Source: Salisaeta longa DSM 21114 (lineage in GTDB: Bacteria; Bacteroidota; Rhodothermia; Rhodothermales; Salinibacteraceae). From it: a stretch of DNA of 64,000 bases. The notes below the pieces were generated by a model. That model was not told the origin of the DNA, did no database searches, and saw only the letters and a program-made list of their open reading frames with translations. This document shows positions 1-64,000 of the stretch, one piece after another. The stretch's first letter is position 1. Each line of letters starts with the position of its first letter. A program made the position numbers and the translations under genes. The stretch is taken from positions 580,005-644,004 of the forward strand of contig NZ_ATTH01000001.1 in assembly GCF_000419585.1 (NCBI RefSeq). The letters run 5' to 3'.

Positions 1-462
1 GAACGTCTTAGGGTGACGCGCAGGCGCGCGCCTCGGATCTGAAGAAGGGCGTGGTAGGGGGGCATGCAGATGCCGCCCGCGAAAGATGGACCGGCCGCGC
101 CTAGTTGCGCGTGGTGGGAGCGCCAAACGTTAGCCACACCTCAAAGGCGCGCATCGAAGCGCCCAGGGGCGCGCCCGCGGCCAAATATGCCTGCCGGGCA
201 TGCTGCCACCCGTGCTGGAGCTGCTGGCGGCGAAGGGTGCGCGAAGCGTCGAACGGATCGGTGCGAGAGCTATCCATGCGAAACCGTCGGTTCAAGTCCC
301 AAGATCGGGTGAGTCACTTCACTCATCAAGACGCCGCGGCCGGGCGCATCGTAACATGGGGCAGACGAATTAGCCGTTGATTTAACACATTGCCTCCACA
401 ATGCGGAGCCTCCTCCTTATGATATAGGCGTCCATCCCCTTCAAACGCGTCTTCTGTGTTCC
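1..462. other. Left-edge stretch without a confident gene
   Basis: No recognisable gene is seen upstream of serS. A 64-codon minus-strand reading frame (101-295) is the only plausible small gene and is listed separately. A tRNA-like string near 290 does not fold as a T-arm. The last 80 bases before 463 should hold the serS promoter, but no clear box was identified. Confidence 0.4.
101..295 (-). CDS. Possible small protein, unknown
   Basis: A 64-residue frame with a mixed, protein-like composition: an Arg/Gln-rich helical stretch in the middle and a more hydrophobic C-terminal third. No motif, signal peptide or membrane segment is visible and no family is recognised. It is divergent from serS. 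The only support is that its composition is less biased than typical shadow frames in this GC-rich DNA, so it may not be real. Confidence 0.25.
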   Translation of the reverse strand: MNRRFRMDSSRTDPFDASRTLRRQQLQHGWQHARQAYLAAGAPLGASMRAFEVWLTFGAPTTRN

Positions 463-1758
463 ATGCTCGACCTCAATGCCATTCGTGAAGCACCGCGCCG
501 CGTGAAGGAAGCGATGCGCGCCAAAGGCCTCGATCAGCCCGAACTTGTTGACCGCTTGCTGGAGCTTGACGAGGAGCGGCGGGCGGCCATCACCGAACTT
601 CAGGACGCGCAGGCGCGCTCCAACGAAATCTCCAGTCGTATTGGCGCGCTGAAGCGGGAGGGCAAAGACGAGGAAGCGGAAGCCGTCATCGAGGAAACCC
701 AGCAGTTGAAGCAACGCATCAAGGCGCTAGAAGAGACGGCGCGTGAGAAGAGGACGCACACGCAACGTTTGCTGCTCAAGGTGCCCAACATTCCGCATCG
801 GAGCGTGCCGGTGGGCACCTCGCCCGAGGATAATGAGGTTGAAGAGGAGGTGGGCGAGAAGCCCACATTCGACGGATTCACGCCGCGTCCGCACTGGAAG
901 CTCACGGCCCAGCACGATCTGGTTGATTTTGAGCGCGGGGCTAAGGTAACAGGGGCAGGCTTTCCGTTTTACCTGGACAAAGGGGCGCGTTTGCAACGGG
1001 CCCTGGTGCAGTTTTTCCTGGATCAAGCTTCGTCCAACGGCTACATTGAAATGCAGCCGCCGCTGTTCATCAACGCCGATAGCGCCCACGGCACCGGGCA
1101 GCTGCCGGATAAGGAGGATCTGATGTACGAGATTCCGCGCGATGACCTCTTCCCCATTCCCACAGCCGAAGTGCCCGTCACCAACTTTCTGCGGGACGAA
1201 ATTCTGCAGGAGGAGACGCTCCCTCAGAAGTTTTGCGCGTACACGCCGTGCTTTCGGCGCGAAGCCGGCAGTCACGGGTCGGATGTGCGCGGGCTGAACC
1301 GCCTGCATCAGTTTGATAAGGTAGAACTCGTGCAGGTGGTGCATCCCGATGAGAGCTACCGCGCGTTGGAGGCGCTGCGCAGCGATGCCGAGCGGCTGCT
1401 TACGCTGCTTGAGTTGCCGTACCGCCGGCTGCTCATGTGCACGGGCGACATGGGCTTTACGCAAGCGAAGAAGTACGACCTGGAGGTGTGGAGCGCCGGG
1501 CAGGAGCGTTGGCTGGAGGTGTCGTCGATTTCCAACTTTGAAGCCTTTCAGGCGCGCCGCATGCAGATCCGCTACCGCGCCACGCCCGAGGATAAGCCAG
1601 CGCTGGTGCACACGCTCAACGGCAGCGGTCTGGCCCTGCCGCGGGTGGTGGCGGCGCTGCTCGAAAACAACCAGCAAGCCGACGGCACCATCCAACTGCC
1701 AGAGGTGCTGCACCCGTACACCGGATTTACCACCATTGGGTCGGACGCTTCCCGGTAA
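463..1758 (+). CDS. serS: Seryl-tRNA synthetase
   Basis: Cytoplasmic class II aminoacyl-tRNA synthetase that charges tRNA-Ser (and tRNA-Sec where present) with serine. The 431 residues match the usual 420-430. The N-terminal 110 residues are the charged, heptad-rich coiled-coil arm that binds the long variable arm of tRNA-Ser. The class II catalytic core follows: motif 2 with FRREAGS near residue 265, and motif 3 with NGSGLALPRVVAALLEN near residue 388. The ATG start opens the conserved MLDLNAIRE, which fixes the start. The gene is monocistronic in this window. Confidence 0.97.
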   Translation: MLDLNAIREAPRRVKEAMRAKGLDQPELVDRLLELDEERRAAITELQDAQARSNEISSRIGALKREGKDEEAEAVIEETQQLKQRIKALEETAREKRTHTQRLLLKVPNIPHRSVPVGTSPEDNEVEEEVGEKPTFDGFTPRPHWKLTAQHDLVDFERGAKVTGAGFPFYLDKGARLQRALVQFFLDQASSNGYIEMQPPLFINADSAHGTGQLPDKEDLMYEIPRDDLFPIPTAEVPVTNFLRDEILQEETLPQKFCAYTPCFRREAGSHGSDVRGLNRLHQFDKVELVQVVHPDESYRALEALRSDAERLLTLLELPYRRLLMCTGDMGFTQAKKYDLEVWSAGQERWLEVSSISNFEAFQARRMQIRYRATPEDKPALVHTLNGSGLALPRVVAALLENNQQADGTIQLPEVLHPYTGFTTIGSDASR

Positions 1759-1939
1759 GAATGAAGCATATGACGTGACGAGGGGTTACAAAAATTCCGT
1801 CGGTCGAGATAGAGCCGGCGAATAGATCGCATGTAGCGACGGCGCACGCAACGAACGTGAAATACTGTGGGGTGGCATTACACTTGCAGATGATAGCCAA
1901 TGTATCTTTCCCTCTACGTCATTGGCTCACGCGCTCGTC

Positions 1940-2257
1940 ATGTCTGTTATGGTCCTTACCCTTCTTGTTGCATGTTGGCTGCTTCCTGCGGGTTTGCTGC
2001 TTGCGCTGTATCTGAAAGAAGATCCGTCGGTCGTTGACGCCTCGCCGGTGCTTTTGAAGCGCCGGGTGCCCGTGCCGGTCAAGGCGCTGAACCGCCGGGC
2101 GGTATCGGAGCCCACCACGCGGCGCGAGCAGGCGCACCGTGGCGTGCAGCCCCCCGCGGCGGCCCACATGGTGACCGTGCGGTATATGGCGGCTCAGGTG
2201 CGGGTGGCCGATTCCAACGCCAACGGCGCGCGGCGCTGCATGCTCTGCCTCAATTAG
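1940..2257 (+). CDS. Small single-pass membrane protein, unknown
   Basis: About 105 residues from the ATG at 1940; an in-frame TTG at 1922 is an alternative start. The first 25 residues form a hydrophobic segment (VLTLLVACWLLPAGLLLALYL), probably a membrane anchor. A basic Arg/Pro-rich region follows, and the protein ends in RRCMLCLN with a CxxC pair. No family is recognised. It lies between serS and a convergent DUF255 gene. Being short and lacking a known homologue, it could be lineage-specific. Confidence 0.5.
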   Translation: MSVMVLTLLVACWLLPAGLLLALYLKEDPSVVDASPVLLKRRVPVPVKALNRRAVSEPTTRREQAHRGVQPPAAAHMVTVRYMAAQVRVADSNANGARRCMLCLN

Positions 2258-2286
2258 CGCCGAGGGACCAGGATGTGATGGTGCCG

Positions 2287-2319
2287 CCACGGCGTGCGTA
2301 CCGACATGGCGCGCCGTGG
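2287..2319. terminator. Hairpin between convergent genes
   Basis: The inverted repeat CCACGGCG / CGCCGTGG (2287-2294 and 2312-2319) lies between the stop of the small membrane protein and the stop of the minus-strand DUF255 gene. There is no T-tract, so it would be a weak or factor-assisted bidirectional terminator. Confidence 0.4.
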
Positions 2320-2352
2320 CAGTACGAGCATGCGGCCGGGTAGGCGCAGCTG

Positions 2353-4434
2353 CTACGGGGTCAGTTGCTTGCGGAGCGCCTCGGCATCGGTGGTGGGGGC
2401 GTCGCAGGCGAAGTTGCGGCACACGTACGCGGTGGGCTGCCCGTCGATGGGGCGTTGGGCGTCGGTAAAGGGGGCCAGCGCGGCAATGCGCGGCGCGTCG
2501 CCCGCCGGACGGTGCAGCACCACGTCGTGCGGGGCGTAGCGATCATGCACCACCGCGAGCAACGGGTCGATGCCGGTGCCGGCCAGCACAATCTCGCGGG
2601 CGTCGGCGTGCTGCGCAAGCAGCGGCAACAGCATGCCGGTAAAGGCGCCCGGACGGCTCCGCACGGCGCGCCCGGCAAAGCGCAGGATGGTGTCGGCCCG
2701 CTCGGCATACGCGGTGGTGCCGGTAAGGCGCGCGAGGCGCACCAGGTTGAGCGCGGCAACGGCATTTCCGGACGGCAGCGCGCCGTCATCCAGCTTCTTC
2801 TGCCGCACGATGAGCGCTTCGGCATCGTGCGCCGTGTAGTAGAAGCCGCCCTGCTGGTCGTCCCAGCACGCATCCATCATTTCTTCGGTGAGGCACAGCG
2901 CCTCGCCCAGCCAATGCGGGTCGAGCGTGGTTTGATGAAGGGCGATGAGGCCCCAGATGAGGTACGCGTAATCGTCGAGGTGCGCACGGATGGCGGCGTC
3001 GCCGTCGCGGTAGCGATGCAGCAGCCGGCCCTCGTCATCGCGGAGGGCGTCGAGCAGGAAGTGCGCGGCGATCGTAGCCTCGTCGGCATATGACGGGTCG
3101 TCGAGGATGCGGCTGGCACGCGCGAGCGCCCCAATCATGAGGCCGTTCCAGTCGGTCAAAATCTTGTCGTCCAGCGTGGGCCGCGGGCGCTCGGCACGGC
3201 AATCGAGCAGCGCAGCGCGCGCCGCATCGAGACGTGCCTGCACGGCGTCTTCCGACATCTCATAGCGGGCGGCGAGGGCGTCCAGCGGCGCCGTTTGGTG
3301 CAGCACGTTCGCGCCGGTGCGTTGGCCGGTGCGCTCGTCGCGGTAGTTGCCCTCCGGCGTAAGGCCGTACGCGTCAATGACCAGGTCGGCGGCGTCGGCA
3401 TCGAGCACATCGCGCACCTCGTCCACCGTCCACACATAAAACGCGCCCTCCTCGCTCGTGCCCTCGGGGGTGAGGCTGTCGGCATCCTCGGCGGAGTAGA
3501 AGCCGCCTTCGGGGGCTTGCAGGTCGCGCAGCACGTAGGTGATGACGTCGCGCGTGGTCTTCGCAAACGCTTCGTCGCCGGTGGCCTGATAGGCCTCGGC
3601 ATACGTCGCCACGTGCAGCGCCTGGTCGTACAGCATCTTCTCGAAGTGCGGCAGCGTCCAGGTGGCGTCGGTGGCGTAGCGATGAAAGCCGTAGCCCACC
3701 TGATCGAAGAGGCCGCCGCGTCGCATGGCGTGCAGCGTGCGGCGGACCATCTGCTCGGCCCGTGGCTGCTCGGCCTGATCGCCATAACGCAGCAGAAACA
3801 GCAGGTTATGCAGCGATGGAAACTTGGGCGCCGAGCCAAAGCCGCCTTCATCGTAATCGAAGCGGCGCGCCAGTTGTCCGTAGGCCGTTTCCAGCACCTC
3901 CGGGTCGAGGGGCGCGCGTCCCCCAATCTCCTCCTCCGATTGCTGGAGCGCCTGCGTAATGCCATCGGCGTCGCTCACCAGCTTCTCGCGGTCCGAGGCC
4001 CACAGCTCGCCCACGCGCTTCGTGAGCTCCATGAGGCCCGTGCGTCCGCCGCGTCCGTGCTTCGGAAGGTAGGTGGCTGCATAAAACGGCTTGCGCTCCG
4101 GCGTAAGCAGCACCGTGAGGGGCCATCCGCCCTGGCCGTTAAGCATCTGGCAGACGTTCATGTAGATGCTATCCACGTCGGGCCGCTCCTCGCGGTCCAC
4201 CTTAATGCACACAAACGTGTCGTTGAGGGCGGCCGCCACCTCGTCGTCCTCAAACGATTCGTGCGCCATCACGTGGCACCAATGGCATGTGGCGTAGCCA
4301 ATGGAGAGGAAGATGGGGCGATCGTGCGTGCGCGCCGCCTCGAAGGCGTCCGCGCCCCAGGGATACCAGTCGACCGGGTTGTCTTGGTGCTGCCGCAGGT
4401 ACGGACTCTGGGCGTTAGCGAGACGGTTGGGCAT
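2353..4434 (-). CDS. Thioredoxin domain-containing protein, YyaL/DUF255 family
   Basis: A 693-residue soluble protein of the DUF255 (YyaL, human SPATA20-like) family. The N-terminal 170 residues are a thioredoxin-like domain with the signature CHWC at residues 50-53 and the downstream VDREERPDVD block. The remaining 500 residues are the alpha/alpha-barrel (six-hairpin glycosidase-like) part, with segments such as GGLFDQVGYGFHRYATDATW and LTDWNGLMIGALARA. Length and order match the family. The biochemical role is not established; a redox or sugar-related function is only a guess. It may be co-oriented with pgl, 185 bases upstream of which its start lies. Confidence 0.9.
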   Translation of the reverse strand: MPNRLANAQSPYLRQHQDNPVDWYPWGADAFEAARTHDRPIFLSIGYATCHWCHVMAHESFEDDEVAAALNDTFVCIKVDREERPDVDSIYMNVCQMLNGQGGWPLTVLLTPERKPFYAATYLPKHGRGGRTGLMELTKRVGELWASDREKLVSDADGITQALQQSEEEIGGRAPLDPEVLETAYGQLARRFDYDEGGFGSAPKFPSLHNLLFLLRYGDQAEQPRAEQMVRRTLHAMRRGGLFDQVGYGFHRYATDATWTLPHFEKMLYDQALHVATYAEAYQATGDEAFAKTTRDVITYVLRDLQAPEGGFYSAEDADSLTPEGTSEEGAFYVWTVDEVRDVLDADAADLVIDAYGLTPEGNYRDERTGQRTGANVLHQTAPLDALAARYEMSEDAVQARLDAARAALLDCRAERPRPTLDDKILTDWNGLMIGALARASRILDDPSYADEATIAAHFLLDALRDDEGRLLHRYRDGDAAIRAHLDDYAYLIWGLIALHQTTLDPHWLGEALCLTEEMMDACWDDQQGGFYYTAHDAEALIVRQKKLDDGALPSGNAVAALNLVRLARLTGTTAYAERADTILRFAGRAVRSRPGAFTGMLLPLLAQHADAREIVLAGTGIDPLLAVVHDRYAPHDVVLHRPAGDAPRIAALAPFTDAQRPIDGQPTAYVCRNFACDAPTTDAEALRKQLTP

Positions 4435-4619
4435 GGGCAGAAGGGGATGGAAGGAAGAACACGTTCCGGCGATGGCGGGGGCGGTGGGGCTTCAGCACGC
4501 CTGGGCGCTAGCCGTTAAGCAGCGAAGCGCAGCCGATCGTTGGGACAGGCCACCGACGTTCTTCCCAACAGGGAACGGGGACCGCTTGTGCCCGGCGGCC
4601 GCGCGCGTTTGCGGGCGCT

Positions 4620-5342
4620 TCACGGACCCGCCGCGGCGCGGTCTACGAGCCAGCGGCACGCGGCCGGCGCAACGTGCGTCGCGGGCAACGAGCGATCGCC
4701 GGCGCGTACAGCAGCGAGCGCCTCGCGCTTCTCATCGCCCGACACCAAAAAGAGGGCTTCGCGGGCCGCGTTCAAGGCAGGCAGCGTGCACGTGAGACGG
4801 TCCGCGACGGCGTGACGCGGGGGCGCGTGCACGGCCTGCACCCAGGCGGTGGCCGCTAGTGCTGTATCGAGGGTTTCCGGAAAGAGCGACGCGGTGTGGC
4901 CGTCGCCCCCCAGGCCCAGCAGCACCAGGTCGAAGGTGTGCGTGCGGCGGTCGAACGCACGGTGCAAATGCGCGTCGTATGCCGTGGCGCAGTCTGCAGG
5001 CGTACCGTAAACCGGCATGCGGTGTACCTGTGCGGGCGGCACGGGCGCATGCCGAAGCAGCACATCGTATGCGTGGCCCGCGTTGCTGTGCGGGTGCACG
5101 TAGGGCACGCAGCGCTCGTCGCCCCAAAAGACGTCTAGCGCGGCCCACTGCTTGGGCGAGAGGTGCCGAGCTAGCAGCGCGTAGAGCCGGTCGGGTGTGC
5201 TGCCGCCGGCCAGGGCCACGGCCAACCGCCGGTTGTTGGCGCGGGCCGCGTCGAGGGCGTCGGTTACAGCGCGGGCGGCGGCCCGGCTAAGGGCTTCGTA
5301 ATCGTCGTACACGTCGAGGGGCGCTTCGGGAGCGGCGGCCAT
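4620..5342 (-). CDS. pgl: 6-phosphogluconolactonase
   Basis: Hydrolyses 6-phosphogluconolactone to 6-phosphogluconate in the oxidative pentose phosphate pathway (DevB/SOL family, about 240 residues). Visible family blocks are ALAGGSTPDRLYALLA near residue 45, the VFWGDERCVP block near 90 and LGLGGDGHTASLFPET near 145; the last contains the active-site region. No zwf or gnd is in the window, so the gene stands apart from its pathway partners. It is divergent from the PolX-like gene, with about 140 bases between starts. Confidence 0.93.
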   Translation of the reverse strand: MAAAPEAPLDVYDDYEALSRAAARAVTDALDAARANNRRLAVALAGGSTPDRLYALLARHLSPKQWAALDVFWGDERCVPYVHPHSNAGHAYDVLLRHAPVPPAQVHRMPVYGTPADCATAYDAHLHRAFDRRTHTFDLVLLGLGGDGHTASLFPETLDTALAATAWVQAVHAPPRHAVADRLTCTLPALNAAREALFLVSGDEKREALAAVRAGDRSLPATHVAPAACRWLVDRAAAGP

Positions 5343-5481
5343 GGCCTTAGGAAAAAGTTAGGGAAAACAGGCGCAACGCCAACGCCAAACGATGCGGGGA
5401 GTGCCCTACCTGCGCGCAACAAAACGAGGCGGCGCGGCTTTCCATGCAGTGCTCTGTGCGTTTATCCCATCAACCGTTTCT

Positions 5482-7161
5482 ATGACGAACAAAGACGTAG
5501 CCCGCGCCTTTCGCGAAACCGCCAAGCTCATCGAACTGACCGGCGGCAACAGCTTTCGGGCACAGGCCTTCAGCCGCGCCGCGCGCACCATTCGTGGCCT
5601 GGAAGAACCGGTGGCGCAGTACGCGGAAGACGACACACTGATGTCCATTGACGGCATTGGCGACGGCATTGCGGCCGACATCCGATCGGTGCTGGCCCGC
5701 GGCTCGTTCGACCTCCGCGACGAGTTGCTTAACGCCGTGCCCACCGGACTGCTCGACGTCCTGAAGGTGAAGGGCCTTGGCACGAAGAAGGTGCGCACGC
5801 TGTGGGACGAGCTGGGCATCACGTCGTTGGATACGCTGGAGGCAGCGGCGCAGGCGGATCGGATTACGTCGCTGCGCGGCTTTGGGCAGAAGACGCAGGA
5901 CAAGATCCTGGAGAACGTGGAGCAGCTGCGGCGCTACCAACGCTACACGCGTTATGCGGAGGCGCACCAGGCCGTGGCGCCGCTGTTCGAGGCGCTGGAA
6001 ACCCACGAGGCCGTGCACAATGTCGCGGCCGCTGGGCCGTTTCGGCGGGCCATGGAAGTGGTGGAGCAGGTGGACCTCCTCGTGGCTGCATCCGAGCGCG
6101 AGCCGGTGCTCGACGTGCTTGGCAACTACACCGCCGGTCTTGAAACCACTGAGGATACCGTCCGCGGACAGCTCGACGACGGCGTGCCTGTGGCGCTGCA
6201 CTGGGCCAATCCCAACGATTGGGGGCGTGCACTTTGGCGCGCTACGGGGCCGCACGCACACATCGAGGCGCATCCCAGCAGCGCAGCCACCAACGTGACG
6301 ACCGAGGCAGCGCTTTACGAAGCCGCCGGCGCCGATTGGATTCCGCCCGAGCTGCGCGATCAGGAGGATGCGTGGACGCTGGCCACCGAAGGGCGCCTGC
6401 CGGCGCTCATCACCCCCAACGACCTGCGCGGAACGGTGCACAACCATTCCACTTACAGCGACGGCGCGCACACCCTGCATGCCATGGCCAAGGCGGCCCG
6501 CGACCGCGGCCTGGAGTACTTCGGCATCGCCGACCACAGCCAGTCGCTGCAGGTGGCCAGCGGCCTCTCGCCCGACGAGGTGCGCGCCCAACGCGACGAG
6601 GTGCAACGCCTCAACGAACAGTTTGCCGATGATGGGCAGCCCTTCCGCATCTTTCATGGGATCGAAAGCGACATTCTGCGGGACGGGTCGCTCGATTATG
6701 ACGACGACGTGCTTGCGCTTTTCGATTATGTGGTGGCGAGCGTGCACGTGGGCATGAACATGCCCGAGGCGGAAGCCACCGAGCGTGTGCTTCGCGCGGT
6801 GCGCAATCCGCACACCACCATCCTGGGGCATCCCACCGGCCGGCTGCTCCTGGTGCGCGAAGGCTACCCGCTCGATCACGAGAAAATTATCGATGCGTGC
6901 GCTGCGCACGATGTGGCATTGGAGCTCAATGCCAACCCGTACCGGTTGGATGTGGACTGGCGGTGGGTGCGCTATGCCCGCGACAAGGGCGTGCTGCTGT
7001 CCATCAACCCGGATGCACACGCCACCGACGAGCTCGACAACATGCGTTGGGGCGTGTCGGTGGCGCGGAAGGGCGGCCTCACGGCTGCGGGTTGCCTAAA
7101 CGCGCTGTCGCTGGACGATTTTGCTGCGTGGCTCGATGCGCGCCAGCCGACGGCCGCGTAG
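5482..7161 (+). CDS. polX: PolX-family protein (helix-hairpin-helix, degenerate polymerase, PHP domain)
   Basis: About 559 residues from the ATG at 5482 (MTNKDVARAF); an upstream in-frame ATG at 5392 gives an unlikely leader. Order: 8-kDa-like HhH region (residues 1-170, with IDGIGDGIAADI and VKGLGTKKV), a family X polymerase core, then a C-terminal PHP domain from about residue 318 (VHNHSTYSDG, FGIADHS, GHPTGRLLL, NPDAH). The PHP domain of bacterial PolX proteins is a metal-dependent 3'-5' exonuclease/AP endonuclease. In the core the usual GDIDLL metal site reads EQVDLL (residue 196 is Gln), and the third-Asp strand reads VPVALHW. The polymerase is therefore probably inactive while the PHP motifs look intact. 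Confidence 0.88.
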   Translation: MTNKDVARAFRETAKLIELTGGNSFRAQAFSRAARTIRGLEEPVAQYAEDDTLMSIDGIGDGIAADIRSVLARGSFDLRDELLNAVPTGLLDVLKVKGLGTKKVRTLWDELGITSLDTLEAAAQADRITSLRGFGQKTQDKILENVEQLRRYQRYTRYAEAHQAVAPLFEALETHEAVHNVAAAGPFRRAMEVVEQVDLLVAASEREPVLDVLGNYTAGLETTEDTVRGQLDDGVPVALHWANPNDWGRALWRATGPHAHIEAHPSSAATNVTTEAALYEAAGADWIPPELRDQEDAWTLATEGRLPALITPNDLRGTVHNHSTYSDGAHTLHAMAKAARDRGLEYFGIADHSQSLQVASGLSPDEVRAQRDEVQRLNEQFADDGQPFRIFHGIESDILRDGSLDYDDDVLALFDYVVASVHVGMNMPEAEATERVLRAVRNPHTTILGHPTGRLLLVREGYPLDHEKIIDACAAHDVALELNANPYRLDVDWRWVRYARDKGVLLSINPDAHATDELDNMRWGVSVARKGGLTAAGCLNALSLDDFAAWLDARQPTAA

Positions 7162-7203
7162 CTGTTGTCGCTTCGTTTTGCTTCTTCTCTGCACGGTTGA
7201 TGG

Positions 7204-9126
7204 GTGCCTGTGGCTCGTTCGTTGGTGGTGGTGCTAACCGGTTTGTTTGCTGTGGGCGTCGCGGCGCTGGTGTGGACGCAGGTGTACGAGCGCCCGGCGC
7301 CGCCCGAGACGGCCCCCGTGGAGGGGCTAACGGCCGAGGCGACCGTTCGCTGGGGCGCGCACGACATGGTGGCCATCGCGGCCGAGACGACGCCTGATGC
7401 CTACGCGGCCCTCGGGTATGCGCACGGACAGCGGCGCACGTGGCAGCTTGCGCTGTGGCGGCTTACGGCGCTGGGGCGCACCTCGTCATGGTTTGGTCCG
7501 GCCACCGCCCCCATCGACCGGCTGACGCTCCGATTGGGCCTTGGGGCCGGGGCGCGCGCGGCCTTCGCGGCGCTCCCCAATAGCACGCGCCGCCGCCTCA
7601 CCGCCTACGCCCGCGGCGTCAATGCGGCGTTTGCTAGTGCCCATGCCCAGCGCACCGACGAGCTGGTCCTGCTGGGGCGGCAACCGCGCCCCTGGAAGCC
7701 GTGGCACGCACTGGCCATCGAGCGGTTGTTTGCCTGGCTGGCCACCCCGCCCCTGCAGGCGCCCCCCAACGCGCCGCCCGCGCTCGATTCGCTCGTCGCC
7801 CGCGACCGGATGCTACATCGCTGGCTCCGGCTGCACGACTTTCAACACAGCGTGCTCGTCGCCACGCGGGGGGCACCGCCGGGCCTCTTGCAGCGCCACG
7901 TCACCGGCGCATCGGCGCTGCCTACGTTTCAGGAGACGGTCCTTCGGGTGGGGGGCGGGCCGGTGGTGCGTGGTCTGACGCTTCCGGGGACGCCGTTTTG
8001 GCCGACGGGCCAGCGCGGGCCGCGGCAGTGGGGAACGGTGCTGCGCAGCGCGGCCCACATCGAGCGCGTGCCGTGGGAGGTGGCTCGCGCGTCTAGGCGC
8101 TACGCACGGCTCCGCTATCCGTCGGGCGACGAAGCGCTGGTCATTGTGCCGCGCTACCGCGGTGTGATGCCCTTTCCTTCATCGGATGCCGTGGCGCCGG
8201 CTGATAGCTTGCAGTGGGCGTTGCGCTGGCCGGGGCTTCGGCCGCTCACCGACGTCCGCGCGTGGCGGGCACTGGCCCACGGAACCGCCGATACAACCGC
8301 CTTTCGGCTCTTTAGTGGGGGGCACATGGTTGTGGACGGTGGCACGGTGCGCGTCCGGGCCCCCGCGGCGGTCACCATGCAAGACCGCACGCATCTGCTG
8401 GTGAGCTACAGCCCGTGGCGCGCCTCGATACAGCAAACGTTGCCACAAACGGCACCGCTGACGGCGTGGGCCCGCCGCGACACCAGCGCCTGGGCGGCCA
8501 ACCTGCTGCGTTCGGTGCGGCCTGCGCTGCAGTCGCTGGCACCCTCCGACTCGCTGATGGCGCGCGCCCTGCTCTACCTGCGCAACTGGAACGCCCGCTA
8601 CACCCGCGCAAGCATTGGGGCATCGATCTTTGACGCGTGGATGCGCAACTACCAGCGGCGCATTGGGCATCGGCCCATGCCGCCCGACACCACGACGTTC
8701 TTTGCGACGGTGCGGCGGCAGCGGGCGTTTCGGGCCGCCGTGGATACGCTACGGCAGCGCCTGGGCCCCAACATCCGCCGGTGGCGCTGGGAGCGCGTGG
8801 CCCCCAACGTGCGACGCTTTCCGGCATGGGGCACGGCGGCCGGAGCGCAGCTATCCGCTCCGCGCTACGGGCCCTACCAGCGGCCGGGACAGGGGCATCC
8901 CTCGGCGCCTCACTTCGGAACGAGCTTGCTCCTTTCTGCACCCCGGCCCACGGTGCAATGGCTTGGGTGGATGGGCGGCGGCCGCGACACGATGGTCGTC
9001 CGGCGCCGGCGCTTGCCAGGCGGCGTGTTTGATCGGGCGATGCACGAGCATGCCCCCACCCCGACGCGCGCGCTGCGGGTGGAGCCGACAGCGCCTACAA
9101 CCCGTCTGCGCCCGATGATGCCGTAA
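7204..9126 (+). CDS. Penicillin acylase-family protein, probably lacking the Ser nucleophile
   Basis: About 640 residues from a GTG; an N-terminal hydrophobic segment (VVVLTGLFAVGVAALVW) suggests a signal peptide or anchor. The block DAYAALGYAHGQRRTWQLALWR matches the alpha-subunit region of penicillin acylases (Ntn hydrolases), and the C-terminal region resembles the beta-subunit. Active members start the beta chain with Ser in an SNNW-like motif. The corresponding place here appears to read GPRQW (about residue 275), so autocatalytic cleavage and acylase activity are doubtful. It is somewhat shorter than the usual 750-850 residues. Its 3' end overlaps the convergent beta-lactamase-like gene by 32 bases. 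Confidence 0.75.
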   Translation: MPVARSLVVVLTGLFAVGVAALVWTQVYERPAPPETAPVEGLTAEATVRWGAHDMVAIAAETTPDAYAALGYAHGQRRTWQLALWRLTALGRTSSWFGPATAPIDRLTLRLGLGAGARAAFAALPNSTRRRLTAYARGVNAAFASAHAQRTDELVLLGRQPRPWKPWHALAIERLFAWLATPPLQAPPNAPPALDSLVARDRMLHRWLRLHDFQHSVLVATRGAPPGLLQRHVTGASALPTFQETVLRVGGGPVVRGLTLPGTPFWPTGQRGPRQWGTVLRSAAHIERVPWEVARASRRYARLRYPSGDEALVIVPRYRGVMPFPSSDAVAPADSLQWALRWPGLRPLTDVRAWRALAHGTADTTAFRLFSGGHMVVDGGTVRVRAPAAVTMQDRTHLLVSYSPWRASIQQTLPQTAPLTAWARRDTSAWAANLLRSVRPALQSLAPSDSLMARALLYLRNWNARYTRASIGASIFDAWMRNYQRRIGHRPMPPDTTTFFATVRRQRAFRAAVDTLRQRLGPNIRRWRWERVAPNVRRFPAWGTAAGAQLSAPRYGPYQRPGQGHPSAPHFGTSLLLSAPRPTVQWLGWMGGGRDTMVVRRRRLPGGVFDRAMHEHAPTPTRALRVEPTAPTTRLRPMMP

Positions 9127-10297
9127 CCGCCGTGTCGAGCCGCGTCCGTACCGCCGCAAAGAACGCATCATCGGCCATGAGCTGAAGCAAAAAGCCCTTG
9201 TCGATGCCCGTCTGCAGCAGCTGGTAAAAGACAGCCATCGGGAGGTCGCTCGCAAAGAGGACCACGATGCGGGGCAGGGCATCGGCGCGGCGCGCGTACC
9301 CGGCAAAGGTGATGTGCCCGGGAAACGCACCCCCCAACGACGCGACCGCCGTGAGCGGCGTTTGCACCGAGTCGCCCCGAATCGGCGTTTCCATCAAGCC
9401 GCGCACGCGCTGCGCCACCGGATTCGTGGAGGCTGCCAGGCGCAACAGCAGGCGCGCGTAGCGGTCGGCCCGGCCTTGCGGAAACGAAGCCGATGCCAGC
9501 GCCCGTTGTTGCTGCACGGTGAGGCCCGAGCCGCGCTGCTTCAGCTGCTGGCGCACGCGCATCCGAAAGGGCAGATCAACCTGAAGGCGTCGCGCCCAAA
9601 AAAACGTCGTATCAAGAAGCGCGGCCACCGATGGGGCGCGCAGCGCGTCGGCGGATGCTACAGCGGGCGTGTCGGTGGTGGGCGTACGCCAGCGCAAGAA
9701 CAGTCCGCTGTACGGACGCGGCGTGGCCGATGGCGTCAGCCCAAGCGTTGCCGTCCAGCGGCGCAGGGCCTCCGGTTCGTGCTGCAGCATCCACCAGTCG
9801 GCCGCGGCACGGTCGCTGTATCGCGCCATGAGCGTTGCCACCTGCAGGGGCGAAAGCACCGAGTCGCCCAGGGCCTCCATCCCGCGCCGGTGCGCCGCGC
9901 CGCCCGCGCTGGGCAGCGCAAACGCATCGAGGGCCTGCCGCGGGATGGCCGGGACGGTGTCGGGGCGCGCCTCGACGAGCGTCCAGATCAGCGGAAGCAT
10001 TTCGGTGTGTACCGTCGGGCGCGGCTCGTGGGCCCGGTAGCGGAGGGTGTCGCCCGTTGTGCCCGCGGTAAACGCCACCAGCGAGAAGTGCTCCGGGTGC
10101 TCCGCCATGTAGGCCAGCAAGTCGTCGGGCGACTGGATGGCCTGGGCCGCCTGTGCGCCCTCGTTCATGGCCGTGGCGTTGTCCACCATCACGCCCACCG
10201 TCTTCCAATTCCACACCACAAGCCCGGCCACCACGGCAACGAACAATCCGGTGGCGATGAGCACGTGACGTTTCAGGTTTAATCCGGCCATAACCAC
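9095..10297 (-). CDS. Membrane-anchored beta-lactamase-like protein, probably non-catalytic
   Basis: 400 residues with an N-terminal membrane anchor (HVLIATGLFVAVVAGLVVW). The middle resembles class A beta-lactamase-fold proteins: RYSDRAAADWWML aligns with the SDN-helix region, and TVHTEMLPLIWTLVEA aligns with the SxxK helix. There the Ser and Lys are not seen (HTEM). The product would sit on the periplasmic side. It overlaps the penicillin-acylase-like gene tail to tail, so the two may be functionally linked in envelope biology, although both look degenerate. The assignment is by fold resemblance only. Confidence 0.55.
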   Translation of the reverse strand: MVMAGLNLKRHVLIATGLFVAVVAGLVVWNWKTVGVMVDNATAMNEGAQAAQAIQSPDDLLAYMAEHPEHFSLVAFTAGTTGDTLRYRAHEPRPTVHTEMLPLIWTLVEARPDTVPAIPRQALDAFALPSAGGAAHRRGMEALGDSVLSPLQVATLMARYSDRAAADWWMLQHEPEALRRWTATLGLTPSATPRPYSGLFLRWRTPTTDTPAVASADALRAPSVAALLDTTFFWARRLQVDLPFRMRVRQQLKQRGSGLTVQQQRALASASFPQGRADRYARLLLRLAASTNPVAQRVRGLMETPIRGDSVQTPLTAVASLGGAFPGHITFAGYARRADALPRIVVLFASDLPMAVFYQLLQTGIDKGFLLQLMADDAFFAAVRTRLDTAVTASSGADGL

Positions 10298-10349
10298 GCA
10301 GCAATACGGTGGATGAAAGGCGAAGCGTAGAAGGGAAGGGTCGCAGGGA

Positions 10350-12449
10350 TTAGCGCACCACCGCGCCGTTTTCGCTGTCGGTGGAAAGGAGCGACAGGTT
10401 GCCGTCGCGGTCTTCGGCCATCAGCACCATGCCCTGGCTTTCCAGCCCAAACATCTCTTTGGTGGCCAGATTGGCGACAACCACCACGGTGCGGCCCACA
10501 ATCTCATCCGGTGCCATGTGCTGCGCGACGCCCGCTAAGATTTGGCGCTCCTCGAAGCCGAGGTCGACCTCCAGGCGCAGCAGCTTATCGGCATCGGGCA
10601 CCGGCTCGGCGGTTGTTACGGTCCCCACGCGAAGGTCGAGGTCCATAAAGTCGCCGAACGTGATGGTGTCTTTCAGGGGTTCGTATCCCATATCGTCGGG
10701 GGTTGGGTCGGGTGATTGTAGTTTGTCGAGTTGCGCGTCGATCTGTTCGTCTTCTACTTTTTCGAAGAGGATCGACGGCGTGCCCAGCGCGTGGCCCGCG
10801 TCAAGAAGCGGCGTGGCAGCATCCTCCCACGTGAGGGCGGTGTCGGGCGCCTCGCCGGGTGTGCTGGGCCGTACGTTGGTGAGGTTCAGCATGGCGCGCA
10901 GCCGTTGGGCGGCATCGGGCAGCACCGGCTCCATCAGGATGCTCAGCGACGCGCAGAGCTGCACGCAGATGTGCACCGTGTTGGCCGCCGCCTGCGGATC
11001 GTCGGTGCGGGTGTGCCACGGCGCGGTGTCGTTGAAGTATTTGTTGCCGAGGCGCGCGAGCTGCATCGTCTCGAAGACGGCCTCGCGCATGCGATAGTCC
11101 TCGTAGGCGGCGCCAATGGTGGCGGGCGTTTGCTTGAGCTGCGCCAGCACGTCGCGGTCGACGTCCGACAAATCGCGGGCTTCGGGGACCGCTCCGTCAA
11201 AGTAGCGATGCGCAAAGGTGAGCGTGCGGTTTACGAAGTTGCCCAGCACATCGGCCAGCTCGCCATTCACGCGATTCTGAAAGCCATCCCAGGAGAAGTC
11301 CGCGTCCTTCGTTTCGGGGAGCGTAGCCGCCAGCGCGTAGCGCAGCATGTCGGCGCCGTAGTCGGGAAAGTCGTCCAGGTACTCGTGCAGCCACACGGCC
11401 CAGCCGCGGCTGGTGGAGAGCTTTTGGCCCTCGATGTTCAGAAATTCGTTGGCGGGCACATGCTCCGGCAGCACGTAGTCGCCGTGCGCATGCAGCATGG
11501 CCGGAAACATGAGGCAATGAAAGACGATGTTGTCCTTGCCGATGAAGTGGACGAGCTCCGTGTCGTCGTCTTGCCAGTATTCTTTCCAGCGCTGGGGCGT
11601 GCCCTGCGCCGCGGCCCACTCTTTGGTGGCCGAGATGTACCCGATGGGCGCGTCGAACCACACGTAGATGACTTTCCCCTCGGCTTCCAGCCCGTGGCGC
11701 GCGGCCACATCGGCGGGCACCGGTACGCCCCACGGCACGTCGCGGGTGATGGCCCGCCCCTTCAGGCCCTCGTTGAACCAGCTTTGCACCTGGCCAAGGA
11801 CGTTATTCTTCCATTCGGGGTGCGTGCCGATCCACTCCTCGAGCCACGGCTGCATGCGGTCGAGCGGCAGGTACCAGTGGGTGGTTTCGCGGAGCGCGGG
11901 CGTCGCGTCGGTCAGCGTAGAGCGTGGGTCAATCAGCTCGGTGGGACTGAGGGAGGAGCCGCACTGCTCGCACTGATCGCCGTAGGCCTCGTCGTAGCCG
12001 CACACCGGGCAGGTGCCCACCACAAACCGATCCGCCAAAAACATCTCAGCTTCCGGGTCATAGAGCTGCTCGTTCGTCTTGAGGTCGAACGCGTCTTGCG
12101 CGTCGAGCGTGCGAAAGAAGTCCTGCGACGTTTCCGCATGGGTCGCGGAGGTGGTGCGGCCGTAGTAGTCGAAGCTCATGCCAAAGTCGGCAAAGCTGTC
12201 GCGGATCATCGGGTGGTACGTATCCACGATGTCCTGCGGGTCGCGGCCCTCGCGCAGCGCGCGCATCAAGATGGCAACGCCCATCTCGTCGGAGCCGCAA
12301 ATAAAGGCCACGTCGCGGCCGTTGAGGCGCTGGTAGCGCACAAACAAATCGGCCGGCAGGTACGCCCCGGCCAGGTGCCCAATGTGCACCGGACCGTTGG
12401 CGTAGGGGAGTGCAGCGGTTACGAGAAGGCGGTTGGAAGCGTCAGCCAT
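10350..12449 (-). CDS. metG: Methionyl-tRNA synthetase with C-terminal tRNA-binding domain
   Basis: Class I synthetase that charges tRNA-Met, 699 residues. HIGH motif at residues 22-25 (VHIGH), a zinc knuckle CPVC...CEQC near 147-163, and a KMSKS-loop variant KLSTS near 340 followed by RGWAVW. The C-terminal 105 residues are the EMAP/Arc1p-type OB fold (DFMDLDLRVGTV, LEVDLGFEERQILAGVA), which dimerises and binds tRNA. This is the long MetG form. It precedes a small unknown gene on the same strand by 48 bases, suggesting co-transcription with that gene. Confidence 0.97.
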   Translation of the reverse strand: MADASNRLLVTAALPYANGPVHIGHLAGAYLPADLFVRYQRLNGRDVAFICGSDEMGVAILMRALREGRDPQDIVDTYHPMIRDSFADFGMSFDYYGRTTSATHAETSQDFFRTLDAQDAFDLKTNEQLYDPEAEMFLADRFVVGTCPVCGYDEAYGDQCEQCGSSLSPTELIDPRSTLTDATPALRETTHWYLPLDRMQPWLEEWIGTHPEWKNNVLGQVQSWFNEGLKGRAITRDVPWGVPVPADVAARHGLEAEGKVIYVWFDAPIGYISATKEWAAAQGTPQRWKEYWQDDDTELVHFIGKDNIVFHCLMFPAMLHAHGDYVLPEHVPANEFLNIEGQKLSTSRGWAVWLHEYLDDFPDYGADMLRYALAATLPETKDADFSWDGFQNRVNGELADVLGNFVNRTLTFAHRYFDGAVPEARDLSDVDRDVLAQLKQTPATIGAAYEDYRMREAVFETMQLARLGNKYFNDTAPWHTRTDDPQAAANTVHICVQLCASLSILMEPVLPDAAQRLRAMLNLTNVRPSTPGEAPDTALTWEDAATPLLDAGHALGTPSILFEKVEDEQIDAQLDKLQSPDPTPDDMGYEPLKDTITFGDFMDLDLRVGTVTTAEPVPDADKLLRLEVDLGFEERQILAGVAQHMAPDEIVGRTVVVVANLATKEMFGLESQGMVLMAEDRDGNLSLLSTDSENGAVVR

Positions 12450-12497
12450 GAAAAGACCGGGGTGGGGTGAAGGGAAAGCGAGCGGGCGGGCGGCTGG

Positions 12498-12824
12498 TTA
12501 GTTGAAGCTTACACCGTCGAGTAGGTCGCCTTCTTTTTTGCGCAGCGCCTCTTCGGCAAACCAGGCCTCGTCGACCGCCTGGGTTTTGTCGGGCAGATTG
12601 GGGTGCGGCTTCTCGTAGCCCTCGATGTCTTTCAGCCACACGAGCGTTTTGGTTCGTTTGGTTCCGTCTTTGGCTTCAAACGCGACATTGGTCTCGCGGG
12701 CCGCGCACGTTCCTTCGGCCTCGCCAAACACGCCGCCGTGTTTGGGATGACGCAACAAGATGCGGACGCGTTCGCCATGCGAGAAGCGGCTGTCCTTGAA
12801 GTCGGCGTCGCTGTACGTTGCCAT
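12498..12824 (-). CDS. Hypothetical acidic/basic small protein
   Basis: 108 residues from the ATG at 12824 (MATYSDADFKDSRF); an upstream extension to 13022 is unlikely because it crosses the hairpins before hisB. It is highly charged and lacks a signal or membrane segment. Segments include GERVRILLRHPKHGGVFGEAEG and KTKTLVWLKDIEGYEKPHPN-like stretches, suggesting a small beta-rich domain. No family is recognised. It lies 48 bases upstream of metG on the same strand. Confidence 0.65.
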   Translation of the reverse strand: MATYSDADFKDSRFSHGERVRILLRHPKHGGVFGEAEGTCAARETNVAFEAKDGTKRTKTLVWLKDIEGYEKPHPNLPDKTQAVDEAWFAEEALRKKEGDLLDGVSFN

Positions 12825-12904
12825 GGAAAGCAAAAGCATCGGGTGATACGAACAAGCAAACACGTACAAAGTACGCATACAAAGTATAGCAATCTGCTCG
12901 GCCC

Positions 12905-12935
12905 CATGCAGGTTCAGCGCCGCGAACCGTGCATG
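12905..12935. promoter_or_regulatory. Strong inverted repeat upstream of hisB
   Basis: CATGCAGGTTC (12905-12915) and GAACC-G-TGCATG (12924-12935) form an 11-bp stem with one bulged G and an 8-base loop. It sits in the divergent region between a minus-strand gene (start 12824) and hisB (start 13026). It could be an operator or a leader hairpin. Confidence 0.45.
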
Positions 12936-12945
12936 AAAATACCGA

Positions 12946-12978
12946 TGCACTCCCCTCCGTAGGCAAGGGGTGGGTGCA
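12946..12978. promoter_or_regulatory. Second inverted repeat upstream of hisB
   Basis: TGCACTCCCCT (12946-12956) pairs with AGGGGTGGGTGCA (12966-12978) apart from a 2-base bulge. It lies immediately downstream of the first hairpin and about 50 bases before hisB. Role unknown; a leader structure is possible. Confidence 0.35.
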
Positions 12979-13025
12979 AGGGCACGCGCGCTCCTCGTTT
13001 TCTCCTTCTCGTTTTTCAACACACG

Positions 13026-13634
13026 ATGGCTGCTACCCCTTCCTTTGCGCCCCGCACGGCAAGCGTTGAGCGCGGCACGACCGAAACGAACCTGCGCATC
13101 GAACTCACCTTAGACGGCGACGGCTCGTACGCCAACGATACGGGCATTGGCTTTTTCGACCACATGCTCGACCTGTTTGCGAAGCACGGTGGGTTCGACG
13201 TGGCGGTGCGCTGCACGGGCGACCTGTACGTTGACGACCACCATACCGTGGAGGACGTGGGCATTGCGCTGGGCCAGGCCGTGCGGCAGGCCCTGGGCGA
13301 CAAGGCGCACATTGCCCGGTACGGCCACGCCTACGTGCCGATGGACGAGACGCTCGCCCGGGCGGTCGTCGACCTCTCGGGGCGCTTCTACCTGCACTTC
13401 GACGCGGCCTTCGAGCGGCCCACGGTGGGCGACCTCTCCACCGAGATGGTTGAGCACTTTTGGTACTCGTTTGCCGAGCACGTGCGCTGCAACCTCCACC
13501 TCACGGTGCTGCACGGCCGCAATGCGCACCACAAAATCGAAGCGCTGTTTAAAGCCGCGGCCCGCGCGCTCCGTGCGGCGGTGCGGCGCGAGGCGCGCAA
13601 CGCGCGCATGCCATCAACGAAGGGGCAGCTGTAG
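13026..13634 (+). CDS. hisB: Imidazoleglycerol-phosphate dehydratase
   Basis: Dehydrates imidazole glycerol phosphate to imidazole acetol phosphate in histidine biosynthesis; manganese-dependent, forming 24-mers in the family. 202 residues, the monofunctional form without the HAD phosphatase half found in enterobacteria. Metal-binding blocks are visible: GFFDHMLDLFAKHGGFD, DDHHTVEDVGIALG and the C-terminal HHKIEALFKAAARAL. It is not within a his operon here. Two inverted repeats lie in its upstream region and a gas-vesicle cluster begins, convergent, 62 bases after its stop. Confidence 0.96.
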   Translation: MAATPSFAPRTASVERGTTETNLRIELTLDGDGSYANDTGIGFFDHMLDLFAKHGGFDVAVRCTGDLYVDDHHTVEDVGIALGQAVRQALGDKAHIARYGHAYVPMDETLARAVVDLSGRFYLHFDAAFERPTVGDLSTEMVEHFWYSFAEHVRCNLHLTVLHGRNAHHKIEALFKAAARALRAAVRREARNARMPSTKGQL

Positions 13635-13695
13635 GAACGCATTGCATACCGAGTTGCATGAAGCAGCGCCGCGTGTGTGGTAGCAGCTATACAGC

Positions 13696-14427
13696 TCACA
13701 CAAACGAATAGGGCGGCCATGGCCCCACCACATCTAAGCCGTTCAAACCGGGCACCGAAAGCCGAAGCGCCTCTTGACGAAAGGACTGAGCGTGCGCGCG
13801 TTGAATTAAGAAGGCGATAGATACGACGCTATGAGCCTTCCCCGCAACGCGTTTGGGGATTGATGTCGCCACCGTAAAGGCATCGAGCGCGCTGCGCACG
13901 TCCCCAACGATGCGGTGGGTGCTCGCTGAAAGCCCCGACCGTTCGCGTTGACGCCTAAGAAGGTAAGATGTGCCTGGCCGCTCGGCGGGAGCGCGACCGT
14001 CAGGGGCCTCGGCATCGTCGGGGGCAGTATCAGCCGGAACGAGGCGCATCCGAAGGCCCATTTCGGCACATCCCTCAAGAGCGTGCAGTTGCTCACGGTA
14101 GCGTTTTCCTTGGTCTTGCAACGCGTTCATTAACGCAGCGGCAGATGGCACGCAGGTGCCAAACTGCATGGGTAGTACCGTGCCACTTACAAATGCCGAC
14201 TCAACAACGTCTTTATAGAGGAGAAGCGTTTCTACAGAAGCCTCCTTGAGCCTGTTCGTATCCGAGACGGGTGAAACGACCGCTGCGAGTAGGTCGGTGT
14301 ATACTAGGTCCACCGGTTGCTCAAAAAGCCCCAAGCGCCCTGCAAGGGATTTTCTGTTGCTAAGGGTGCGTTTGAGGCCTAGCGCGTACAGCACAAGTGG
14401 CGTATCCGCAGCAGGCATTTGAGGCAT
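13696..14427 (-). CDS. gvpF: Gas vesicle protein GvpF/GvpL family (copy 1)
   Basis: 243 residues, last gene of the cluster. GvpF/L proteins are minor components thought to act in vesicle nucleation and to bind GvpA. Family features: an N-terminal LVLYALGLK strand like the LYLYAI start of copy 3, the central VLPMQFGTCVPSAAALMNAL block and the C-terminal ending GLNGLDVVGPWPPYSFV. The next GvpF/L gene ends only 11 bases upstream. The three copies are clearly divergent from each other. F versus L cannot be told from sequence by eye. Confidence 0.85.
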   Translation of the reverse strand: MPQMPAADTPLVLYALGLKRTLSNRKSLAGRLGLFEQPVDLVYTDLLAAVVSPVSDTNRLKEASVETLLLYKDVVESAFVSGTVLPMQFGTCVPSAAALMNALQDQGKRYREQLHALEGCAEMGLRMRLVPADTAPDDAEAPDGRAPAERPGTSYLLRRQRERSGLSASTHRIVGDVRSALDAFTVATSIPKRVAGKAHSVVSIAFLIQRAHAQSFRQEALRLSVPGLNGLDVVGPWPPYSFV

Positions 14428-14438
14428 GGCAGAAGGGC

Positions 14439-15233
14439 CTAGGTCTGTGACTGCTCATTGAGCGATGGCCGAAACGTGTAGGGCGGCCACGGTCCAGAGG
14501 GCGTTAAAGAGATCCCATCGTTCGCATATGCAGCGTCAAAGGCCTCGACTTGTTTGAGAAAGGATGCCTGATTGGTGGTGGGCACCAGCAAAGCCCAATG
14601 GGTGATGGGGGCTTCGGCAGGCGACTCGGGCGTGACCGATTGACGGACGGACGTGGCCCGCGCAAGCTCACTCAGCGCTTGCTCTATCTCGGTGAGGGTA
14701 TCGTCGATCCACGCATCGAGGGCAGTGTCCGCCTGCTGCGCCTGTTGGCGGCGTTGCAAGTACGCCGTTCCCGACAGCGGCTTTTCCGCCCGAGACGCGG
14801 ATGAAAGCTGCGCGCGCGCCTTCAGGGCTTGATCGCGGTCTAGGTGCACCTTCACCGACCACTCTTCGGTACCATGAACGGTTTCGAAGAAGGAACGCAG
14901 CTTATCTTTAGAAGAGTCGATAGACTGTTTCAGCGCATCGTGTGTTGAAAAGAGTGTCGCGAAGCGAGCGGGGTACGTGGGGCCGTGCTGCATCATCGCC
15001 TCCACTACCTGCTCGTGTGCAATGGCACGAGGGGCAACCCAGGACAACGCCTGTAGATTTTGTTCGCCGGTGGTACCTGTCCACTCGTCGCACGGCACTG
15101 CATCTACGACGGCTGTCCAGTCCGCATATTGCATTGTGCGCACGGCACCCGCTACGCCCGATGCAGAAATAGACACCGACGGGGCACCGGTGATGCCGTA
15201 CAAGTACAATGCATCGTTTGGTGAAGAAGGCAT
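14439..15233 (-). CDS. Gas vesicle protein GvpF/GvpL family (copy 2)
   Basis: 264 residues with the family start DALYLYGITGAP and end ISLTPSGPWPPYTFRPS. The middle block YPARFATLFSTHDALKQSID corresponds to the LPMAFGVI-type segment of copy 3, and VKVHLDRDQALKARAQL corresponds to the central strand of the domain. It is flanked by two other GvpF/L genes, 11 bases before copy 1 and 60 bases after copy 3. Probably a minor structural or nucleating subunit. Confidence 0.85.
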   Translation of the reverse strand: MPSSPNDALYLYGITGAPSVSISASGVAGAVRTMQYADWTAVVDAVPCDEWTGTTGEQNLQALSWVAPRAIAHEQVVEAMMQHGPTYPARFATLFSTHDALKQSIDSSKDKLRSFFETVHGTEEWSVKVHLDRDQALKARAQLSSASRAEKPLSGTAYLQRRQQAQQADTALDAWIDDTLTEIEQALSELARATSVRQSVTPESPAEAPITHWALLVPTTNQASFLKQVEAFDAAYANDGISLTPSGPWPPYTFRPSLNEQSQT

Positions 15234-15293
15234 GCCAGCATGGTAGTGCTTTTAGAAAGCGCACGGAAGCATACAGCAGGGCAAGCCACGTCC

Positions 15294-16034
15294 TTAGGCC
15301 GCGTCGTATGCTACGTCTGCAAAGCTGTACGGGGCCATGGCATCGGTATACGTAAAGGTGAACGAGTCATCAAACGTTTGGGCAGCCCTGTGCACAGCCG
15401 CCTCAAAATCTGTGATGGCGGCCTCGGAGACCAAGCACGTGAGCCGTGCGACATCGGTTTCATCGCGTACCTCGTCGATCAGTACTTCATCGCACACCGG
15501 ATGTAGGTGCGACGTGATGGTTTGCTGGTGGCGGTGGCGCTCGTCGGCGCGCAGCGCCTCGAAGTGCTCGCCTAGTTCAATTTTATCTTGGCGGCTAACA
15601 GGGCCTTGCCCTCCAAACACAGCATCGCGCTGCGTGCGAAGTGCGTCGTGACGATTGACAAAGTGGGCAAAGATGTCGTCTACGTTCCAGGTTACACGCA
15701 CGCCGATTTCTACGCGGCCTTCGAGGGCATCGAGGCGCTCAAGAAACGGTGTGGCGTGTGCTGTTAAAAAGTCACGCACCTCGGCAGCGGAGGCAGCGAT
15801 CACGCCAAAGGCCATAGGCAGCACAGTGGTGGTGGCGTGAAGGCGCTTAATCACTGCGTGGTGCACTTTTAGGTTACGGCGCCTTGGGCGGGGCGTGCCG
15901 GCAGAGATGGGGCTGCAAACCACCGACAGCCCACCGCCGTTAACAAGACGCAATGCAGCGCCTTGGATGCCGGTACGGCCGTCGGGAAGCTCCGGCGTCG
16001 CTTGGGCGATAGCATACAGGTAAAGCGAAGACAT
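15294..16034 (-). CDS. Gas vesicle protein GvpF/GvpL family (copy 3)
   Basis: 246 residues; the most canonical of the three. It starts MSSLYLYAIAQATPELP, has the typical ATTVLPMAFGVIAASAAEVRDFL, the GRVEIGVRVTWNVDDIFAHF strand-helix, and ends DSFTFTYTDAMAPYSFADV. Family members bind GvpA and are required for vesicle nucleation in other organisms. It sits between the GvpV-like gene (48 bases upstream) and copy 2. Confidence 0.9.
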   Translation of the reverse strand: MSSLYLYAIAQATPELPDGRTGIQGAALRLVNGGGLSVVCSPISAGTPRPRRRNLKVHHAVIKRLHATTTVLPMAFGVIAASAAEVRDFLTAHATPFLERLDALEGRVEIGVRVTWNVDDIFAHFVNRHDALRTQRDAVFGGQGPVSRQDKIELGEHFEALRADERHRHQQTITSHLHPVCDEVLIDEVRDETDVARLTCLVSEAAITDFEAAVHRAAQTFDDSFTFTYTDAMAPYSFADVAYDAA

Positions 16035-16082
16035 ACGTCAAAATTGGACGGTAGAGAATAAGGGGGGAGCGCCCAGGAGCAC

Positions 16083-16421
16083 TCAGTAGGCATAAGAGAA
16101 CCCATCATCTTCTGCCGCAGGTGCGTCAGCAGAAGGATCATCATCTTGCTCGATGGGGGCAAGACCCACGTGTTCGCACAACGCATTGATCTTGGCGTCT
16201 ATGCGGTCAATCTCACGCGCGCACTGATCCACTTGGTTACTAAGGGCCGCCTGGATGCGCTGCTGACGTGCTTTTGCCATCTGAAGGTTGGCAATTTGCA
16301 CAAATACCTCGTGCGGTGCTTGTTGGCGGGCCGCGTTCAGACTAGACGGCGGACGGAGTGAGGGCGGGCTGGGCCGGTTAGGGCGCGGAGCAGCACCATT
16401 TGGGCGTGTTCGGTTGGCCAT
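16083..16421 (-). CDS. Small coiled-coil protein of the gas-vesicle cluster, GvpV-like
   Basis: 112 residues: a Pro/Arg-rich N-terminal tail (residues 1-35), a helical heptad-like core (VFVQIANLQMAKARQQRIQA followed by VDQCAREIDRIDAKINALCE), and an acidic C-terminal tail (EQDDDPSADAP). The core is reminiscent of small GvpV-type accessory proteins that carry a LxxLxxEKARLxxE helix, but the match is from memory and weak. It lies between gvpN and the GvpF/L genes, which supports a gas-vesicle role. Confidence 0.5.
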   Translation of the reverse strand: MANRTRPNGAAPRPNRPSPPSLRPPSSLNAARQQAPHEVFVQIANLQMAKARQQRIQAALSNQVDQCAREIDRIDAKINALCEHVGLAPIEQDDDPSADAPAAEDDGFSYAY

Positions 16422-16497
16422 GCGAGGTCAGAGATTGATGCAACGGGTGAGAAACAAGAGTACAAATGACGGAGGCGTCCGCGGCGGCGCGGAGCAC

Positions 16498-17460
16498 TCA
16501 ACGGCCGGCAGAACGCAGGACCGTTTCCACAGCATCGTGGATGTGAGATGCTACATCGGCCGATGGGTCGGTTAACAGAGAGCGGCGGCTGGGACGCAAA
16601 ACATCGACGCAGGCAGCTCGAAATAGCGCGTTGGAGGCGTCGATGGCCTCCGTCCGGTCTGCAAAAATGCGAGCAAGCGCAATGGCCGGGCGAATCGACG
16701 GGCCGCGTTTCAACAGGCGGGCCTCGCGTAAGGTGCGCACAATATCGACGATGCAGGCCGCGTCCGTCTCGCTTATGCCAGCACGCGATTGTACAATGTC
16801 AACCTCAGCCGAGCGGCTCTGAAATTCCAGTTGAATAGTGATGAGGCGGTCGAGGAGCGCATTTTGCGACTTGTGCGTACCGGCATATTCTTCGGTGTTC
16901 GACGTAAAGATCGCGCGGAAGTTCGGGTGTACACGAATGTAACCGGTGCCCTCGCCAGCGCGAGACGGAAGGTTCAGTATGCGCTCTTCCAGAATGCTAA
17001 GCAGCACATTGTTGGCTTCGGCGCGTGAGCGGGTAAACTCATCGTAGATGAGAGTATATCCTTTGCGGCATGCCGTTGCCAGTCGGTTATCTTCCCAGAG
17101 GCGTTTCACCTGCTCGTCGGTCTTAAGGACCGAGCGAATAAAGTTGTCTACAACTTTAGACTTCCGGTACCCCACTTCTCCTCCTACCAAGTCGCTTCGT
17201 CCAAATTCGTCGTCGCCGTGCAAGAGTACAGCCGGCTGGTCGAGCTGTGCAGCGACATGAAAAGCGAGGCTGGTTTTGCCGGTACCCGCCACGCCGCTAA
17301 AGTGCACGGGGTAGCCCGCGTCCATATACGCCAATGCTCGGGCCGTCGTCCGTTGTACTTCCGGCGTCTGTACAAAGGAACGGCTAGGCACCGGCAAGAA
17401 GGCACCGTCCGTCTTCTGCGTGTGGATGGTTGTGGGCGTATGTTCTACGGCCTGTCGCAT
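16498..17460 (-). CDS. gvpN: Gas vesicle AAA+ ATPase GvpN
   Basis: 320-residue MoxR-type AAA+ ATPase that promotes gas-vesicle assembly or growth. Walker A is GVAGTGKTS at 56-64; Walker B is LIYDEF at 137-142; sensor-like FTSNTEEYAG follows near 210. GYPVHFSGVAGTGKTSLAFH and GRSDLVGGEVGYRKSKVVDN are characteristic of GvpN. It is 168 bases downstream of gvpA; the gap carries an inverted repeat that could lower expression of gvpN relative to gvpA. Confidence 0.95.
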   Translation of the reverse strand: MRQAVEHTPTTIHTQKTDGAFLPVPSRSFVQTPEVQRTTARALAYMDAGYPVHFSGVAGTGKTSLAFHVAAQLDQPAVLLHGDDEFGRSDLVGGEVGYRKSKVVDNFIRSVLKTDEQVKRLWEDNRLATACRKGYTLIYDEFTRSRAEANNVLLSILEERILNLPSRAGEGTGYIRVHPNFRAIFTSNTEEYAGTHKSQNALLDRLITIQLEFQSRSAEVDIVQSRAGISETDAACIVDIVRTLREARLLKRGPSIRPAIALARIFADRTEAIDASNALFRAACVDVLRPSRRSLLTDPSADVASHIHDAVETVLRSAGR

Positions 17461-17538
17461 AAAAAGCCGGTCAGTTCAACAGAGAACGTGAAGACGAGCG
17501 CGTTGCTATCGCTAATGCCCCTAGGGGCGTAGACGTTC

Positions 17539-17593
17539 GAAGGAGAGCCGGTAAGACGAGGACCTGGGTCCAACCGTCCATCGACTCTCCTTC
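17539..17593 (-). terminator. Structured gvpA-gvpN spacer, possible partial terminator
   Basis: GAAGGAGAG (17539-17547) and CTCTCCTTC (17585-17593) are perfect inverted repeats about 37 bases apart. Between them lies a second short palindrome GGACC-tg-GGTCC (17560-17571). No T-tract follows. The spacer could attenuate transcription after the abundant structural gene gvpA. Confidence 0.4.
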
Positions 17594-17628
17594 ACTAGCA
17601 CCCGCAGCGCGTGTGATAGCCTCGATAC

Positions 17629-17853
17629 CTATTGCGACGCCGGTGAGGCCGCCATCGCCGTCAGGCCAATGCCTTCGGCATACTTCAGGTATGTTTCGAC
17701 GGAGGCCACAACAATGCGCGCTTCAACGGAAACGAGTTCGATGCCCACCAACGAAACCCGGGCAAAAACATCGATGACGATTCCTTTGTCGAGAATGCGA
17801 TCAACAACTTCTGCCAAACCGCTTGCGTCTGTAGACTTTTGGACTTCAGCCAT
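17629..17853 (-). CDS. gvpA: Major gas vesicle protein GvpA
   Basis: 74 residues, the usual size of the structural shell subunit that forms the gas-permeable rib wall. The amphipathic core matches the family: [20 protein letters not shown], then [20 protein letters not shown], and [14 protein letters not shown] at the C-terminus. There is a single copy of canonical gvpA here; two further GvpA-superfamily genes (J and M/S types) lie upstream. A candidate promoter lies 90-115 bases upstream, so gvpA can be transcribed independently of the genes before it. Confidence 0.97.
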
Positions 17854-17941
17854 GGAATGGTCCTCTGGTTTTGATTAGGAAGGTGACGAGGCAGCTGATT
17901 AGCACAACAAGAACTGCCTGCTTTTGATGATACGTACAGCG

Positions 17942-17969
17942 ATTATAACGTAGCAAGGCGCGTGGTAAA
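17942..17969 (-). promoter_or_regulatory. Candidate gvpA promoter
   Basis: On the minus strand TTTACC (17964-17969) and TATAAT (17942-17947) are separated by 16 bases, a good sigma-70-like arrangement. It is about 90 bases before the gvpA start, within the 281-base gvpJ-gvpA gap, the longest gap among the core gvp genes. No other gene is credible in that gap. Confidence 0.5.
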
Positions 17970-18134
17970 CTGCAACAGCTCATCCATACATGGGCAGAAC
18001 GGTTTGCCGTACTGTGGCGGAGCCGAAAGGCGCACAAGCCACTTTCAAATAGTGCCAAATACCATTCCAGCCTTAACGGGGGGCCATGACGAGCCCAATC
18101 GTTCACGAGCCGTTCAATCGTTTACTAAGAGCCG

Positions 18135-18539
18135 TTACCTTTTTTCCGGGTCGGGGGGATCCGTGTCGTCCGTTCTGTCCTGGTCAAGCGCATCGCTGAG
18201 GCGCGCAATTTGAGATTCTAGACGCTGCATGCGGTCATCAAGCGATTCAAGGCGCTGCGCCGTTTCAGCGCGCGGGGGGGAGGCCTCAGGATCGTTGGAG
18301 CTAAGGCGCCCATGATTGGCCGTTAGGTAATCGGCATGCCGCCACCAATCCATGCCCATCTCCTGGGCCTTATCCACCGAGCAAATGATGAGTCTGATTT
18401 GTATGGTAAGCAGCTCTACGTCGTTAAGGTTCACGCGGATGTCTCCGGCGACGACAATGCCAGTTTCCAGCACGCGCTCCAAGATGTCGGCGAGGGTATC
18501 GGAATTGGCGAGCGACGTACGGCGAGAAGAACGAGGCAT
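18135..18539 (-). CDS. gvpJ: Gas vesicle protein GvpJ-type
   Basis: 134 residues from the ATG at 18539 (MPRSSRRTS); a further ATG upstream would add an atypical leader. The GvpA-superfamily core is present: LADILERVLETGIVVAGDIR and VNLNDVELLTIQIRLIICSV, then DKAQEMGMDWW, which is typical of GvpJ. A 60-residue acidic C-terminal extension contains a short coiled-coil (RLESLDDRMQRLESQIARLS). GvpJ is a minor shell or nucleation component. It follows gvpK by 81 bases. Confidence 0.9.
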   Translation of the reverse strand: MPRSSRRTSLANSDTLADILERVLETGIVVAGDIRVNLNDVELLTIQIRLIICSVDKAQEMGMDWWRHADYLTANHGRLSSNDPEASPPRAETAQRLESLDDRMQRLESQIARLSDALDQDRTDDTDPPDPEKR

Positions 18540-18620
18540 GGCGGAGACGTAAGCAAAACGATAGAAGAACAATATTGGCGGCGGTTGCTGGTGTCAAGCA
18601 CAACAGCCCGCAAGCGGTGC

Positions 18621-18905
18621 TCACTCCATAGCACTGGTTTCAATAGTGCCCAGCGGGAGCGACAAGTCAGACGGACTGAGGTCGAACACCTCACACAAGT
18701 GCTCGATCTCTGCGGCTTGCTGTTGTAGCGCCTGGCCGAGCCGCTCAATTTCGTCATCGGTAAGCGTGCCATTGTCCATACGCCGAAGGGTTTGTTTTTC
18801 CAGCAGCTCATGGATCAGATTGATTACCGATAGCACAAGGTGGGCAAGACCGTTTGTGGTCGTGCCATCCGTTGTATTGGAGGGAAACGTGGGGTCATCA
18901 TTCAT
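18621..18905 (-). CDS. gvpK: Gas vesicle protein GvpK
   Basis: 94 residues. Family blocks: NGLAHLVLSVINLIHELLEK, RRMDNGTLTDDEIERLGQAL and the C-terminal DLSPSDLSLPLG. GvpK is required for vesicle formation in several organisms; its exact role is unclear. It sits between the M/S-type and J-type GvpA-superfamily genes, a common order in gvp clusters. Confidence 0.93.
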   Translation of the reverse strand: MNDDPTFPSNTTDGTTTNGLAHLVLSVINLIHELLEKQTLRRMDNGTLTDDEIERLGQALQQQAAEIEHLCEVFDLSPSDLSLPLGTIETSAME

Positions 18906-18963
18906 AACAGCTTAAACGTATCGAGACAGCATGCAACGCGAAGCACTAACCGAGCCCCAAGCA

Positions 18964-19206
18964 CTAGCCATTGGAAGGGGGCGCGGATGGTGAGGCATCG
19001 GTGTTGTCCGCATGATGCGGCGGGTGGGGGGCTTTAAGTGCGGTATCCACAGCGCTCACCAAAATGCGTACATCCAGGTACATCAGGTCAACATCCGCAA
19101 CGGTAAGTACCAAATCGCCACGGAGCACAGCGCCCTTATTCATGATGCGATCCAACGCTTCGGCAAGTTCGGTAGTGCGTGGGCGGTTAGGAGGAGCAGG
19201 GGGCAT
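18964..19206 (-). CDS. GvpA-superfamily minor protein (GvpM/GvpS-type)
   Basis: 80 residues from the ATG at 19206 (MPPAPPNRP). The core ELAEALDRIMNKGAVLRGDL and VLTVADVDLMYLDVRILVSA resembles the GvpM/GvpS branch of the GvpA superfamily, which lacks the [11 protein letters not shown] of GvpA itself. An acidic, Pro/Ser-rich tail follows. Probably a low-abundance subunit used for nucleation. It starts 23 bases after the ArsA-like gene stops, so the two are likely co-transcribed. Confidence 0.85.
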   Translation of the reverse strand: MPPAPPNRPRTTELAEALDRIMNKGAVLRGDLVLTVADVDLMYLDVRILVSAVDTALKAPHPPHHADNTDASPSAPPSNG

Positions 19207-19228
19207 AACACGTAGCGTGGCGTTGCAT

Positions 19229-21106
19229 TCATATTCGCGGAAATAGGTCGCGGCCGAGCTTCTGACAGGCCGATCGGCTGTCCGGCGGAGCACCTTCATG
19301 CACCACAGCGTGCGAAAGCGCTGCGTGACAGCGCCGGTAGTGATTCAAAACAACCGCATGCCTTGCGCGTCGCTTGGCCGCGGCATCCGTTGCGGCTACG
19401 CGGTTGATTACGAGAGGTCCTACCGGCAGGCCCAACGAGTGTGCGCGCTCGATCAGTGTTTCTGTTTCTGCGGCAGCTACCTCTGTTGGAAGGGTGACTA
19501 CCAGCAGCGTTGTTTCTTCTGAGCGCCGCATGTTCTTCTGCAATCGTTTGACCTGTTTCGACAGGTGTACCAGCCGGTCGGTAAGGCGCGGAAGATGGAG
19601 CACCGTACGGTACTTGCGCAAGATGCGGAAAAATGCTCGAATCCAAGATGCAAAGGCCCCCGGCATCTCTAGCAATCGCAGCAAGTGGCCCGTTGGAGCT
19701 GTATCTACAACACATGTAGTATACGGACGCTCGTCCATAAAATCCATGAGTGCCACGAGCCCCATCACCTCATCAATGCCGGGCGGCGCGAGATCCATGA
19801 GCGCGTTCATCACGGGCCGATCGTACGTGAGGTCGACGTCGGCGCCGCCTGTTCGATCGAAGAATTGACGAACTGCCTGTGCGTAGCGGCTGCGTAGCGA
19901 TTCAAACTGGGCCTCGGCGTCAATTTCGCAGGCCCAAAGCGTTTGTCCAATCGGCCTGGGGGTATGTTCTAAGGATTCGTCGAGCAACGAATGCAAGGAG
20001 TGGGCTGGGTCGGTAGAGGTCAGCAAAACGGGCCGGTTGGGAGTGCCCGCCGTTTCGGCCAACCGAAGAGCTGTTGCGGTAGCCATAGTGGTTTTGCCCA
20101 CCCCGCCCTTGCCGCCTACAAACACGAGAGAGCCCCGCGGGCATGCCACACTGAGGGACACCTTGGGCGGATGAGGCGGTGTCGTTGTAGGGGCAGACGC
20201 GATGCGGTCATAGGGTAAACGGGTTGTGTCTGACAACAAGTTGCGCAACCGCGCCGGCCCGCGCGGTTCTGGGTCGACAGCAGGTACAGTCCATACCGCA
20301 GACTGCCCTTGCACCGCCGAATGGTTTGCGAACGCCTTCAGACGCTGCCGGCCACCACTCGGTGGCCACTGGTTGAAAATGATATCTTGCACAACGATAT
20401 CGGCCATTTGAAGCTGTTGCACGATATGCTGCGTCTCGTGCAAGACGAGCGGTTCGGCTTGCGCAACGACGAAGAAACGGCACAGCGCCTCATCGCGAAA
20501 TGCATCACGCACGCGCTCCGCTTTGCTAAACATAGCGGCAACAAAGTCGTCCAGCGTATCGGATGCTCCGTTCCCAAACACCGACCGCATATAGCGGTGC
20601 TTGTCTAGCATCACGTCAAGCACGTTGACCCACGCACTAAACTGGTCGGGCGTATGAAGCAGCCGAAGTGTGTGACCGGTGGGAGCGGTGTCGACGACGA
20701 TGACACCATCGTCATCGTCCGCAAGCAGGTCGGCCAACCGTATAAAGGCCATCATCTCGTCGAGCCCCGGAAGCGACAGATCCAACAGACGCTCAATGTC
20801 GGTCGCATCGAAAAGGGTGCCCAGCCGAACAATTTCATGAAGCGTGGCGCGATGGGCCGCACGAAATGCGTCGAGCGCAGTATCGGCGCTGAACTCCTCT
20901 ACGGTCAGTGTATCTGGAAGCGCCGCTTCAGCCAAGCTGTCGCGCAGAGAGTGCGCCGGATCGGTCGACAGGAGGCGCACCGGGCCCTCATCTGCAAGCC
21001 GCAGGGCAGTAGCGGTCGCGATGGTCGTTTTGCCAACCCCGCCCTTACCGCCAAATAAGAGAAGTGCCGGGAGTGGAGCGGCGAGTGAAAAGGGCAGATG
21101 GTTCAT
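19229..21106 (-). CDS. Tandem ArsA/Get3-type ATPase in gas-vesicle cluster
   Basis: 625 residues made of two ArsA/Get3 ATPase halves. Deviant Walker A GGKGGVGKTT occurs at residues 19-28 and 331-340. VVDTAPTGH (the A-loop/switch II signature) occurs at 137-145 and 466-474. STDPAHSL occurs in both halves. Both nucleotide sites look intact. No arsenite-resistance genes and no obvious ArsA metal-binding Cys set are nearby. Get3-family proteins shield and deliver hydrophobic tail-anchored segments. In this operon, 20 bases after gvpG, a chaperone role for GvpA-family subunits is a reasonable inference, not proven. Confidence 0.9.
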   Translation of the reverse strand: MNHLPFSLAAPLPALLLFGGKGGVGKTTIATATALRLADEGPVRLLSTDPAHSLRDSLAEAALPDTLTVEEFSADTALDAFRAAHRATLHEIVRLGTLFDATDIERLLDLSLPGLDEMMAFIRLADLLADDDDGVIVVDTAPTGHTLRLLHTPDQFSAWVNVLDVMLDKHRYMRSVFGNGASDTLDDFVAAMFSKAERVRDAFRDEALCRFFVVAQAEPLVLHETQHIVQQLQMADIVVQDIIFNQWPPSGGRQRLKAFANHSAVQGQSAVWTVPAVDPEPRGPARLRNLLSDTTRLPYDRIASAPTTTPPHPPKVSLSVACPRGSLVFVGGKGGVGKTTMATATALRLAETAGTPNRPVLLTSTDPAHSLHSLLDESLEHTPRPIGQTLWACEIDAEAQFESLRSRYAQAVRQFFDRTGGADVDLTYDRPVMNALMDLAPPGIDEVMGLVALMDFMDERPYTTCVVDTAPTGHLLRLLEMPGAFASWIRAFFRILRKYRTVLHLPRLTDRLVHLSKQVKRLQKNMRRSEETTLLVVTLPTEVAAAETETLIERAHSLGLPVGPLVINRVAATDAAAKRRARHAVVLNHYRRCHAALSHAVVHEGAPPDSRSACQKLGRDLFPRI

Positions 21107-21126
21107 GCGTGCTGGACAGTCATAAC

Positions 21127-21372
21127 CTACGACTCAAGCGACGCGTCTATCGCATGAAGCTCATCGAGACGGTCAAGTATTTCTTCCTCGCGCGCGTCGA
21201 ACGTCTCTTCTTCTATCATTCCCATATCGAGTTGCATGTATAGGTCGTTTAGCTCGTCGCGCAGCGCGCGCTGTTCGCTCTCGATATGGTCTTCCGCTGC
21301 ATCATGAACGGCCTGCGCGATAAATGCAACGCCACGAACGGGAGCAAGCAAAATGTCATCAATTAAGAACAC
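21127..21372 (-). CDS. gvpG: Gas vesicle protein GvpG
   Basis: 81 residues, the usual size. It starts MFLIDDILLAPVRGVAFIAQ, characteristic of GvpG, followed by an acidic helical region ELNDLYMQLDMGMIEEETFD and EEEILDRLDELHAI. GvpG is a minor component thought to act with GvpF/L in nucleation. It is directly upstream of the ArsA-like gene with a 20-base spacer. Confidence 0.94.
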   Translation of the reverse strand: MFLIDDILLAPVRGVAFIAQAVHDAAEDHIESEQRALRDELNDLYMQLDMGMIEEETFDAREEEILDRLDELHAIDASLES

Positions 21373-21504
21373 AAGCCGTTACGTAAGCCCTAAATAAATT
21401 GCTAGGTGAGCAGCAGGCAGGCCCGCCAGGCCCGCCCTTTCACGCCGGAATGCAGCTACTCACCAGGCGTCACACGCGTTTCGACAGCCGTTGGATTGAA
21501 ACAC

Positions 21505-22485
21505 CTACGACTGCTTTCGGACTTCCAGCTTCGCCTGCTCAATCCACGACTCAACATCTGCAAAGGAGGGCAAGCCATCCATGAGTTCTCGGAGATCCTC
21601 AGGCGTTAGGTCGGCCAGGTCGTCGAACGTGACAACCCCGGCTTGGCGCAAACGAAACGCCATTTTGGGCCCTATACCCTTTATGGCGGCAAGGTTGTCA
21701 AAGGTACGGCTCGAACTGGATTCTTCATGACGGGTACTCCCAGAGGTGTCTTTGGGATCGGCAGAGGACGCCGCCGACGGGTTCGAAGAAGCAGTGTCTT
21801 CCGTAGCGGAGGGTGCTGCTGCACTCTCCGATGCTGTAGCTTGCGCTCCTCCCGGGGCTGTTGCGTCATCGGCCGTCGATGACGAATCCTGGCTCGTTGC
21901 TGATGCGGCGGATGATGCCGACGGCTCGGTGGACCTGCTGGGTGCGGAGGACTGTTTCGTATCGGCGGGCCGCGAAGCGGTGTGCTGATGGTGGCGAGCG
22001 GTGCGGGCTTCAGCCAGAAGGGTGCGCACCGAAACGCGGACGCCGGACAAGAACGCGCGCCGCGCGTTGGCCGCGGCCTCCTTACGTTGGCTCCGTTCGC
22101 CTTCCATGTCTTTCATGAAGTCCCGGACCTCCACGCGCAAGTTTTCTACGAAGGCTTGTGCTTCCCTGACCGCTTCGGCCCGATCTGCCCGGTTCGTTTG
22201 CGCCGCCTCAACGCGTGCATCTCGATACGTTTGAAGCGACGCAGCCACTCTGCTGCTCAACGCTTTCACTTCCTGCTGCAACTCGTTCAAATACTCGCGA
22301 CGTTGCGCCTGCAGTTCGTTTGCTGCCCCGATGCGCTCATCACGAAAGGTATGCAGAAGGTCTTCTACCGCTTCCCCAATCTGGTGTACGTCCTCTCGGA
22401 TGGTGCCTAAACGCTCTCTCTGTAGATTCCGAGCAGCCGCAAAATCCTTACGAAGTTGCTGCATCTGGTCAGCGAGCTCTTGCAT
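21505..22485 (-). CDS. GvpC-like repeat protein fused to a helix-hairpin-helix domain
   Basis: 326 residues. Residues 1-170 are Glu/Arg/Ala-rich helical repeats of roughly 33-40 residues (for example RDARVEAAQTNRADRAEAV then VENLRVEVRDFMKDM, and RKEAAANARRAFLSGVRVSV then RTLLAEA). This resembles cyanobacterial GvpC, which clamps the outside of the vesicle. A Ser/Ala/Thr/Asp-rich linker (about 175-260) follows. The last 62 residues are a HhH fold: IKGIGPKMAFRLRQAGV, TFDDLADLTPEDLRELM and FADVESWIEQAK. The fusion is unusual for GvpC. The HhH part could mediate protein or DNA contacts. Confidence 0.7.
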   Translation of the reverse strand: MQELADQMQQLRKDFAAARNLQRERLGTIREDVHQIGEAVEDLLHTFRDERIGAANELQAQRREYLNELQQEVKALSSRVAASLQTYRDARVEAAQTNRADRAEAVREAQAFVENLRVEVRDFMKDMEGERSQRKEAAANARRAFLSGVRVSVRTLLAEARTARHHQHTASRPADTKQSSAPSRSTEPSASSAASATSQDSSSTADDATAPGGAQATASESAAAPSATEDTASSNPSAASSADPKDTSGSTRHEESSSSRTFDNLAAIKGIGPKMAFRLRQAGVVTFDDLADLTPEDLRELMDGLPSFADVESWIEQAKLEVRKQS

Positions 22486-22536
22486 GATTACAGCTGGGAA
22501 AGATGAAGGTGCTATCGAGTCGGGAGTATGTATCGA

Positions 22537-23301
22537 TTAAGCAGCTTCGTGGGCATCTTCGAGCACAGAGGTGCCCAACGATTCCGACTTGGAGAAGCGC
22601 TGCGCGATCGATTGTAGCTTATGCTTCTGCTGATAAAAGGTACGCTCTACGGCCCGCAGACGCAAGCGCAACTGCTCGTTTTCTTCTTCGAGCGCCTCGT
22701 TTTCCTTCTGAAGCACCTCGTTTTCTTTCTGTACGTCGGGGCGGTGCTTTGCAAGATCGCGCAAAGACGACCGTAGCGCCTCAAGCGCTTGGTCCGGCGT
22801 CACCGCGTCCTCCGCTGTGCTCAGGTTGGCGGCATCCACATCTGGCTTCGAGGGGTCGGCCCAGAGCTCAAGCCGCAACTCGTCGAGCGCAGATTGTAGC
22901 ACACGCAGGGCCTCTTCCGGGGGCAAATTGTTGATGCCTGATGCCGGAACGGTTGTAGATTGGGACGGGGCTTGAGCCTTTTTTTCTGGAGCGCCTGCTC
23001 CGTACATCATGCTGCGGATTTGATCGAGCGCCTCCATAACCTCGCCGGTAACGGAAAGATGCTCGCGCGCTTGCTCCTTCTGATCGGCCTTCAGGGCGTG
23101 TATCTGCTTGCGCAAAGTTGCGATGGTGCCTACCGCATCGCCGATCTGTTCAACGCCGAGTGCCTGCAATCGCTTGTGCACATGGTAATGCGCCCGAAGC
23201 ACGCGCTTCATCGTGCGGATTTGTTGCAGTGCGCCGTCAGGATGCTTGGCGCCAAGCTCGCGGCATAGGATCTCGGAAACCGTGTGAGGGGAAGCAGACA
23301 T
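22537..23301 (-). CDS. Coiled-coil protein of the gas-vesicle cluster
   Basis: 254 residues from the ATG at 23301 (MSASPHTVSEI); an upstream ATG at 23376 overlaps the end of the PYP gene and is less likely. N-terminal 70 residues (CRELGAKHPDGALQQIRTMK, then ALGVEQIGDAVGTIATLRKQ) share the LGxxxPDxA...IRxM pattern with the repeats of the 1037-residue protein upstream. C-terminally there is a canonical coiled-coil with repeated ENE-L heptads (QKENEVLQKENEALEEENEQ). No enzyme motif. It is probably a structural or scaffold partner of the large protein. Confidence 0.75.
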   Translation of the reverse strand: MSASPHTVSEILCRELGAKHPDGALQQIRTMKRVLRAHYHVHKRLQALGVEQIGDAVGTIATLRKQIHALKADQKEQAREHLSVTGEVMEALDQIRSMMYGAGAPEKKAQAPSQSTTVPASGINNLPPEEALRVLQSALDELRLELWADPSKPDVDAANLSTAEDAVTPDQALEALRSSLRDLAKHRPDVQKENEVLQKENEALEEENEQLRLRLRAVERTFYQQKHKLQSIAQRFSKSESLGTSVLEDAHEAA

Positions 23302-23365
23302 GAAACCGCGTAGGTTGATGGAAGGGACATGTGTGCGCTCGCTAGACCCTACAAGCATGTTGCAG

Positions 23366-23905
23366 TTACACGCCACGCTTGCGTATCAAGATCCAATTGC
23401 GTCCTGAAGCGTCGCCACACATGCGCACATCAACGAGCGTTGGACGCATCTTGTACGTAAAAGTGTAAGTAAACGACTTGTCCAGGTTGCCGCTCCGGAT
23501 GCCTTCCTTAAACCTTCCGTAGAAGATACGGTTGTTGCTGCAAGGGGCCAGCTCGGTAAAAAAGTTTTTACCGTGCGCCTCTTCCGGTTCGATGCCCGCG
23601 AGATCCGATTCGTACTGATTGTAAAACGAAACGATGCCTTCGTTGTCAACCCTCACAATGCCGAAATCGGCTGCATGGAGTTGCTCCTCGCTGGCTTGGC
23701 GAAAGGTTTTTGTTATGTTTGGGCTATCAAAGGTAACAAGGGGGCGGGGGCCGGACCGGTCTTCCTCGGAGGCATGCTTTGAAGACGGCGGACGAGCTGC
23801 GCGTCGCTCAGCGGGAGATTCGCCCCCAGAGGCTGTAGACTCCTTTGTTTGTTGAGGAGAAAATCCTTTATCTTTGAGAAAGCTGTACAGACTTTGCGTG
23901 GACAT
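23366..23905 (-). CDS. pyp: Photoactive yellow protein (PYP) with N-terminal extension
   Basis: 179 residues: a 55-residue Ser/Glu/Arg-rich extension, then a full PYP-type PAS domain. Relative to Halorhodospira PYP numbering, Tyr42, Glu46 and the chromophore Cys69 align with Tyr95, Glu99 and Cys122, with identical spacing (Y to C 27, E to C 23 residues). Blocks GKNFFTELAPCSNN and FYGRFKEGIRSGNLDKSF are near-identical in pattern to PYP. Thr50 and Arg52 are replaced by Ala103 and Ile105, which may tune colour or kinetics. In the family the Cys binds p-coumaric acid and gives a blue-light photocycle. The chromophore genes (tyrosine ammonia-lyase, coumarate-CoA ligase) are not in this window. Confidence 0.93.
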   Translation of the reverse strand: MSTQSLYSFLKDKGFSPQQTKESTASGGESPAERRAARPPSSKHASEEDRSGPRPLVTFDSPNITKTFRQASEEQLHAADFGIVRVDNEGIVSFYNQYESDLAGIEPEEAHGKNFFTELAPCSNNRIFYGRFKEGIRSGNLDKSFTYTFTYKMRPTLVDVRMCGDASGRNWILIRKRGV

Positions 23906-23945
23906 ATGATCGCACCGACGTTAAGATGGCATGGCTTCACGCAAT

Positions 23946-23951
23946 ATTATA
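23946..23951 (-). promoter_or_regulatory. Possible pyp promoter -10 box
   Basis: Minus-strand TATAAT about 40 bases before the PYP start, in the 288-base gap after the large coiled-coil gene. The -35 region is not convincing. It suggests pyp may have its own promoter. Confidence 0.35.
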
Positions 23952-24019
23952 TGATCCAAAACTGTGCCAGCATGGGGATGCAAGAACGTGCGCTGCCGGT
24001 GTCTAGGTGTTGTTCTGTT

Positions 24020-24039
24020 CCGCTGTATGCCTACAGCGG
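24020..24039. terminator. Hairpin between the large coiled-coil gene and pyp
   Basis: Perfect 8-bp stem CCGCTGTA / TACAGCGG with a 4-base loop, within the gap between the large gene stop (24194) and the PYP start (23905). It could terminate or attenuate read-through into pyp. Confidence 0.4.
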
Positions 24040-24193
24040 TTTCTGGGGCATATGCCGCAATTTCCAACCGGCATTTGAGTCCCAAACGAGGCAAGGGTCT
24101 GACGGTGCGTTGCGAGGGCGCGTGGGCTCTTTGAAATAAATTACATCTTACATGAATAAAGCACCCATACAGAGGCCATAGTGCGAGGCAACG

Positions 24194-27100
24194 CTACATA
24201 GCTTCGAACAGCAGCCAGTTGGCTCTTTCATCGCTCGAACGGTACAGGTGCACGGTAAGAACGACCGGTGCGCGTCCGGGGCTGATGAACGTGTACGGGA
24301 AGCATGCGTCCATTGCCTTTTGTTGAACTCCTTTTTTGAAGCGCCCCAGGAATAAACTGTTTTTGGTGCTTGGGGCGAGGTCATCAAAAAAGTTTTTACC
24401 TGTCAGCGTCGTCTGGTTGTCCGCCTCTTTTAAACCAGGGAGCGAAAGAGCGTTCTCGTTGACAAACTGTATGCGTCCTTGATCGCTCAACTTAATGACC
24501 CCATAGGGAAGTGCGTCTAGGGCCGTGCTGTCGAGGGCGTCGAGCTGCTCAAGCGTTGCACGTTCGGCAAACTGCGGGGCGGCCTGGAAGACGAAGCCCG
24601 TGCCGTCACCGGACGCGTTGCGTTGCGTGCCCGAAGCGTCTGTTGATGATCCTGCGTCCTTCAAAGCACGCTCCTTAAGCAGCCGCACCCGGCTCACCAA
24701 TTTATCAAGGTCATCGGTTCCAATGATGCTTTCTATCCGCCGCAGCCACAGCTGGTACGTACCCTGTTCGCGCTGAAGCTGTTGGATGCGTCGTTCGAGG
24801 GTTTCAATTTCTGCAACGGCTTCGTCAATGCTGGTCATGCCTTTCGCAAAGAGCAGTTCTTTTGCTTCGTAAAAGGCATCAAGCTGCTCTTGCATGCTTT
24901 GCATCATGAGCTCGGTGTCTTCGTCGTTGAGGCTCTCGCCGTCATCGCCCGTCGTCCACTCGTCATACGGACGGCCTTCAGTCATGGAGTACACCTCCAT
25001 GAGCTGAGTAGAAAGCCCCTGGACCATCTCAACAATGGCATCGGCCGACGAGACGCCGATTTCGCGTTCTAGCAGCTCTTGTTCCGCGTAGAACGCCTCA
25101 AGCTGCTCGAAGTTATCTTGGCCCATGTCGTGTCTGTCAACGCGCCGCTGCACATTTTCTTTGTCCATGTACATTTCTTGCAGCTGCTGTTGCATGCTGT
25201 TTACCATGTCGATGGCATCAGCCACCGAGCGGACGCCGAGTTCTTCCAGGCGTTCTTGCTCGGTTTGCAGAATGTCTAGCTGCTCCTTCATGCGCAGCAC
25301 CTGTTTTGAGAGCTGCGACGCGTCTTTGGCGGTGCTCACGTTCAGCGCTTCTCGTATGTGGTGGAGGTGGCGCTTCGCCTTGCGAAGGGTGTTGCGCTCA
25401 TCTTTCAGCGCGCGAAGACGGTCGCTGGTGCGGTCGATAAGGTCGTCCAGCTGCTCGGCCGGTGGTTGCCCATCGCGCTGCAGCGAAGCGTTGCCTGCAT
25501 CCAGCAAGGTGTTGGTGTGGTTGCTGAGCGCCTGAATGCCCGCCATGAGCGTTGATGCCTGTGCAGGAGGGGCTCCCAACCGCTTGCCAAGGTGGTTCAG
25601 GGCTTCAGCAACCTCCGGGGCGTCGTCTAACACAAGCGCAGATGCTGGAGTCGCCCCGGAGGAGGCTTCCGAACGATCTATGTTCCTGTATAAATCTACC
25701 AGTTGCTCTTCCATGCTATCGATCATAGCAAGCGCAGCATCCACGTCACTGATGTTATGATGCTGCAGTTTTTCCTGCTCTTGCGCGAGGTGCTCCATCC
25801 GGGCTGTAACATTGTGCACCAAAGCTTCCAATTCGCGCGCCTGCTCTGGGGTCGTAACCCCAAGGATTTCATGAACTTCGTCCGTAACTGCTGTAGAGGA
25901 AGGGGGATTGTCTAGCGCATCATTCTCCAGCGCATCATTCTCCTCTTCATCCACTGTCAGGTACAAGTCCACCAGTTGCTCCTCCATCGTATCGATGAGC
26001 GCCCGCATGGTCGGTGCGTGAGAAGAAGATTCATGGGTTGCAGCAGGTTCTGGTGTTTCCAACAGCGCGTGAATGTGCGTACCCATGCGGTGCAGCTGCT
26101 CGCGCAGCGCGCGCGCTTCGTCGGGCGTATGTGCACCCAGGATGTGCTGTATTTCCTCAAGAACGGCATCAGACGCGGCTGACGAAGCCTCCAGATCTGC
26201 CTCTCGCTCCTCATAAAGAGCAGCGAGCTGCTCTTCCAGGCTTTGTATCATGGTAAGTATGTCGTCGGCGTCTTCTAAGCCGGTTTCATTGGAGAGATGC
26301 TTCTTGTGATTGGAAAGGACGTGCAGGTTATCGGACATGCGTCGCACCGTTTGGGCGAGAGCGTCGACCTCTGCCGCATTCGACACGCCAAGAGTGTCCT
26401 CTATAACCTTTGGAAGCGTCGCGTCCCCTTGGTCGCGCTGCTCGTAAAGGTCTACGAGCTGCTGCTCCATGTTTGTAATCATGTCGAGCAGGTCGTCGGC
26501 TGTGTCGACGCCTACCTCCGCGGTGATCTGCTCCTTTGCGGCCAGCAGGTCATCAAGGTGGCGTTGCATGCCTCGCACCTTCTGGGCTAGGTTACGTGCC
26601 TCCTCGGGCGTGCGTATCCCAAGGACAGACGTGGTGGCGTCGAGGAGGGCGCGGGTCTCTTTATCAATGGAGCGCGTGCGCAGCGCATCTCGCTCTTCGC
26701 GTAATGTATCTACTTGCTCTTTTAGGGTTGCGCGTTCTTTCGTCAGCCGGTCTACACGCTCGCGCAGGGCCTGCTGTGTCTGTTCGGCTTCGTTTAGACG
26801 TTCCTGCAGCGCATGGATCTCGTCCAGGGCCTCTTCGGTGCTCGACCAGCCAGCTGCTGCAAGGCGCTCTTTTTCATCATACAGAGTCTCAACTTGTCTT
26901 TGCAGGCTCTCAACACGTGCTTGCACTTCCTCCAGGCTATTCACGTCAAGGTTGTCCATCAGTTGGTTGACCTCAACGTGAAGCGTATCCATCTCGGATG
27001 CACTGCCCTCAGCTTCCAGGCGCTCTAATAGGGCCGCATTGCGATCGCGGAGCGTTTCGAGCTTGTGCTGCATTCGTTGCAACACTTCCTCAACGTCGTA

Positions 27101-27307
27101 TACGCTCACCAGGCCATCGGAAGAGGCGTGGGGGGCCTCGGGGTCCGGCACGTTTGTTTGAGCGCGTAGCATGCGCACCTTGGTGACTACTGCATCAGGC
27201 GAATCCGCGCCAAGCATTTCGCACAGCTGCTTCCAGGGTTTTGTGGAGGATGCGCTTTCACTTGAATGGTTGGGATGGGGCGTACTCGAATCGTGCTGTG
27301 TAGCCAT
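24194..27307 (-). CDS. Large repeat coiled-coil protein with C-terminal PYP-like PAS domain
   Basis: 1037 residues from the ATG at 27307 (MATQHDSST); an upstream ATG at 27403 would add an unlikely leader. Most of the protein is coiled-coil built from about 75-100-residue units: an LGxxTPEEARxLxxxVxxM helix followed by a DDxLxMIxSMEEQLVDLY helix. At least eight copies of the second motif are visible (for example MEQQLVDLY, LEEQLAALY, MEEQLVDLY twice, MQEQLDAFY). The last 125 residues are a PYP-like domain (GVIKLSDQGRIQFVN, GKNFFDDLAPSTKN, FLGRFKKGVQQKAM). The chromophore Cys is Ser, and the Tyr42 and Glu46 positions are Val and Ala, so it should not bind p-coumarate. First gene of the cluster. 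Confidence 0.85.
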   Translation of the reverse strand: MATQHDSSTPHPNHSSESASSTKPWKQLCEMLGADSPDAVVTKVRMLRAQTNVPDPEAPHASSDGLVSVYDVEEVLQRMQHKLETLRDRNAALLERLEAEGSASEMDTLHVEVNQLMDNLDVNSLEEVQARVESLQRQVETLYDEKERLAAAGWSSTEEALDEIHALQERLNEAEQTQQALRERVDRLTKERATLKEQVDTLREERDALRTRSIDKETRALLDATTSVLGIRTPEEARNLAQKVRGMQRHLDDLLAAKEQITAEVGVDTADDLLDMITNMEQQLVDLYEQRDQGDATLPKVIEDTLGVSNAAEVDALAQTVRRMSDNLHVLSNHKKHLSNETGLEDADDILTMIQSLEEQLAALYEEREADLEASSAASDAVLEEIQHILGAHTPDEARALREQLHRMGTHIHALLETPEPAATHESSSHAPTMRALIDTMEEQLVDLYLTVDEEENDALENDALDNPPSSTAVTDEVHEILGVTTPEQARELEALVHNVTARMEHLAQEQEKLQHHNISDVDAALAMIDSMEEQLVDLYRNIDRSEASSGATPASALVLDDAPEVAEALNHLGKRLGAPPAQASTLMAGIQALSNHTNTLLDAGNASLQRDGQPPAEQLDDLIDRTSDRLRALKDERNTLRKAKRHLHHIREALNVSTAKDASQLSKQVLRMKEQLDILQTEQERLEELGVRSVADAIDMVNSMQQQLQEMYMDKENVQRRVDRHDMGQDNFEQLEAFYAEQELLEREIGVSSADAIVEMVQGLSTQLMEVYSMTEGRPYDEWTTGDDGESLNDEDTELMMQSMQEQLDAFYEAKELLFAKGMTSIDEAVAEIETLERRIQQLQREQGTYQLWLRRIESIIGTDDLDKLVSRVRLLKERALKDAGSSTDASGTQRNASGDGTGFVFQAAPQFAERATLEQLDALDSTALDALPYGVIKLSDQGRIQFVNENALSLPGLKEADNQTTLTGKNFFDDLAPSTKNSLFLGRFKKGVQQKAMDACFPYTFISPGRAPVVLTVHLYRSSDERANWLLFEAM
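25913..25942 (-). repeat. 15-base tandem duplication in coiled-coil gene
   Basis: AGCGCATCATTCTCC occurs twice in tandem and encodes the duplicated acidic segment ENDALENDALD in the inter-repeat linker of the large coiled-coil protein. It suggests recent slippage in a linker. Confidence 0.6.
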
Positions 27308-27843
27308 TGGCTTGTGCGTTTGGGTAGAAAACTTGTGGCCGCTGGTTAAGCCCGCATCTGGGTGCGACTGGCTGCTTCTGGGTGCGATTAACTGTGCCCA
27401 CACCGATGGCCACGCGGCGTGCTAGCGGTGTCGTATGCGTTGCTGGAGCATTGGGGTAATGCTTCCGCTACAGCTGCAACGTAGGGGTTTTGAATACAAG
27501 GAGCATAGGTGCTGGCCGATACCCGCTCAAGCACCGGACCGATGCATGGGCAGCAAGTGGGTAGCAATCATCAGCGTACGGGATTGTCGCTTCCAGTTTA
27601 CAATAAACTACAACAAAAAACATACCTTCTCAGCGTTCGCTTCTATATTAGAATTTTCTGCCCACCGGATGAGGGGGCATGTGAATGCCCAAGAAGCTGT
27701 TGGGCGAGCGTCAATTAATGAGGATTGATCATCAGATCGCTCCGTCTTCTTAGGCGCACCCTCCTCTTGGAACAGAGGCGGCGGGCAGAAGGGGCGTAGA
27801 GAAGTGCTTGCCGAATCGTCTTAGCGACACACTTCACAGTGCG

Positions 27844-27939
27844 TCAATGTTCACCCAGTAGGTCCTGCACCAGCTTCGTCGCATCGACCGTAACGACCGC
27901 TTCGTGGCCGTTACGGCTTCCCAAGATAAGTACCCGCAT
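27844..27939 (-). CDS. Possible 31-residue small protein or gene remnant
   Basis: ATG to TGA frame giving MRVLILGSRNGHEAVVTVDA and a helical end KLVQDLLGEH. It has a beta-strand then helix character like a domain fragment, but no family is recognised. It could equally be the relic of a decayed gene or chance. Support is low. Confidence 0.2.
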   Translation of the reverse strand: MRVLILGSRNGHEAVVTVDATKLVQDLLGEH

Positions 27940-28001
27940 GTTTTCTTAGCACAAGCCCCCGTGCGCCTTAACTGAAGATCGTGCCCATTTGGTATTGAAA
28001 G

Positions 28002-28019
28002 GCCCACCCTCCGGTGGGC
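28002..28019 (-). terminator. Likely terminator of the DUF3047 gene
   Basis: GCCCACC / GGTGGGC, 7-bp stem with a 4-base loop, followed on the minus strand by CTTTC. It lies about 47 bases after the stop of the DUF3047 gene. Confidence 0.5.
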
Positions 28020-28065
28020 AGTGCACGGTGGTCACTCTAAGCCATGTTGCCGATAGTGTGTGAAG

Positions 28066-28794
28066 CTACAAAGTCCCGTTGTGGAAGACAATGTCGCCGT
28101 AATAAGTCGTTGCTGTGCCGCCGGTGTTGTCGGTGTCGGTCATGAGCGCGACGCCGTTGATGGGCGGCACCGGGCCGTCGCCCCCGAAGGCCGCGCGGTA
28201 ATCGGCGACGATGTTGCGGCGGTACGTGCGCCACGTGCCGGTGTGCTGCGGGCCGCTCTCTACCGGAAGCATCATCACCCAGTCGGTGTACGGACTCGGC
28301 AGAAATTGGCCCTTCGGTGCGCGGGTGGCCCAGATGTAGCACAGGGCCCGCGCTGGAATTTCGTCGTACCCCAAAGCGCGCAGCGCGCCCAGTTTGAGGC
28401 GGGCCCCGAGGCCGCTGGGTGTGTAGTCGAACAGCAGGTAGAGCCGGGCCGCATAGTCGTCGGTGGCCTTGCGGGTGGCATCGGCCGCTTCCACGACGCT
28501 TTCTGCGCGCCACGACCATTCCAGCACCGGGTAGGCCGATGGATCGACGGTGCGACGGGTGACGAGCCCCGACGCGCCGCCCGCGCTTTGTGCCCGCACC
28601 ACCCGCTGCGAATCGAGGCGCACCAGCCGGTAGTCCGTCGCCTGGTCGATGGACGTAAAGGCAAGCGACTCCCAGCCGTGGGGGAGCATGCCGGTGGTGT
28701 CAGCGGCCGAGAAGTGGCCTACACGGAGCGGATCCACAGAGTGAACGGCGCCGGCGGTGGCGCCGATGAGGAGACAAACGATGAGCGTACGCAT
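28066..28794 (-). CDS. DUF3047 family secreted protein
   Basis: 242 residues with an N-terminal signal peptide (MRTLIVCLLIGATAGAVHS). Family blocks of DUF3047: LEWSWRAESV near residue 92, DDYAARLYLLFDYTP near 112, CYIWATRAPKGQFLPSPYTD near 150 and VALMTDTDNTGGTATTYYGD near the C-terminus. The beta-rich pattern suggests a jelly-roll carbohydrate-binding-like fold. Biochemical function is unknown. It stands alone, between icd and the gas-vesicle region. Confidence 0.85.
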   Translation of the reverse strand: MRTLIVCLLIGATAGAVHSVDPLRVGHFSAADTTGMLPHGWESLAFTSIDQATDYRLVRLDSQRVVRAQSAGGASGLVTRRTVDPSAYPVLEWSWRAESVVEAADATRKATDDYAARLYLLFDYTPSGLGARLKLGALRALGYDEIPARALCYIWATRAPKGQFLPSPYTDWVMMLPVESGPQHTGTWRTYRRNIVADYRAAFGGDGPVPPINGVALMTDTDNTGGTATTYYGDIVFHNGTL

Positions 28795-28960
28795 GGCCCG
28801 GGAGCTTCAGTGGGTAGGTGTCATGAAGTGCCGGGGAACGGTAGCGTACCACACGCGGCATACAAGCGCAACAGCCGCCCTGCAACAGATTGGTAAGGAT
28901 AGGTTCGGTTTAAACCCCTGATGGCTAAGGCGCCGGGCCGCTACCGTTCCGGGCAGCATC

Positions 28961-28997
28961 CAAAGAAAACAGCCGAGACGCGGAAGCATCCCGGCTG
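28961..28997 (-). terminator. Intrinsic terminator of icd
   Basis: On the minus strand CAGCCGGGA / TCTCGGCTG (one G-T pair) is followed by TTTTCTTT. It is about 45 bases after the icd stop and fits a Rho-independent terminator. Confidence 0.7.
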
Positions 28998-29042
28998 CTG
29001 CAGGGCCGCACGTAACGCGCGGCTTCGATCTGTGCGTTGCGA

Positions 29043-30311
29043 TTACATGTTTTCGACGATCGCATCGCCAAATTCGCTCGTGGAGAGCAGCGTCGCATCG
29101 TCCATCGCGCGCTCAAAGTCGTACGTCACCCGCTTCTGGCGGATCGTCTCCTCCAGGGCGTCCACAATCAGGTCGGCAGCCTCGTTCCAGCCCATGTAGC
29201 GGAACATCATCTCGCCCGACAGGATGATGGACGAGGGGTTCACCTTGTCCTGGCCGGCGTACTTCGGCGCGGTGCCGTGCGTTGCCTCAAAGATGGATTG
29301 CCCGCTGTTGTAGTTGATGTTGGCGCCCGGGGCAATGCCAATGCCGCCTACTTGCGCGGCCAGCGCGTCGGAGATGTAGTCGCCGTTCAGGTTCATCGTG
29401 GCGATGATGTCGTATTCCTCGGGCCGCAGGATGATCTGCTGCAAGAACGCATCGGCGATGACGTCCTTCACCACAATCTCGCGGCCATCGTCGAGCGTAA
29501 TCACCTGCCACGGGCCGCCGTCGAGGGCTTCGGCCCCGTAGTCTTCCTTGGCCACCTCGTAGCCCCAGTCGCGGAAGGAGCCCTCGGTGAACTTCATGAT
29601 GTTGCCCTTGTGCACGAGCGTCACGCTGTCGTCGCCGCGCTCAATGGCATAGTCGATGGCCGAGCGCACCAGCCGCTTGGTGCCTTCTTCGCTGATCGGC
29701 TTGATGCCAATGCCGCTCGTTTCGGGGAAGCGGATGGTTGTGGCGCCCAGCTCGTCTTGCAGGAAGTCGATGAGCTTTTTGGCCTCGGGGGTGCCGGCGC
29801 GGTACTCAATCCCGGCGTAAATGTCTTCGGAGTTTTCCCGGAAGATCGTCATGTCGACCTTTTCCGGCTCCTTTACCTGCGAGGGGACGCCGTCGAAGTA
29901 GCGCACGGGGCGCACACAGGCAAACAGGTCAAGCTGCTGCCGCAGGGCCACGTTGAGCGACCGAATGCCGCCGCCGACGGGCGTGGTGAGCGGGCCCTTA
30001 ATGGCCACGAGGTATTCCCGGATGGCGGCCAACGTATCCTCGGGCAGCCACTCGCCGTACTTTTTCTGGGCCTTCTCGCCCGCAAACACCTCAAACCACA
30101 CAATTTCGCGGTCGCCGCCGTAGGCGTGCTCCACGGCAGCGTCGAAAACCGTCTGCGCCGCCGGCCAGATGTCGACGCCGATGCCGTCGCCTTCAATGAA
30201 CGGGATCATGGGGCGGTCGGGCACCTGCAGCGTGCCGCCTTCTTTCGTGATCTTTTCGCCGTTGGCGGGGGGCTCGATGTGGGTGTAGGTCGTGTCGGAT
30301 GTATCGCTCAT
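29043..30311 (-). CDS. icd: Isocitrate dehydrogenase, NADP-dependent type
   Basis: TCA-cycle enzyme that oxidatively decarboxylates isocitrate to 2-oxoglutarate. 422 residues from the ATG at 30311 ([15 protein letters not shown]), matching the E. coli-type length of about 416; the earlier ATG at 30401 would add a hydrophobic leader and is rejected. Blocks: [74 protein letters not shown] and the coenzyme-binding region [19 protein letters not shown]. Cofactor preference is taken from overall type, not measured. Aconitase is also in the window but unlinked. Confidence 0.95.
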
Positions 30312-30449
30312 GTCGGTTGCTATTGATCGGAAAGACAGGTCTGCGTAGGGCGCGAGGGCCACGCAAGGGAGGCATACAACCAGTAGTATACAAAGGCGCA
30401 CGCATTGTGTCTGTTAGAAAACACGAAAGAGCGCGCCTACTGTCAGGCG

Positions 30450-31394
30450 CTATGCATGCACGTGGGCCGAGCGGGCCACGCGCCGGGCGTTGCCACAAGG
30501 CTCAAACTCGAACTCCAGCGTGGCATGCTCAATGCCGTGGGCGTCGTTCATCTGCTGTTTGAGTTGCTGTTTGATCTGTTCCATGGCCGACAGGTCGTGC
30601 TTTTCGATGACGACATGGGCCTCGCAGGCCGTGCGATGCTCGTCGAGCTGCCACACATGCACGTGGTGCACGTCACACACGCCGCCAACGGCCTCCATGG
30701 TTGCCACGAGGCCGTTGAAGTCGAACCCCGCCGGGGCGCTCTCCATGAGGATGCGGATGGTTTGCTTCAAGAGGCTGTAGCTGTGCCCCAGGATGTAGCA
30801 GGCGAGCGCTGCCGTGAGCAGGGGGTCGATGAGCGTCCAACCGTACTGCATGATGAGCACGCCACCGACCACAACCGCTACCGACCCCAGCGCGTCGGCC
30901 ACAATATGGACGAAAGTGCTCTTGATGTTGAGGCTGTCGTGCGACGGCTTGTAGAGCACCGCGGCCGTGGCCACGTTGCCCACCAGCGTGGCGAGGCCCA
31001 CCCAAATCATGAGCGTGCCGTCAACGGGCGAAGGGTTCAGGTAGCGCTGCACCGCCTCAACGAGCAGGTACAGCGCAATCAGGATGAGGGTGAGGAGGTT
31101 GATGAACGCCCCGATGAGCTCGGCCCGCTCGTAACCAAACGTGCGGCGGCGGTCGGCGGCGCGGGTGGCAACGCGGCGGGCCACGAGGGAGGTGCCCATC
31201 GACAGCGTATCGCTCAGGTTGTGGGCCGCGTCGGCCATCAGGCTGAGGCTGCCCGCCACGAGGCCCGCGATAAACTCCGCAAGGGTGATGGCCAGGTTGA
31301 ACACCAGGGCCAGGACCAGGCGGGTGGTGCCCACATCGCCCACGTCGTGCGCGTGGCCGCCGGAGGTGTGCGCGTGATCATGCGTGTGCGTCAT
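30450..31394 (-). CDS. Cation diffusion facilitator transporter (CzcD/ZitB-like)
   Basis: 314 residues from the ATG at 31394, which begins a His-rich cytoplasmic tail (MTHTHDHAHTSGGHAHD). Six hydrophobic segments follow. The metal sites of the family are visible as HxxxD-type motifs in helix 2 (LMADAAHNLSDTLS) and helix 5 (VHIVADALGSVAVV). A cytoplasmic C-terminal domain with VCDVHHVHVWQLDEHRTACE completes it. It exports Zn2+, Co2+ or Cd2+ in exchange for protons; the specific metal cannot be told. It lies 86 bases downstream of the R2lox gene on the same strand. Confidence 0.92.
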   Translation of the reverse strand: MTHTHDHAHTSGGHAHDVGDVGTTRLVLALVFNLAITLAEFIAGLVAGSLSLMADAAHNLSDTLSMGTSLVARRVATRAADRRRTFGYERAELIGAFINLLTLILIALYLLVEAVQRYLNPSPVDGTLMIWVGLATLVGNVATAAVLYKPSHDSLNIKSTFVHIVADALGSVAVVVGGVLIMQYGWTLIDPLLTAALACYILGHSYSLLKQTIRILMESAPAGFDFNGLVATMEAVGGVCDVHHVHVWQLDEHRTACEAHVVIEKHDLSAMEQIKQQLKQQMNDAHGIEHATLEFEFEPCGNARRVARSAHVHA

Positions 31395-31480
31395 GGGCAC
31401 CGGAGCCGCTGAGTGAAAAAGGCCATGGACCGTCTCGTACACGGCCCCAAACGGCAATGTTCGATGGCCGCGCGGGGGCG

Positions 31481-32443
31481 CTACGCATTCCGCTTGGCCT
31501 CCTCCTCGGTTGACGGCAGCGTAGCCGCGACGGTACCAGCATCTGTAGGGGCCGACGCCTCGCGCGCGTACACGATCTCGTCGAGGGATTTTTCCTCCGC
31601 AACGTTCAGGCGCGCGGCGCGCTTTTCAAACTGTGCCATCCCGATGTCCACAAACGCCTCGGCGCTAATGCCAAAGGGCACGTCGTCGCCGTAGGGGGCG
31701 AGCGTAGCGGTGATGTGGTCGATAATGAGCGGGAGGAGGGCTTCCAGCCGCTCGTCGATGGCCGCGCGCACCGGCGTGCCGTGCGTTGCCAGCAGCCGCG
31801 AGAGCAGGTAGACGCCGTAGCCGATGTGGCGCGACTCGTCTTGCTGAATGTTTCGTACGATAGCGCGCACGCCGGGCATCAGGTCGTGCGTGTCGAGCAC
31901 GCTGTAATACGCCGTGTAGCCAGTTTCCGCCAGCACCCCTTCCACAATAATCTGGTACGTTACCGCGGCGCGGGCGACGGTGGCAGGCGAAGGATCATCG
32001 TGCAGCGCCTCCATGGCCGCGGGCAATTCCTCGAAGAACAGCGTCTCGTAGGCCGTCGTGAAATACTGCGACGGATCGGTCGGGGGCGTCATCACGTCCT
32101 GCACAAGGCGGTGAAAGGCCTCCACGTGCTTGGCCTCTTCCCACAAGTAGCTCGTCAAAAACATTTCGTCTTCGATCCAGCCCTGGGCGCCGGTCCAATG
32201 AAGCAGCGGCAAGAGGTCGTGGGTAACCGATTCTTCGCCGCCCATGAATTGGGTGGTGAGGCGGAGCAATAGGTCTTGCTCGCGGTCAGACATTTGCTGC
32301 CAGTCGGCGCGATCTTGCAACAGATCGATGGCAGCAGGGTCCCATGTACCCAAGCGTTTGGCTTTGGCCCAGAGGCGCATCGGGTAGCGGTCCATTTCGA
32401 GCGGGCGAGAGACAGCGGAGGGCGACTCGGCAGCGTTTGGCAT
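31481..32443 (-). CDS. R2-like ligand-binding oxidase (R2lox)
   Basis: 320-residue ferritin-like di-metal protein related to ribonucleotide reductase R2 but of the R2lox branch (Mn/Fe cofactor with bound fatty acid in characterised members). Metal ligands: Glu70, Glu103 and His106 (EEAKHVEAF), Glu168 (VEGVLAE), Glu203 and His206 (QDESRHIGY). The Val71-Tyr162 pair that forms the Tyr-Val ether crosslink in the Mycobacterium enzyme aligns with Val73 and Tyr163, with Tyr five residues before the Glu as expected. Substrate unknown. The gene is divergent from a DUF4126 gene, with a palindrome between them. Confidence 0.9.
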   Translation of the reverse strand: MPNAAESPSAVSRPLEMDRYPMRLWAKAKRLGTWDPAAIDLLQDRADWQQMSDREQDLLLRLTTQFMGGEESVTHDLLPLLHWTGAQGWIEDEMFLTSYLWEEAKHVEAFHRLVQDVMTPPTDPSQYFTTAYETLFFEELPAAMEALHDDPSPATVARAAVTYQIIVEGVLAETGYTAYYSVLDTHDLMPGVRAIVRNIQQDESRHIGYGVYLLSRLLATHGTPVRAAIDERLEALLPLIIDHITATLAPYGDDVPFGISAEAFVDIGMAQFEKRAARLNVAEEKSLDEIVYAREASAPTDAGTVAATLPSTEEEAKRNA

Positions 32444-32520
32444 AAGGCACGTAGCAGGATGAAATAAAGTGGGCAGCGCGCGACTACAGGTGCTAATTAT
32501 TATGTTTTATATTACTTCAG

Positions 32521-32535
32521 TAACGTAACACGTTA
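32521..32535. promoter_or_regulatory. Palindrome in the R2lox/DUF4126 divergent region
   Basis: TAACGT-aac-ACGTTA is a perfect 6-bp inverted repeat with a 3-base centre, in an AT-rich stretch between two divergent genes. Possible operator for R2lox; no regulator is adjacent. Confidence 0.4.
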
Positions 32536-32619
32536 GAGCAACAAAAGTGCCGCGGGCGACGCCGAAAAATTATTCGCCCTGCATTTGCGCTATCGTTTGG
32601 TGTTGAACAATCCTTTGCA

Positions 32620-33189
32620 ATGACAGCTTCTGCTGAAATTATTCTCGGTGTGCTGATGGGCATTGGGCTGAGCGCGGCCAGTGGGTTTCGTGTGTTCGTG
32701 CCGCTTCTTGGGGCGAATGTGGCGGCACAGGCGGGTGTGTTGGACCTCTCGGCGAACATGGCGTGGATGGGAACGCCGCTGGCTACGGTTGCCTTCGGCG
32801 CGGCGGCCGCGGTAGAAGTGGTGGCGTTTTACGTTCCGTGGCTCGACAATGCGCTCGATGGCCTCGCTGTGCCGCTTGCCACGGGCGCGGGCACGCTGCT
32901 GACGGCGTCGGTGCTGGGCGACGTGCCGCCGGTGGTGCAGTGGACGGTGGCGACCATCGCGGGCGGCGGTACGGCGGGCCTCACGCAAGGGGCCACCACG
33001 CTGGTGCGGGGCGGCTCGACGGCCACTACCGGGGGACTGGCCAATCCGCTGGTGGCGACCGGCGAGATGATTGGATCGGTGGGCGCGACGATTGGTGCGC
33101 TGCTCGTGCCCGGCGTAACCGCGCTTGTCTTGGGCCTACTGGGGCTGTGGGTATGGCGCACCTGGCGCCAACGCAGCCATGCACGGTAG
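32620..33189 (+). CDS. DUF4126 family membrane protein
   Basis: 189 residues with four or five hydrophobic segments. Family start: GVLMGIGLSAASGFRVFVPL, then VEVVAFYVPWLDNALDGLAV and GEMIGSVGATIGALLVPGVT. Inner-membrane protein of unknown function. It is followed by two further small membrane-associated genes on the same strand. Confidence 0.88.
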   Translation: MTASAEIILGVLMGIGLSAASGFRVFVPLLGANVAAQAGVLDLSANMAWMGTPLATVAFGAAAAVEVVAFYVPWLDNALDGLAVPLATGAGTLLTASVLGDVPPVVQWTVATIAGGGTAGLTQGATTLVRGGSTATTGGLANPLVATGEMIGSVGATIGALLVPGVTALVLGLLGLWVWRTWRQRSHAR

Positions 33190-33280
33190 GCCGGGCTTCC
33201 GGACGCGTTATTCATTTGCAGTCTGGGCGCCAACCGCTATATTATGAATCCGTCACCCCTTTCGACGAAACCTGCACGCC

Positions 33281-33769
33281 ATGGAGGGTCTTCCGGACAC
33301 GCCACCGTCGGAGCGCCGCACGCCTGCGCGGCCCACGGGTACGAAGCTGCAACGCATGGCCGCCCACACGCAAGGGCTGGTTGAAGACCTGCGCGAATGG
33401 GTCGACGCCCGTATTGACCTGGCGCTCATCGAGGCCGAGGAACAGGCCGACGCCCGCATCAATCAGGCCATTCAGCAAGGCGTGGTGGCGGCGGTGGGCG
33501 CACTCACCGGACTCTTTGCGCTGCTTACGGTGGCGTGGGGACTCGGGTGGCTGTTGGGGCATCCGTTTTGGGGATTCCTTATCGTGACGGTGCTGCTGGG
33601 CGTAGGCACCGCCGTGCTGCGGGCCGCCGATATTGCCCCGGTGCGCACGCGCCTGCAAGCCAAGCTGCGCGGAACGCCGGCAAAAGCCGCGGCCGACTCG
33701 GCCGACGAAGCGCCCGCACGGCCCGAGCGCACCGCCGCCCCCGACGATGTTTCCATTACCGACGCGTAG
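33281..33769 (+). CDS. Phage holin-like (DUF1469/holin-X type) membrane protein
   Basis: 162 residues: a polar N-terminus, an amphipathic helix (DLREWVDARIDLALIEAEEQ), then two hydrophobic segments (VVAAVGALTGLFALLTVAWG and FWGFLIVTVLLGVGTAVL) and an Ala/Glu-rich tail. This is the layout of the 'phage holin family' membrane proteins often found with DUF883 proteins in bacterial chromosomes. The name does not mean a prophage is present; no phage genes are seen here. Function is unknown, possibly ribosome or envelope stress related. Confidence 0.65.
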   Translation: MEGLPDTPPSERRTPARPTGTKLQRMAAHTQGLVEDLREWVDARIDLALIEAEEQADARINQAIQQGVVAAVGALTGLFALLTVAWGLGWLLGHPFWGFLIVTVLLGVGTAVLRAADIAPVRTRLQAKLRGTPAKAAADSADEAPARPERTAAPDDVSITDA

Positions 33770-33803
33770 TTGCCGCTCTCCTTCGTAGCATATCGTATTG
33801 CCC

Positions 33804-34316
33804 ATGCCGCTTGGATCGACCAAAGAAGAACTGAAAGAGACGCTGCGCTCGCGGGCTGCCGACATGCGCGAGCGAACGGCTGCGCTGCAAGATGAAGTGG
33901 CCACCACCGGCGATGACGTGCGCGCGGCCGTCATAAACAACCCGTGGATCGGCGTGGGCGGCGCACTGGCCGCTGGGCTGGCCGTGGGCCTGCTGTTTGG
34001 CGGAAGCCCCGCCCGGCGCCGCCAGCGTCGCTACACCAAGCTCACCGACAAATACCTCGATGCGCTCGCCTCCGAGGTGCGCGCTTCGGTCGACGCGGGC
34101 GACGATCCGGCCGATGCGCTGGAGGCGGCCCTGCAGCAACGCGTTCCGCTGGTCGTACACACCGGCGATGCGCCCGCCTCAACGAGCTGGGTGCGCGCCG
34201 GGGCCCGCGCGCTGGGCAGTGCCGCGGTTGGGCTCGTGCTCCGTGAGGTGCTGGCGCGCGCACTCGAAGATCCTTCGGTTCAGGCTACGCTCGACGAATA
34301 TAATCCGCTAACATAA
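33804..34316 (+). CDS. ElaB/YqjD/DUF883-like membrane-anchored protein
   Basis: 170 residues from the ATG at 33804. The N-terminal helix (STKEELKETLRSRAADMRER) precedes a Gly/Ala-rich membrane segment (NPWIGVGGALAAGLAVGLLF) followed by basic residues (RRRQRR). A second hydrophobic helix is near residue 130. The layout resembles YqjD/ElaB-type proteins, which anchor ribosomes to the membrane in E. coli, but the extra C-terminal half is not typical. It is co-oriented with the holin-like gene (34 bases). Confidence 0.6.
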   Translation: MPLGSTKEELKETLRSRAADMRERTAALQDEVATTGDDVRAAVINNPWIGVGGALAAGLAVGLLFGGSPARRRQRRYTKLTDKYLDALASEVRASVDAGDDPADALEAALQQRVPLVVHTGDAPASTSWVRAGARALGSAAVGLVLREVLARALEDPSVQATLDEYNPLT

Positions 34317-34339
34317 CTGACGCACCACGCACTTGCTCT

Positions 34340-34972
34340 ATGCGCATCATTCTGTTTGGCCCGCCCGGCGCGGGCAAAGGCACGCAAGCCCGTCTGCTCG
34401 AAGAACGCGAAGGCTATACCCAAATCTCGACTGGCGACATCATCCGGTCGGCCATGAAAAACGAGACGCCCGTGGGCAAAGAGGCGAAGGCGTACGTTGA
34501 AAAAGGCGAGCTTGTCCCCGACAGCGTCGTGCGGAAGTTGGCCGAAGGCGCGATCGCTGATGAAGGCTACGACGACTTCGTGCTGGACGGCTACCCGCGT
34601 ACCACGCAGCAGGCCGAGTGGCTGACAGAATTTGGAGCGGCCCACGATGCGCCCATCGACGTCGTGATTAGCCTCGAAGTGCCCGACGACGTGATTGTCG
34701 ACCGGTTGTCGAAGCGCCGCGTGCACACGAAAACCGGCGACACGTACCACCTGGAGCATAACCCGCCGCCGGATGACGTAGACCCGGCCCACATTATTCA
34801 GCGGGATGACGACAAGCCCGCGACCGTGCGCAACCGCCTGGCGGTCTACCGTGAGGAAACCGCACCGTTGGAGGCCTACTACGAAGCGCGCGGCACGCTC
34901 GTCACCGTCGACGGTGTCGGCGGCATCGAGGATATCTACGACCGCATCACGGCGGCCTTAGAGGCTGCGTAG
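34340..34972 (+). CDS. adk: Adenylate kinase
   Basis: Interconverts ATP + AMP and 2 ADP. 210 residues. P-loop GPPGAGKGTQ at 7-16, AMP-binding STGDIIRSAM, VLDGYPRTTQQAEW and the LID region beginning SKRRVHTKTGDTYHLEHNPP. The LID lacks the zinc Cys4 knuckle, as in Gram-negative enzymes. Lone gene between the DUF883-like protein and a polyprenyl synthase, not in the ribosomal-protein cluster where it is often found. Confidence 0.97.
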   Translation: MRIILFGPPGAGKGTQARLLEEREGYTQISTGDIIRSAMKNETPVGKEAKAYVEKGELVPDSVVRKLAEGAIADEGYDDFVLDGYPRTTQQAEWLTEFGAAHDAPIDVVISLEVPDDVIVDRLSKRRVHTKTGDTYHLEHNPPPDDVDPAHIIQRDDDKPATVRNRLAVYREETAPLEAYYEARGTLVTVDGVGGIEDIYDRITAALEAA

Positions 34973-35007
34973 ACGCACCCGCTTCTCTGCTTTCGGCTCT
35001 CTGGTCC

Positions 35008-35982
35008 ATGTTTGATGCCCCGCGCCTCGTGGCGCTCCGCCAACAGATTGACGATGCCCTCGCGACGCTCGTTCATGATCGCGAGCCCGCCGTGCTCTAC
35101 GCGCCGGCCCACTACGTGCTGACGGGCGGCGGCAAGCGCGTGCGGCCGCTGCTCGTGCTGCTGGCGGCCGAGGCGACGGGGGGTGCGGTAGAGGACGCCT
35201 GGGAGGCTGCCCTGGCGGTTGAGGTCTTTCACAACTTCACGCTCGTCCACGACGACATCATGGACGACGCGCCCGAGCGCCGGGGCCGCGCAACGGTCCA
35301 CGAAGCATGGGACGAAGGCACTGCCATTCTGGTGGGCGACCGTCTGATGGGGCTGTCGTACGAGCTGCTCACGCAGGGGCCTGCGGAAGCCGTCTCCAAA
35401 AGCCTCACCCGGTACCACACCATGGTGTCCGAGCTGTGTCGCGGTCAGGCGCTGGATGCCGACTTCGAGACGCAGCGAGAGGTGTCGGTGGCTGCGTACC
35501 TCGACATGATCGATGGCAAAACCGGCGCACTGCTGGGCGCTTGCCTGGCCATTGGCGGCCTCATGGGAGGGGCGGAAGAGCCCACCGTTGAATCGCTGCA
35601 TCGGGCCGGAAAGGCACTGGGGCGCGCCTTCCAAATTCAGGACGACCTCCTGGACGTTGTGGCGCAGGACGATGCCTGGGGAAAGGCCGTGGGGGGCGAC
35701 CTGCGCGTGGGCAAACGCACCTACATCACCCTCACCGCGCTGGAACGTGCGGAAGGTGACGATCGGGCCTGGTTTATGAGGGGACTGGACGGCGGGTTTG
35801 CGCCGGAACGCATCCCCGAGGCCCGCGCCCGTATGGAGGCGTTGGACGTATTTACCGCCGCCCGCGAGGCCGTGCACCGCTACAGCGAAGCGGCCCTCCG
35901 TCACTTGTCCGCTTTGCCCGACGGGCCCGCTGCCACTCATCTGCGTGGGCTCGTCAATCAGCTGCGCGAGCGGACCCACTGA
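35008..35982 (+). CDS. Polyprenyl (isoprenyl) diphosphate synthase
   Basis: 324-residue E-type trans-prenyltransferase. First Asp-rich motif LVHDDIMDDA, second QDDLLDVV, with GGGKRVRPLLVLL before the first and GKTGALLGACLAIGG between them. It elongates allylic diphosphates with isopentenyl diphosphate. The chain length (geranylgeranyl, hexaprenyl, octaprenyl) cannot be decided safely by eye; products could feed carotenoids or menaquinone. Starts 35 bases after adk. Confidence 0.93.
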   Translation: MFDAPRLVALRQQIDDALATLVHDREPAVLYAPAHYVLTGGGKRVRPLLVLLAAEATGGAVEDAWEAALAVEVFHNFTLVHDDIMDDAPERRGRATVHEAWDEGTAILVGDRLMGLSYELLTQGPAEAVSKSLTRYHTMVSELCRGQALDADFETQREVSVAAYLDMIDGKTGALLGACLAIGGLMGGAEEPTVESLHRAGKALGRAFQIQDDLLDVVAQDDAWGKAVGGDLRVGKRTYITLTALERAEGDDRAWFMRGLDGGFAPERIPEARARMEALDVFTAAREAVHRYSEAALRHLSALPDGPAATHLRGLVNQLRERTH

Positions 35983-36071
35983 CGATGGGTTGAAGGCAAC
36001 CGTGCCCCACAGCGAACTTTAGCAGCCGAAGGGATTACCGAGTAGCCCGTCTCACCAGCCTTCCCGTGTCC

Positions 36072-36347
36072 ATGACCACGCGCGAGCTCACGGTTCGAAA
36101 CAATGCCGGGCTGCACACGCGGCCGGCGTCGATGGTGGTGCGCACCGCCTCCAAGTTTGCGTCCGACCTGGTGTTGCGCCGCGATGGCTACGAGATCAAC
36201 GCCAAGAGCGTGATTGGGGTCATGACGCTGGCGGCCGAGCAGGGCGCTACGCTCACGTTGGTGGCCGACGGGCCCGATGAGGAAGAAGCAGCCGATGCGC
36301 TGGCGCACTTGTTCGACGACGGGTTTGGGGAGGCCATCGATCCATGA
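36072..36347 (+). CDS. ptsH: HPr phosphocarrier protein
   Basis: 91 residues from the ATG at 36072 (GTG at 36066 is an alternative). The catalytic His lies in NNAGLHTRPAS and the Ser46-type site in INAKSVIGVMTLAA. It carries phosphate from enzyme I to PTS permeases or regulatory targets. Its stop overlaps the ptsI start by four bases (ATGA), so they are translationally coupled. No PTS permease gene is in the window. Confidence 0.95.
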   Translation: MTTRELTVRNNAGLHTRPASMVVRTASKFASDLVLRRDGYEINAKSVIGVMTLAAEQGATLTLVADGPDEEEAADALAHLFDDGFGEAIDP

Positions 36348-38137
36348 GTGATTACGACGCGCCCCCGGCGAGGGCATCGCTGGGACGAGACGTACTGACG
36401 GGGCAGGTGTTGGCGCCGGGCCTGGCGGCCGGGCCGGCGTACGTCTACGCGCCGGCGGCGGCCTCTGCTGCGCGGCAAACCATTCCCTCAGACGCCGTAG
36501 ACGATGAGCTGGCCACCTTTGCCGCGGCGCTCGCGCAGGCCCGCACGACGCTGGACGAAACCATCGCCACGGCGCAGGAGACGCTTGGGGCCGACAGCGC
36601 TTCGATCCTGCGCGCGCACCGGATGATCCTATCGGACGACGCGCTCACGGAGCAGGTGCGGGGCCGGATTCGCGAGCAGCACGAAAGCGCACATACAGCC
36701 ATTCGGTCCGTGATGCGCGCGCACCGGGAGCGCCTGGAGGAGCGCGCCACGCCACACGTGCGCGAGCGATCGGACGACCTCGCGGATGTGGAAAAACGCC
36801 TGTTGCACGCCCTCTCGCAACGAAGCGACGGGCCGTCGCCCCCTCCGGGCGCTATCGTGCTGGCCGAGCAGCTCACGCCCTCCGACATCGTCCGGTTCAA
36901 TCAGCAGGATGCGCGCGGGTACGTGCTGGCGCAGGGGGCGGCCACCTCGCACGTTGCAATCATTGCGCGGGCGCTGGGCGTGCCGGTGCTGGTCGTCGAT
37001 CAGGCCCTCGACCGCGTGGCCGCCGATGCGCCGCTTATTCTGGACGGAGGCGAGGGGCAGCTGGTGGTGGAGCCAACCCCTACAGCGCGGCGGTACTACG
37101 AGGCGCGGAAGGCCCACCGTGCGGCCGTACAAGAGGCCCAGCGCGAACAGGCGCAGCAACCCGCCGAAACAACCGACGGGCGCCGGGTGGTGCTGCAGGC
37201 CAACATCGAGTTTTTGGAAGAGCTGGAGCTTCTCGACCGCGTGGGGGCCGCGGGCATCGGGCTGGTGCGCACCGAGATGCTGTTTGTGAGCCAGCAACCG
37301 CTCAGCGTAACCGAAGATGCGCAATACCAGGCGTTTCGGCGCATCGCGGAGGCCGCACATCCAGCGCCCGCGACGATTCGGCTGCTGGACATTGGCGGCG
37401 ACAAGCTGGTGACGGCGAGCCGCGCCGAGGCAAATCCGTTTTTGGGGTGGCGCGGGCTTCGCATCCTGCTCGACCGGCCCGCGCTGATGCAGCGTCAACT
37501 GCGGGCCGTACTGCGCGCCAACCGGCACGGGGCGCTCCGCCTTTTGCTGCCCATGGTGGCCCACCTGGAAGAGGTGGAGCGCGTGCAAGACGCCGTAGCA
37601 ACCGCCGCCGCATCGCTGGACGCCGACGGGGTGGCGCACGACCCGGACCTGCCCGTGGGGCTGATGGTGGAAGTGCCCGCCGTGGCTGTGCAAGCCAGCG
37701 CATTTGCAGCACACGCCGACTTCTTTTCCATCGGCACGAACGACCTGACCCAGTACACCTTGGCGGTCGATCGGGGCAATCCGCGCGTGGCCGATCGGTA
37801 CGACGCCTTGCATCCCGCGGTGCTGCGGCTCATGGAGGCCGCCACCACGGCCGCGCACGACGCGTCCATCGAGGTGAGCGTTTGCGGCGAGCTGGCACAC
37901 GAGCCCACGGCACTTCCGGCCTTGGTGGGGATGGGCGTCGATACGCTAAGCATGTCGCCGACCCGCGTGCCCGCTGTGAAGCGCCACCTCCGCGGCCTCT
38001 CCTACCGCGCCGCCCGCGCGCTTCTCCCCTCGCTGTTGGACGCGCCAAGCGCCGCCGTCGTGCGCAAACGATCGGCCGCCCTGCTGGACGCGCACGCCAC
38101 GGACGGTGCCGGAACGCCCCACCGGGCCCAGCAGTAG
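36344..38137 (+). CDS. ptsI: PTS enzyme I (phosphoenolpyruvate-protein phosphotransferase)
   Basis: 597 residues; autophosphorylates on His using phosphoenolpyruvate and phosphorylates HPr. Phospho-His motif GAATSHVAIIARALGVP near residue 200; PEP-binding FVSQQPLSVTEDAQYQAF, FLGWRGLRILLDRP and the catalytic-Cys region ASIEVSVCGELAHEPTALPA. Full-length with HPr-binding helical N-domain. The last 40 residues beyond SMSPTRVPAVKRHLRGLSY are a low-complexity tail. Confidence 0.95.
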   Translation: MSDYDAPPARASLGRDVLTGQVLAPGLAAGPAYVYAPAAASAARQTIPSDAVDDELATFAAALAQARTTLDETIATAQETLGADSASILRAHRMILSDDALTEQVRGRIREQHESAHTAIRSVMRAHRERLEERATPHVRERSDDLADVEKRLLHALSQRSDGPSPPPGAIVLAEQLTPSDIVRFNQQDARGYVLAQGAATSHVAIIARALGVPVLVVDQALDRVAADAPLILDGGEGQLVVEPTPTARRYYEARKAHRAAVQEAQREQAQQPAETTDGRRVVLQANIEFLEELELLDRVGAAGIGLVRTEMLFVSQQPLSVTEDAQYQAFRRIAEAAHPAPATIRLLDIGGDKLVTASRAEANPFLGWRGLRILLDRPALMQRQLRAVLRANRHGALRLLLPMVAHLEEVERVQDAVATAAASLDADGVAHDPDLPVGLMVEVPAVAVQASAFAAHADFFSIGTNDLTQYTLAVDRGNPRVADRYDALHPAVLRLMEAATTAAHDASIEVSVCGELAHEPTALPALVGMGVDTLSMSPTRVPAVKRHLRGLSYRAARALLPSLLDAPSAAVVRKRSAALLDAHATDGAGTPHRAQQ

Positions 38138-38179
38138 AGCGCACGTCCATTTGTCTCCCGTTAGCTTTTGTTGCTTCCT

Positions 38180-38629
38180 ATGGCCGAATCCCTTGCCGAC
38201 CGCCTCACCAACGACCTGAAAGATGCCATGCGCGCCAAGGACAAGGTGCGCCTGCGCACCATCCGGCAGCTCCGCAGCGCGCTCAAGAACAAAGCCATTG
38301 ATGCCGGCGAGGACCTGAGCGATCAGGAGGCCCTGGCGGTGGTTCGCAAAGAAGCCAAGCAGCGCAAGGAAGCCATTGCGCAGTACGAAGAAGCCGGCCG
38401 CTCGGATCTCGTGGCCAAAGAGCAGGAGGAGCTGGACGTGCTGCAGGACTACCTGCCGGCGCCCATGACCGAGGAGGAGCTGCGCGGCCACGTGCAGGAA
38501 GTCATTGACGCGGTGGGGGCCTCCTCCATGGCCGACATGGGCCCGGTGATGGGCCGCGCCATGAGCGACCTGAAGGGCCGCGTGGACGGCGGCCGGGTGC
38601 AGCAGGTGGCGAAAGAGTTGCTCAGCTAA
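38180..38629 (+). CDS. GatB/YqeY domain protein
   Basis: 149 residues from the ATG at 38180 (an in-frame TTG at 38168 is rejected). It is a helical YqeY-type domain: LADRLTNDLKDAMRAKDKVR, TIRQLRSALKNKAIDAG and the C-terminal MGPVMGRAMSDLKGRVDGGR. It resembles the tRNA-binding tail of GatB amidotransferase. Stand-alone members are of unknown function and often implicated in tRNA-dependent amidation. It is followed by the CvpA gene after 9 bases. Confidence 0.92.
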   Translation: MAESLADRLTNDLKDAMRAKDKVRLRTIRQLRSALKNKAIDAGEDLSDQEALAVVRKEAKQRKEAIAQYEEAGRSDLVAKEQEELDVLQDYLPAPMTEEELRGHVQEVIDAVGASSMADMGPVMGRAMSDLKGRVDGGRVQQVAKELLS

Positions 38630-38638
38630 GCGATCGCC

Positions 38639-39232
38639 ATGGATGTAGGAAGCCTCACGGCCATCGACTGGTTCATTGGAGCCGTCCTTGCCATCGGACT
38701 GGCTCGGGGCGTGCAGGCCGGCGCGGTGCGCCAGGTGGCGGGACTACTGAGCTGGGGGCTCGCATTTCTTGTGGGCGCCGCGTTTATGCATCCCGTCGGC
38801 CGCGCCGTGGGCGACAGCCTAAACCTTGCCGCAGCGGCCGAGCCGCTCGTCGGTTTTGTGCTGGCCTTCGTCGGCGCGCTCATCATCACGTATGCGCTGG
38901 CGCACCTGCTCGAAAAGACCCTCGATGCGCTGAAGCTGACCATCGTGAATCGGTTGTCGGGCGGCCTCTTTGGGGCCGCCAAAGCCGCGCTGATGCTCAG
39001 CGTGCTCTTTTTCGTGCTTCACCACGTGGGCGTACCTTCCGCCGAGGTCCGTGCCCGCTCGCAGCTGTATCGCCCCGTGGCCCACGCCTTGCCTACCACG
39101 TGGAACGCCGTGGCCCCGTATCTTCCGGCCGCCCAGCAGCTTACGATGTCGCTGCAAGACGAACTCCGCGACGCCCGCCAGTCCATCGAATCGCTGCACG
39201 CCCCGCCGGCCGACACCACCGACGCGCCGTGA
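38639..39232 (+). CDS. CvpA family membrane protein
   Basis: 197 residues, four hydrophobic segments, starting with TAIDWFIGAVLAIGLARGVQ AGA-type first helix, typical of CvpA/colicin V production proteins. A soluble C-terminal tail of about 50 residues follows. Inner membrane protein with unclear function, linked in other bacteria to envelope homeostasis and biofilm. Likely co-transcribed with the YqeY gene. Confidence 0.85.
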   Translation: MDVGSLTAIDWFIGAVLAIGLARGVQAGAVRQVAGLLSWGLAFLVGAAFMHPVGRAVGDSLNLAAAAEPLVGFVLAFVGALIITYALAHLLEKTLDALKLTIVNRLSGGLFGAAKAALMLSVLFFVLHHVGVPSAEVRARSQLYRPVAHALPTTWNAVAPYLPAAQQLTMSLQDELRDARQSIESLHAPPADTTDAP

Positions 39233-39363
39233 AGGGGGCGGCGCTCCCCTTCCATCCAGAAACCGTTAACACAGCGCTACAGAGAAACATCGGATGTGGC
39301 CTGGCGTTGCGTGATGATGGACAAAGCAAGCGCCTGAATGGGCGCCTTGCCTACACGGACGAA

Positions 39364-39384
39364 GGATGCCCCCGACAGGCATCC
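39364..39384 (+). terminator. Hairpin after cvpA
   Basis: GGATGCC / GGCATCC, 7-bp perfect stem with a 7-base loop, 130 bases after the CvpA stop. No T-tract of its own; a second hairpin follows. Confidence 0.4.
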
Positions 39385-39392
39385 GGTACGGA

Positions 39393-39426
39393 AACGCTCG
39401 TCCCGCTTTGGGGGTCGGGCGTTTTG
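39393..39426 (+). terminator. Likely intrinsic terminator before rimP
   Basis: AACGCTCG...CCC pairs with GGG...CGGGCGTT (one mismatch, one wobble), followed by TTTTGT. It insulates the rimP-nusA-infB operon from upstream genes. Confidence 0.5.
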
Positions 39427-39510
39427 TAGCTATAGATCGTAGCGCTCCGATGGATCGCCACCTGCAACAACCAACCGCTGAAGCACCTGCTGCATAGCAC
39501 CAACCGTTGT

Positions 39511-39993
39511 ATGACTGAAGCCAACGCCCCGGCGCAGCCCCTGCCCGAGCGCATCCGCCAGTTGGCGGAAGAGCTTATCGCCGGCACCGACTACTTTTTG
39601 GTTGACGTGAACGTGCGCGGCCATCGCGGCACGCGCGTGGTGGAAGTGTACGTGGATGGCGACGCGGGCATCGGCCACGACAACCTCGCAACCATCAGCC
39701 GCGAGCTTGGCTTTCTGCTGGAGGTTGAGGAGGTGGTGCAAGGCGGCTACACGCTCGACGTCTCGTCGCCCGGCATCAAGCGGCCGCTTACCATGCCGCG
39801 CCAGTACAAGAAGAACGTGGGACGGTCGCTCCGCGTTAAGTACGACCTGGATGATGGACGCGGGACGCAGTACGAAGTCGTCACGCTGATCGATGCCACC
39901 GACGAAGCGGTCGTCATCGAGCATCCCGATGAAACGCGCGAAACCGTACCATACGATGCCATCGCCCGTGCCAAAATAGAACTGCCCTGGTAG
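39511..39993 (+). CDS. rimP: Ribosome maturation factor RimP
   Basis: 160 residues; needed for maturation of the 30S ribosomal subunit. N-terminal domain with VNVRGHRGTRVVEVYVDGDA, then the hallmark YTLDVSSPGIKRPLTM linking to the C-terminal Sm-like domain (VVTLIDATDEAVVIEH). First gene of the conserved rimP-nusA-infB block; nusA starts 57 bases later. The preceding 80 bases after the terminator should hold the operon promoter. Confidence 0.95.
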   Translation: MTEANAPAQPLPERIRQLAEELIAGTDYFLVDVNVRGHRGTRVVEVYVDGDAGIGHDNLATISRELGFLLEVEEVVQGGYTLDVSSPGIKRPLTMPRQYKKNVGRSLRVKYDLDDGRGTQYEVVTLIDATDEAVVIEHPDETRETVPYDAIARAKIELPW

Positions 39994-40050
39994 ACGACGG
40001 CCCGCTCCCAGCGCGCCGCGCTCACGCTTTCCGAACGAACCACGCTCATT

Positions 40051-41652
40051 ATGCAAAGCGAAGACCTTGTTTCCTCCTTTGGGGAAATCGCTCAGGTCAA
40101 GGATATTGACCGCGACACGCTGCAGATCATTGTCGAGGATGTGATTCGTGCAATGATCCGCAAGCGCTACGGTGCAGATGAGGCCTTCGAGATCATCTTC
40201 AACCCCAACCAGGGCGACATCCAAATTTTGCACATCCAAGAGGTGGTGGGCGATTGGGAGGTCGAAGATCCCGTCACCGAAATCCGCCTCACGGATGCCA
40301 GGAAGGTCGACGAAGACTTTGAGGTGGGCGAGGAAGTGGCAAGCTCGCTCGACATCACCAACTTTGGGCGTCGTGCCGTCATGACGGCGCAGCAGACGTT
40401 TCAGCAGCGCATCCGCGACATCGAGAAGGAACAGATTTACGAGGAGTATTCCGAGCTGATCGGCGAGATTGTGGTCGGCGAGATCTATCAGGTGCGGCGC
40501 CACGAGGTGCTCCTGATGCACGAGGGCGTCGAGATGGTGCTGCCGCGGCAGGAGCAAATTCCCGACGACCACTACCGCAAGGGCGACATGCTGCGGACGG
40601 TGGTGAAAGAGGTGATGCGCGACGCGGGCAGCGACCCGCAGGTTGTGGTCAGCCGCACGGCAGACGTCTTCATCGAGCGGCTCTTCGAGCTTGAAGTGCC
40701 CGAGGTATACGACAGCATTGTGGAGATTAAGCGCGTGGCCCGCATACCGGGCGACCGCGCCAAGGTGGCCGTGACGAGTCATGACGAGCGCGTGGACCCG
40801 GTGGGCGCATGCGTTGGCGTGAAGGGCGTGCGCATTCACGCCGTGGTGCGCGAGCTGTCCGACGAAAACATCGACGTGATGGAGTGGTCGGACGACCCGC
40901 GGACGCTCATTACCCGGGCGTTGTCGCCGGCCAACCCGACGCGCGTAACCCTGAAGCAAGACGCCAACCCGCCGCGGGCCCGCGCAGAGGTGCCCGCCGA
41001 CGAGGTGAGCCAAGCCATTGGCCGCCGCGGCGTAAACATCAAGCTTGCGGGCAAGCTGACGGGCTACGAGATCGACGTATACCGCGAGATTCCGCCCGAC
41101 GAAGAAGACATCAACATTGAAGAGTTTGCCGACGAGCTGTCGATGGACACCATCGAGAAGCTCAAAATGATTGGGTGCGATACGGCCAAGGCCGTGCTGG
41201 AGCTCTCGGCGCCCGCGCTTGGACGCCGCGCCGACATGGATCGTGAAACCGCTGAGCACGTGTTAGATACTATTGAACGAGAGTTTGAACGCGGCCCGAG
41301 CCTGGCAGAGTCGCTCGAACGGGGCCGGTTCGTTGTGGAGCAGGGCGCTGAAGCAGCTGAGGCGACCGAAGACGAAGCGACCGAGGACACAGCGACCGAG
41401 GACACAGCGCCTGAAGACACAGCGCCTGAAGACACAGCGCCTGAAGACACGGTGGCCGAGAACGAAACGACGGAAGACGAAACGAGCGAAGACGCGCCGG
41501 TGGCCACGGAAGAATCAGGCGACACGCCGGCGGCCGCTGCATCAACTGATGACGCGGCCGATGAGGCCGCCGACACCATCGACGATACCGAAGACACAGA
41601 CGGCAGTGCATCCGACGAGGATGCAGTGCGGGAGGAGACCTCTCATTCGTGA
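40051..41652 (+). CDS. nusA: Transcription elongation/termination factor NusA
   Basis: 533 residues. Order: N-terminal RNA polymerase-binding domain (1-125), S1 (130-200), and two KH domains (VGACVGVKGVRIHAVVRELS and EVSQAIGRRGVNIKLAGKLT). Then the helical region (SMDTIEKLKMIGCDTAKAVL), and an acidic low-complexity tail of about 100 residues with repeated EDTAPEDTAP. The tail is an unusual length and very acidic, consistent with a high intracellular salt lifestyle. Part of the rimP-nusA-infB operon. Confidence 0.96.
   Translation: MQSEDLVSSFGEIAQVKDIDRDTLQIIVEDVIRAMIRKRYGADEAFEIIFNPNQGDIQILHIQEVVGDWEVEDPVTEIRLTDARKVDEDFEVGEEVASSLDITNFGRRAVMTAQQTFQQRIRDIEKEQIYEEYSELIGEIVVGEIYQVRRHEVLLMHEGVEMVLPRQEQIPDDHYRKGDMLRTVVKEVMRDAGSDPQVVVSRTADVFIERLFELEVPEVYDSIVEIKRVARIPGDRAKVAVTSHDERVDPVGACVGVKGVRIHAVVRELSDENIDVMEWSDDPRTLITRALSPANPTRVTLKQDANPPRARAEVPADEVSQAIGRRGVNIKLAGKLTGYEIDVYREIPPDEEDINIEEFADELSMDTIEKLKMIGCDTAKAVLELSAPALGRRADMDRETAEHVLDTIEREFERGPSLAESLERGRFVVEQGAEAAEATEDEATEDTATEDTAPEDTAPEDTAPEDTVAENETTEDETSEDAPVATEESGDTPAAAASTDDAADEAADTIDDTEDTDGSASDEDAVREETSHS
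41391..41450 (+). repeat. 15-base tandem repeats in the nusA tail
   Basis: Near-identical units GAAGACACAGCGCCT repeat in tandem (three times, with two variant copies before) and encode EDTAP/EDTAT pentapeptides in the acidic C-terminal tail of NusA. Slippage-prone and probably variable between strains. Confidence 0.75.
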
Positions 41653-41766
41653 TGATTAACCGCTTCTTTTAAGCCCTGTTTGGAAAGTCAGCGTGTGGGT
41701 AAGCCCGCGGAGGGTTTTCAAGCAAGGCCCAGCAGTACCTCTATTGAGTAACACAATACCGATTGC

Positions 41767-44937
<3,171 letters not shown>

Positions 44938-44969
44938 CGCGTCGTTGATAGGTCACGCCTTGTTGTACT

Positions 44970-45005
44970 GCACCGCGGCGCCGCATGATCGGCGCCGTGT
45001 GGTGC
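44970..45005 (+). terminator. Hairpin between infB and rbfA
   Basis: GGCGCCG / CGGCGCC with flanking GCACC / GGTGC forms a strong stem, without a T-tract. More likely an mRNA processing or stability element than a terminator within this conserved operon. Confidence 0.35.
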
Positions 45006-45052
45006 GGCCAGGCGCCTTGTGCGTTCCGTCCACCGTTTGCCCAACTTCTGCC

Positions 45053-45454
45053 ATGAGCATCCGAAAAAAACGCGTCGCTGCGCTCATTCAACGAGAAGTA
45101 GCCAGCATCCTGCAGCAAAATTACGCCGATCAGCTGCAGCCGATGGTGACCATCACCGACGCCCGCGTAACCGGCGACCTGTCGATTGCCTACGTGTACG
45201 CGAGCGTGCTGGGCGATACCTCGGCCAAGCGCGAGGCGACGTTTCGTCAACTGAAGGCCCTGGCGCCCGAGGTGCGCGACCAGCTGGCCTCGCGGGTGCG
45301 TCATCAGCTGCGCACCGTGCCGCAGCTCAAGTTCTTCCTGGACGAGTCGCTGCAAAAGGCGAAGCGGATGGAGGACCTGTTTGATCGCCTCCGGAAGGAG
45401 CGCGAGATGCGCGAGCGGGCCAAGGCGTCGAACGACGAGTCGTCGGACCAGTAG
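45053..45454 (+). CDS. rbfA: Ribosome-binding factor A
   Basis: 133 residues from the ATG at 45053 ([11 protein letters not shown]); the longer frame into infB is rejected. It binds the 30S subunit and aids 16S rRNA 5' maturation, especially in the cold. KH-like fold: [40 protein letters not shown] and [20 protein letters not shown]. The tail is charged. truB starts 11 bases later. Confidence 0.95.
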
Positions 45455-45465
45455 CGCGTGCTGTT

Positions 45466-46203
45466 GTGACAGGGGCTGCCCATCGATCCATTGACGAAGC
45501 GCTCGTGTATCCCGCGGGCCGCACACTGCCGCGCGACCTGTCGCGCGGTGCGGCGTTTTTGGTTGACAAGCCCAAGGGCGATACGTCGTTCGCTGTGGTG
45601 CGGGCCGTTCGTCGGGCTGCGAAGCAGAAGAAAGTAGGCCATGCCGGCACGCTTGATCCGTTGGCCACGGGCCTGCTCATTGTGCTGGTGGCGCGCCCGG
45701 CCACGCGCCTGCAAGATGCGTTCATGGCGCAGCGCAAAACCTACACCGGCACGCTTCGCCTGGGCGAAGTGACGCCCTCGTACGATGCCGAAACGGCGGT
45801 AACCGCGCGCGCCGACGCTTCGCACATCACCGATGCTGCGCTTGCCGAGGCCCTGGGGGCGTTCCAGGGCACCATCATGCAGCGGCCGCCGATGTACTCG
45901 GCCGTGCGCGTAGACGGCGAGCGGCTGTACAAAAAAGCGCGCCGCGGCGAAACGGTAGACCGCCCGCCCCGGCAGGTAACCATCTACGACGCGACGATCA
46001 CCGCGCGCGACGGGGCAGACGTCTCGTTCCGGGTCGAATGCTCGAAGGGCACTTATATCCGGAGCCTCGCGCACGACCTGGGGCAGGCGCTGGGCGTCGG
46101 GGCCCACCTCACTGCCCTCCGGCGCACGGCGATTGGGGCGTACCGCGTGGCCGATGCGTGGCCCCTCGACGTGCTCTGTGATGCGCTCGATGACCACCCC
46201 TAA
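45466..46203 (+). CDS. truB: tRNA pseudouridine-55 synthase TruB
   Basis: 245 residues from a GTG 11 bases after rbfA. Isomerises U55 of the tRNA T-loop. Catalytic Asp in VGHAGTLDPLATGLLIVLV; KPKGDTSF before it; RPPMYSAVRVDGERLYKKAR and CSKGTYIRSLAHDLGQALG are typical TruB blocks. It is the short form without a long C-terminal PUA extension. ribF begins 28 bases downstream of its stop. Confidence 0.95.
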   Translation: MTGAAHRSIDEALVYPAGRTLPRDLSRGAAFLVDKPKGDTSFAVVRAVRRAAKQKKVGHAGTLDPLATGLLIVLVARPATRLQDAFMAQRKTYTGTLRLGEVTPSYDAETAVTARADASHITDAALAEALGAFQGTIMQRPPMYSAVRVDGERLYKKARRGETVDRPPRQVTIYDATITARDGADVSFRVECSKGTYIRSLAHDLGQALGVGAHLTALRRTAIGAYRVADAWPLDVLCDALDDHP

Positions 46204-46231
46204 TGCAATCAGTCGGCAGCGGCCGGTGCCT

Positions 46232-47167
46232 ATGCGACGAGAAATTGGATGGGATGCGATCACGCACGACGACCGATCGGTCGTTACGGTGGGCACGTTC
46301 GACGGCGTGCACCGCGGGCACCAGGCCATCATTGAGTACCTGATCGACCGCGCCGCAACGCGCGACGGCGTTAGCACGCTGCTTTCGTTCGATCCGCATC
46401 CGCGCAGCGTGGTGCATGACGAAGACGTTCCCCTGCTGTCCACCATCGACGAGCGCGGCGACCTGTTGGCGCGCTACGGCCTCGACCGCTTCGTGGTGGT
46501 GCCGTTCGACGAGGACTTCGGGACGCTGTCGCCTACGGCCTACGTGGAAGACGTTCTCGTGTCGCGCATTGGGCTGCAGGAAATTACGGTGGGCTACGAT
46601 CATCGCTTCGGGCGCAAGCGGGCGGGCGACGTGGAGCTGCTGCGCACGCTCGGGGCCCGGCACGGCTTTGCTGTCGACGTCATTCCGGCGCAAATTGTTG
46701 ACGATACGGTCGTCTCCTCCAGCAAAATACGGGCATGCTTGCTTGACGAGGGCGACGTAGCGCAGGCCGCAACGTGGCTGGGCCGCCCGTACGCCCTTAC
46801 CGGCACGGTGCGGCATGGCGAAGGCCGCGGGCGCACCATCGGCTATCCCACGGCCAACATCGCAGTGGCCGACGCGCGCAAGCTCGTACCCAAACGGGGC
46901 GTGTACGCCACGTACGTGCGCTTGCCCGGCGGCACCAAGCAGCCCGGCATGATGAATATCGGGCGGCGGCCGACCTTCGACGGGATGGACGTAACCATCG
47001 AGGTGCATCTGCTCGACTTCTCGGGCGACCTGTACGGCCAAACGCTCACCGTTGAATTCTTGCAAAGACTCCGCGACGAACAAAAATTCGATTCGGTGGA
47101 CGCGCTCGTGGCGCAACTTTCAACCGACGAATCTCATTGCAGAAGTGTTATAGAGACGCTGAAGTAA
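46232..47167 (+). CDS. ribF: Bifunctional riboflavin kinase/FAD synthetase
   Basis: 311 residues from the ATG at 46232 (MRREIGWDAI); the in-frame ATG at 46193 that would overlap truB is an alternative. N-terminal nucleotidyl transferase half with VGTFDGVHRGHQAIIEYL and VGYDHRFGRKRAGDVELL; C-terminal riboflavin kinase half with GRGRTIGYPTANIAVAD and GVYATYVRL. Makes FMN and FAD. Position next to truB is common in bacteria. Confidence 0.94.
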   Translation: MRREIGWDAITHDDRSVVTVGTFDGVHRGHQAIIEYLIDRAATRDGVSTLLSFDPHPRSVVHDEDVPLLSTIDERGDLLARYGLDRFVVVPFDEDFGTLSPTAYVEDVLVSRIGLQEITVGYDHRFGRKRAGDVELLRTLGARHGFAVDVIPAQIVDDTVVSSSKIRACLLDEGDVAQAATWLGRPYALTGTVRHGEGRGRTIGYPTANIAVADARKLVPKRGVYATYVRLPGGTKQPGMMNIGRRPTFDGMDVTIEVHLLDFSGDLYGQTLTVEFLQRLRDEQKFDSVDALVAQLSTDESHCRSVIETLK

Positions 47168-47290
47168 TTGCCGTTTTGGCGCGCCGACGCGCCCACAACG
47201 CACCACTTTGGCAGACTGGGCCGGCACCGTCGCTGGCGCCTGGTTCTTCTTTATGATGGCATAATCTAAAGAGGATAAACCCCAACCCAC

Positions 47291-47557
47291 ATGATTACGA
47301 AGGAAGAGAAGCAAGCACTGATTGAGCAATTCGGCGATGGACCCGACGACACGGGCACGTCCGAAGTGCAAATCGCCATTTTTACGAAGCGCATTGAGCG
47401 CCTGACGGAGCACCTCAAGGAGCATCCGAAGGACTTTTCCACCCGCCAGGGCCTTCTGAAGCTGGTCGGTAAGCGGCGTCGCCTCCTCAACTACCTGATG
47501 GACCGCGACATTGAGCGCTACCGCGCCATCATTGGCGAACTCGGCTTGCGCAAATAG
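47291..47557 (+). CDS. rpsO: Ribosomal protein S15
   Basis: 88 residues, primary 16S rRNA-binding protein of the 30S platform. [40 protein letters not shown] and [20 protein letters not shown] match the family throughout. Followed by a hairpin terminator and pnp, the classic rpsO-pnp order. Confidence 0.98.
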
Positions 47558-47566
47558 AATCAACGA

Positions 47567-47599
47567 CGACGGCGCTCATGCAGGGCGCCGTTGCTGTTT
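47567..47599 (+). terminator. Hairpin downstream of rpsO
   Basis: CGACGGCGC / GCGCCGTTG, 9-bp stem with one wobble and a 9-base loop, starting 10 bases after the rpsO stop and followed by a short T-containing stretch. Likely a partial terminator or processing hairpin ahead of pnp. Confidence 0.55.
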
Positions 47600-47749
47600 G
47601 GGTGGGCCGCGGGCGTGTGTATGCCGCCTGCCGCGCATCACCCCTCGCAGCAGTAGCACGGGCAGCGCGCGTTGTGCCCGCGATGTTGACCCGCCGCCCC
47701 GACGCGCATTCGACGGGCGGTGCCGATTGACCAAACGAGACTACGTGTT

Positions 47750-49897
47750 ATGACACCGCAAGCAACCATTCAAGAAATCGCATTCGCGCCGGGCAAAACG
47801 ATGTCCCTGGAAACGGGGCGCATCGCCAAGCAGGCCGACGGGGCCGTTGTTGTGCGCCTCGGCGACACGATGGTGCTCTCCACGGCCACCATCAGCGACT
47901 CGCCGCGCGAAGGCTCCAACTTTTTCCCGCTCACGGTTGACTACCGCGAGAAATTTGCCGCTGGCGGCAAAGTACCGGGCGGATTCATCAAGCGCGAAGG
48001 CCGCCCCACCGACAAAGAAACCCTCACGGCACGCCTCGTCGACCGTGCCATCCGGCCGCTCTTTCCCGACGGATTCTACCACGACGTTCACCTGGTGAAC
48101 TTCGTGATCTCGGCCGGCACCGACTTCGACTCGGATATCCTGGCGGGCGTGGGCTCTTCCGCGGCCCTCATGTTGTCGGGCGCGCCGTTTCAAGGCCCCA
48201 TTGCCGAAGTGCGCGTGGGCCGCGTAGAGGGCGATTTCATCGTCAATCCCACGCTCGAAGAGACGGCAGCGAGCGACATGGACCTCATCGTTGCCGGCAA
48301 GCAAGATGCGCTGGTGATGGTTGAGGGCGAGGCGCACGAGATCAGCGAGGAGGAAATGATCGACGCGCTGGACGTCGCGCACGAGTCGATCCGCACGCTG
48401 TGCAGCGGCCAGCACGACCTGATGGAGGCGTTTGGCACGCCGGAACCCATGGACTGGACGGCCGACGTGGTGCCCGAGGCCCTCGTGGCGAAAATCAGCG
48501 AGCAGTTTGGGCAGCGCGTGGCCGACCACGTGCGGGCGCCGTACAGCAAGGAATCCTTCTACACCGGCATCGACGAGATCAAGAGCGACGCCGTGGATGA
48601 ACTGCTGGGCGACGAGCGCACCACGCCGGAAGGTTACACCGCGGGCGACGTTCGCGATGCGGTGGGCGCCGTTGAGAAGACCAAGATGCGCGAGATGATC
48701 CTCCACGACGGCCGCCGCCTCGACGGGCGCAGCCTCGACGAGGTGCGCAACCTGTGGATGGAGGTGGGCTACCTGCCGCGCGTCCACGGATCGGCCATCT
48801 TTACCCGTGGCGAAACGCAAGTGCTGGGGTCGGTCACGCTGGGAACGTCGAAGGACGTGCAGCCGGTGGACGAAGTGTTCGACGAAGCCGACAAGTCGTT
48901 CTACCTGCACTACCGCTTCCCGCCGTTCTCGGTTGGCGAAGCCGGTTTCCTGCGCGGACCGAAGCGCCGCGAGATTGGCCACAGCATGCTCGCCGAGCGC
49001 GCGCTGCGTCCCATGGTGCCCGATCAGGACACGTTCCCGTACGTCATTCGCATCAACGCCGACGTAACGGAGTCGAACGGCTCCTCGTCGATGGCCAGCG
49101 TGTGTGCGGGCAGCCTCGCCATGATGGACGCCGGTGTGCCGCTGAAGAAGCCGGTGGCCGGCATCGCGATGGGCCTCGTTACCGACGGCGAGAACACCCG
49201 CGTGCTGACGGATATCCTCGGTCAGGAAGATCACCTGGGCGACATGGACTTCAAGATCACGGGCACCCGCGACGGCATCACCGCATGCCAGATGGACATG
49301 AAGATCAGCGGGCTCTCGCGCGATGTGCTGCTGAAGGCCCTGAAGCAGGCCCGCGAAGCACGCAGCCACATCCTGGACGCGATGGAAGAGACCATCGACG
49401 CGCCACGGGGCGAGCTCTCGGCAACCGCACCGCGCCTCACGAAGATCACGATTGATCCCGAGCACATCGGGGCCGTGATTGGACCGGGCGGCAAGGTTGT
49501 GAAGAGCATCCAGAAAGAGACGAACACCGAGGTCACCATCGAGGAAGATGAGGGCGTCGGCTACGTCACCATTGCGGCCAAGAACCAGGCCGATGCGGAA
49601 GCCGCCATTGAGCGGATCAAGCAGATTGTGGCGGTGCCCGAAGCCGGTGAGGACTACATCGGCACGGTGAAGAGCATCCGCGACTTTGGAGCGTTCATCG
49701 AGATCATGCCCGACAAGACCGGGCTCTTGCACGTCTCCGAAATCTCGCACGACTACGTGGAAGACATCAGCGAGCACCTGAAGGTGGGCGACAAGGTGAA
49801 GGTTCACCTGCTGGAGGTGCGCGACGATGGCAAGATGCGTCTGACGCGCAAGCCCTTTGTGGCGAAAGGCGAAGACGCCAGCAACGGCCAGCCGTAA
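47750..49897 (+). CDS. pnp: Polyribonucleotide nucleotidyltransferase (PNPase)
   Basis: 715 residues from the ATG at 47750 (MTPQATIQEI); the upstream GTG at 47720 is unlikely. Phosphorolytic 3'-5' exoribonuclease and degradosome component. Two RNase PH domains (GAVVVRLGDTMVLSTATISD near the start; FTRGETQVLGSVTLGTSKDV in the second), then KH (HIGAVIGPGGKVVKSIQKET) and S1 (YIGTVKSIRDFGAFIEIMPD). All domains complete. Confidence 0.97.
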   Translation: MTPQATIQEIAFAPGKTMSLETGRIAKQADGAVVVRLGDTMVLSTATISDSPREGSNFFPLTVDYREKFAAGGKVPGGFIKREGRPTDKETLTARLVDRAIRPLFPDGFYHDVHLVNFVISAGTDFDSDILAGVGSSAALMLSGAPFQGPIAEVRVGRVEGDFIVNPTLEETAASDMDLIVAGKQDALVMVEGEAHEISEEEMIDALDVAHESIRTLCSGQHDLMEAFGTPEPMDWTADVVPEALVAKISEQFGQRVADHVRAPYSKESFYTGIDEIKSDAVDELLGDERTTPEGYTAGDVRDAVGAVEKTKMREMILHDGRRLDGRSLDEVRNLWMEVGYLPRVHGSAIFTRGETQVLGSVTLGTSKDVQPVDEVFDEADKSFYLHYRFPPFSVGEAGFLRGPKRREIGHSMLAERALRPMVPDQDTFPYVIRINADVTESNGSSSMASVCAGSLAMMDAGVPLKKPVAGIAMGLVTDGENTRVLTDILGQEDHLGDMDFKITGTRDGITACQMDMKISGLSRDVLLKALKQAREARSHILDAMEETIDAPRGELSATAPRLTKITIDPEHIGAVIGPGGKVVKSIQKETNTEVTIEEDEGVGYVTIAAKNQADAEAAIERIKQIVAVPEAGEDYIGTVKSIRDFGAFIEIMPDKTGLLHVSEISHDYVEDISEHLKVGDKVKVHLLEVRDDGKMRLTRKPFVAKGEDASNGQP

Positions 49898-49928
49898 CAC
49901 GCGGCCATCGCTGCAGAAACGCATCAGG

Positions 49929-49964
49929 GGCGGGGATCCATCAGCGGATCCTCGCCTTTGTTGT
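49929..49964 (+). terminator. Intrinsic terminator of pnp
   Basis: GGCGGGGATCC / GGATCCTCGCC, 11-bp stem with one G-T pair and a 6-base loop, followed by TTTGTTGT, 30 bases after the pnp stop. It ends the rimP-to-pnp block. Confidence 0.75.
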
Positions 49965-50005
49965 ATGGCACCACTCACAGGCACTCTCTTTTGATTTCCA
50001 TCGTA

Positions 50006-50986
50006 ATGAACATCCTCGTAACCGGCGGGGCCGGATACATTGGCAGCACGTGCGTGCATCAGCTCGTGAAGGCAGGCTACGACGTCGTCGTGCTCGATAA
50101 CCTGTCGCAGGGGCACCGCGCGGCGGTCCACCCGGCGGCCGCGTTCGTCCGGGGCGACCTCGACGACCGCGCCACCATCGACGACGTGATGCAGGCTCAC
50201 CGCCCCGACGCCGTGATGCACTTTGCCTCGCACACGCTCGTGGGCGAGTCGATGGAGGAGCCCTTCCTATACCTCGACCGTAACGTGCGCTGCGGCCTCA
50301 ACCTGATCCGCTCGGCGGCCGCGCACAATGTGGAGCGCTTCATCCTCTCCTCCACCGCCAACCTGTTCGGAACCCCCGAGCAGGTGCCCATCGACGCGTC
50401 CGAACGGATCGACCCCGGCAGCCCGTACGGCGAGTCGAAGTTCATCCTGGAGCGCATTCTGCACTGGATGGACGCACTCGATACGATGCGCTTTGCTGCG
50501 CTCCGCTACTTCAATGCCGCCGGGGCCGCGCACGAAGACCTGGGCGAAGACCACGATCCCGAAACGCACCTCATCCCCATCGTGCTGGAAGTGGCCCTCG
50601 GGCAGCGCGACGGGCTCTCCATCTTTGGCGACGACTACGACACGCCCGATGGCACCTGTGTGCGCGACTACATCCACGTCCTCGACCTGGCCGATGCGCA
50701 CATCCGCGCGCTCGAAGCGCTGGGCGACGGAAGCTGCACGTACAACCTGGGCAACGGCCGGGGCTACAGCGTGCGCGAAGTCATCGAAACGGCGCGTGCC
50801 GTGACGGGCCGCGACATTCCGGCCACCGTGAGCGACCGGCGCCCGGGCGATCCGGACACCCTCATTGCCAGTAGCGACGAAATACGCGACGACCTGGGGT
50901 GGGCGCCGCAGTATCCAGCCCTCGAAACGATCATCGAAACCGCCTGGCAATGGCATCAGAAGCATCCCCACGGCTACGACGATTGA
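50006..50986 (+). CDS. galE: UDP-glucose 4-epimerase
   Basis: 326 residues from the ATG at 50006 ([13 protein letters not shown]); the earlier frame start is rejected. Short-chain dehydrogenase fold: NAD-binding GGAGYIGS at the N-terminus, the catalytic Tyr motif reading [17 protein letters not shown] with Ser in place of the more usual upstream residues, and RYFNAAGA. Interconverts UDP-glucose and UDP-galactose for polysaccharide synthesis. Ends 36 bases before scpA. Confidence 0.94.
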
Positions 50987-51022
50987 TGCGGACGCGCCGC
51001 GTGTTTTCCGAACTGACCGCCC

Positions 51023-51787
51023 ATGCCCATGTATCGGGTTGAGCTGCAGCAGTTTGAGGGGCCTATGGACCTGCTCCTCTACTTCATTCGCCGGGACGAG
51101 GTCGACATCCACGACATTCCCATCGCCGACATCGCCGACGAGTACCTGGCGTACGTCCGCGTGATGGAAGACATTGACCTCGACGGCGTCGCCGACTTTA
51201 TCTACATGGCTGCGCTCCTCATCAACATCAAGGCGCGCACGCTCCTGCCCAGCGATGCGTCTGATGAGGAGGAGGGCGAGGGCGTCGATCCGCGGCGCGA
51301 GCTGGTGGAACGCCTGCTCGAATACGTGCGGTTTAAAGAGGCCGCCGAGCAGCTGGCGCTCAAGCAAGAAGACCGCCTGGCGCGCTACACACGGCGCGAC
51401 GTGGCCATGGACCGGAACGTGGCGGAGGCCAACCACGAGGTCAGCGTAGACGGCTCGGTGTACGATCTGGTGCAGGCGCTGGGCTGGCTCCTCACCGCCT
51501 CCGATGCGGAAGACGAAGGACCGGTGGTGCACGAGGTGGAGCCGCTGGCGTACAACATGGAGCAGCAGCAGACCTACGTGATGGAACGGCTGGCGACCGA
51601 GCAACAAATCATCTTCAAGACGCTCGTGCAGCGACGCACCAAGCCGTTTGTGATCGCCACCTTCCTGGCTGTGCTGGAGCTGGCGCGTCAGCAGCACGTT
51701 CACCTGTACATCGGAGAAGATCCCACGGCCTTTGTCATTGAACCGCGCGAGTCGCTTGCAGCCGCTGCGCACGAATCGCATGGATGA
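51023..51787 (+). CDS. scpA: Segregation and condensation protein A
   Basis: 254-residue kleisin subunit of SMC condensin. N-terminal FEGPMDLLLYFIRRDEVDIH and DIPIADIADEYLAYV, acidic linker, and the C-terminal winged-helix part with VATFLAVLELARQQHVHLYI-type segment. Partner scpB and smc are not in the window. Its last eight bases overlap the start of the ABC ATPase gene. Confidence 0.93.
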   Translation: MPMYRVELQQFEGPMDLLLYFIRRDEVDIHDIPIADIADEYLAYVRVMEDIDLDGVADFIYMAALLINIKARTLLPSDASDEEEGEGVDPRRELVERLLEYVRFKEAAEQLALKQEDRLARYTRRDVAMDRNVAEANHEVSVDGSVYDLVQALGWLLTASDAEDEGPVVHEVEPLAYNMEQQQTYVMERLATEQQIIFKTLVQRRTKPFVIATFLAVLELARQQHVHLYIGEDPTAFVIEPRESLAAAAHESHG

Positions 51788-52604
51788 GGATCGCATGGAT
51801 GACGCCCGGCCGGCCCTTTCCGTCCGCGATCTGTCGGTCGTCCTGGGAGGTACGACCATTGTGGACGAGGCATCGTTTACCTTGCCTACAGGAACGTGGA
51901 CGAGCCTCGTGGGGCCCAATGGGTGCGGAAAAACGACCATCGTGCGCGCCATCACGGGTGTGTTGCCGCACCGTGGAACCGTGCACGCGCATGGCGAGCC
52001 GCTGGCGTCGCTATCCGACCGGGCCCGCGCCCAACAGATGGCGGTGGTGCAGCAAGCGCCCCGCCTGGCGTTCGACTTTACCGTGCGCGAGCTGGTGCAG
52101 ATGGGGCAGCTGCCCCACAGCGGATGGCTAAGCATGTCGCGCGGCGACGCGGAACGGCTGGACGATGCGCTGGCGCGCGTCGACCTGCAGGGCTACGACG
52201 ATCGATCGGTGCATACCCTGAGCGGCGGCGAGCTGCAGCGGGCGTTTCTGGCACAAGCCTTTGTGCAAAATCCGAAGTTGTTTGTGCTCGATGAGCCCAC
52301 CGCTCACCTCGACGTGCACTATCAGTACGCCTTGCTCCGCCAGGTGCGCGCCCTGGTGGATGGCGGCCGCACGGTGCTGGCTATTGTGCACGATCTGGAG
52401 CGCGCGGCGCATTTTGCCGATTCCATGCTGGTGATGAAGGCGGGCCGTATCGTGGCGCACGGGGCGCCGGCCGACGTGCTGACGCCCGCGTGCATCGCCG
52501 AGGTCTTTCGCATGCGGGCCTCGGTAGATGCGGCCCCCGATGGACAGCTCCGCATCACGTATCACGACGCGCTGCCCGCCCAGGAAACGAGGGCCACTCG
52601 GTAG
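51780..52604 (+). CDS. ABC transporter ATP-binding protein (BtuD/FhuC-like)
   Basis: 274 residues from the ATG at 51780, overlapping scpA by eight bases; a second ATG at 51795 is possible. Walker A GPNGCGKTT, signature LSGGELQRAFLAQAF, Walker B LFVLDEPTAHLD and switch His in VLAIVHDLERAA. The family (FepC/BtuD/HemV) imports iron-siderophores, haem or cobalamin. The gene after it makes adenosylcobalamin, so a B12 importer is the better guess. No permease or binding protein lies nearby. Confidence 0.88.
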   Translation: MDEDRMDDARPALSVRDLSVVLGGTTIVDEASFTLPTGTWTSLVGPNGCGKTTIVRAITGVLPHRGTVHAHGEPLASLSDRARAQQMAVVQQAPRLAFDFTVRELVQMGQLPHSGWLSMSRGDAERLDDALARVDLQGYDDRSVHTLSGGELQRAFLAQAFVQNPKLFVLDEPTAHLDVHYQYALLRQVRALVDGGRTVLAIVHDLERAAHFADSMLVMKAGRIVAHGAPADVLTPACIAEVFRMRASVDAAPDGQLRITYHDALPAQETRATR

Positions 52605-52647
52605 CGTGCGACCTGACGCATTGATCCTTCAGAACGTTCAGCCTGCT

Positions 52648-53241
52648 ATGCCCAAAATCTACACCCGCACCGGCGACGACGGCACCACGGCCCTGTTTGG
52701 GGGCGAGCGCGTGCGCAAAGGCCATCCGCGCATCGACGCCTACGGCACGGTCGACGAGGTGAACTCGTTCGTTGGATTGGCGCGCGCGCACCTGCAAGCG
52801 TCGCTGGGCAACGACCGGCTGGACGCCGTGCTTAGTGATGTGCAAAACGACCTGTTTGTAGTGGGCGCCGATTTGGCCACGCCCACCGATGCCAAGCCGG
52901 TAGTGCCGCGGGTGAAAGTGGCCCACGTTGACGTGTTGGAGGCACACATCGACGCGTTTGAAGACGATCTGCCGGCGCTGAAAAACTTCATTCTGCCGGG
53001 CGGCACCCCTGGAGCGGCGGCCCTTCACACGGCGCGCACGGTGTGCCGCCGGGCCGAGCGCCTGGGCGTGCAGGCCAGCGCGTCCACCCCGCTCAATGAG
53101 CACGCGCTCACGTACCTCAACCGGCTCTCGGATCTCTTTTTCGTGCTGGCGCGCTGGGCCAATCGGCAGGCCGGCACGCGCGAGGAGCGCTGGACGGGTG
53201 CTTCCACGTCTTCGGATGCAGCGGCCGAGGAGACCTCCTAA
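52648..53241 (+). CDS. Cob(I)yrinic acid a,c-diamide adenosyltransferase, PduO type
   Basis: 197 residues from the ATG at 52648 (MPKIYTRTGDDGTTALFGGE). ATP-binding N-terminus TGDDGTTALFGGERV, DAYGTVDEVNSFVGLAR, LPGGTPGAAALHTARTVCRR, then LNRLSDLFFVLARWAN. It adenosylates cob(I)alamin to coenzyme B12. It follows the BtuD-like ABC ATPase by 43 bases, suggesting a B12 acquisition/activation unit. Confidence 0.93.
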   Translation: MPKIYTRTGDDGTTALFGGERVRKGHPRIDAYGTVDEVNSFVGLARAHLQASLGNDRLDAVLSDVQNDLFVVGADLATPTDAKPVVPRVKVAHVDVLEAHIDAFEDDLPALKNFILPGGTPGAAALHTARTVCRRAERLGVQASASTPLNEHALTYLNRLSDLFFVLARWANRQAGTREERWTGASTSSDAAAEETS

Positions 53242-53345
53242 GCCGCAACGACACCGGCACAGGGCTTGATATTCATCCCCGCAGCGTCTTGTTTGCTTTA
53301 ACGTAGCACGACGCATCCTGCTTGCTCCCACCCACGGTCTCTTGT

Positions 53346-54641
53346 ATGCCCGCTGCAATGACACGCTCACGGTCACTCCTGTTCATTAGCCTGGGAACAC
53401 TCGCGGCCCTCGTTTGGCTCCTGATGCCGCGGCTCTCGGCTGACGGAGGCGCTTCTTCGGCATCGTACGCGGCGTCGCCGCCCGAGCGGACCGCGGCCGT
53501 CGATCGGTTTGGGCTGCCCGTGACCGGTTTCAACGTCGACCGGCACCGCATCGACCGGTATCAGACGTTTGCCGACCTGCTGCTGGATTACAACGTGCCG
53601 TACGCACAAATTGTGGCGGTGGCGGAGCAAACCCGCGACGTATTCGACGTGCGCGACTTTCGCACGGGCGATGCCTATCAGGTGTACGTAGATCCCTGGC
53701 TTGGGCAGGCGCGCTACCTGGTGTATCAGCGCAGCCCCGTGTTGTATGTGGTGTACGACGTGCTGCGCCCCGAGCGTTCGTTCAAGCGCACCCGTCCGGT
53801 ACAGACGAACTGGAAGACCGCAAGCGGCGTCATTCAGTCGTCGCTCTACGCAACGCTCATGGACGCCAATGCTTCGCCAGAACTCGCGCTTGCCCTCTCG
53901 GAGGTGTATGCTTGGCAAATCGACTTCTTCCAGCTGCGTCCGGGCGATCGGTTTCGGGTGCTGTACGAACAGCAGTCCGTGGATGGCGAAGTCATAGGGC
54001 CCGGGGCCGTCGTGGCGGCATACTTTGAGCACCGGGGGGAGCCGTTTTACGCCTTCCGCTTTGATGATGGCACCGGCGCGACCTATTACGACCGGGCCGG
54101 GCAGAGCCTGCAGCGGGCACTGTTGAAGGCACCGCTGCGCTACACGCGCATCAGCTCGGGCTTTCAACGCAGCCGGCTGCATCCGGTGCTGGGGCGGCGG
54201 CGCGCGCACTTAGGAACCGATTATGCCGCGCCCACCGGTACGCCCGTGCACAGCGTGGGCGACGGGTTCGTGACCGAAGCCGGGTACGGGCGCTACAACG
54301 GCAACTACGTCAAAATTCGCCACAACAGCGTGTACACCACCGGCTACCTGCACCTGACCGACATCGCCGATGGGGTACGGGCCGGCACGCACGTTAAGCA
54401 AGGCCAAGTCATTGGCTACGTGGGCAGCACCGGACTGGCGACGGGGCCGCACCTGCACTACCACTTCTGGAAAAACGGCGAGCCGGTGGACTCGCGCGAC
54501 GTCGAGATGCCGCCCGAGCGACCGGTGAACCCCACGTACCGCGCGGCCTACGATCGGCTGGTGGATCGCCTCTTGCCGTATGTCAAGCCGCGCCATATGA
54601 TCACCGAGCGGTACGCCCCCGCTATTTCGCAGGTTGGATAA
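53346..54641 (+). CDS. M23 family peptidoglycan metallopeptidase
   Basis: 431 residues from the ATG at 53346; an earlier in-frame TTG and a later ATG at 53358 are alternatives. N-terminal membrane anchor or signal (SLLFISLGTLAALVWLLMP), a middle domain with LysM/OapA-like FADLLLDYNVPYAQIVAVAE and FFQLRPGDRFRVLYEQ, and a C-terminal LytM domain. Zinc ligands are in HLGTDYAAPTGTPV and in LATGPHLHYHFWKNGEPVDS. Predicted endopeptidase acting on peptide crosslinks of the cell wall from the periplasm. Confidence 0.94.
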   Translation: MPAAMTRSRSLLFISLGTLAALVWLLMPRLSADGGASSASYAASPPERTAAVDRFGLPVTGFNVDRHRIDRYQTFADLLLDYNVPYAQIVAVAEQTRDVFDVRDFRTGDAYQVYVDPWLGQARYLVYQRSPVLYVVYDVLRPERSFKRTRPVQTNWKTASGVIQSSLYATLMDANASPELALALSEVYAWQIDFFQLRPGDRFRVLYEQQSVDGEVIGPGAVVAAYFEHRGEPFYAFRFDDGTGATYYDRAGQSLQRALLKAPLRYTRISSGFQRSRLHPVLGRRRAHLGTDYAAPTGTPVHSVGDGFVTEAGYGRYNGNYVKIRHNSVYTTGYLHLTDIADGVRAGTHVKQGQVIGYVGSTGLATGPHLHYHFWKNGEPVDSRDVEMPPERPVNPTYRAAYDRLVDRLLPYVKPRHMITERYAPAISQVG

Positions 54642-54768
54642 GAAATAATTGCCTCTTGCGTCGTTACAAATTGTACCAAAAAGTAACACGAGTCAACGGC
54701 TGTTAACGCAACCGCAAGAAGCCATCCCGCCAAAAGGCGCGATTGTAACGAAACGTGTACGCACCCCT

Positions 54769-54787
54769 TGTAGGGAAAATCCCTACA
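54769..54787. promoter_or_regulatory. Inverted repeat TGTAGGGA-aaa-TCCCTACA
   Basis: Perfect 8-bp inverted repeat with a 3-base centre, 155 bases before the 112-residue gene. It could be an operator or leader hairpin; the T-rich right side is absent. Confidence 0.5.
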
Positions 54788-54795
54788 TTGCAACC

Positions 54796-54811
54796 TCCGC
54801 ATTAGTGCGGA
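54796..54811. promoter_or_regulatory. Inverted repeat TCCGCA-ttag-TGCGGA
   Basis: Perfect 6-bp stem with a 4-base loop, 9 bases after the previous inverted repeat. The two together form a tandem-hairpin element. Confidence 0.45.
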
Positions 54812-54941
54812 ACGGATGTTGTTGATACTGTGTGACAGCGGCACAGGAAACGGTGTGTGCATTTGCTAACCCCAAAGCTCACAGTCGTGGTACGTACTCG
54901 GCAGACGCAAAAGGCTTCTTTAACAGACCTCCTCCGTCATT

Positions 54942-55280
54942 ATGCGCAGTGCAAAACAACTCTTCGGCGACCCGTCATCCGATCCACTACTGAATGAGGA
55001 AGCAACAGCACCACAGCCTGCGACGCCCTCTCGTTCAACCAAGCGCGAACCGGCAAAAGAGCGGCGCGTGATTAAGGTAGTGCAAACGCCACAGGGCAAC
55101 TACGCACTGGAAAAGCTAAACGACGCTATCTCGCACGGTTGGACGCCGGTGGGCATAGGGGTTACGGCGGTAGACAAAGAGCACCAGAAGCTCACGATTA
55201 CCATCAAGTTGGAGCGCGATGTGGACGAGACGCGCTCCATCTTCGACTTTACGGTCCCGCGCACGTCGTCCAAGGCATAG
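54942..55280 (+). CDS. Hypothetical protein, DUF4177-like core
   Basis: 112 residues. The first 45 are polar and disordered; the core VIKVVQTPQGNYALEKLNDA and the ISHGWTPVGIGVTAVDK that follows resemble the 'LEKxLNxxGxxGWxxV' pattern of DUF4177-type small proteins, then a beta strand LTITIKLERD. Function unknown. It has a structured 300-base leader, so it may be regulated. Confidence 0.65.
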   Translation: MRSAKQLFGDPSSDPLLNEEATAPQPATPSRSTKREPAKERRVIKVVQTPQGNYALEKLNDAISHGWTPVGIGVTAVDKEHQKLTITIKLERDVDETRSIFDFTVPRTSSKA

Positions 55281-55465
55281 GCTGCGTTTCCTTGCACTAA
55301 GCTAAGGGAAGTTTCGTCTCCTGTGGATCCTTTGGGCACAAAGGATTTGCACAAAATAGAAACACGGTCCACCGTCGTGGCGAACCCATGGCGGTGGTTT
55401 TCGTTATTTACAGATGAGGATATATTCTCAGCACTCCAGCGTATACGCTCACAACTATCAGCCTT

Positions 55466-56242
55466 ATGGCCACCGTTCAGAAAAAGTCGACAACCGAAGA
55501 TCAGTTGCGCGCGCTGGTTCGGTTGCAGCACATCGACAACCGGATCGCCCAGATTCATAAACTGCGTGGCGACCTTCCGGACGAGATTCAAGACCTGCAG
55601 GATGAGAAGATGGGGCTTGAGACGCGTCTGGAGAACTACCAGGAAGAGCTTGAAGAGAAGAAAGACGCCAAACGCAAGGCCGAGCGCACGCTGAAAGAGG
55701 CCGAGTTGCAAATCGACAAGTATGAAGATCAACAGTTGCAGGTGCGCAACAATCGTGAGTTTGAGGCCCTCACGAAAGAAATTGAAGCGCAGAAGGAACG
55801 CATCTCAAATGCCGAGAAGGCTTCGGCCAATGCCGAGCGCACCATCGAGGCGCACGAAGAAGCCATCGAGGATACGAAGGAGCGCCTGGACGACCTGACG
55901 ACGGTGCTTGAGGAAAAGCGCGAAAAGCTCGATGAGGTCCTCGCCGAAACGAAGGCCGAAGAAGAGGCCCTCGAAGGCATCCGTGAGGAAGCACAAGCGG
56001 CCGTCGACGACCGCTACCTGAATGCGTACACGAAGCTGCGCGACCGGCTGCGTGATGGGCGGGCGGTTGTGCCGCTAAAGCGCGGGGCCGCGGCCGGTTT
56101 TGCGGTGCCGCCTCAGCGCCAGGTCGAAATTCGCAAGCGCAAGCGCATCGTGGCCTGCGAGCATACCGGGCGCATCATCGTCGACCAGGAGCTCTACGAG
56201 CAAACCATCGAGGACATGCAGAAGCAACTGGATTTGGAGTAG
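55466..56242 (+). CDS. Coiled-coil protein with degenerate C4 zinc-ribbon (DUF164 type)
   Basis: 258 residues: a long coiled-coil (about 15-180, with LKEAELQIDKYEDQQLQVRN and FEALTKEIEAQKERI), then the C-terminal region that in many members is a C4 zinc ribbon. Here it reads VPLKRGAAAGFAVPPQRQVE and RKRKRIVACEHTGRIIVD: only one of the four usual cysteines remains, as in many Bacteroidota-type members. Likely a nucleic-acid or ribosome-associated protein of unknown function. Confidence 0.85.
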   Translation: MATVQKKSTTEDQLRALVRLQHIDNRIAQIHKLRGDLPDEIQDLQDEKMGLETRLENYQEELEEKKDAKRKAERTLKEAELQIDKYEDQQLQVRNNREFEALTKEIEAQKERISNAEKASANAERTIEAHEEAIEDTKERLDDLTTVLEEKREKLDEVLAETKAEEEALEGIREEAQAAVDDRYLNAYTKLRDRLRDGRAVVPLKRGAAAGFAVPPQRQVEIRKRKRIVACEHTGRIIVDQELYEQTIEDMQKQLDLE

Positions 56243-56347
56243 CCGCTGCGTGAGGACACCTGCCGGTACGCCCTAAATTGGGCTCCCGCATCGTTCCATC
56301 CAGCCCGGGCCGGCACCATCCGCGGCCCCATCATGTACACTGCCTAT

Positions 56348-56766
56348 AGAACACGAGCCGGGCTGTCGCTCCGTTGACCCGATCGGGCAGCGGTGAGGAA
56401 AGTCCGAACACCAGCGGGCACCGTGCTTCCTAACGGGAAGGCGTCGTGCTTCGGCACGACGACGGCACATGCAACAGAGAGGAGTCCCGCCCCGGGCCCA
56501 GCGCCCGCGGTAAGGGGTGAAAGGGTGCGGTAAGAGCGCACCGGCGTCTTCGGTGACGAAGGCGGCCAGGCAAAACCCACGGGGTGCAAGGTCAAGACGC
56601 GTTCGTCCTGTGCAGCGCACAGGCCGCGGTGGCCCATCGCGTACGACGCAGGTCGACCGCTTGAGGCGCCGGGCAACCGGCGTCCCAGATAGATGATAGC
56701 CTCCCGGTGCGTCCACGCGGCGCCTCGGCAGACAGAATTCGGCTTACAGGCTCGTGTTCTTTTTTT
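56348..56766 (+). ncRNA. rnpB: RNase P RNA (type A)
   Basis: Catalytic RNA that removes tRNA 5' leaders. The 5' strand AGAACACGAGCC pairs with the 3' GGCTCGTGTTCT (helix P1/P2-like closure). The conserved core GAGGAAAGTCCGAACA is at 56395-56410 and the CAGACAGAATTCGGCTTACA block is near the 3' end (CR V region). It ends in a T-run (56759-56767), a terminator. Length about 415 bases. Any reading frames inside it are not genes. Confidence 0.95.
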
Positions 56767-56960
56767 GTTTATCCCCATCTTTGTTTATCCCTATCTTCGG
56801 GTCGTTCTGCAGCGTGATGGGCCGTAGCGTATAGCGACCGCTCGGTACGGCCACTCATGCGGCCAACATACGCAATTATTACACCCGATTCACGTCTTCC
56901 GAGGTGCTCACGCATTGGATGTTGTAGCGCACATAACCCCTAACCGATTGCTACAATCCC

Positions 56961-58928
56961 ATGGGCAAAAACGTCGCAGAAAAGCTCATCGAAAGCCATC
57001 TTGCCGACGGTACCCTCAGCGTAGGCGAGGAAATTAGTCTGACGATGGATCAGACGCTTACGCAGGATGCTACGGGCACCATGGTGATGCTCGAATTTGA
57101 GGCGATGGGCATCCCGCGCGTGCAAACCGAGCTTTCCGCGCAGTACGTCGATCACAACCTCATTCAGTCGGACTTCAAGAATCCGGACGATCATCTCTTT
57201 CTTCGCAGCGCGTGCAAGAAGTTTGGTGTGTGGTACAGCCGCCCCGGCAATGGCGTCAGCCACCCGGTGCACCAGGAGCGCTTTGGCAAGCCGGGCAAAA
57301 CGCTGATTGGCTCGGATAGCCACACGCCGGCCGCGGGAGCCCTGGGCATGTTGGCGATTGGTGCCGGCGGGCTCGATGTAGCCATGGCCATGGCCGGGAA
57401 GCCATACACGATTCGCATGCCCGAGATTTGGGGGGTGAAGCTGACAGGCGAGCTGCCTGATTGGGTGAGTGCCAAAGATGTGATCTTGGAGATGCTGCGG
57501 CGCCACGACGTGGATGGCGGCGTGAACCGCATCATTGAGTACTACGGCCCAGGGCTCGATACCCTGAGCTGCATGGACCGCCACGTCATTGCCAATATGG
57601 GCACCGAGCTGGGCGCCACCAGCACGGTCTTTCCGTCCGATGAAGAGGTGAAGCGCTTCTTGCGCTCGCAGGGCCGCGAAGACGACTGGCGCGAAGTAAG
57701 GGCCGACGCGGATGCCGATTACGACGTCTACGAAGAGATCGACCTCTCGGAGCTCGTGCCGCTCATCGCCAAGCCCAGCAGTCCGGGCAACGTGGTGCCG
57801 GTGCGTGAGGTGGAAGGCCAGGAAATCTACCAGAGCTACGTCGGGTCGTCGGCCAACCCCGGCTTCCGCGACTTTGCCGTGGCGGCAGAGATCGTGGACG
57901 GCAAGCAGGTACACGACCGCGTCTCGTGGGACATTAACCCCACCTCGCGACAGATTCTCGAGAACCTGATGAACACCGGCCACCTGCAAATGCTGACGCG
58001 CTCCGGCGGGCGCATCCACCAGGCCGGATGCAACGGATGCATTGGCATGGGGCAAGCGCCAGCCACCGGGCGCATCGCGCTGCGCACCGTTCCGCGCAAC
58101 TTCCCGGGCCGCTCGGGCACCAAGGAGGACGCCGTGTACCTCGTAAGCCCCGAGACGGCGGCCGCTTCAGCGCTCACGGGCAAGATTACGGACCCCCGCG
58201 ATCTGGAAGAGATCTACGGGATGTCGTACCCGCACGTGCAAGAGCCCGAGGAGATCACCATCAACACCGATCAGCTCGTTGAGCCACCATCGGCCGAGGA
58301 AGCCGAAGATCTGGAGCTGGAGAAGGGCCCCAACGTGGTGTCGCTCCCTGAATTTGCGCCGCTGCCCGACGCGCTCGACGTACCGGTGCTGCTCAAGGTG
58401 GGCGACGACGTCTCGACCGACGAGATTATGCCGGCCGGCTCACGGATCCTGCCGTACCGCTCCAACATCCCGGAAATCAGCAAATTCGTTTTCGAGCAGG
58501 TCGACGAGACGTTCTACGACCGGGCCATGGAGCATCAGGAGAACGGGTTTGCCATTGTGGCGGGCAGCAACTACGGCCAGGGCTCCAGCCGCGAGCATGC
58601 GGCCATTGCACCGCGCTACCTGGGCACGCGCGTCAAGATCGTGGAGAGCTTCGCGCGCATCCACCGGCAGAACCTGGCCAACTTCGGCATTCTGCCGTTG
58701 ATGTTTAAAGATCCAGCCGATCACGAGAAGATCGAGCAGGGCGATACGCTGCAGCTGCGGAATCTCCGTGAGACGATTCAAGACGGCTCCACCGTCGAGG
58801 TCTACAACGCGACGAAGGATGAAACCTACGTCACGGAGCACGACCTCTCGGAGCGCGAGCTGGAGATGGTGCTGGAAGGCAGCCAGATCAGCGTCGTGAA
58901 GAAAGAATTTACCGACGCCCGCGCATAA
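56961..58928 (+). CDS. acn: Aconitate hydratase (short type), Fe-S Cys replaced
   Basis: 655 residues. Isomerises citrate to isocitrate in the TCA cycle. N-terminal aconitase/LeuC domain (LIGSDSHTPAAGALGMLAIG, AGKPYTIRMPEIWGV), C-terminal swivel domain (VGDDVSTDEIMPAGSRILPY, IVAGSNYGQGSSREHAAIAP). Two cluster Cys lie in AGCNGCIGMG. The third, normally in a GSCTN motif, reads GSSAN here, so one canonical cluster ligand is Ser. The short family (about 650 residues) differs from the 890-residue AcnA. Icd is elsewhere in the window. Confidence 0.9.
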   Translation: MGKNVAEKLIESHLADGTLSVGEEISLTMDQTLTQDATGTMVMLEFEAMGIPRVQTELSAQYVDHNLIQSDFKNPDDHLFLRSACKKFGVWYSRPGNGVSHPVHQERFGKPGKTLIGSDSHTPAAGALGMLAIGAGGLDVAMAMAGKPYTIRMPEIWGVKLTGELPDWVSAKDVILEMLRRHDVDGGVNRIIEYYGPGLDTLSCMDRHVIANMGTELGATSTVFPSDEEVKRFLRSQGREDDWREVRADADADYDVYEEIDLSELVPLIAKPSSPGNVVPVREVEGQEIYQSYVGSSANPGFRDFAVAAEIVDGKQVHDRVSWDINPTSRQILENLMNTGHLQMLTRSGGRIHQAGCNGCIGMGQAPATGRIALRTVPRNFPGRSGTKEDAVYLVSPETAAASALTGKITDPRDLEEIYGMSYPHVQEPEEITINTDQLVEPPSAEEAEDLELEKGPNVVSLPEFAPLPDALDVPVLLKVGDDVSTDEIMPAGSRILPYRSNIPEISKFVFEQVDETFYDRAMEHQENGFAIVAGSNYGQGSSREHAAIAPRYLGTRVKIVESFARIHRQNLANFGILPLMFKDPADHEKIEQGDTLQLRNLRETIQDGSTVEVYNATKDETYVTEHDLSERELEMVLEGSQISVVKKEFTDARA

Positions 58929-58956
58929 ACACAGCGCGGCTGGTGTGACCAACCAC

Positions 58957-58994
58957 AAGCGGGAGCCTCCAGGTACGGAGGCTCCCGCTTTTTT
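58957..58994. terminator. Bidirectional terminator between acn and the porin gene
   Basis: Perfect 14-bp inverted repeat AAGCGGGAGCCTCC / GGAGGCTCCCGCTT with a 6-base loop, followed on the plus strand by TTTT. It serves acn (plus) and possibly the convergent porin gene. Confidence 0.85.
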
Positions 58995-59020
58995 GGTGGA
59001 CGTCCTGCTGTACGAGGAGG

Positions 59021-60232
59021 CTAGAGGCTCACGGAAAGTTCGGTAACGGCGCCGTACCACTGCTCGCCCAGCTGACCGGGGCTGTTGCGGCCTTCCCACT
59101 GCGAGACGCCTGCCACTTTCCAGCGCGCAACGTCCCAGAAGTTTACCCCAAACCCGACTTGCAATCGGAAGAGGCCGGTTTCGTCGCTGGGAGCCCACGA
59201 CGAACTATTCGCCGCATACGAAGCCCGCGAGGCGACGTAGAAGGCCTCCGACGCATTCAGCTTAACCGTCGTGCCGCCCCACCACATCTGACTCGTTTCT
59301 TCCACCAGTCCGGCCGTGCCCAGGCGCGGCGTGGTGGGGGCACCGCTCGCGGTGGCAAAGCTGTACGGCTCGGTGGCAAAGCCGCCCCAGGCATCCAGCA
59401 CGAGGCGCTCGCTCGAAAAGCGGAGATCGGCCGCCAAAAACGTGGGCTGAACGCCGGGCAGCAAGTACGCATGCGTGTAGCGGTTGGGCTGGCCGCGCGT
59501 GCCCACCACGTAGTTCTCGCCGTCGCCCAAGATCCAGTTGGCGCGGTCGCCGCCCACTTGATTCGTGCCCTGTCCGATGGCAACGCCAACCTGCAACTGC
59601 TCGCCGAGCGACGTGCGCCCGCGGGCAATGAGCGAGAGTCCCGTGCCCGGCGCAAACGTTTCAAAGAAGGTGGGCGACGTGACCGTGAGGTCGAAGCTCG
59701 ACGCTCCGTACGTGCCCACGAGCTGCACGCCGGTTTCTGCCGTCAAGAAGTCGATGGGCGAGTTGCCAATCAGGGGATTCGCCTGCACGGCCGCTCCATC
59801 GGAATAGCCGCGGAAGTTGAACAATCCCACCACGGGCGTGCCGAGGCGCAGCACGTAGTGATCGGAGAGCGCGAGGTCGAGCGCAGCGTAATCGACGACC
59901 GGCGCGAAGTTACCGCCGAAGTCGTTCGGCTCGTGGCCGAGATCGACTGTTGCGGTGATGCGCTCGTGGAAGCGCGCATCGATGGTGAAGTTAAACCGGA
60001 CGCGCTGGAAGCCAAACTCGGCATTGCCCTCTGGGCCCGGATTTTCGGTTTGGATGAACTGCGCCCCTTGCATCACTTGGGCCCCAAGCGTGAGCTCGGG
60101 AAGCAGCGTTTGGACGGTTTCGGCGTCTTGGGCGTATGCGGTTGGCGCAGCCAAAAGGATGAGCAGAAGGCCCAGGGCAATGCGCCGAAGGGCAGAAGAT
60201 GAATGGTGGAGAGCACCCGTTGGTTTGTACAT
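59021..60232 (-). CDS. Outer-membrane porin-like protein of the glycerol locus
   Basis: 403 residues with a signal peptide (LALGLLLILLAAPTAYAQ-like) and a body of alternating polar and hydrophobic strands ending in an aromatic/Leu residue (ELSVSL), as outer-membrane beta-barrels do. Phosphate/oligosaccharide porin-like segments (LGHEPNDFGGNFAPVVDYAA, VLRLGTPVVGLFNFRGY) are visible. It lies directly downstream of glpF on the same strand, so it may admit glycerol or related small solutes. Specificity is not shown by sequence. Confidence 0.75.
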   Translation of the reverse strand: MYKPTGALHHSSSALRRIALGLLLILLAAPTAYAQDAETVQTLLPELTLGAQVMQGAQFIQTENPGPEGNAEFGFQRVRFNFTIDARFHERITATVDLGHEPNDFGGNFAPVVDYAALDLALSDHYVLRLGTPVVGLFNFRGYSDGAAVQANPLIGNSPIDFLTAETGVQLVGTYGASSFDLTVTSPTFFETFAPGTGLSLIARGRTSLGEQLQVGVAIGQGTNQVGGDRANWILGDGENYVVGTRGQPNRYTHAYLLPGVQPTFLAADLRFSSERLVLDAWGGFATEPYSFATASGAPTTPRLGTAGLVEETSQMWWGGTTVKLNASEAFYVASRASYAANSSSWAPSDETGLFRLQVGFGVNFWDVARWKVAGVSQWEGRNSPGQLGEQWYGAVTELSVSL

Positions 60233-60280
60233 GACGGTAAAGGGCGTAAAGAAAAAGGCACGAGAAGCCGTAGACGGGTG

Positions 60281-61051
60281 TTAGAAGCCGCCGATGGCGA
60301 GGCCGAGAAGGGCAGCCAACACGCCGCCTACCAGCGGCCCCACCACTGGAATCCAGGCATATCCCCAATTGCTGTCGCGCTTGCCCGGAATGGGAAGGAT
60401 CTGATGCATGAGGCGCGGTGAGAGGTCGCGCGCCGGGTTGATGGCGTAGCCGGTGGTACCACCAAGGGCAAGACCGATGACGAGCACCACGAGGCCCACA
60501 GGCAGTGCATCGAGGGCGCCCAGTCCAATCGCTGTATCGATGGCCGCGCCATTGCCGAGGGCTGTTTCGAGCCCGTTGAGCTGAATGGAAGGCCCCGTGA
60601 GGTAGAGGACGGCAAACACCAGCATGACGGTGCCAATGACTTCCGAAATAAAGTTTGCGGGCACGTCCGGAATGGCGGGGCCGGTGCAGAAAACGCCGAG
60701 CTTGGCGTCGGCATCGTCGGTGGTGGCAAAGTGCGGCCGGTAGTGCAACCAGACGAGGAATGCGCCGATGGCCGCGCCAATGAACTGGCCGGCGAGGTAG
60801 AGGGGCACGCTGGCCCACGGAAAGATGCCCGCGGCCGCCAGGCCCACGGTAACGGCCGGGTTGATGTGGGCGCCGCTGAAGGCCGCTACGCAGAATACAG
60901 CTACGAAGACGGCCATGCCCCAGCCCCACGTAATGACGATCCAGCCGGAGTTCTCTCCGAGGGTGTCTTTCAGCACCACATTCGCCACAACACCGTCGCC
61001 GAGGAGAATGAGGATGGCCGTTCCAATGATTTCAGCTATAAAAGGAGACAT
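60281..61051 (-). CDS. glpF: Glycerol uptake facilitator (aquaglyceroporin)
   Basis: 256 residues, MIP family with six membrane helices. The two half-helix NPA motifs are HINPAVTVG and AINPARDLSPR; the selectivity-filter Arg follows the second. Passive channel for glycerol. It starts 21 bases after a hairpin that ends glpK, and ends 49 bases before the porin gene starts. Confidence 0.95.
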   Translation of the reverse strand: MSPFIAEIIGTAILILLGDGVVANVVLKDTLGENSGWIVITWGWGMAVFVAVFCVAAFSGAHINPAVTVGLAAAGIFPWASVPLYLAGQFIGAAIGAFLVWLHYRPHFATTDDADAKLGVFCTGPAIPDVPANFISEVIGTVMLVFAVLYLTGPSIQLNGLETALGNGAAIDTAIGLGALDALPVGLVVLVIGLALGGTTGYAINPARDLSPRLMHQILPIPGKRDSNWGYAWIPVVGPLVGGVLAALLGLAIGGF

Positions 61052-61071
61052 AGTTGGTGCGTGTGCTCATG

Positions 61072-61114
61072 GAAAAAAGAAAAAGGGGACTGCCAGGAGC
61101 GCAGGGCAGTCCCC
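61072..61114 (-). terminator. Strong intrinsic terminator between glpK and glpF
   Basis: GGGGACTGCC / GGCAGTCCCC, perfect 10-bp stem with a 10-base loop, followed on the minus strand by TTTTTCTTTTTTC. It lies within the same-strand gap after glpK, just 21 bases before the glpF start, so it may limit read-through into glpF and the porin. Confidence 0.85.
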
Positions 61115-61120
61115 GTGCGG

Positions 61121-62629
61121 TTACGCAGCAGTCGCCTTCTCGGCGTCCTGCCATGCCTTCGAGCGCTCCAGCGCCTTGTCCCAGCCGGTGCGCAGCTCTT
61201 TGACGTAGCTCGCGTCCATGCTGGGCGTGAAGCGGCGGTCGACGGTCCACTGGTTCTTGATTTCCTCTTGGGTATCCCAGTAGCCCACCGCGAGGCCCGC
61301 GAGATAGGCGGCCCCCAGCGCGGTGGTTTCAAGCGTTTGCGGGCGCACCACGGGAATGCCCAGGATGTCGGATTGGAATTGCAGCAACAGGTTGTTCGCC
61401 GCCGCCCCGCCGTCGGCACGCAGCTCCGGCGTCTCGATGCCGCTGTCGGCCTCCATGGCATCGACGACGTCGGCCACCTGATAGGCAATGCCTTCGAGGG
61501 CCGCGCGGGCGACGTGTGCCTTCGAGACGCCGCGCGTAATGCCCGCGATGACGCCGCGGGCGTACTGATCCCAGTGCGGCGCGCCCAGGCCTACAAACGC
61601 CGGTACGAGGTACACGCCGCCGTTGTCATCCACCTGCCGCGCAAGCGCTTCCACCTCGGCCGAGTCGCGGATCAGTTCGAGGCCGTCGCGCAGCCACTGC
61701 ACCACGGCCCCGGCGATGAAGATGGAGCCCTCCAGGGCATAGCTCGTTTCGCCGTCGATCTGGTAGGCGACGGTGGTAAGCAGGTTGTTCTCTGAGCGGA
61801 CCGCTTCGGTGCCGGTGTGCTGCACCATGAAGGCGCCCGTGCCGTACGTATTCTTGCCCATGCCCGGCTCGGTGCACATTTGCCCAAAGAGGGCCGCCTG
61901 CTGATCGCCCGCGATGCCCGCGATGGGAATAGACGCCGGCGTGATGTCGCGGTCGGTATGCCCGTACACCTCGCTGCTGTCGCGCACATCGGGCAGCATG
62001 GCGCGCGGAACGTCGAGGATGTCCAGGAGCTCATCGTCCCAGCGCCCCTCGTGGATGTTGTAAAGAAGCGTCCGCGACGCATTGGTAGCATCGGTGATGT
62101 GTACATCGCCCCCCGTCAGCTTATACACGAGCCAGCTATCCACCGTCCCGAACGCCAGTCGCCCGTCCTCGGCCTTGGCGCGGGCGCCGTCTACGTGGTC
62201 CAGGATCCACTTAATTTTGGTACCCGAAAAGTAGGCATCGAGGATCAGTCCGGTGGCATCGCGAAAGGTATCGACGTGACCCGCATCGCGCAGGCGGTCG
62301 CAGATGCCCGAGGTGCGGCGGTCTTGCCACACGATTGCATTGTAGATGGGCTGGCCCGTCTCGCGATCCCACACAATCGTCGTTTCCCGCTGATTGGTGA
62401 TGCCCAGTCCGGCAATGTCGCGCGCTTGTACGCCGGCCCGGTTGATGACCTCCGTCATCACGCTGCTCTGCGACGACCAGATCTCGTTGGGGTCGTGCTC
62501 CACCCAGCCCGGTTCCGGAAAGATCTGCTCGAACTCCTTTTGGGCGACGGCTTTTGTTTGCCCCCGATGATTGAAGACTATCGCCCGCGAGCTCGTGGTG
62601 CCTTGATCCAGTGCCAGAATATATTTCAT
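61121..62629 (-). CDS. glpK: Glycerol kinase
   Basis: 502 residues from the ATG at 62629 ([20 protein letters not shown]); the upstream extension to 62755 is noncoding regulatory DNA. FGGY family: N-terminal [21 protein letters not shown], and [19 protein letters not shown]-like segment and [20 protein letters not shown]. Phosphorylates glycerol to sn-glycerol 3-phosphate, the substrate of GlpD at the window's right end. Operator-like repeats lie just upstream. Confidence 0.97.
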
Positions 62630-62638
62630 GGCGATCTT

Positions 62639-62684
62639 CCGATTGGTTATCGGTTTTGGTTTCGATTTCCTTCGATTGGTTATC
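62639..62684. promoter_or_regulatory. Direct repeats upstream of glpK, candidate regulator operators
   Basis: GATTGGTTATC occurs twice (62641-62651 and 62674-62684), 33 bases apart, about three helical turns, with a partial TTCGATT between them. They lie just upstream of glpK and downstream of a divergent DeoR-family gene. Likely binding sites of that regulator. Confidence 0.55.
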
Positions 62685-62700
62685 AAATCATAATCACTGG

Positions 62701-62708
62701 AAGCGCTT
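62701..62708. promoter_or_regulatory. AAGCGCTT palindrome in glpK/regulator region
   Basis: An 8-bp palindrome in TGGAAGCGCTTTTG, between divergent promoters. Its CG-centred form resembles LacI-type operators; no LacI-family gene is in the window. Low support. Confidence 0.3.
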
Positions 62709-62740
62709 TTGTCAAGAAGAAGAAAACTATTTGCGGGTGC

Positions 62741-62761
62741 AGGTGGGTATCCCAACCACCT
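62741..62761. promoter_or_regulatory. Inverted repeat AGGTGG...CCACCT
   Basis: AGGTGG and CCACCT flank a GGGTATCCC-like core, in the 231-base divergent region before the DeoR-family gene. Possible operator for autoregulation. Confidence 0.3.
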
Positions 62762-62860
62762 ATTTACGTTTCCTTCATAAAACGATGTGTGTCGTGTGCC
62801 GTTGGATGGCGCAGGTCACACATTCCATTCCATCTACTGCCCTACTTCCCTTGTCGATGT

Positions 62861-63637
62861 ATGTCTGAGCATGCGCACAGCCCGGCCGAGCGCCACGATT
62901 TTATTCTGAAACGGCTCAAGAACGAGGGGTACGTGAAGGTTGCGGCGCTCAGTGAGGCCCTACACGTTTCGAAGGTCACCATCCGCAAAGACCTGCGGGA
63001 GTTGGAAGACCAGAACTTGTTGCATCGCACCTACGGCGGGGCAAACTTGCGGGCGCCGTATGTGGGCGAGCGGCCGCTGGGCGAGAAGGCAACGGAGTTT
63101 GCAGACGAGAAGGCCCGCATCGGGGAAACGGCGGCCGCGCTGGTGTCGGCGCGCGACTCCATCATCATTGGCTCGGGCACTACTACGTTGCAGGTGGCGC
63201 GTCATCTGCCGGAGACGAATGAGCTGACCGTCATCACCAATGCGATGAACGTGGCCCGCCTCATCGCCCAGCGTAAAGGCATCGAGATCCTGATGCTTGG
63301 CGGCATCGTGCGGCACAACGCCGAGTCGACGGTAGGCAGGCATGCCGAAGAGATGCTGACGGGCTACACCTGCGATACGATGTTTATGGGCGTTGACGGG
63401 TTTGACGTGGAGTACGGCCTAACGACAACGAATGCGCTGGAGGCCAGTCTCAACCAGGCCATGATGCACACGGCGCAGCGTACGGTGGTGGTTACGGATG
63501 CGAGCAAGTTTGGCCGGCGCGGCTTTCGTCGCATCTGCGGGCTCAACCACATCCACCGGGTCATCACGGACGATGCTGTGGAGCCGCGCGTGGTCGATGC
63601 GTTGGAGGGGCAAGGCATCACCGTCGACGTGGTGTAG
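62861..63637 (+). CDS. DeoR-family transcriptional regulator of glycerol genes (GlpR-like)
   Basis: 258 residues from the ATG at 62861 (MSEHAHSPAERHDFILKRLK). N-terminal winged helix-turn-helix (VKVAALSEALHVSKVTIRKD, LHRTYGGANLRA) and a C-terminal sugar-phosphate-binding domain (IIGSGTTTLQVARHL, VTDASKFGRRGF). It is divergent from glpK and convergent with glpD, so it probably represses these genes and responds to glycerol 3-phosphate. The effector is inferred from context. Confidence 0.88.
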   Translation: MSEHAHSPAERHDFILKRLKNEGYVKVAALSEALHVSKVTIRKDLRELEDQNLLHRTYGGANLRAPYVGERPLGEKATEFADEKARIGETAAALVSARDSIIIGSGTTTLQVARHLPETNELTVITNAMNVARLIAQRKGIEILMLGGIVRHNAESTVGRHAEEMLTGYTCDTMFMGVDGFDVEYGLTTTNALEASLNQAMMHTAQRTVVVTDASKFGRRGFRRICGLNHIHRVITDDAVEPRVVDALEGQGITVDVV

Positions 63638-63657
63638 GGGGCGACGTGATGTAGATC

Positions 63658-63687
63658 AGGCACCGCCCTCGGAAGAAGACGGTGCCT
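63658..63687. terminator. Hairpin between regulator and glpD
   Basis: AGGCACCG / CGGTGCCT, perfect 8-bp stem, lies between two convergent genes (regulator stop 63637, glpD stop 63735). Bidirectional terminator candidate; weak T-tract. Confidence 0.55.
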
Positions 63688-63734
63688 GCTTGGGGGTATC
63701 GGACACGTGCGGTTGGAACGGCGCAGGATCGGTG

Positions 63735-64000
63735 CTACGTCAGGTTGCTGATGAGGTAGTTGGCGGCGAGCGCTTCGTATGCCTCCACCTGTGCGTGCTG
63801 CCAGGCCTCGTCGTGTCCGAGCGTTTCGGCCATTAAGCGGGCCACGGCGGGGGCACAGTCGATACTGGCCTGTGCATTGAGCAGGATCGAGCGCGTGCGC
63901 CGGGCCAGTACGTCCTCCACCGAACGGGCCATCTCGTGCTTCGCGGCCCACACCACCTGTACCGGACGCAGCGGGAGGCGATCGTCGAGGGGCTCGGCCC
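63735..64000 (-). CDS. glpD: Glycerol-3-phosphate dehydrogenase, C-terminal part (cut by window edge)
   Basis: The 3' end of a FAD-dependent glycerol-3-phosphate dehydrogenase; the gene continues beyond the right edge. About 88 residues are visible: DDRLPLRPVQVVWAAKHEMA, RSVEDVLARRTRSILLNAQA, and ARLMAETLGHDEAWQHAQVE. These match the C-terminal helical domain of GlpD. It oxidises glycerol 3-phosphate to dihydroxyacetone phosphate and passes electrons to quinone. With glpK, glpF and the regulator it completes a glycerol-use locus. Confidence 0.88.
   Translation of the reverse strand, partial: AEPLDDRLPLRPVQVVWAAKHEMARSVEDVLARRTRSILLNAQASIDCAPAVARLMAETLGHDEAWQHAQVEAYEALAANYLISNLT

Follow-up and report, generated by a model that had tools for sequence, protein, structure and literature searches.

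A tandem Get3/ArsA-type ATPase in a bacterial gas-vesicle gene cluster is probably a dedicated assembly factor

The window, by which we mean the whole stretch of 64,000 nucleotides analysed here, contains a gas-vesicle (gvp) cluster of 15 genes, all on the minus strand and running from position 27403 down to 13696. Among them lies the gene of a tandem (pseudo-dimer) Get3/ArsA-type ATPase at 19229-21106 (minus strand, 625 aa, ATG start), an open reading frame that agrees with the preliminary description of this DNA. PF02374 matches both halves of the protein (313 bits, cut-off 24.3), and the four motifs that had been described as complete are all intact, with P-loops GKGGVGKTT at residues 20-28 and 332-340 and DTAPTGH at residues 139-145 and 468-474. 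The model TIGR00345 (TRC40/GET3/ArsA) gives 321 bits against a curated cut-off of 135, placing the protein in this superfamily, while ParA/MinD models give 20-47 bits. On the other hand, the arsenical pump equivalog TIGR04291 reaches 170 bits against a cut-off of 650, indicating that the protein falls outside this equivalog.

Immediately upstream of the ATPase, at a distance of 20 bases, is GvpG (21127-21372, minus strand; PF05120, 68.7 bits), and downstream is a GvpS/GvpM-type protein of the GvpA family (18964-19206, minus strand; PF00741, 47.9 bits), for which we chose the ATG at 19206 as the start within an open frame extending to 19299. Both neighbours and the first of the two gaps were correctly given in the preliminary description; the second gap measures 22 bases rather than 23. 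The cluster continues on the minus strand with GvpK (18621-18905; PF05121, 94.5 bits), a GvpJ-type protein of the GvpA family (18135-18572; PF00741, 54.1 bits), the main shell protein GvpA (17629-17853; PRK09371, 122.9 bits, cut-off 100) and the AAA+ ATPase GvpN (16498-17460; TIGR02640, 327 bits, cut-off 266.8). Three GvpF/L genes close the cluster, the first at 15294-16034 (PF06386 and a profile match), the second at 14439-15233 and the third at 13696-14427 (each with NF045778 below its cut-off and a profile match), and all three are on the minus strand. Between GvpN and GvpF/L, also on the minus strand, lies a small coiled-coil protein (16083-16421) which is kept in the clusters of three relatives (L034, L035 and L036) and may be an accessory Gvp that has diverged.

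Upstream genes on the same strand (21505-27403, minus) belong to the same gene run: an HHH-domain protein (21505-22485), a coiled-coil protein (22537-23376), a PAS protein (23366-23905) and a coiled-coil protein of 1069 aa (24194-27403), which has no Pfam match at 0.001 and is built with repeated units ending in MEEQLVDLY-like motifs. Relatives of the 1069-aa coiled-coil protein and of the small PAS protein also adjoin the gvp cluster of L034 (13044-18900). Queries for ArsD, ArsB, Acr3, ArsR and ArsC found no match within the 64,000 nt of the window, bearing out the earlier observation that arsenic genes are absent from the neighbourhood, and the sole match to arsenite ArsA queries was the tandem ATPase itself, which matched weakly.

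The preliminary description had proposed a survey of gvp clusters for ArsA/Get3 neighbours. We carried it out by GvpA protein alignment in named genomes, keeping the 80 best-matching gvp loci out of at least 548; this sample is biased to GvpA near that of the window. Both GvpG and GvpK are present in 39 of these 80 loci, and in 26 of the 39 clusters a tandem ArsA of 628-704 aa sits directly after GvpG and before GvpS/GvpK/GvpJ. Among the taxa represented in the 26 clusters are Acidobacteria, Planctomycetes, Verrucomicrobia, Bacteroidetes and a number of proteobacterial groups; the clusters are not independent, some methylotroph loci being close relatives. The tandem form is also found inside a gvp cluster of different gene order on a Nostoc plasmid. 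It is missing in the other 13 of the 39 clusters drawn from the same 80 loci. These 13 mostly keep the same gene order and form a natural set for asking what replaces the ATPase.

Mapped on a GvpN tree, presence and absence of the ATPase require nine changes by parsimony, at least four of which are forced by starred branches, and presence is hardly more clustered than in shuffled data (58 and 46 of 500). The gene thus comes and goes among gvp clusters, gain and loss being indistinguishable on this tree.

We searched 24 of the genomes behind the gvp loci, 11 with and 13 without a tandem in the cluster, for other members of the family (PF02374 at 1e-15). In eight of the 11 tandem-bearing genomes the halves of the gvp tandem are the only matches at this threshold, while two also carry an ArsD-linked ArsA and one a further single-domain form. 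Eight of the 13 genomes without a cluster tandem show no match at all to PF02374 at 1e-15, suggesting that, as far as the genes tell, vesicles can be made without ArsA and in general would not need an ATPase of this type. Three others have an ArsA beside ArsD and one has a divergent pair of fragments. The last of the 13, a Burkholderiales MAG (G434), carries a gvp-type tandem far from gvp genes (L235:8717-10720), with none of them within about 8 kb, and its own gvp cluster (L174) is without the ATPase. This orphan groups with the tandem of L175; its placement is possibly a binning error. Genomes having both kinds of protein keep the arsenite ArsA with ArsD, as a protein distinct from the gvp-type, and Get3d-like single-domain ATPases are present as separate genes in the gas-vesicle genomes surveyed.

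In the window's own family the full-length tandem profile matches four of 27 genomes at 666-791 bits, all four of them GvpA-positive, and gives nothing above 167 bits in the remaining genomes. A fifth GvpA-positive genome (G024), whose gvp stretch lies at a contig end, has no full-length tandem match. Given the 26 of 39 clusters and this co-occurrence with GvpA, the placement of the gene in the slot is more than chance. Its recurrent place among gvp genes and its association with GvpA mark the window's ATPase as a component of the gas-vesicle cluster.

In further families of the phylum, which appear to be green sulfur bacteria and their relatives, the ATPase is instead a single-domain protein of about 312 aa encoded after GvpJ. 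This form was found in 10 of the 19 genomes whose 20 gvp stretches we examined; among the nine genomes lacking it, two (L108 and L111/L112) are represented by contigs that break off. Across the phylum sample, scored on the top five candidates of each genome, the single-domain profile (A3) matches 24 of 394 genomes at 384 bits or more, namely 24 of 37 GvpA-positive and 0 of 357 GvpA-negative genomes (Fisher p 2e-29, ignoring kinship). The same holds in the family of G146, where all or nearly all candidates were scored: 14 of 23 GvpA-positive genomes have the single-domain form as against 0 of 63 GvpA-negative ones (p 2e-10), and in several of the nine GvpA-positive genomes that lack it, GvpA is seen at contig edges only. 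Within the G176 family, GvpA occurs in nine of nine genomes and the ATPase in eight, and in seven of these eight the ATPase is on a contig other than any GvpA match; six unlinked sites examined there have no gvp genes within about 9 kb. The ATPase is therefore confined to GvpA-positive genomes even where it is unlinked, following vesicles without linkage to their genes.

To compare the ATPases with arsenite pumps we used the three arsenite cysteines of E. coli ArsA, C113, C172 and C422, with numbering taken from PMC2963123 and our own mapping to alignment columns. Cysteine occupies one column in 18 of 18 arsenite halves and the other in nine of nine arsenite N halves, being kept in all nine arsenite proteins, while it is found in none of 40 gvp halves and none of seven gvp singles, nor in the window's ATPase. 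The gvp proteins (20 tandem and 7 single) instead have Gly at one arsenite column in both halves and are varied or gapped at the other.

A different pair of cysteines is found in much of the gvp clade. A CxxC at the Get3 position, just after a conserved Asn, occurs in 13 of the 20 N halves, in 12 of the 20 C halves and in two of the seven singles, as against 0 of 18 arsenite halves, and the archaeal Get3 proteins 3zq6 and 3ug6, used as a check of position, have CEFC or CDFC there. The zinc-binding motif is lost in the window's lineage, including the window's ATPase, as well as in L120, L124 and Nostoc. In Get3 the CxxC binds the zinc of the dimer interface, although some working Get3 proteins are without it (PMC10248533, PMC11170914).

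The helical insert of the gvp forms is likewise Get3-like in length: the stretch from TGH to the conserved Asn has medians of 100 (gvp N halves), 93 (gvp C halves) and 100 (gvp singles), compared to the shorter 86 and 74 of arsenite halves. The post-switch-II helix of the gvp forms bears a signature, W-x(8-12)-[KR][YHD][RKN], shared by all 27 N halves, 18 of the 25 C halves and all seven singles but by none of 38 other sequences, a pattern which is descriptive since it was written from these same sequences after 11 rows without a plain switch-II match had been dropped. Mean hydropathy after switch II, considered as a sign of a client groove, does not tell gvp and arsenite proteins apart.

For the phylogeny the half-domains were analysed separately in three trees, one quick and two careful, with the very long-branched Nostoc rows left out of both careful trees. 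All gvp-type sequences, whether tandem N halves, tandem C halves or singles, fall into one clade, with support of 98 in the quick tree and of 100/98 and 100/99 in the two careful trees. ArsD-linked arsenite halves form another (100/100), and the Get3d-like single-domain ATPases are a separate clade (100/100). In a tree of a subset of rows that includes the sequences of solved Get3 and ArsA1 structures, the gvp clade falls on the Get3 side of the branch that leads to arsenite ArsA (100/100): it joins Chlamydomonas ArsA1 and fungal Get3 (95/96), with archaeal Get3 next to them. A grouping with cysteine-bearing arsenite ATPases, which the preliminary description had set down as decisive against a chaperone, did not occur in the trees; by the AU test, gvp and arsenite clades as neighbours are not rejected (p 0.315, 4.8 log units worse).

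Holding gvp and arsenite N halves together, or their C halves together, was rejected (p 0.0001 and 0.0002), and with it a tandem ancestor shared with arsenite ArsA. The gvp and arsenite fusions therefore arose independently. The two halves of Chlamydomonas ArsA1 are sisters (100/100), which on these sequences makes it a third independent fusion. Grouping the single-domain form with the tandem C halves was not rejected by the AU test (p 0.245).

An AlphaFold2 model of the window's ATPase (A2; pLDDT 85.3, pTM 0.83) supports a closed pseudo-dimer. Its best whole-length structural match is closed arsenite ArsA (Z 30.7, 3.2 A, 515 residues), and the C half matches archaeal TRC40/Get3 (Z 30.3, 2.6 A, 274 residues). 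As both families match, the comparison of folds is not decisive between ArsA and Get3.

The association of ArsA with gvp operons is already known and was published in 2010. In that year Castillo and Saier described ArsA homologues with two domains from the gvp operons of four phyla (their clusters 4 and 6), observed that these proteins lack the three arsenite cysteines and put forward the idea that the ATPase supplies energy for one of the steps by which vesicles are formed (PMC2963123). Those homologues have the same architecture and context as the window's ATPase; the gvp-linked forms described there are two-domain, whereas here single-domain and unlinked members join the same clade. The parts of PMC2963123 that we consulted contain no mention of a Get3 CxxC, a kinship with Get3 or a chaperone role for the gvp ATPase. 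ArsA was also grouped with eight gas-vesicle proteins in a cyanobacterial co-evolution study (PMC5464585), and in Nodularia an ArsA gene, nsp15480, follows the gvp genes nsp15380-15470, an adjacency inferred from the locus tags (PMC3610870). Our literature search did not find gas vesicles and Get3 treated together, and gas vesicles with tail-anchored proteins came up only through a reference title. New here are the slot in 26 of 39 clusters, the single gvp clade, the independent origin of the tandem, the CxxC and insert of the clade and the single-domain form confined to GvpA-positive genomes.

Among known systems, Get3/TRC40 (archaeal 3zq6 and 3ug6, fungal 3ibg) has the fold, P-loop, switch II and insert length in common with the gvp ATPase, and the CxxC at the same place in most gvp relatives, but the window's protein differs in being a tandem fusion without CxxC. 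The gvp ATPase is not known to have a tail-anchored client or a Get1/Get2-type receptor. Chlamydomonas ArsA1 (5zme), the best PDB sequence match of the window's ATPase, is likewise a tandem pseudo-dimer on the Get3 side without CxxC, although it stems from a separate duplication and has a different cellular task; it carries hydrophobic tail-anchored clients (PMC11170914). Arsenite ArsA (1f48, 9nbw and the ArsD-linked loci L198, L200 and L232-L234) is alike as a tandem ATPase and in overall fold but differs in its cysteine site, its ars neighbours, its shorter helical stretch and its separate duplication. The Get3d-like single-domain ATPases, which we name after PMC10248533, are also bacterial and Get3-like but belong to a separate clade.

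A dedicated role in gas vesicles rather than in arsenic resistance, as suggested in the preliminary description, is well supported by the slot, the gvp-specific clade, the co-occurrence with GvpA and the lack of arsenite cysteines, and we hold it with high confidence. We propose that the ATPase is probably a dedicated Get3-like assembly factor that serves as chaperone for GvpA-family subunits. The chaperone role is likely because of the CxxC of the clade, the Get3 length of the insert and the placement near Get3 and Chlamydomonas ArsA1; for the mechanism itself, with its predicted binding of clients, we consider the case evenly balanced.

In this mechanism a covalent pseudo-dimer of the Get3/ArsA fold, with two complete nucleotide sites, would take the place of the zinc-clasped Get3 homodimer, and the window's lineage may have lost its CxxC because of this replacement. 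ATP binding would close the two halves, as in Get3, so that the helical subdomains form a shared cleft shielding a hydrophobic segment of a GvpA-family subunit and keeping the subunit fit for assembly. The clients of the ATPase might be the products of the neighbouring genes, GvpS, GvpJ and GvpK, or else GvpA; hydrolysis would then open the dimer, and the subunit would pass to GvpF/L, to GvpG or to the shell as it grows. GvpS, GvpK and GvpJ are a proposed seeding set, and GvpF and GvpG have been suggested as chaperones of GvpA (PMC11445434). The position of the ATPase beside gvpS, gvpK and gvpJ fits an action on that set, and next to GvpF and GvpG it could add an energy-driven step. Several points count against a chaperone: 13 of 39 clusters are without the ATPase, the window's protein has no CxxC, hydropathy does not discriminate, the AU test leaves a neighbour relation with arsenite clades standing (p 0.315), the best whole-length structural match is arsenite ArsA, and GvpF and GvpG are already proposed for the task. 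More tentatively, we envisage a bacterial GET-like pathway to a protein-walled gas organelle, in which a Get3 relative, a pseudo-dimer in most lineages, would capture GvpA-family subunits after synthesis and hand them over, gated by ATP, at the site of nucleation or growth.

A different task within the vesicle system, which we regard as unlikely, would be quality control or remodelling of the shell, where the ATPase, with GvpN and a CDC48-like ATPase, extracts or recycles failed Gvp subunits or keeps them soluble, rather than delivering new ones. The dispensability of ArsA agrees with such a task, as does the company that the gene keeps: a CDC48-type double-AAA ATPase comes directly after the single-domain form in nine of the 10 clusters carrying that form, a CDC48-type gene is present in 36 of the 80 gvp loci (the best 80 of at least 548) and in three of six regions with an unlinked gvp-type ATPase such a gene is 2-3 kb away. 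However, clusters without ArsA have the CDC48-like gene about as often (10 of 13) as clusters that carry ArsA (17 of 26), and no CDC48-type gene is found among the window's ORFs. We think it improbable that the fold is used in a ParA/MinD-like manner, positioning, partitioning or nucleating vesicles with no hydrophobic clients involved. The gvp ATPase shares the deviant-Walker class with ParA/MinD, whose profiles do hit the window's ATPase weakly, but their 20-47 bits stand against the 321 bits of TIGR00345, and the clade has a helical insert of Get3 length and a CxxC at the Get3 position.

We think it just as improbable as a ParA/MinD-like use that the ATPase serves membrane proteins in general, as a Get3-like holdase or targeting factor, and is merely co-regulated with vesicles. 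The Get3 CxxC is implicated in general chaperone activity, a second and oxidation-regulated function (PMC10248533), yet a general factor would sit poorly with an ATPase confined to GvpA-positive genomes even when unlinked (0 of 357 GvpA-negative genomes). An efflux ATPase for arsenite or another oxyanion, present among gvp genes by chance, is suggested by the Pfam and NCBI names and by the whole-length fold match to ArsA. We rejected the arsenic pump on its cysteines, neighbours and equivalog score and consider it highly improbable: the arsenite cysteines are absent, the window has no ars genes, TIGR04291 gives 170 against 650, the slot is conserved, and the ArsD-linked ArsA that some gvp genomes also carry is another protein.

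The question of how so hydrophobic a shell protein avoids aggregation and enters the growing vesicle matters also where vesicles are expressed to act as acoustic reporters. If the assembly-factor reading is true, an ATPase that is Get3-like and dedicated to vesicles would offer a tangible candidate for the chaperone, extending Get3 function from membranes to a protein organelle, and annotations that file gvp ATPase genes under arsenic, such as that of Nodularia nsp15480, would be corrected.

Examples of the CDC48/VAT-type genes are L104:9932-12079, with a CDC48_N and two AAA domains, L098:8211-10379 and L199:7835-9676. In two acidobacterial members of the tandem family, L132:14652-16631 and L123:13659-15647, the switch-I Asp of STDPAHS in the C half is replaced by Gly (STGPxHS), and the C half of these ATPases may, judging from this replacement, be catalytically weak.

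Follow-up and report, generated by a model that had tools for sequence, protein, structure and literature searches.

The stretch of DNA analyzed here (hereafter the window) comprises 64,000 nucleotides of Salisaeta longa DSM 21114, whose 3.4-Mb genome (G000) is assembled in 3 contigs and which shares the GTDB family Salinibacteraceae with Longimonas, Salinivenus and Salinibacter. Between positions 13696 and 27403, it carries a gas-vesicle (gvp) cluster together with a gene for a photoactive yellow protein (PYP) and genes for coiled-coil proteins, all on the minus strand (Table 1). The gvp genes encode three GvpL/F proteins, a GvpN-type AAA protein, GvpA, two GvpA/J-like proteins, GvpK, GvpG and an ArsA-type ATPase. 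The locus thus combines GvpA with GvpF/L, G, J, K and N and qualifies as a gas-vesicle cluster, with GvpN being assigned by its AAA domain and its position; GvpO was not seen in the cluster. The placement of the PYP among gvp genes of the same strand, pointed out in a preliminary description of this DNA, is borne out by Pfam and NCBIfam matches. No kinase, transcription-factor or c-di-GMP domain was found in the gvp cluster. A scan for promoters and terminators gave counts close to the shuffled expectation and did not indicate an operon boundary. The 326-aa coiled-coil protein has homologs adjoining GvpG in the gvp clusters of three relatives (G001, G004, G023) and is perhaps an unnamed gvp component.

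Table 1 Features of the gvp cluster, the PYP gene and the neighbouring coiled-coil genes in the window.
Feature	Position	Strand	Evidence or remark
GvpF/L	13696..14427	-	PF06386 1.1e-38
GvpF/L	14439..15233	-	PF06386 5.2e-50
GvpF/L	15294..16034	-	PF06386 1e-55
Helical gvp-cluster protein, 112 aa	16083..16421	-	homologs in the corresponding position in G001, G004, G023
GvpN-type AAA ATPase	16498..17460	-	PF07728 1.6e-15; GvpN name from context
GvpA, main shell protein	17629..17853	-	NF006874 3.9e-36, over cut-off
GvpJ-like	18135..18572	-	PF00741 1.7e-14; nearest halo_gas_GvpJ
GvpK	18621..18905	-	PF05121 4e-27
GvpA/J/M-like	18964..19299	-	PF00741 1.5e-12
ArsA-type double ATPase	19229..21106	-	PF02374 2.2e-93; conserved in these gvp clusters
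GvpG	21127..21372	-	PF05120 4.9e-19
Coiled coil + helix-hairpin-helix protein, 326 aa	21505..22485	-	HHH_5 6.9e-9
Coiled-coil protein, 279 aa, directly after PYP; likely ATG near 23301	22537..23376	-	homologs after PYP in G001, G004
PYP, 179 aa	23366..23905 (start 23905, end 23366)	-	TIGR02373 9.4e-32; gapless active-site match to H. halophila PYP
Codon of Cys122 (= Cys69, chromophore attachment)	23540..23542	-	alignment
Codon of Glu99 (= Glu46)	23609..23611	-	alignment
Codon of Tyr95 (= Tyr42)	23621..23623	-	alignment
LYSFLK motif, PYP N-terminus; conserved as L[YF]S[FY]L in long-cassette PYPs	23873..23890	-	N-terminal comparison
Coiled-coil protein with C-terminal blind PYP domain, 1069 aa; likely ATG near 27307	24194..27403	-	TIGR02373, profile A2, AF2
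Blind PYP domain, ~ residues 952-1065	24209..24550	-	TIGR02373 2.1e-15; residue table; AF2 model
Stretch with six profile-A2 matches	24764..26584	-	24764-24922, 24983-25108, 25157-25291, 25676-25798, 26198-26341, 26432-26584

In the 179-residue PYP, an acidic N-terminal extension of low complexity precedes the domain that should hold the chromophore (approximately residues 57-176). The protein matches the PYP model TIGR02373 over 120 residues and the solved PYPs of the PDB with an E-value of 1.3e-28 (~1e-28 to the PYP of Halorhodospira halophila). The alignment to H. halophila PYP runs without gaps from residue 57 to ~166 at an offset of 53, with 43% identity in the core domain, and pairs Y42 with Y95, E46 with E99, T50 with A103, R52 with I105 and C69 with C122. 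It upholds the preliminary description with respect to the match across the PAS domain, the identical spacing of the Tyr/Glu/Cys triad and the replacement of Thr50 and Arg52 by Ala and Ile. These two replacements are not peculiar to the window, since position 50 is S or A and position 52 is V, I, M or L in every Salinibacteraceae PYP examined. The TIGR02373 score of 109.7 bits lies below the equivalog cut-off of 143.05, which we did not take as defining a PYP because, of the PYP homologs identified by BLAST, the model recovered no more than 20% (PMC9664959). Judging from the PYP-type PAS domain and the presence of Cys69, Tyr42 and Glu46, the sequence confirms that the open reading frame encodes a member of the PYP family, and this protein is very probably photoactive. 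The LYSFLK peptide at its N-terminus is a possible docking peptide; in PYPs of the long type, the corresponding L[YF]S[FY]L motif sits on an acidic linker.

Binding of p-coumarate, as anticipated in the preliminary description, would agree with the Y/E/C triad and with the gene content of S. longa. A single aromatic amino acid lyase is present in the genome (PF00221, 2.5e-125), and its selectivity site bears an H-H-L motif, as in tyrosine lyases. Family models rank this enzyme highest as a histidine lyase, yet under their cut-off. Moreover, an AMP-binding, 4-coumarate-ligase-like gene adjoins the second PYP pair of S. longa (G000:C1:282675 and 283237). The window PYP would be expected to bind its chromophore.

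The gene directly upstream of pyp encodes a 1069-aa coiled-coil protein that the preliminary description did not mention and that outranks the gvp placement in novelty. Co-transcription of the two genes is uncertain owing to a gap of 288 bases between them. The C-terminal domain of the 1069-aa protein retains the PYP fold and carries V, A and S in place of Y42, E46 and C69. Given these replacements, it should be unable to hold a chromophore in the fashion of a PYP, and we refer to it as blind. An AF2 model of the last 350 residues shows helices followed by a well-predicted PAS fold, with a pLDDT of ~85-94 over most of this fold, and the best PDB matches of the modeled blind domain are PYPs (E 1.4e-11, TM-score of 0.88 by target length, 26-28% identity). 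Cys69 is the defining residue of the PYP family (PMC9664959). The domain is therefore PYP-like and not a PYP, having the fold but Ser at this position. Further upstream in the protein, six stretches match profile A2 (described below; best match 2.0e-14), which, together with the adjacency to PYP, makes it a member of the coiled-coil family defined by this profile. In Pfam and NCBIfam, the coiled-coil proteins of the window did not match GvpC models, the partner proteins among them did not match MCP, kinase or GGDEF models, and the proteins of the cassette showed no recognisable output domain of enzymatic or DNA-binding type.

A remnant of a second PYP was suspected in the gap between the two genes (23906-24193), because three relatives (G001, G003, G004) carry two PYPs. 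The gap contains stops in all three frames and no PYP-like sequence by eye. In these relatives, the two PYPs stand in tandem after the long coiled-coil gene (L038, L041, L042), where the window has one. Position 42 is Phe in one tandem copy and Tyr in the other in G003 and G004, a difference that may provide two colours or speeds.

Pairs of a PYP and a blind PYP domain recur across the family. TIGR02373 matches were obtained in 20 of 27 Salinibacteraceae genomes, about two of them being weak, partial PAS matches. C69 and E46 are present in all the single-domain PYPs, position 42 being Y or F, and many of these PYPs adjoin a coiled-coil protein with a PYP domain in which none of the three chromophore residues is left. 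At position 69, every one of the 24 coiled-coil PYP-like domains has S, G or A instead of Cys. Two cassette types can be distinguished by their coiled-coil protein, a long one (780-1225 aa, C69S) and a short one (350-630 aa, C69G/A), and eight genomes, S. longa included, contain both. The PYPs of the short type form a supported clade (95/92), as do the blind domains of this type (91/89), and the distance matrices of neighbouring PYPs and blind domains correlate with an r of 0.42 (permutation p 0.0002). At the level of sequence, the two cassette types thus show paired inheritance, with a mirror-tree signal that is partly that of the species tree.

An earlier survey (PMC9664959) had led us to expect that the proteins of 560-630 aa beside the second PYPs would be chemoreceptors. 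This identity was rejected, as the S. longa protein gave a TIGR02373 match and, apart from that, hits to generic coiled-coil models alone; its counterparts in relatives match the coiled-coil PYP-like protein of the window. S. longa possesses further coiled-coil/blind-PYP proteins without a neighbouring PYP, one at L036:9745-11475 (G000:C1 ~2.30 Mb) and one at L037:17522-19105 (G000:C2 ~149 kb, on a 151-kb contig), the latter being followed by a relative of the 279-aa protein. At L051 and L058 (G017, G021), the PYP is flanked by two different coiled-coil/blind-PYP proteins, of which the downstream ones align with H or Q at position 46 and form their own clade.

The coiled coil extends well beyond this family. 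Scanning genome contigs with a PYP alignment (A1) yielded 79 PYP loci, and in many phyla a small protein of 59-260 aa adjoins PYP and follows the pattern SLEEQLxxLYxEKExLExxLGxSxxxxIIxMVRSLEEQLxxLY. Profile A2 was built from ten such small partners from Kapabacteria, Leptospirales, Planctomycetes and UBP17, none of them from Salinibacteraceae. At the 79 loci, 36 of the 7741 open reading frames match the coiled-coil profile, 32 of them within 400 bases of PYP; at L122, coiled coil and PYP are fused in a single open reading frame. Profile A2 matches nine of the 394 genomes of the window's phylum, and all nine belong to the 13 PYP carriers (Fisher/hypergeometric ~1e-15, or 4e-11 without the family supplying training rows, both uncorrected for kinship). 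Within the S. longa genome, its matches are confined to the 1069-aa protein, the coiled-coil protein beside the second PYP and two more proteins with PYP-like domains. The same three of 18 Leptospirales genomes carry both PYP and the coiled-coil gene, in adjacent positions, and one of the three lies outside the training set. A profile made from Kapabacteria only matched 29 open reading frames in other groups. Reversed open reading frames gave 0 matches and heptad-preserving shuffles 1 in 720; together with the whole-genome specificity, these decoys rule out a generic heptad artefact. Around half of the 79 loci, mainly from Gammaproteobacteria, Campylobacterota and other Spirochaetota, have no coiled-coil neighbour.

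The association of the coiled-coil gene with PYP is thus directly observed, and judging from these sequence comparisons the coiled coil is likely to be a true partner of PYP. Co-inheritance of conserved neighbours does not require that they bind each other, and within single lineages it explains the linkage just as well as a function would. The recurrence across phyla argues for a function, to which horizontal transfer of PYP plus its neighbour could have contributed. For L115, in which coiled coil and PYP are naturally fused, AF2 predicts a helical hairpin and a PYP fold; at a pTM of 0.58, this model says nothing about docking. The main text of two PYP genomics surveys does not mention a coiled-coil neighbour, which may nonetheless have been noticed elsewhere. 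A second neighbour of PYP, a helical protein or domain of ~155 aa with the pattern LWLELKxEWxRxNxxMNYxLI, recurs at L110, L121, L123, L129, L132, L138 and L139, and two examples of it (L132:10368-10850 and in the L199 region) had no match in Pfam.

We also followed the linkage between PYP and gvp beyond the window. In Salinibacteraceae, GvpF was found in G000, G001, G003, G004 and G023, besides weak, large GvpF-like proteins in G024-G026. The long cassette is contiguous with gvp in the window and lies 4.6 kb from gvp, in divergent orientation, in G001. In G003, its distance to a lone GvpF gene is 1.5 kb, and G004 carries cassette and gvp on different contigs. The lone GvpF of G003 (L041:14158-15006) is the sole gvp gene in the 60 kb analyzed around it and is probably the remnant of a lost gvp cluster. 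G023 possesses gvp without the long cassette, and four relatives (G017, G018, G020, G021) possess the long cassette without a GvpF gene in the genome, so gvp is not the sole output of the cassette. GvpF-like domains with low scores also occur in proteins of 455-790 aa in genus g9 (G024, G025, G026), where no PYP lies beside them, and at L182/L184 (G441).

Outside Salinibacteraceae, two of 48 PYP genomes gave a GvpF match, one from Silvanigrellales (G427) with a full cluster and one from Gemmatimonadaceae with a weak, large GvpF-like protein only. In G427, PYP and its coiled-coil gene are accompanied by an aromatic lyase and an AMP-binding ligase, at a distance of 3.3 kb from gvpA. A search of 385 alphaproteobacterial genomes showed gvp in a single PYP carrier (G723); here, pyp, a 94-aa open reading frame, an AMP-binding gene and gvpA stand in a row on one strand, with gvp within 1.6 kb of PYP. 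Outside Salinibacteraceae, G427 and G723 are the two genomes found to combine PYP with a gvp cluster, and in both the linkage is within ~3 kb. Plasmid records added nothing further on gvp. The loci of G001, G427 and G723 rule out that the linkage is unique to the window. According to PMC3646047, PYP lies near gvp in Rhodobacter capsulatus and Loktanella, the former stated in a passage citing Kyndt et al. 2004, and a table of PYP functions, of ambiguous layout, lists gas vesicles/cell buoyancy for Burkholderia, Haliangium, Curvibacter and Rhodobacter (PMC6273459). The placement is therefore recurrent and already noticed, and the idea of a PYP acting on gas vesicles is not new. The PYPs of relatives also lie near gvp (G001, G003), a point on which the preliminary description had made its proposal of blue-light control of buoyancy depend. 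This proposal stands in part: the recurrent linkage speaks for it, the four relatives with a cassette and no gvp and the reverse case of G023 against it.

With this information at hand, we propose a blue-light module consisting of a p-coumarate-binding PYP and a dedicated coiled-coil partner to which it would bind. In the window, repeated helical units would form the long rod of the partner, at whose end sits a PYP domain devoid of a chromophore site. In the current view of H. halophila PYP, its N-terminal cap unfurls during signalling and thereby exposes the beta scaffold to a partner of unknown identity (PMC11003764). Release of the cap by light, established for H. halophila PYP, would likewise take place in the window PYP, and the exposed PAS surface and the LYSFLK peptide would alter the contact with the blind PYP domain and the coiled coil through PAS-PAS pairing. 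The altered contact may change the scaffold and, as a local output, control the formation or clustering of gas vesicles at the protein level and thereby buoyancy. An output at the protein level appears most likely because the gvp cluster headed by the module is devoid of kinase, transcription-factor and c-di-GMP domains. Since enzymatic or DNA-binding output domains were not recognised in the cassette proteins, we infer a scaffold role in gas-vesicle assembly or clustering in preference to transcriptional control. That the coiled coil also occurs fused to PYP and in proteins as short as 59 aa suggests that it is the constant element of such modules and the blind domain an addition specific to Salinibacteraceae.

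The weakest link of this proposal is the gas-vesicle output, since four relatives retain the cassette in the absence of gvp. These genomes, and G023 as their counterpart, would fit a general light-response module, serving for example phototaxis or surface behaviour, whose position beside gvp is accidental. The second PYP pair of S. longa, which sits away from gvp (L035), and the PYPs of Leptospira, which adjoin chemoreceptors (PMC9664959), are in line with such a module. An accidental position is difficult to reconcile with a linkage that recurs in three separate phyla, that is tight in both PYP- and gvp-bearing genomes outside Salinibacteraceae, that is kept in G000 and G001 despite a change of orientation, and that has parallels in the further genera listed with gas vesicles (PMC6273459). 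Weighing these points, we consider a general module rather unlikely. Alternatively, the 1069-aa and 279-aa proteins could be gas-vesicle accessories, i.e. reinforcing rods similar to GvpC, with the blind PYP domain as a mere docking handle. GvpC is a helical repeat protein, and both genes are contiguous with gvp on one strand. The same coiled-coil family, however, adjoins PYP in phyla in which GvpF was not found (46 of the 48 genomes) and is present in Salinibacteraceae relatives without gvp, and the GvpC models remained unmatched, which makes accessory rods improbable.

The PYP itself might be an inactive relic or a PAS domain responding to redox state or a ligand rather than to light, as its score below the equivalog cut-off and the residues A50 and I52, unlike those of H. 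halophila, could indicate. Against this stand the whole domain with its complete triad, the ligase-like gene and the aromatic lyase with its H-H-L motif, and the photoactivity of the PYP of Salinibacter ruber from the same family (432 nm, recovery ~1 h; PMC12826048), so that we regard a loss of light sensing as very improbable. In our view, a module of PYP and coiled-coil partner with a gas-vesicle output is the best explanation and a fairly probable one; for an involvement of gas vesicles in the output of S. longa taken separately, we see slightly better than even chances.

The module resembles several known systems in part. The PYP of S. ruber, a clade B PYP, belongs to the same bacterial family and shares the Y/E/C triad, and the PYPs of related Salinibacter genomes have S/A at position 50, I/V at position 52 and an N-terminal motif of the PYSYL type. 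In contrast to the window, genomes of the S. ruber type carry their PYP outside gvp and without an adjacent coiled-coil partner. The R. capsulatus locus likewise has the PYP gene beside a gvp cluster, and G723 shows a similar row. This arrangement differs in the type of PYP, as the second PYP of G723 exceeds the TIGR02373 cut-off, and a coiled-coil or blind PYP partner was not seen in G723. PYP-chemoreceptor pairs and MCP-PYP fusions (PMC9664959, PMC12826048) share with the window a single-domain PYP and an adjacent or fused elongated helical partner, whereas partners of the window type lack MCP, kinase and GGDEF matches and carry PYP domains without Cys69. In CetB/CetA of Campylobacter (PMC9664959), the sensor PAS and the output protein are also encoded by separate adjacent genes; CetA is a chemoreceptor signalling domain, while the window partner combines a coiled coil with a degenerate sensor-domain copy.

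After four decades of study, the signalling partner of PYP is unknown (PMC11003764). The short coiled-coil gene that accompanies PYP from phylum to phylum provides a concrete candidate for light-dependent binding to PYP. Tentatively, and with somewhat less than even chances for the whole, this coiled-coil family may be the missing partner of such single-domain PYPs, with its fusion to a blinded duplicate in Salinibacteraceae docking the PYP as one half of a heterodimer and, in S. longa, placing gas vesicles under the control of light. A sensor and its blind mate on separate polypeptides offer a natural optogenetic pair, and the recurrent adjacency to gvp makes light-controlled buoyancy testable in bacteria of three phyla.
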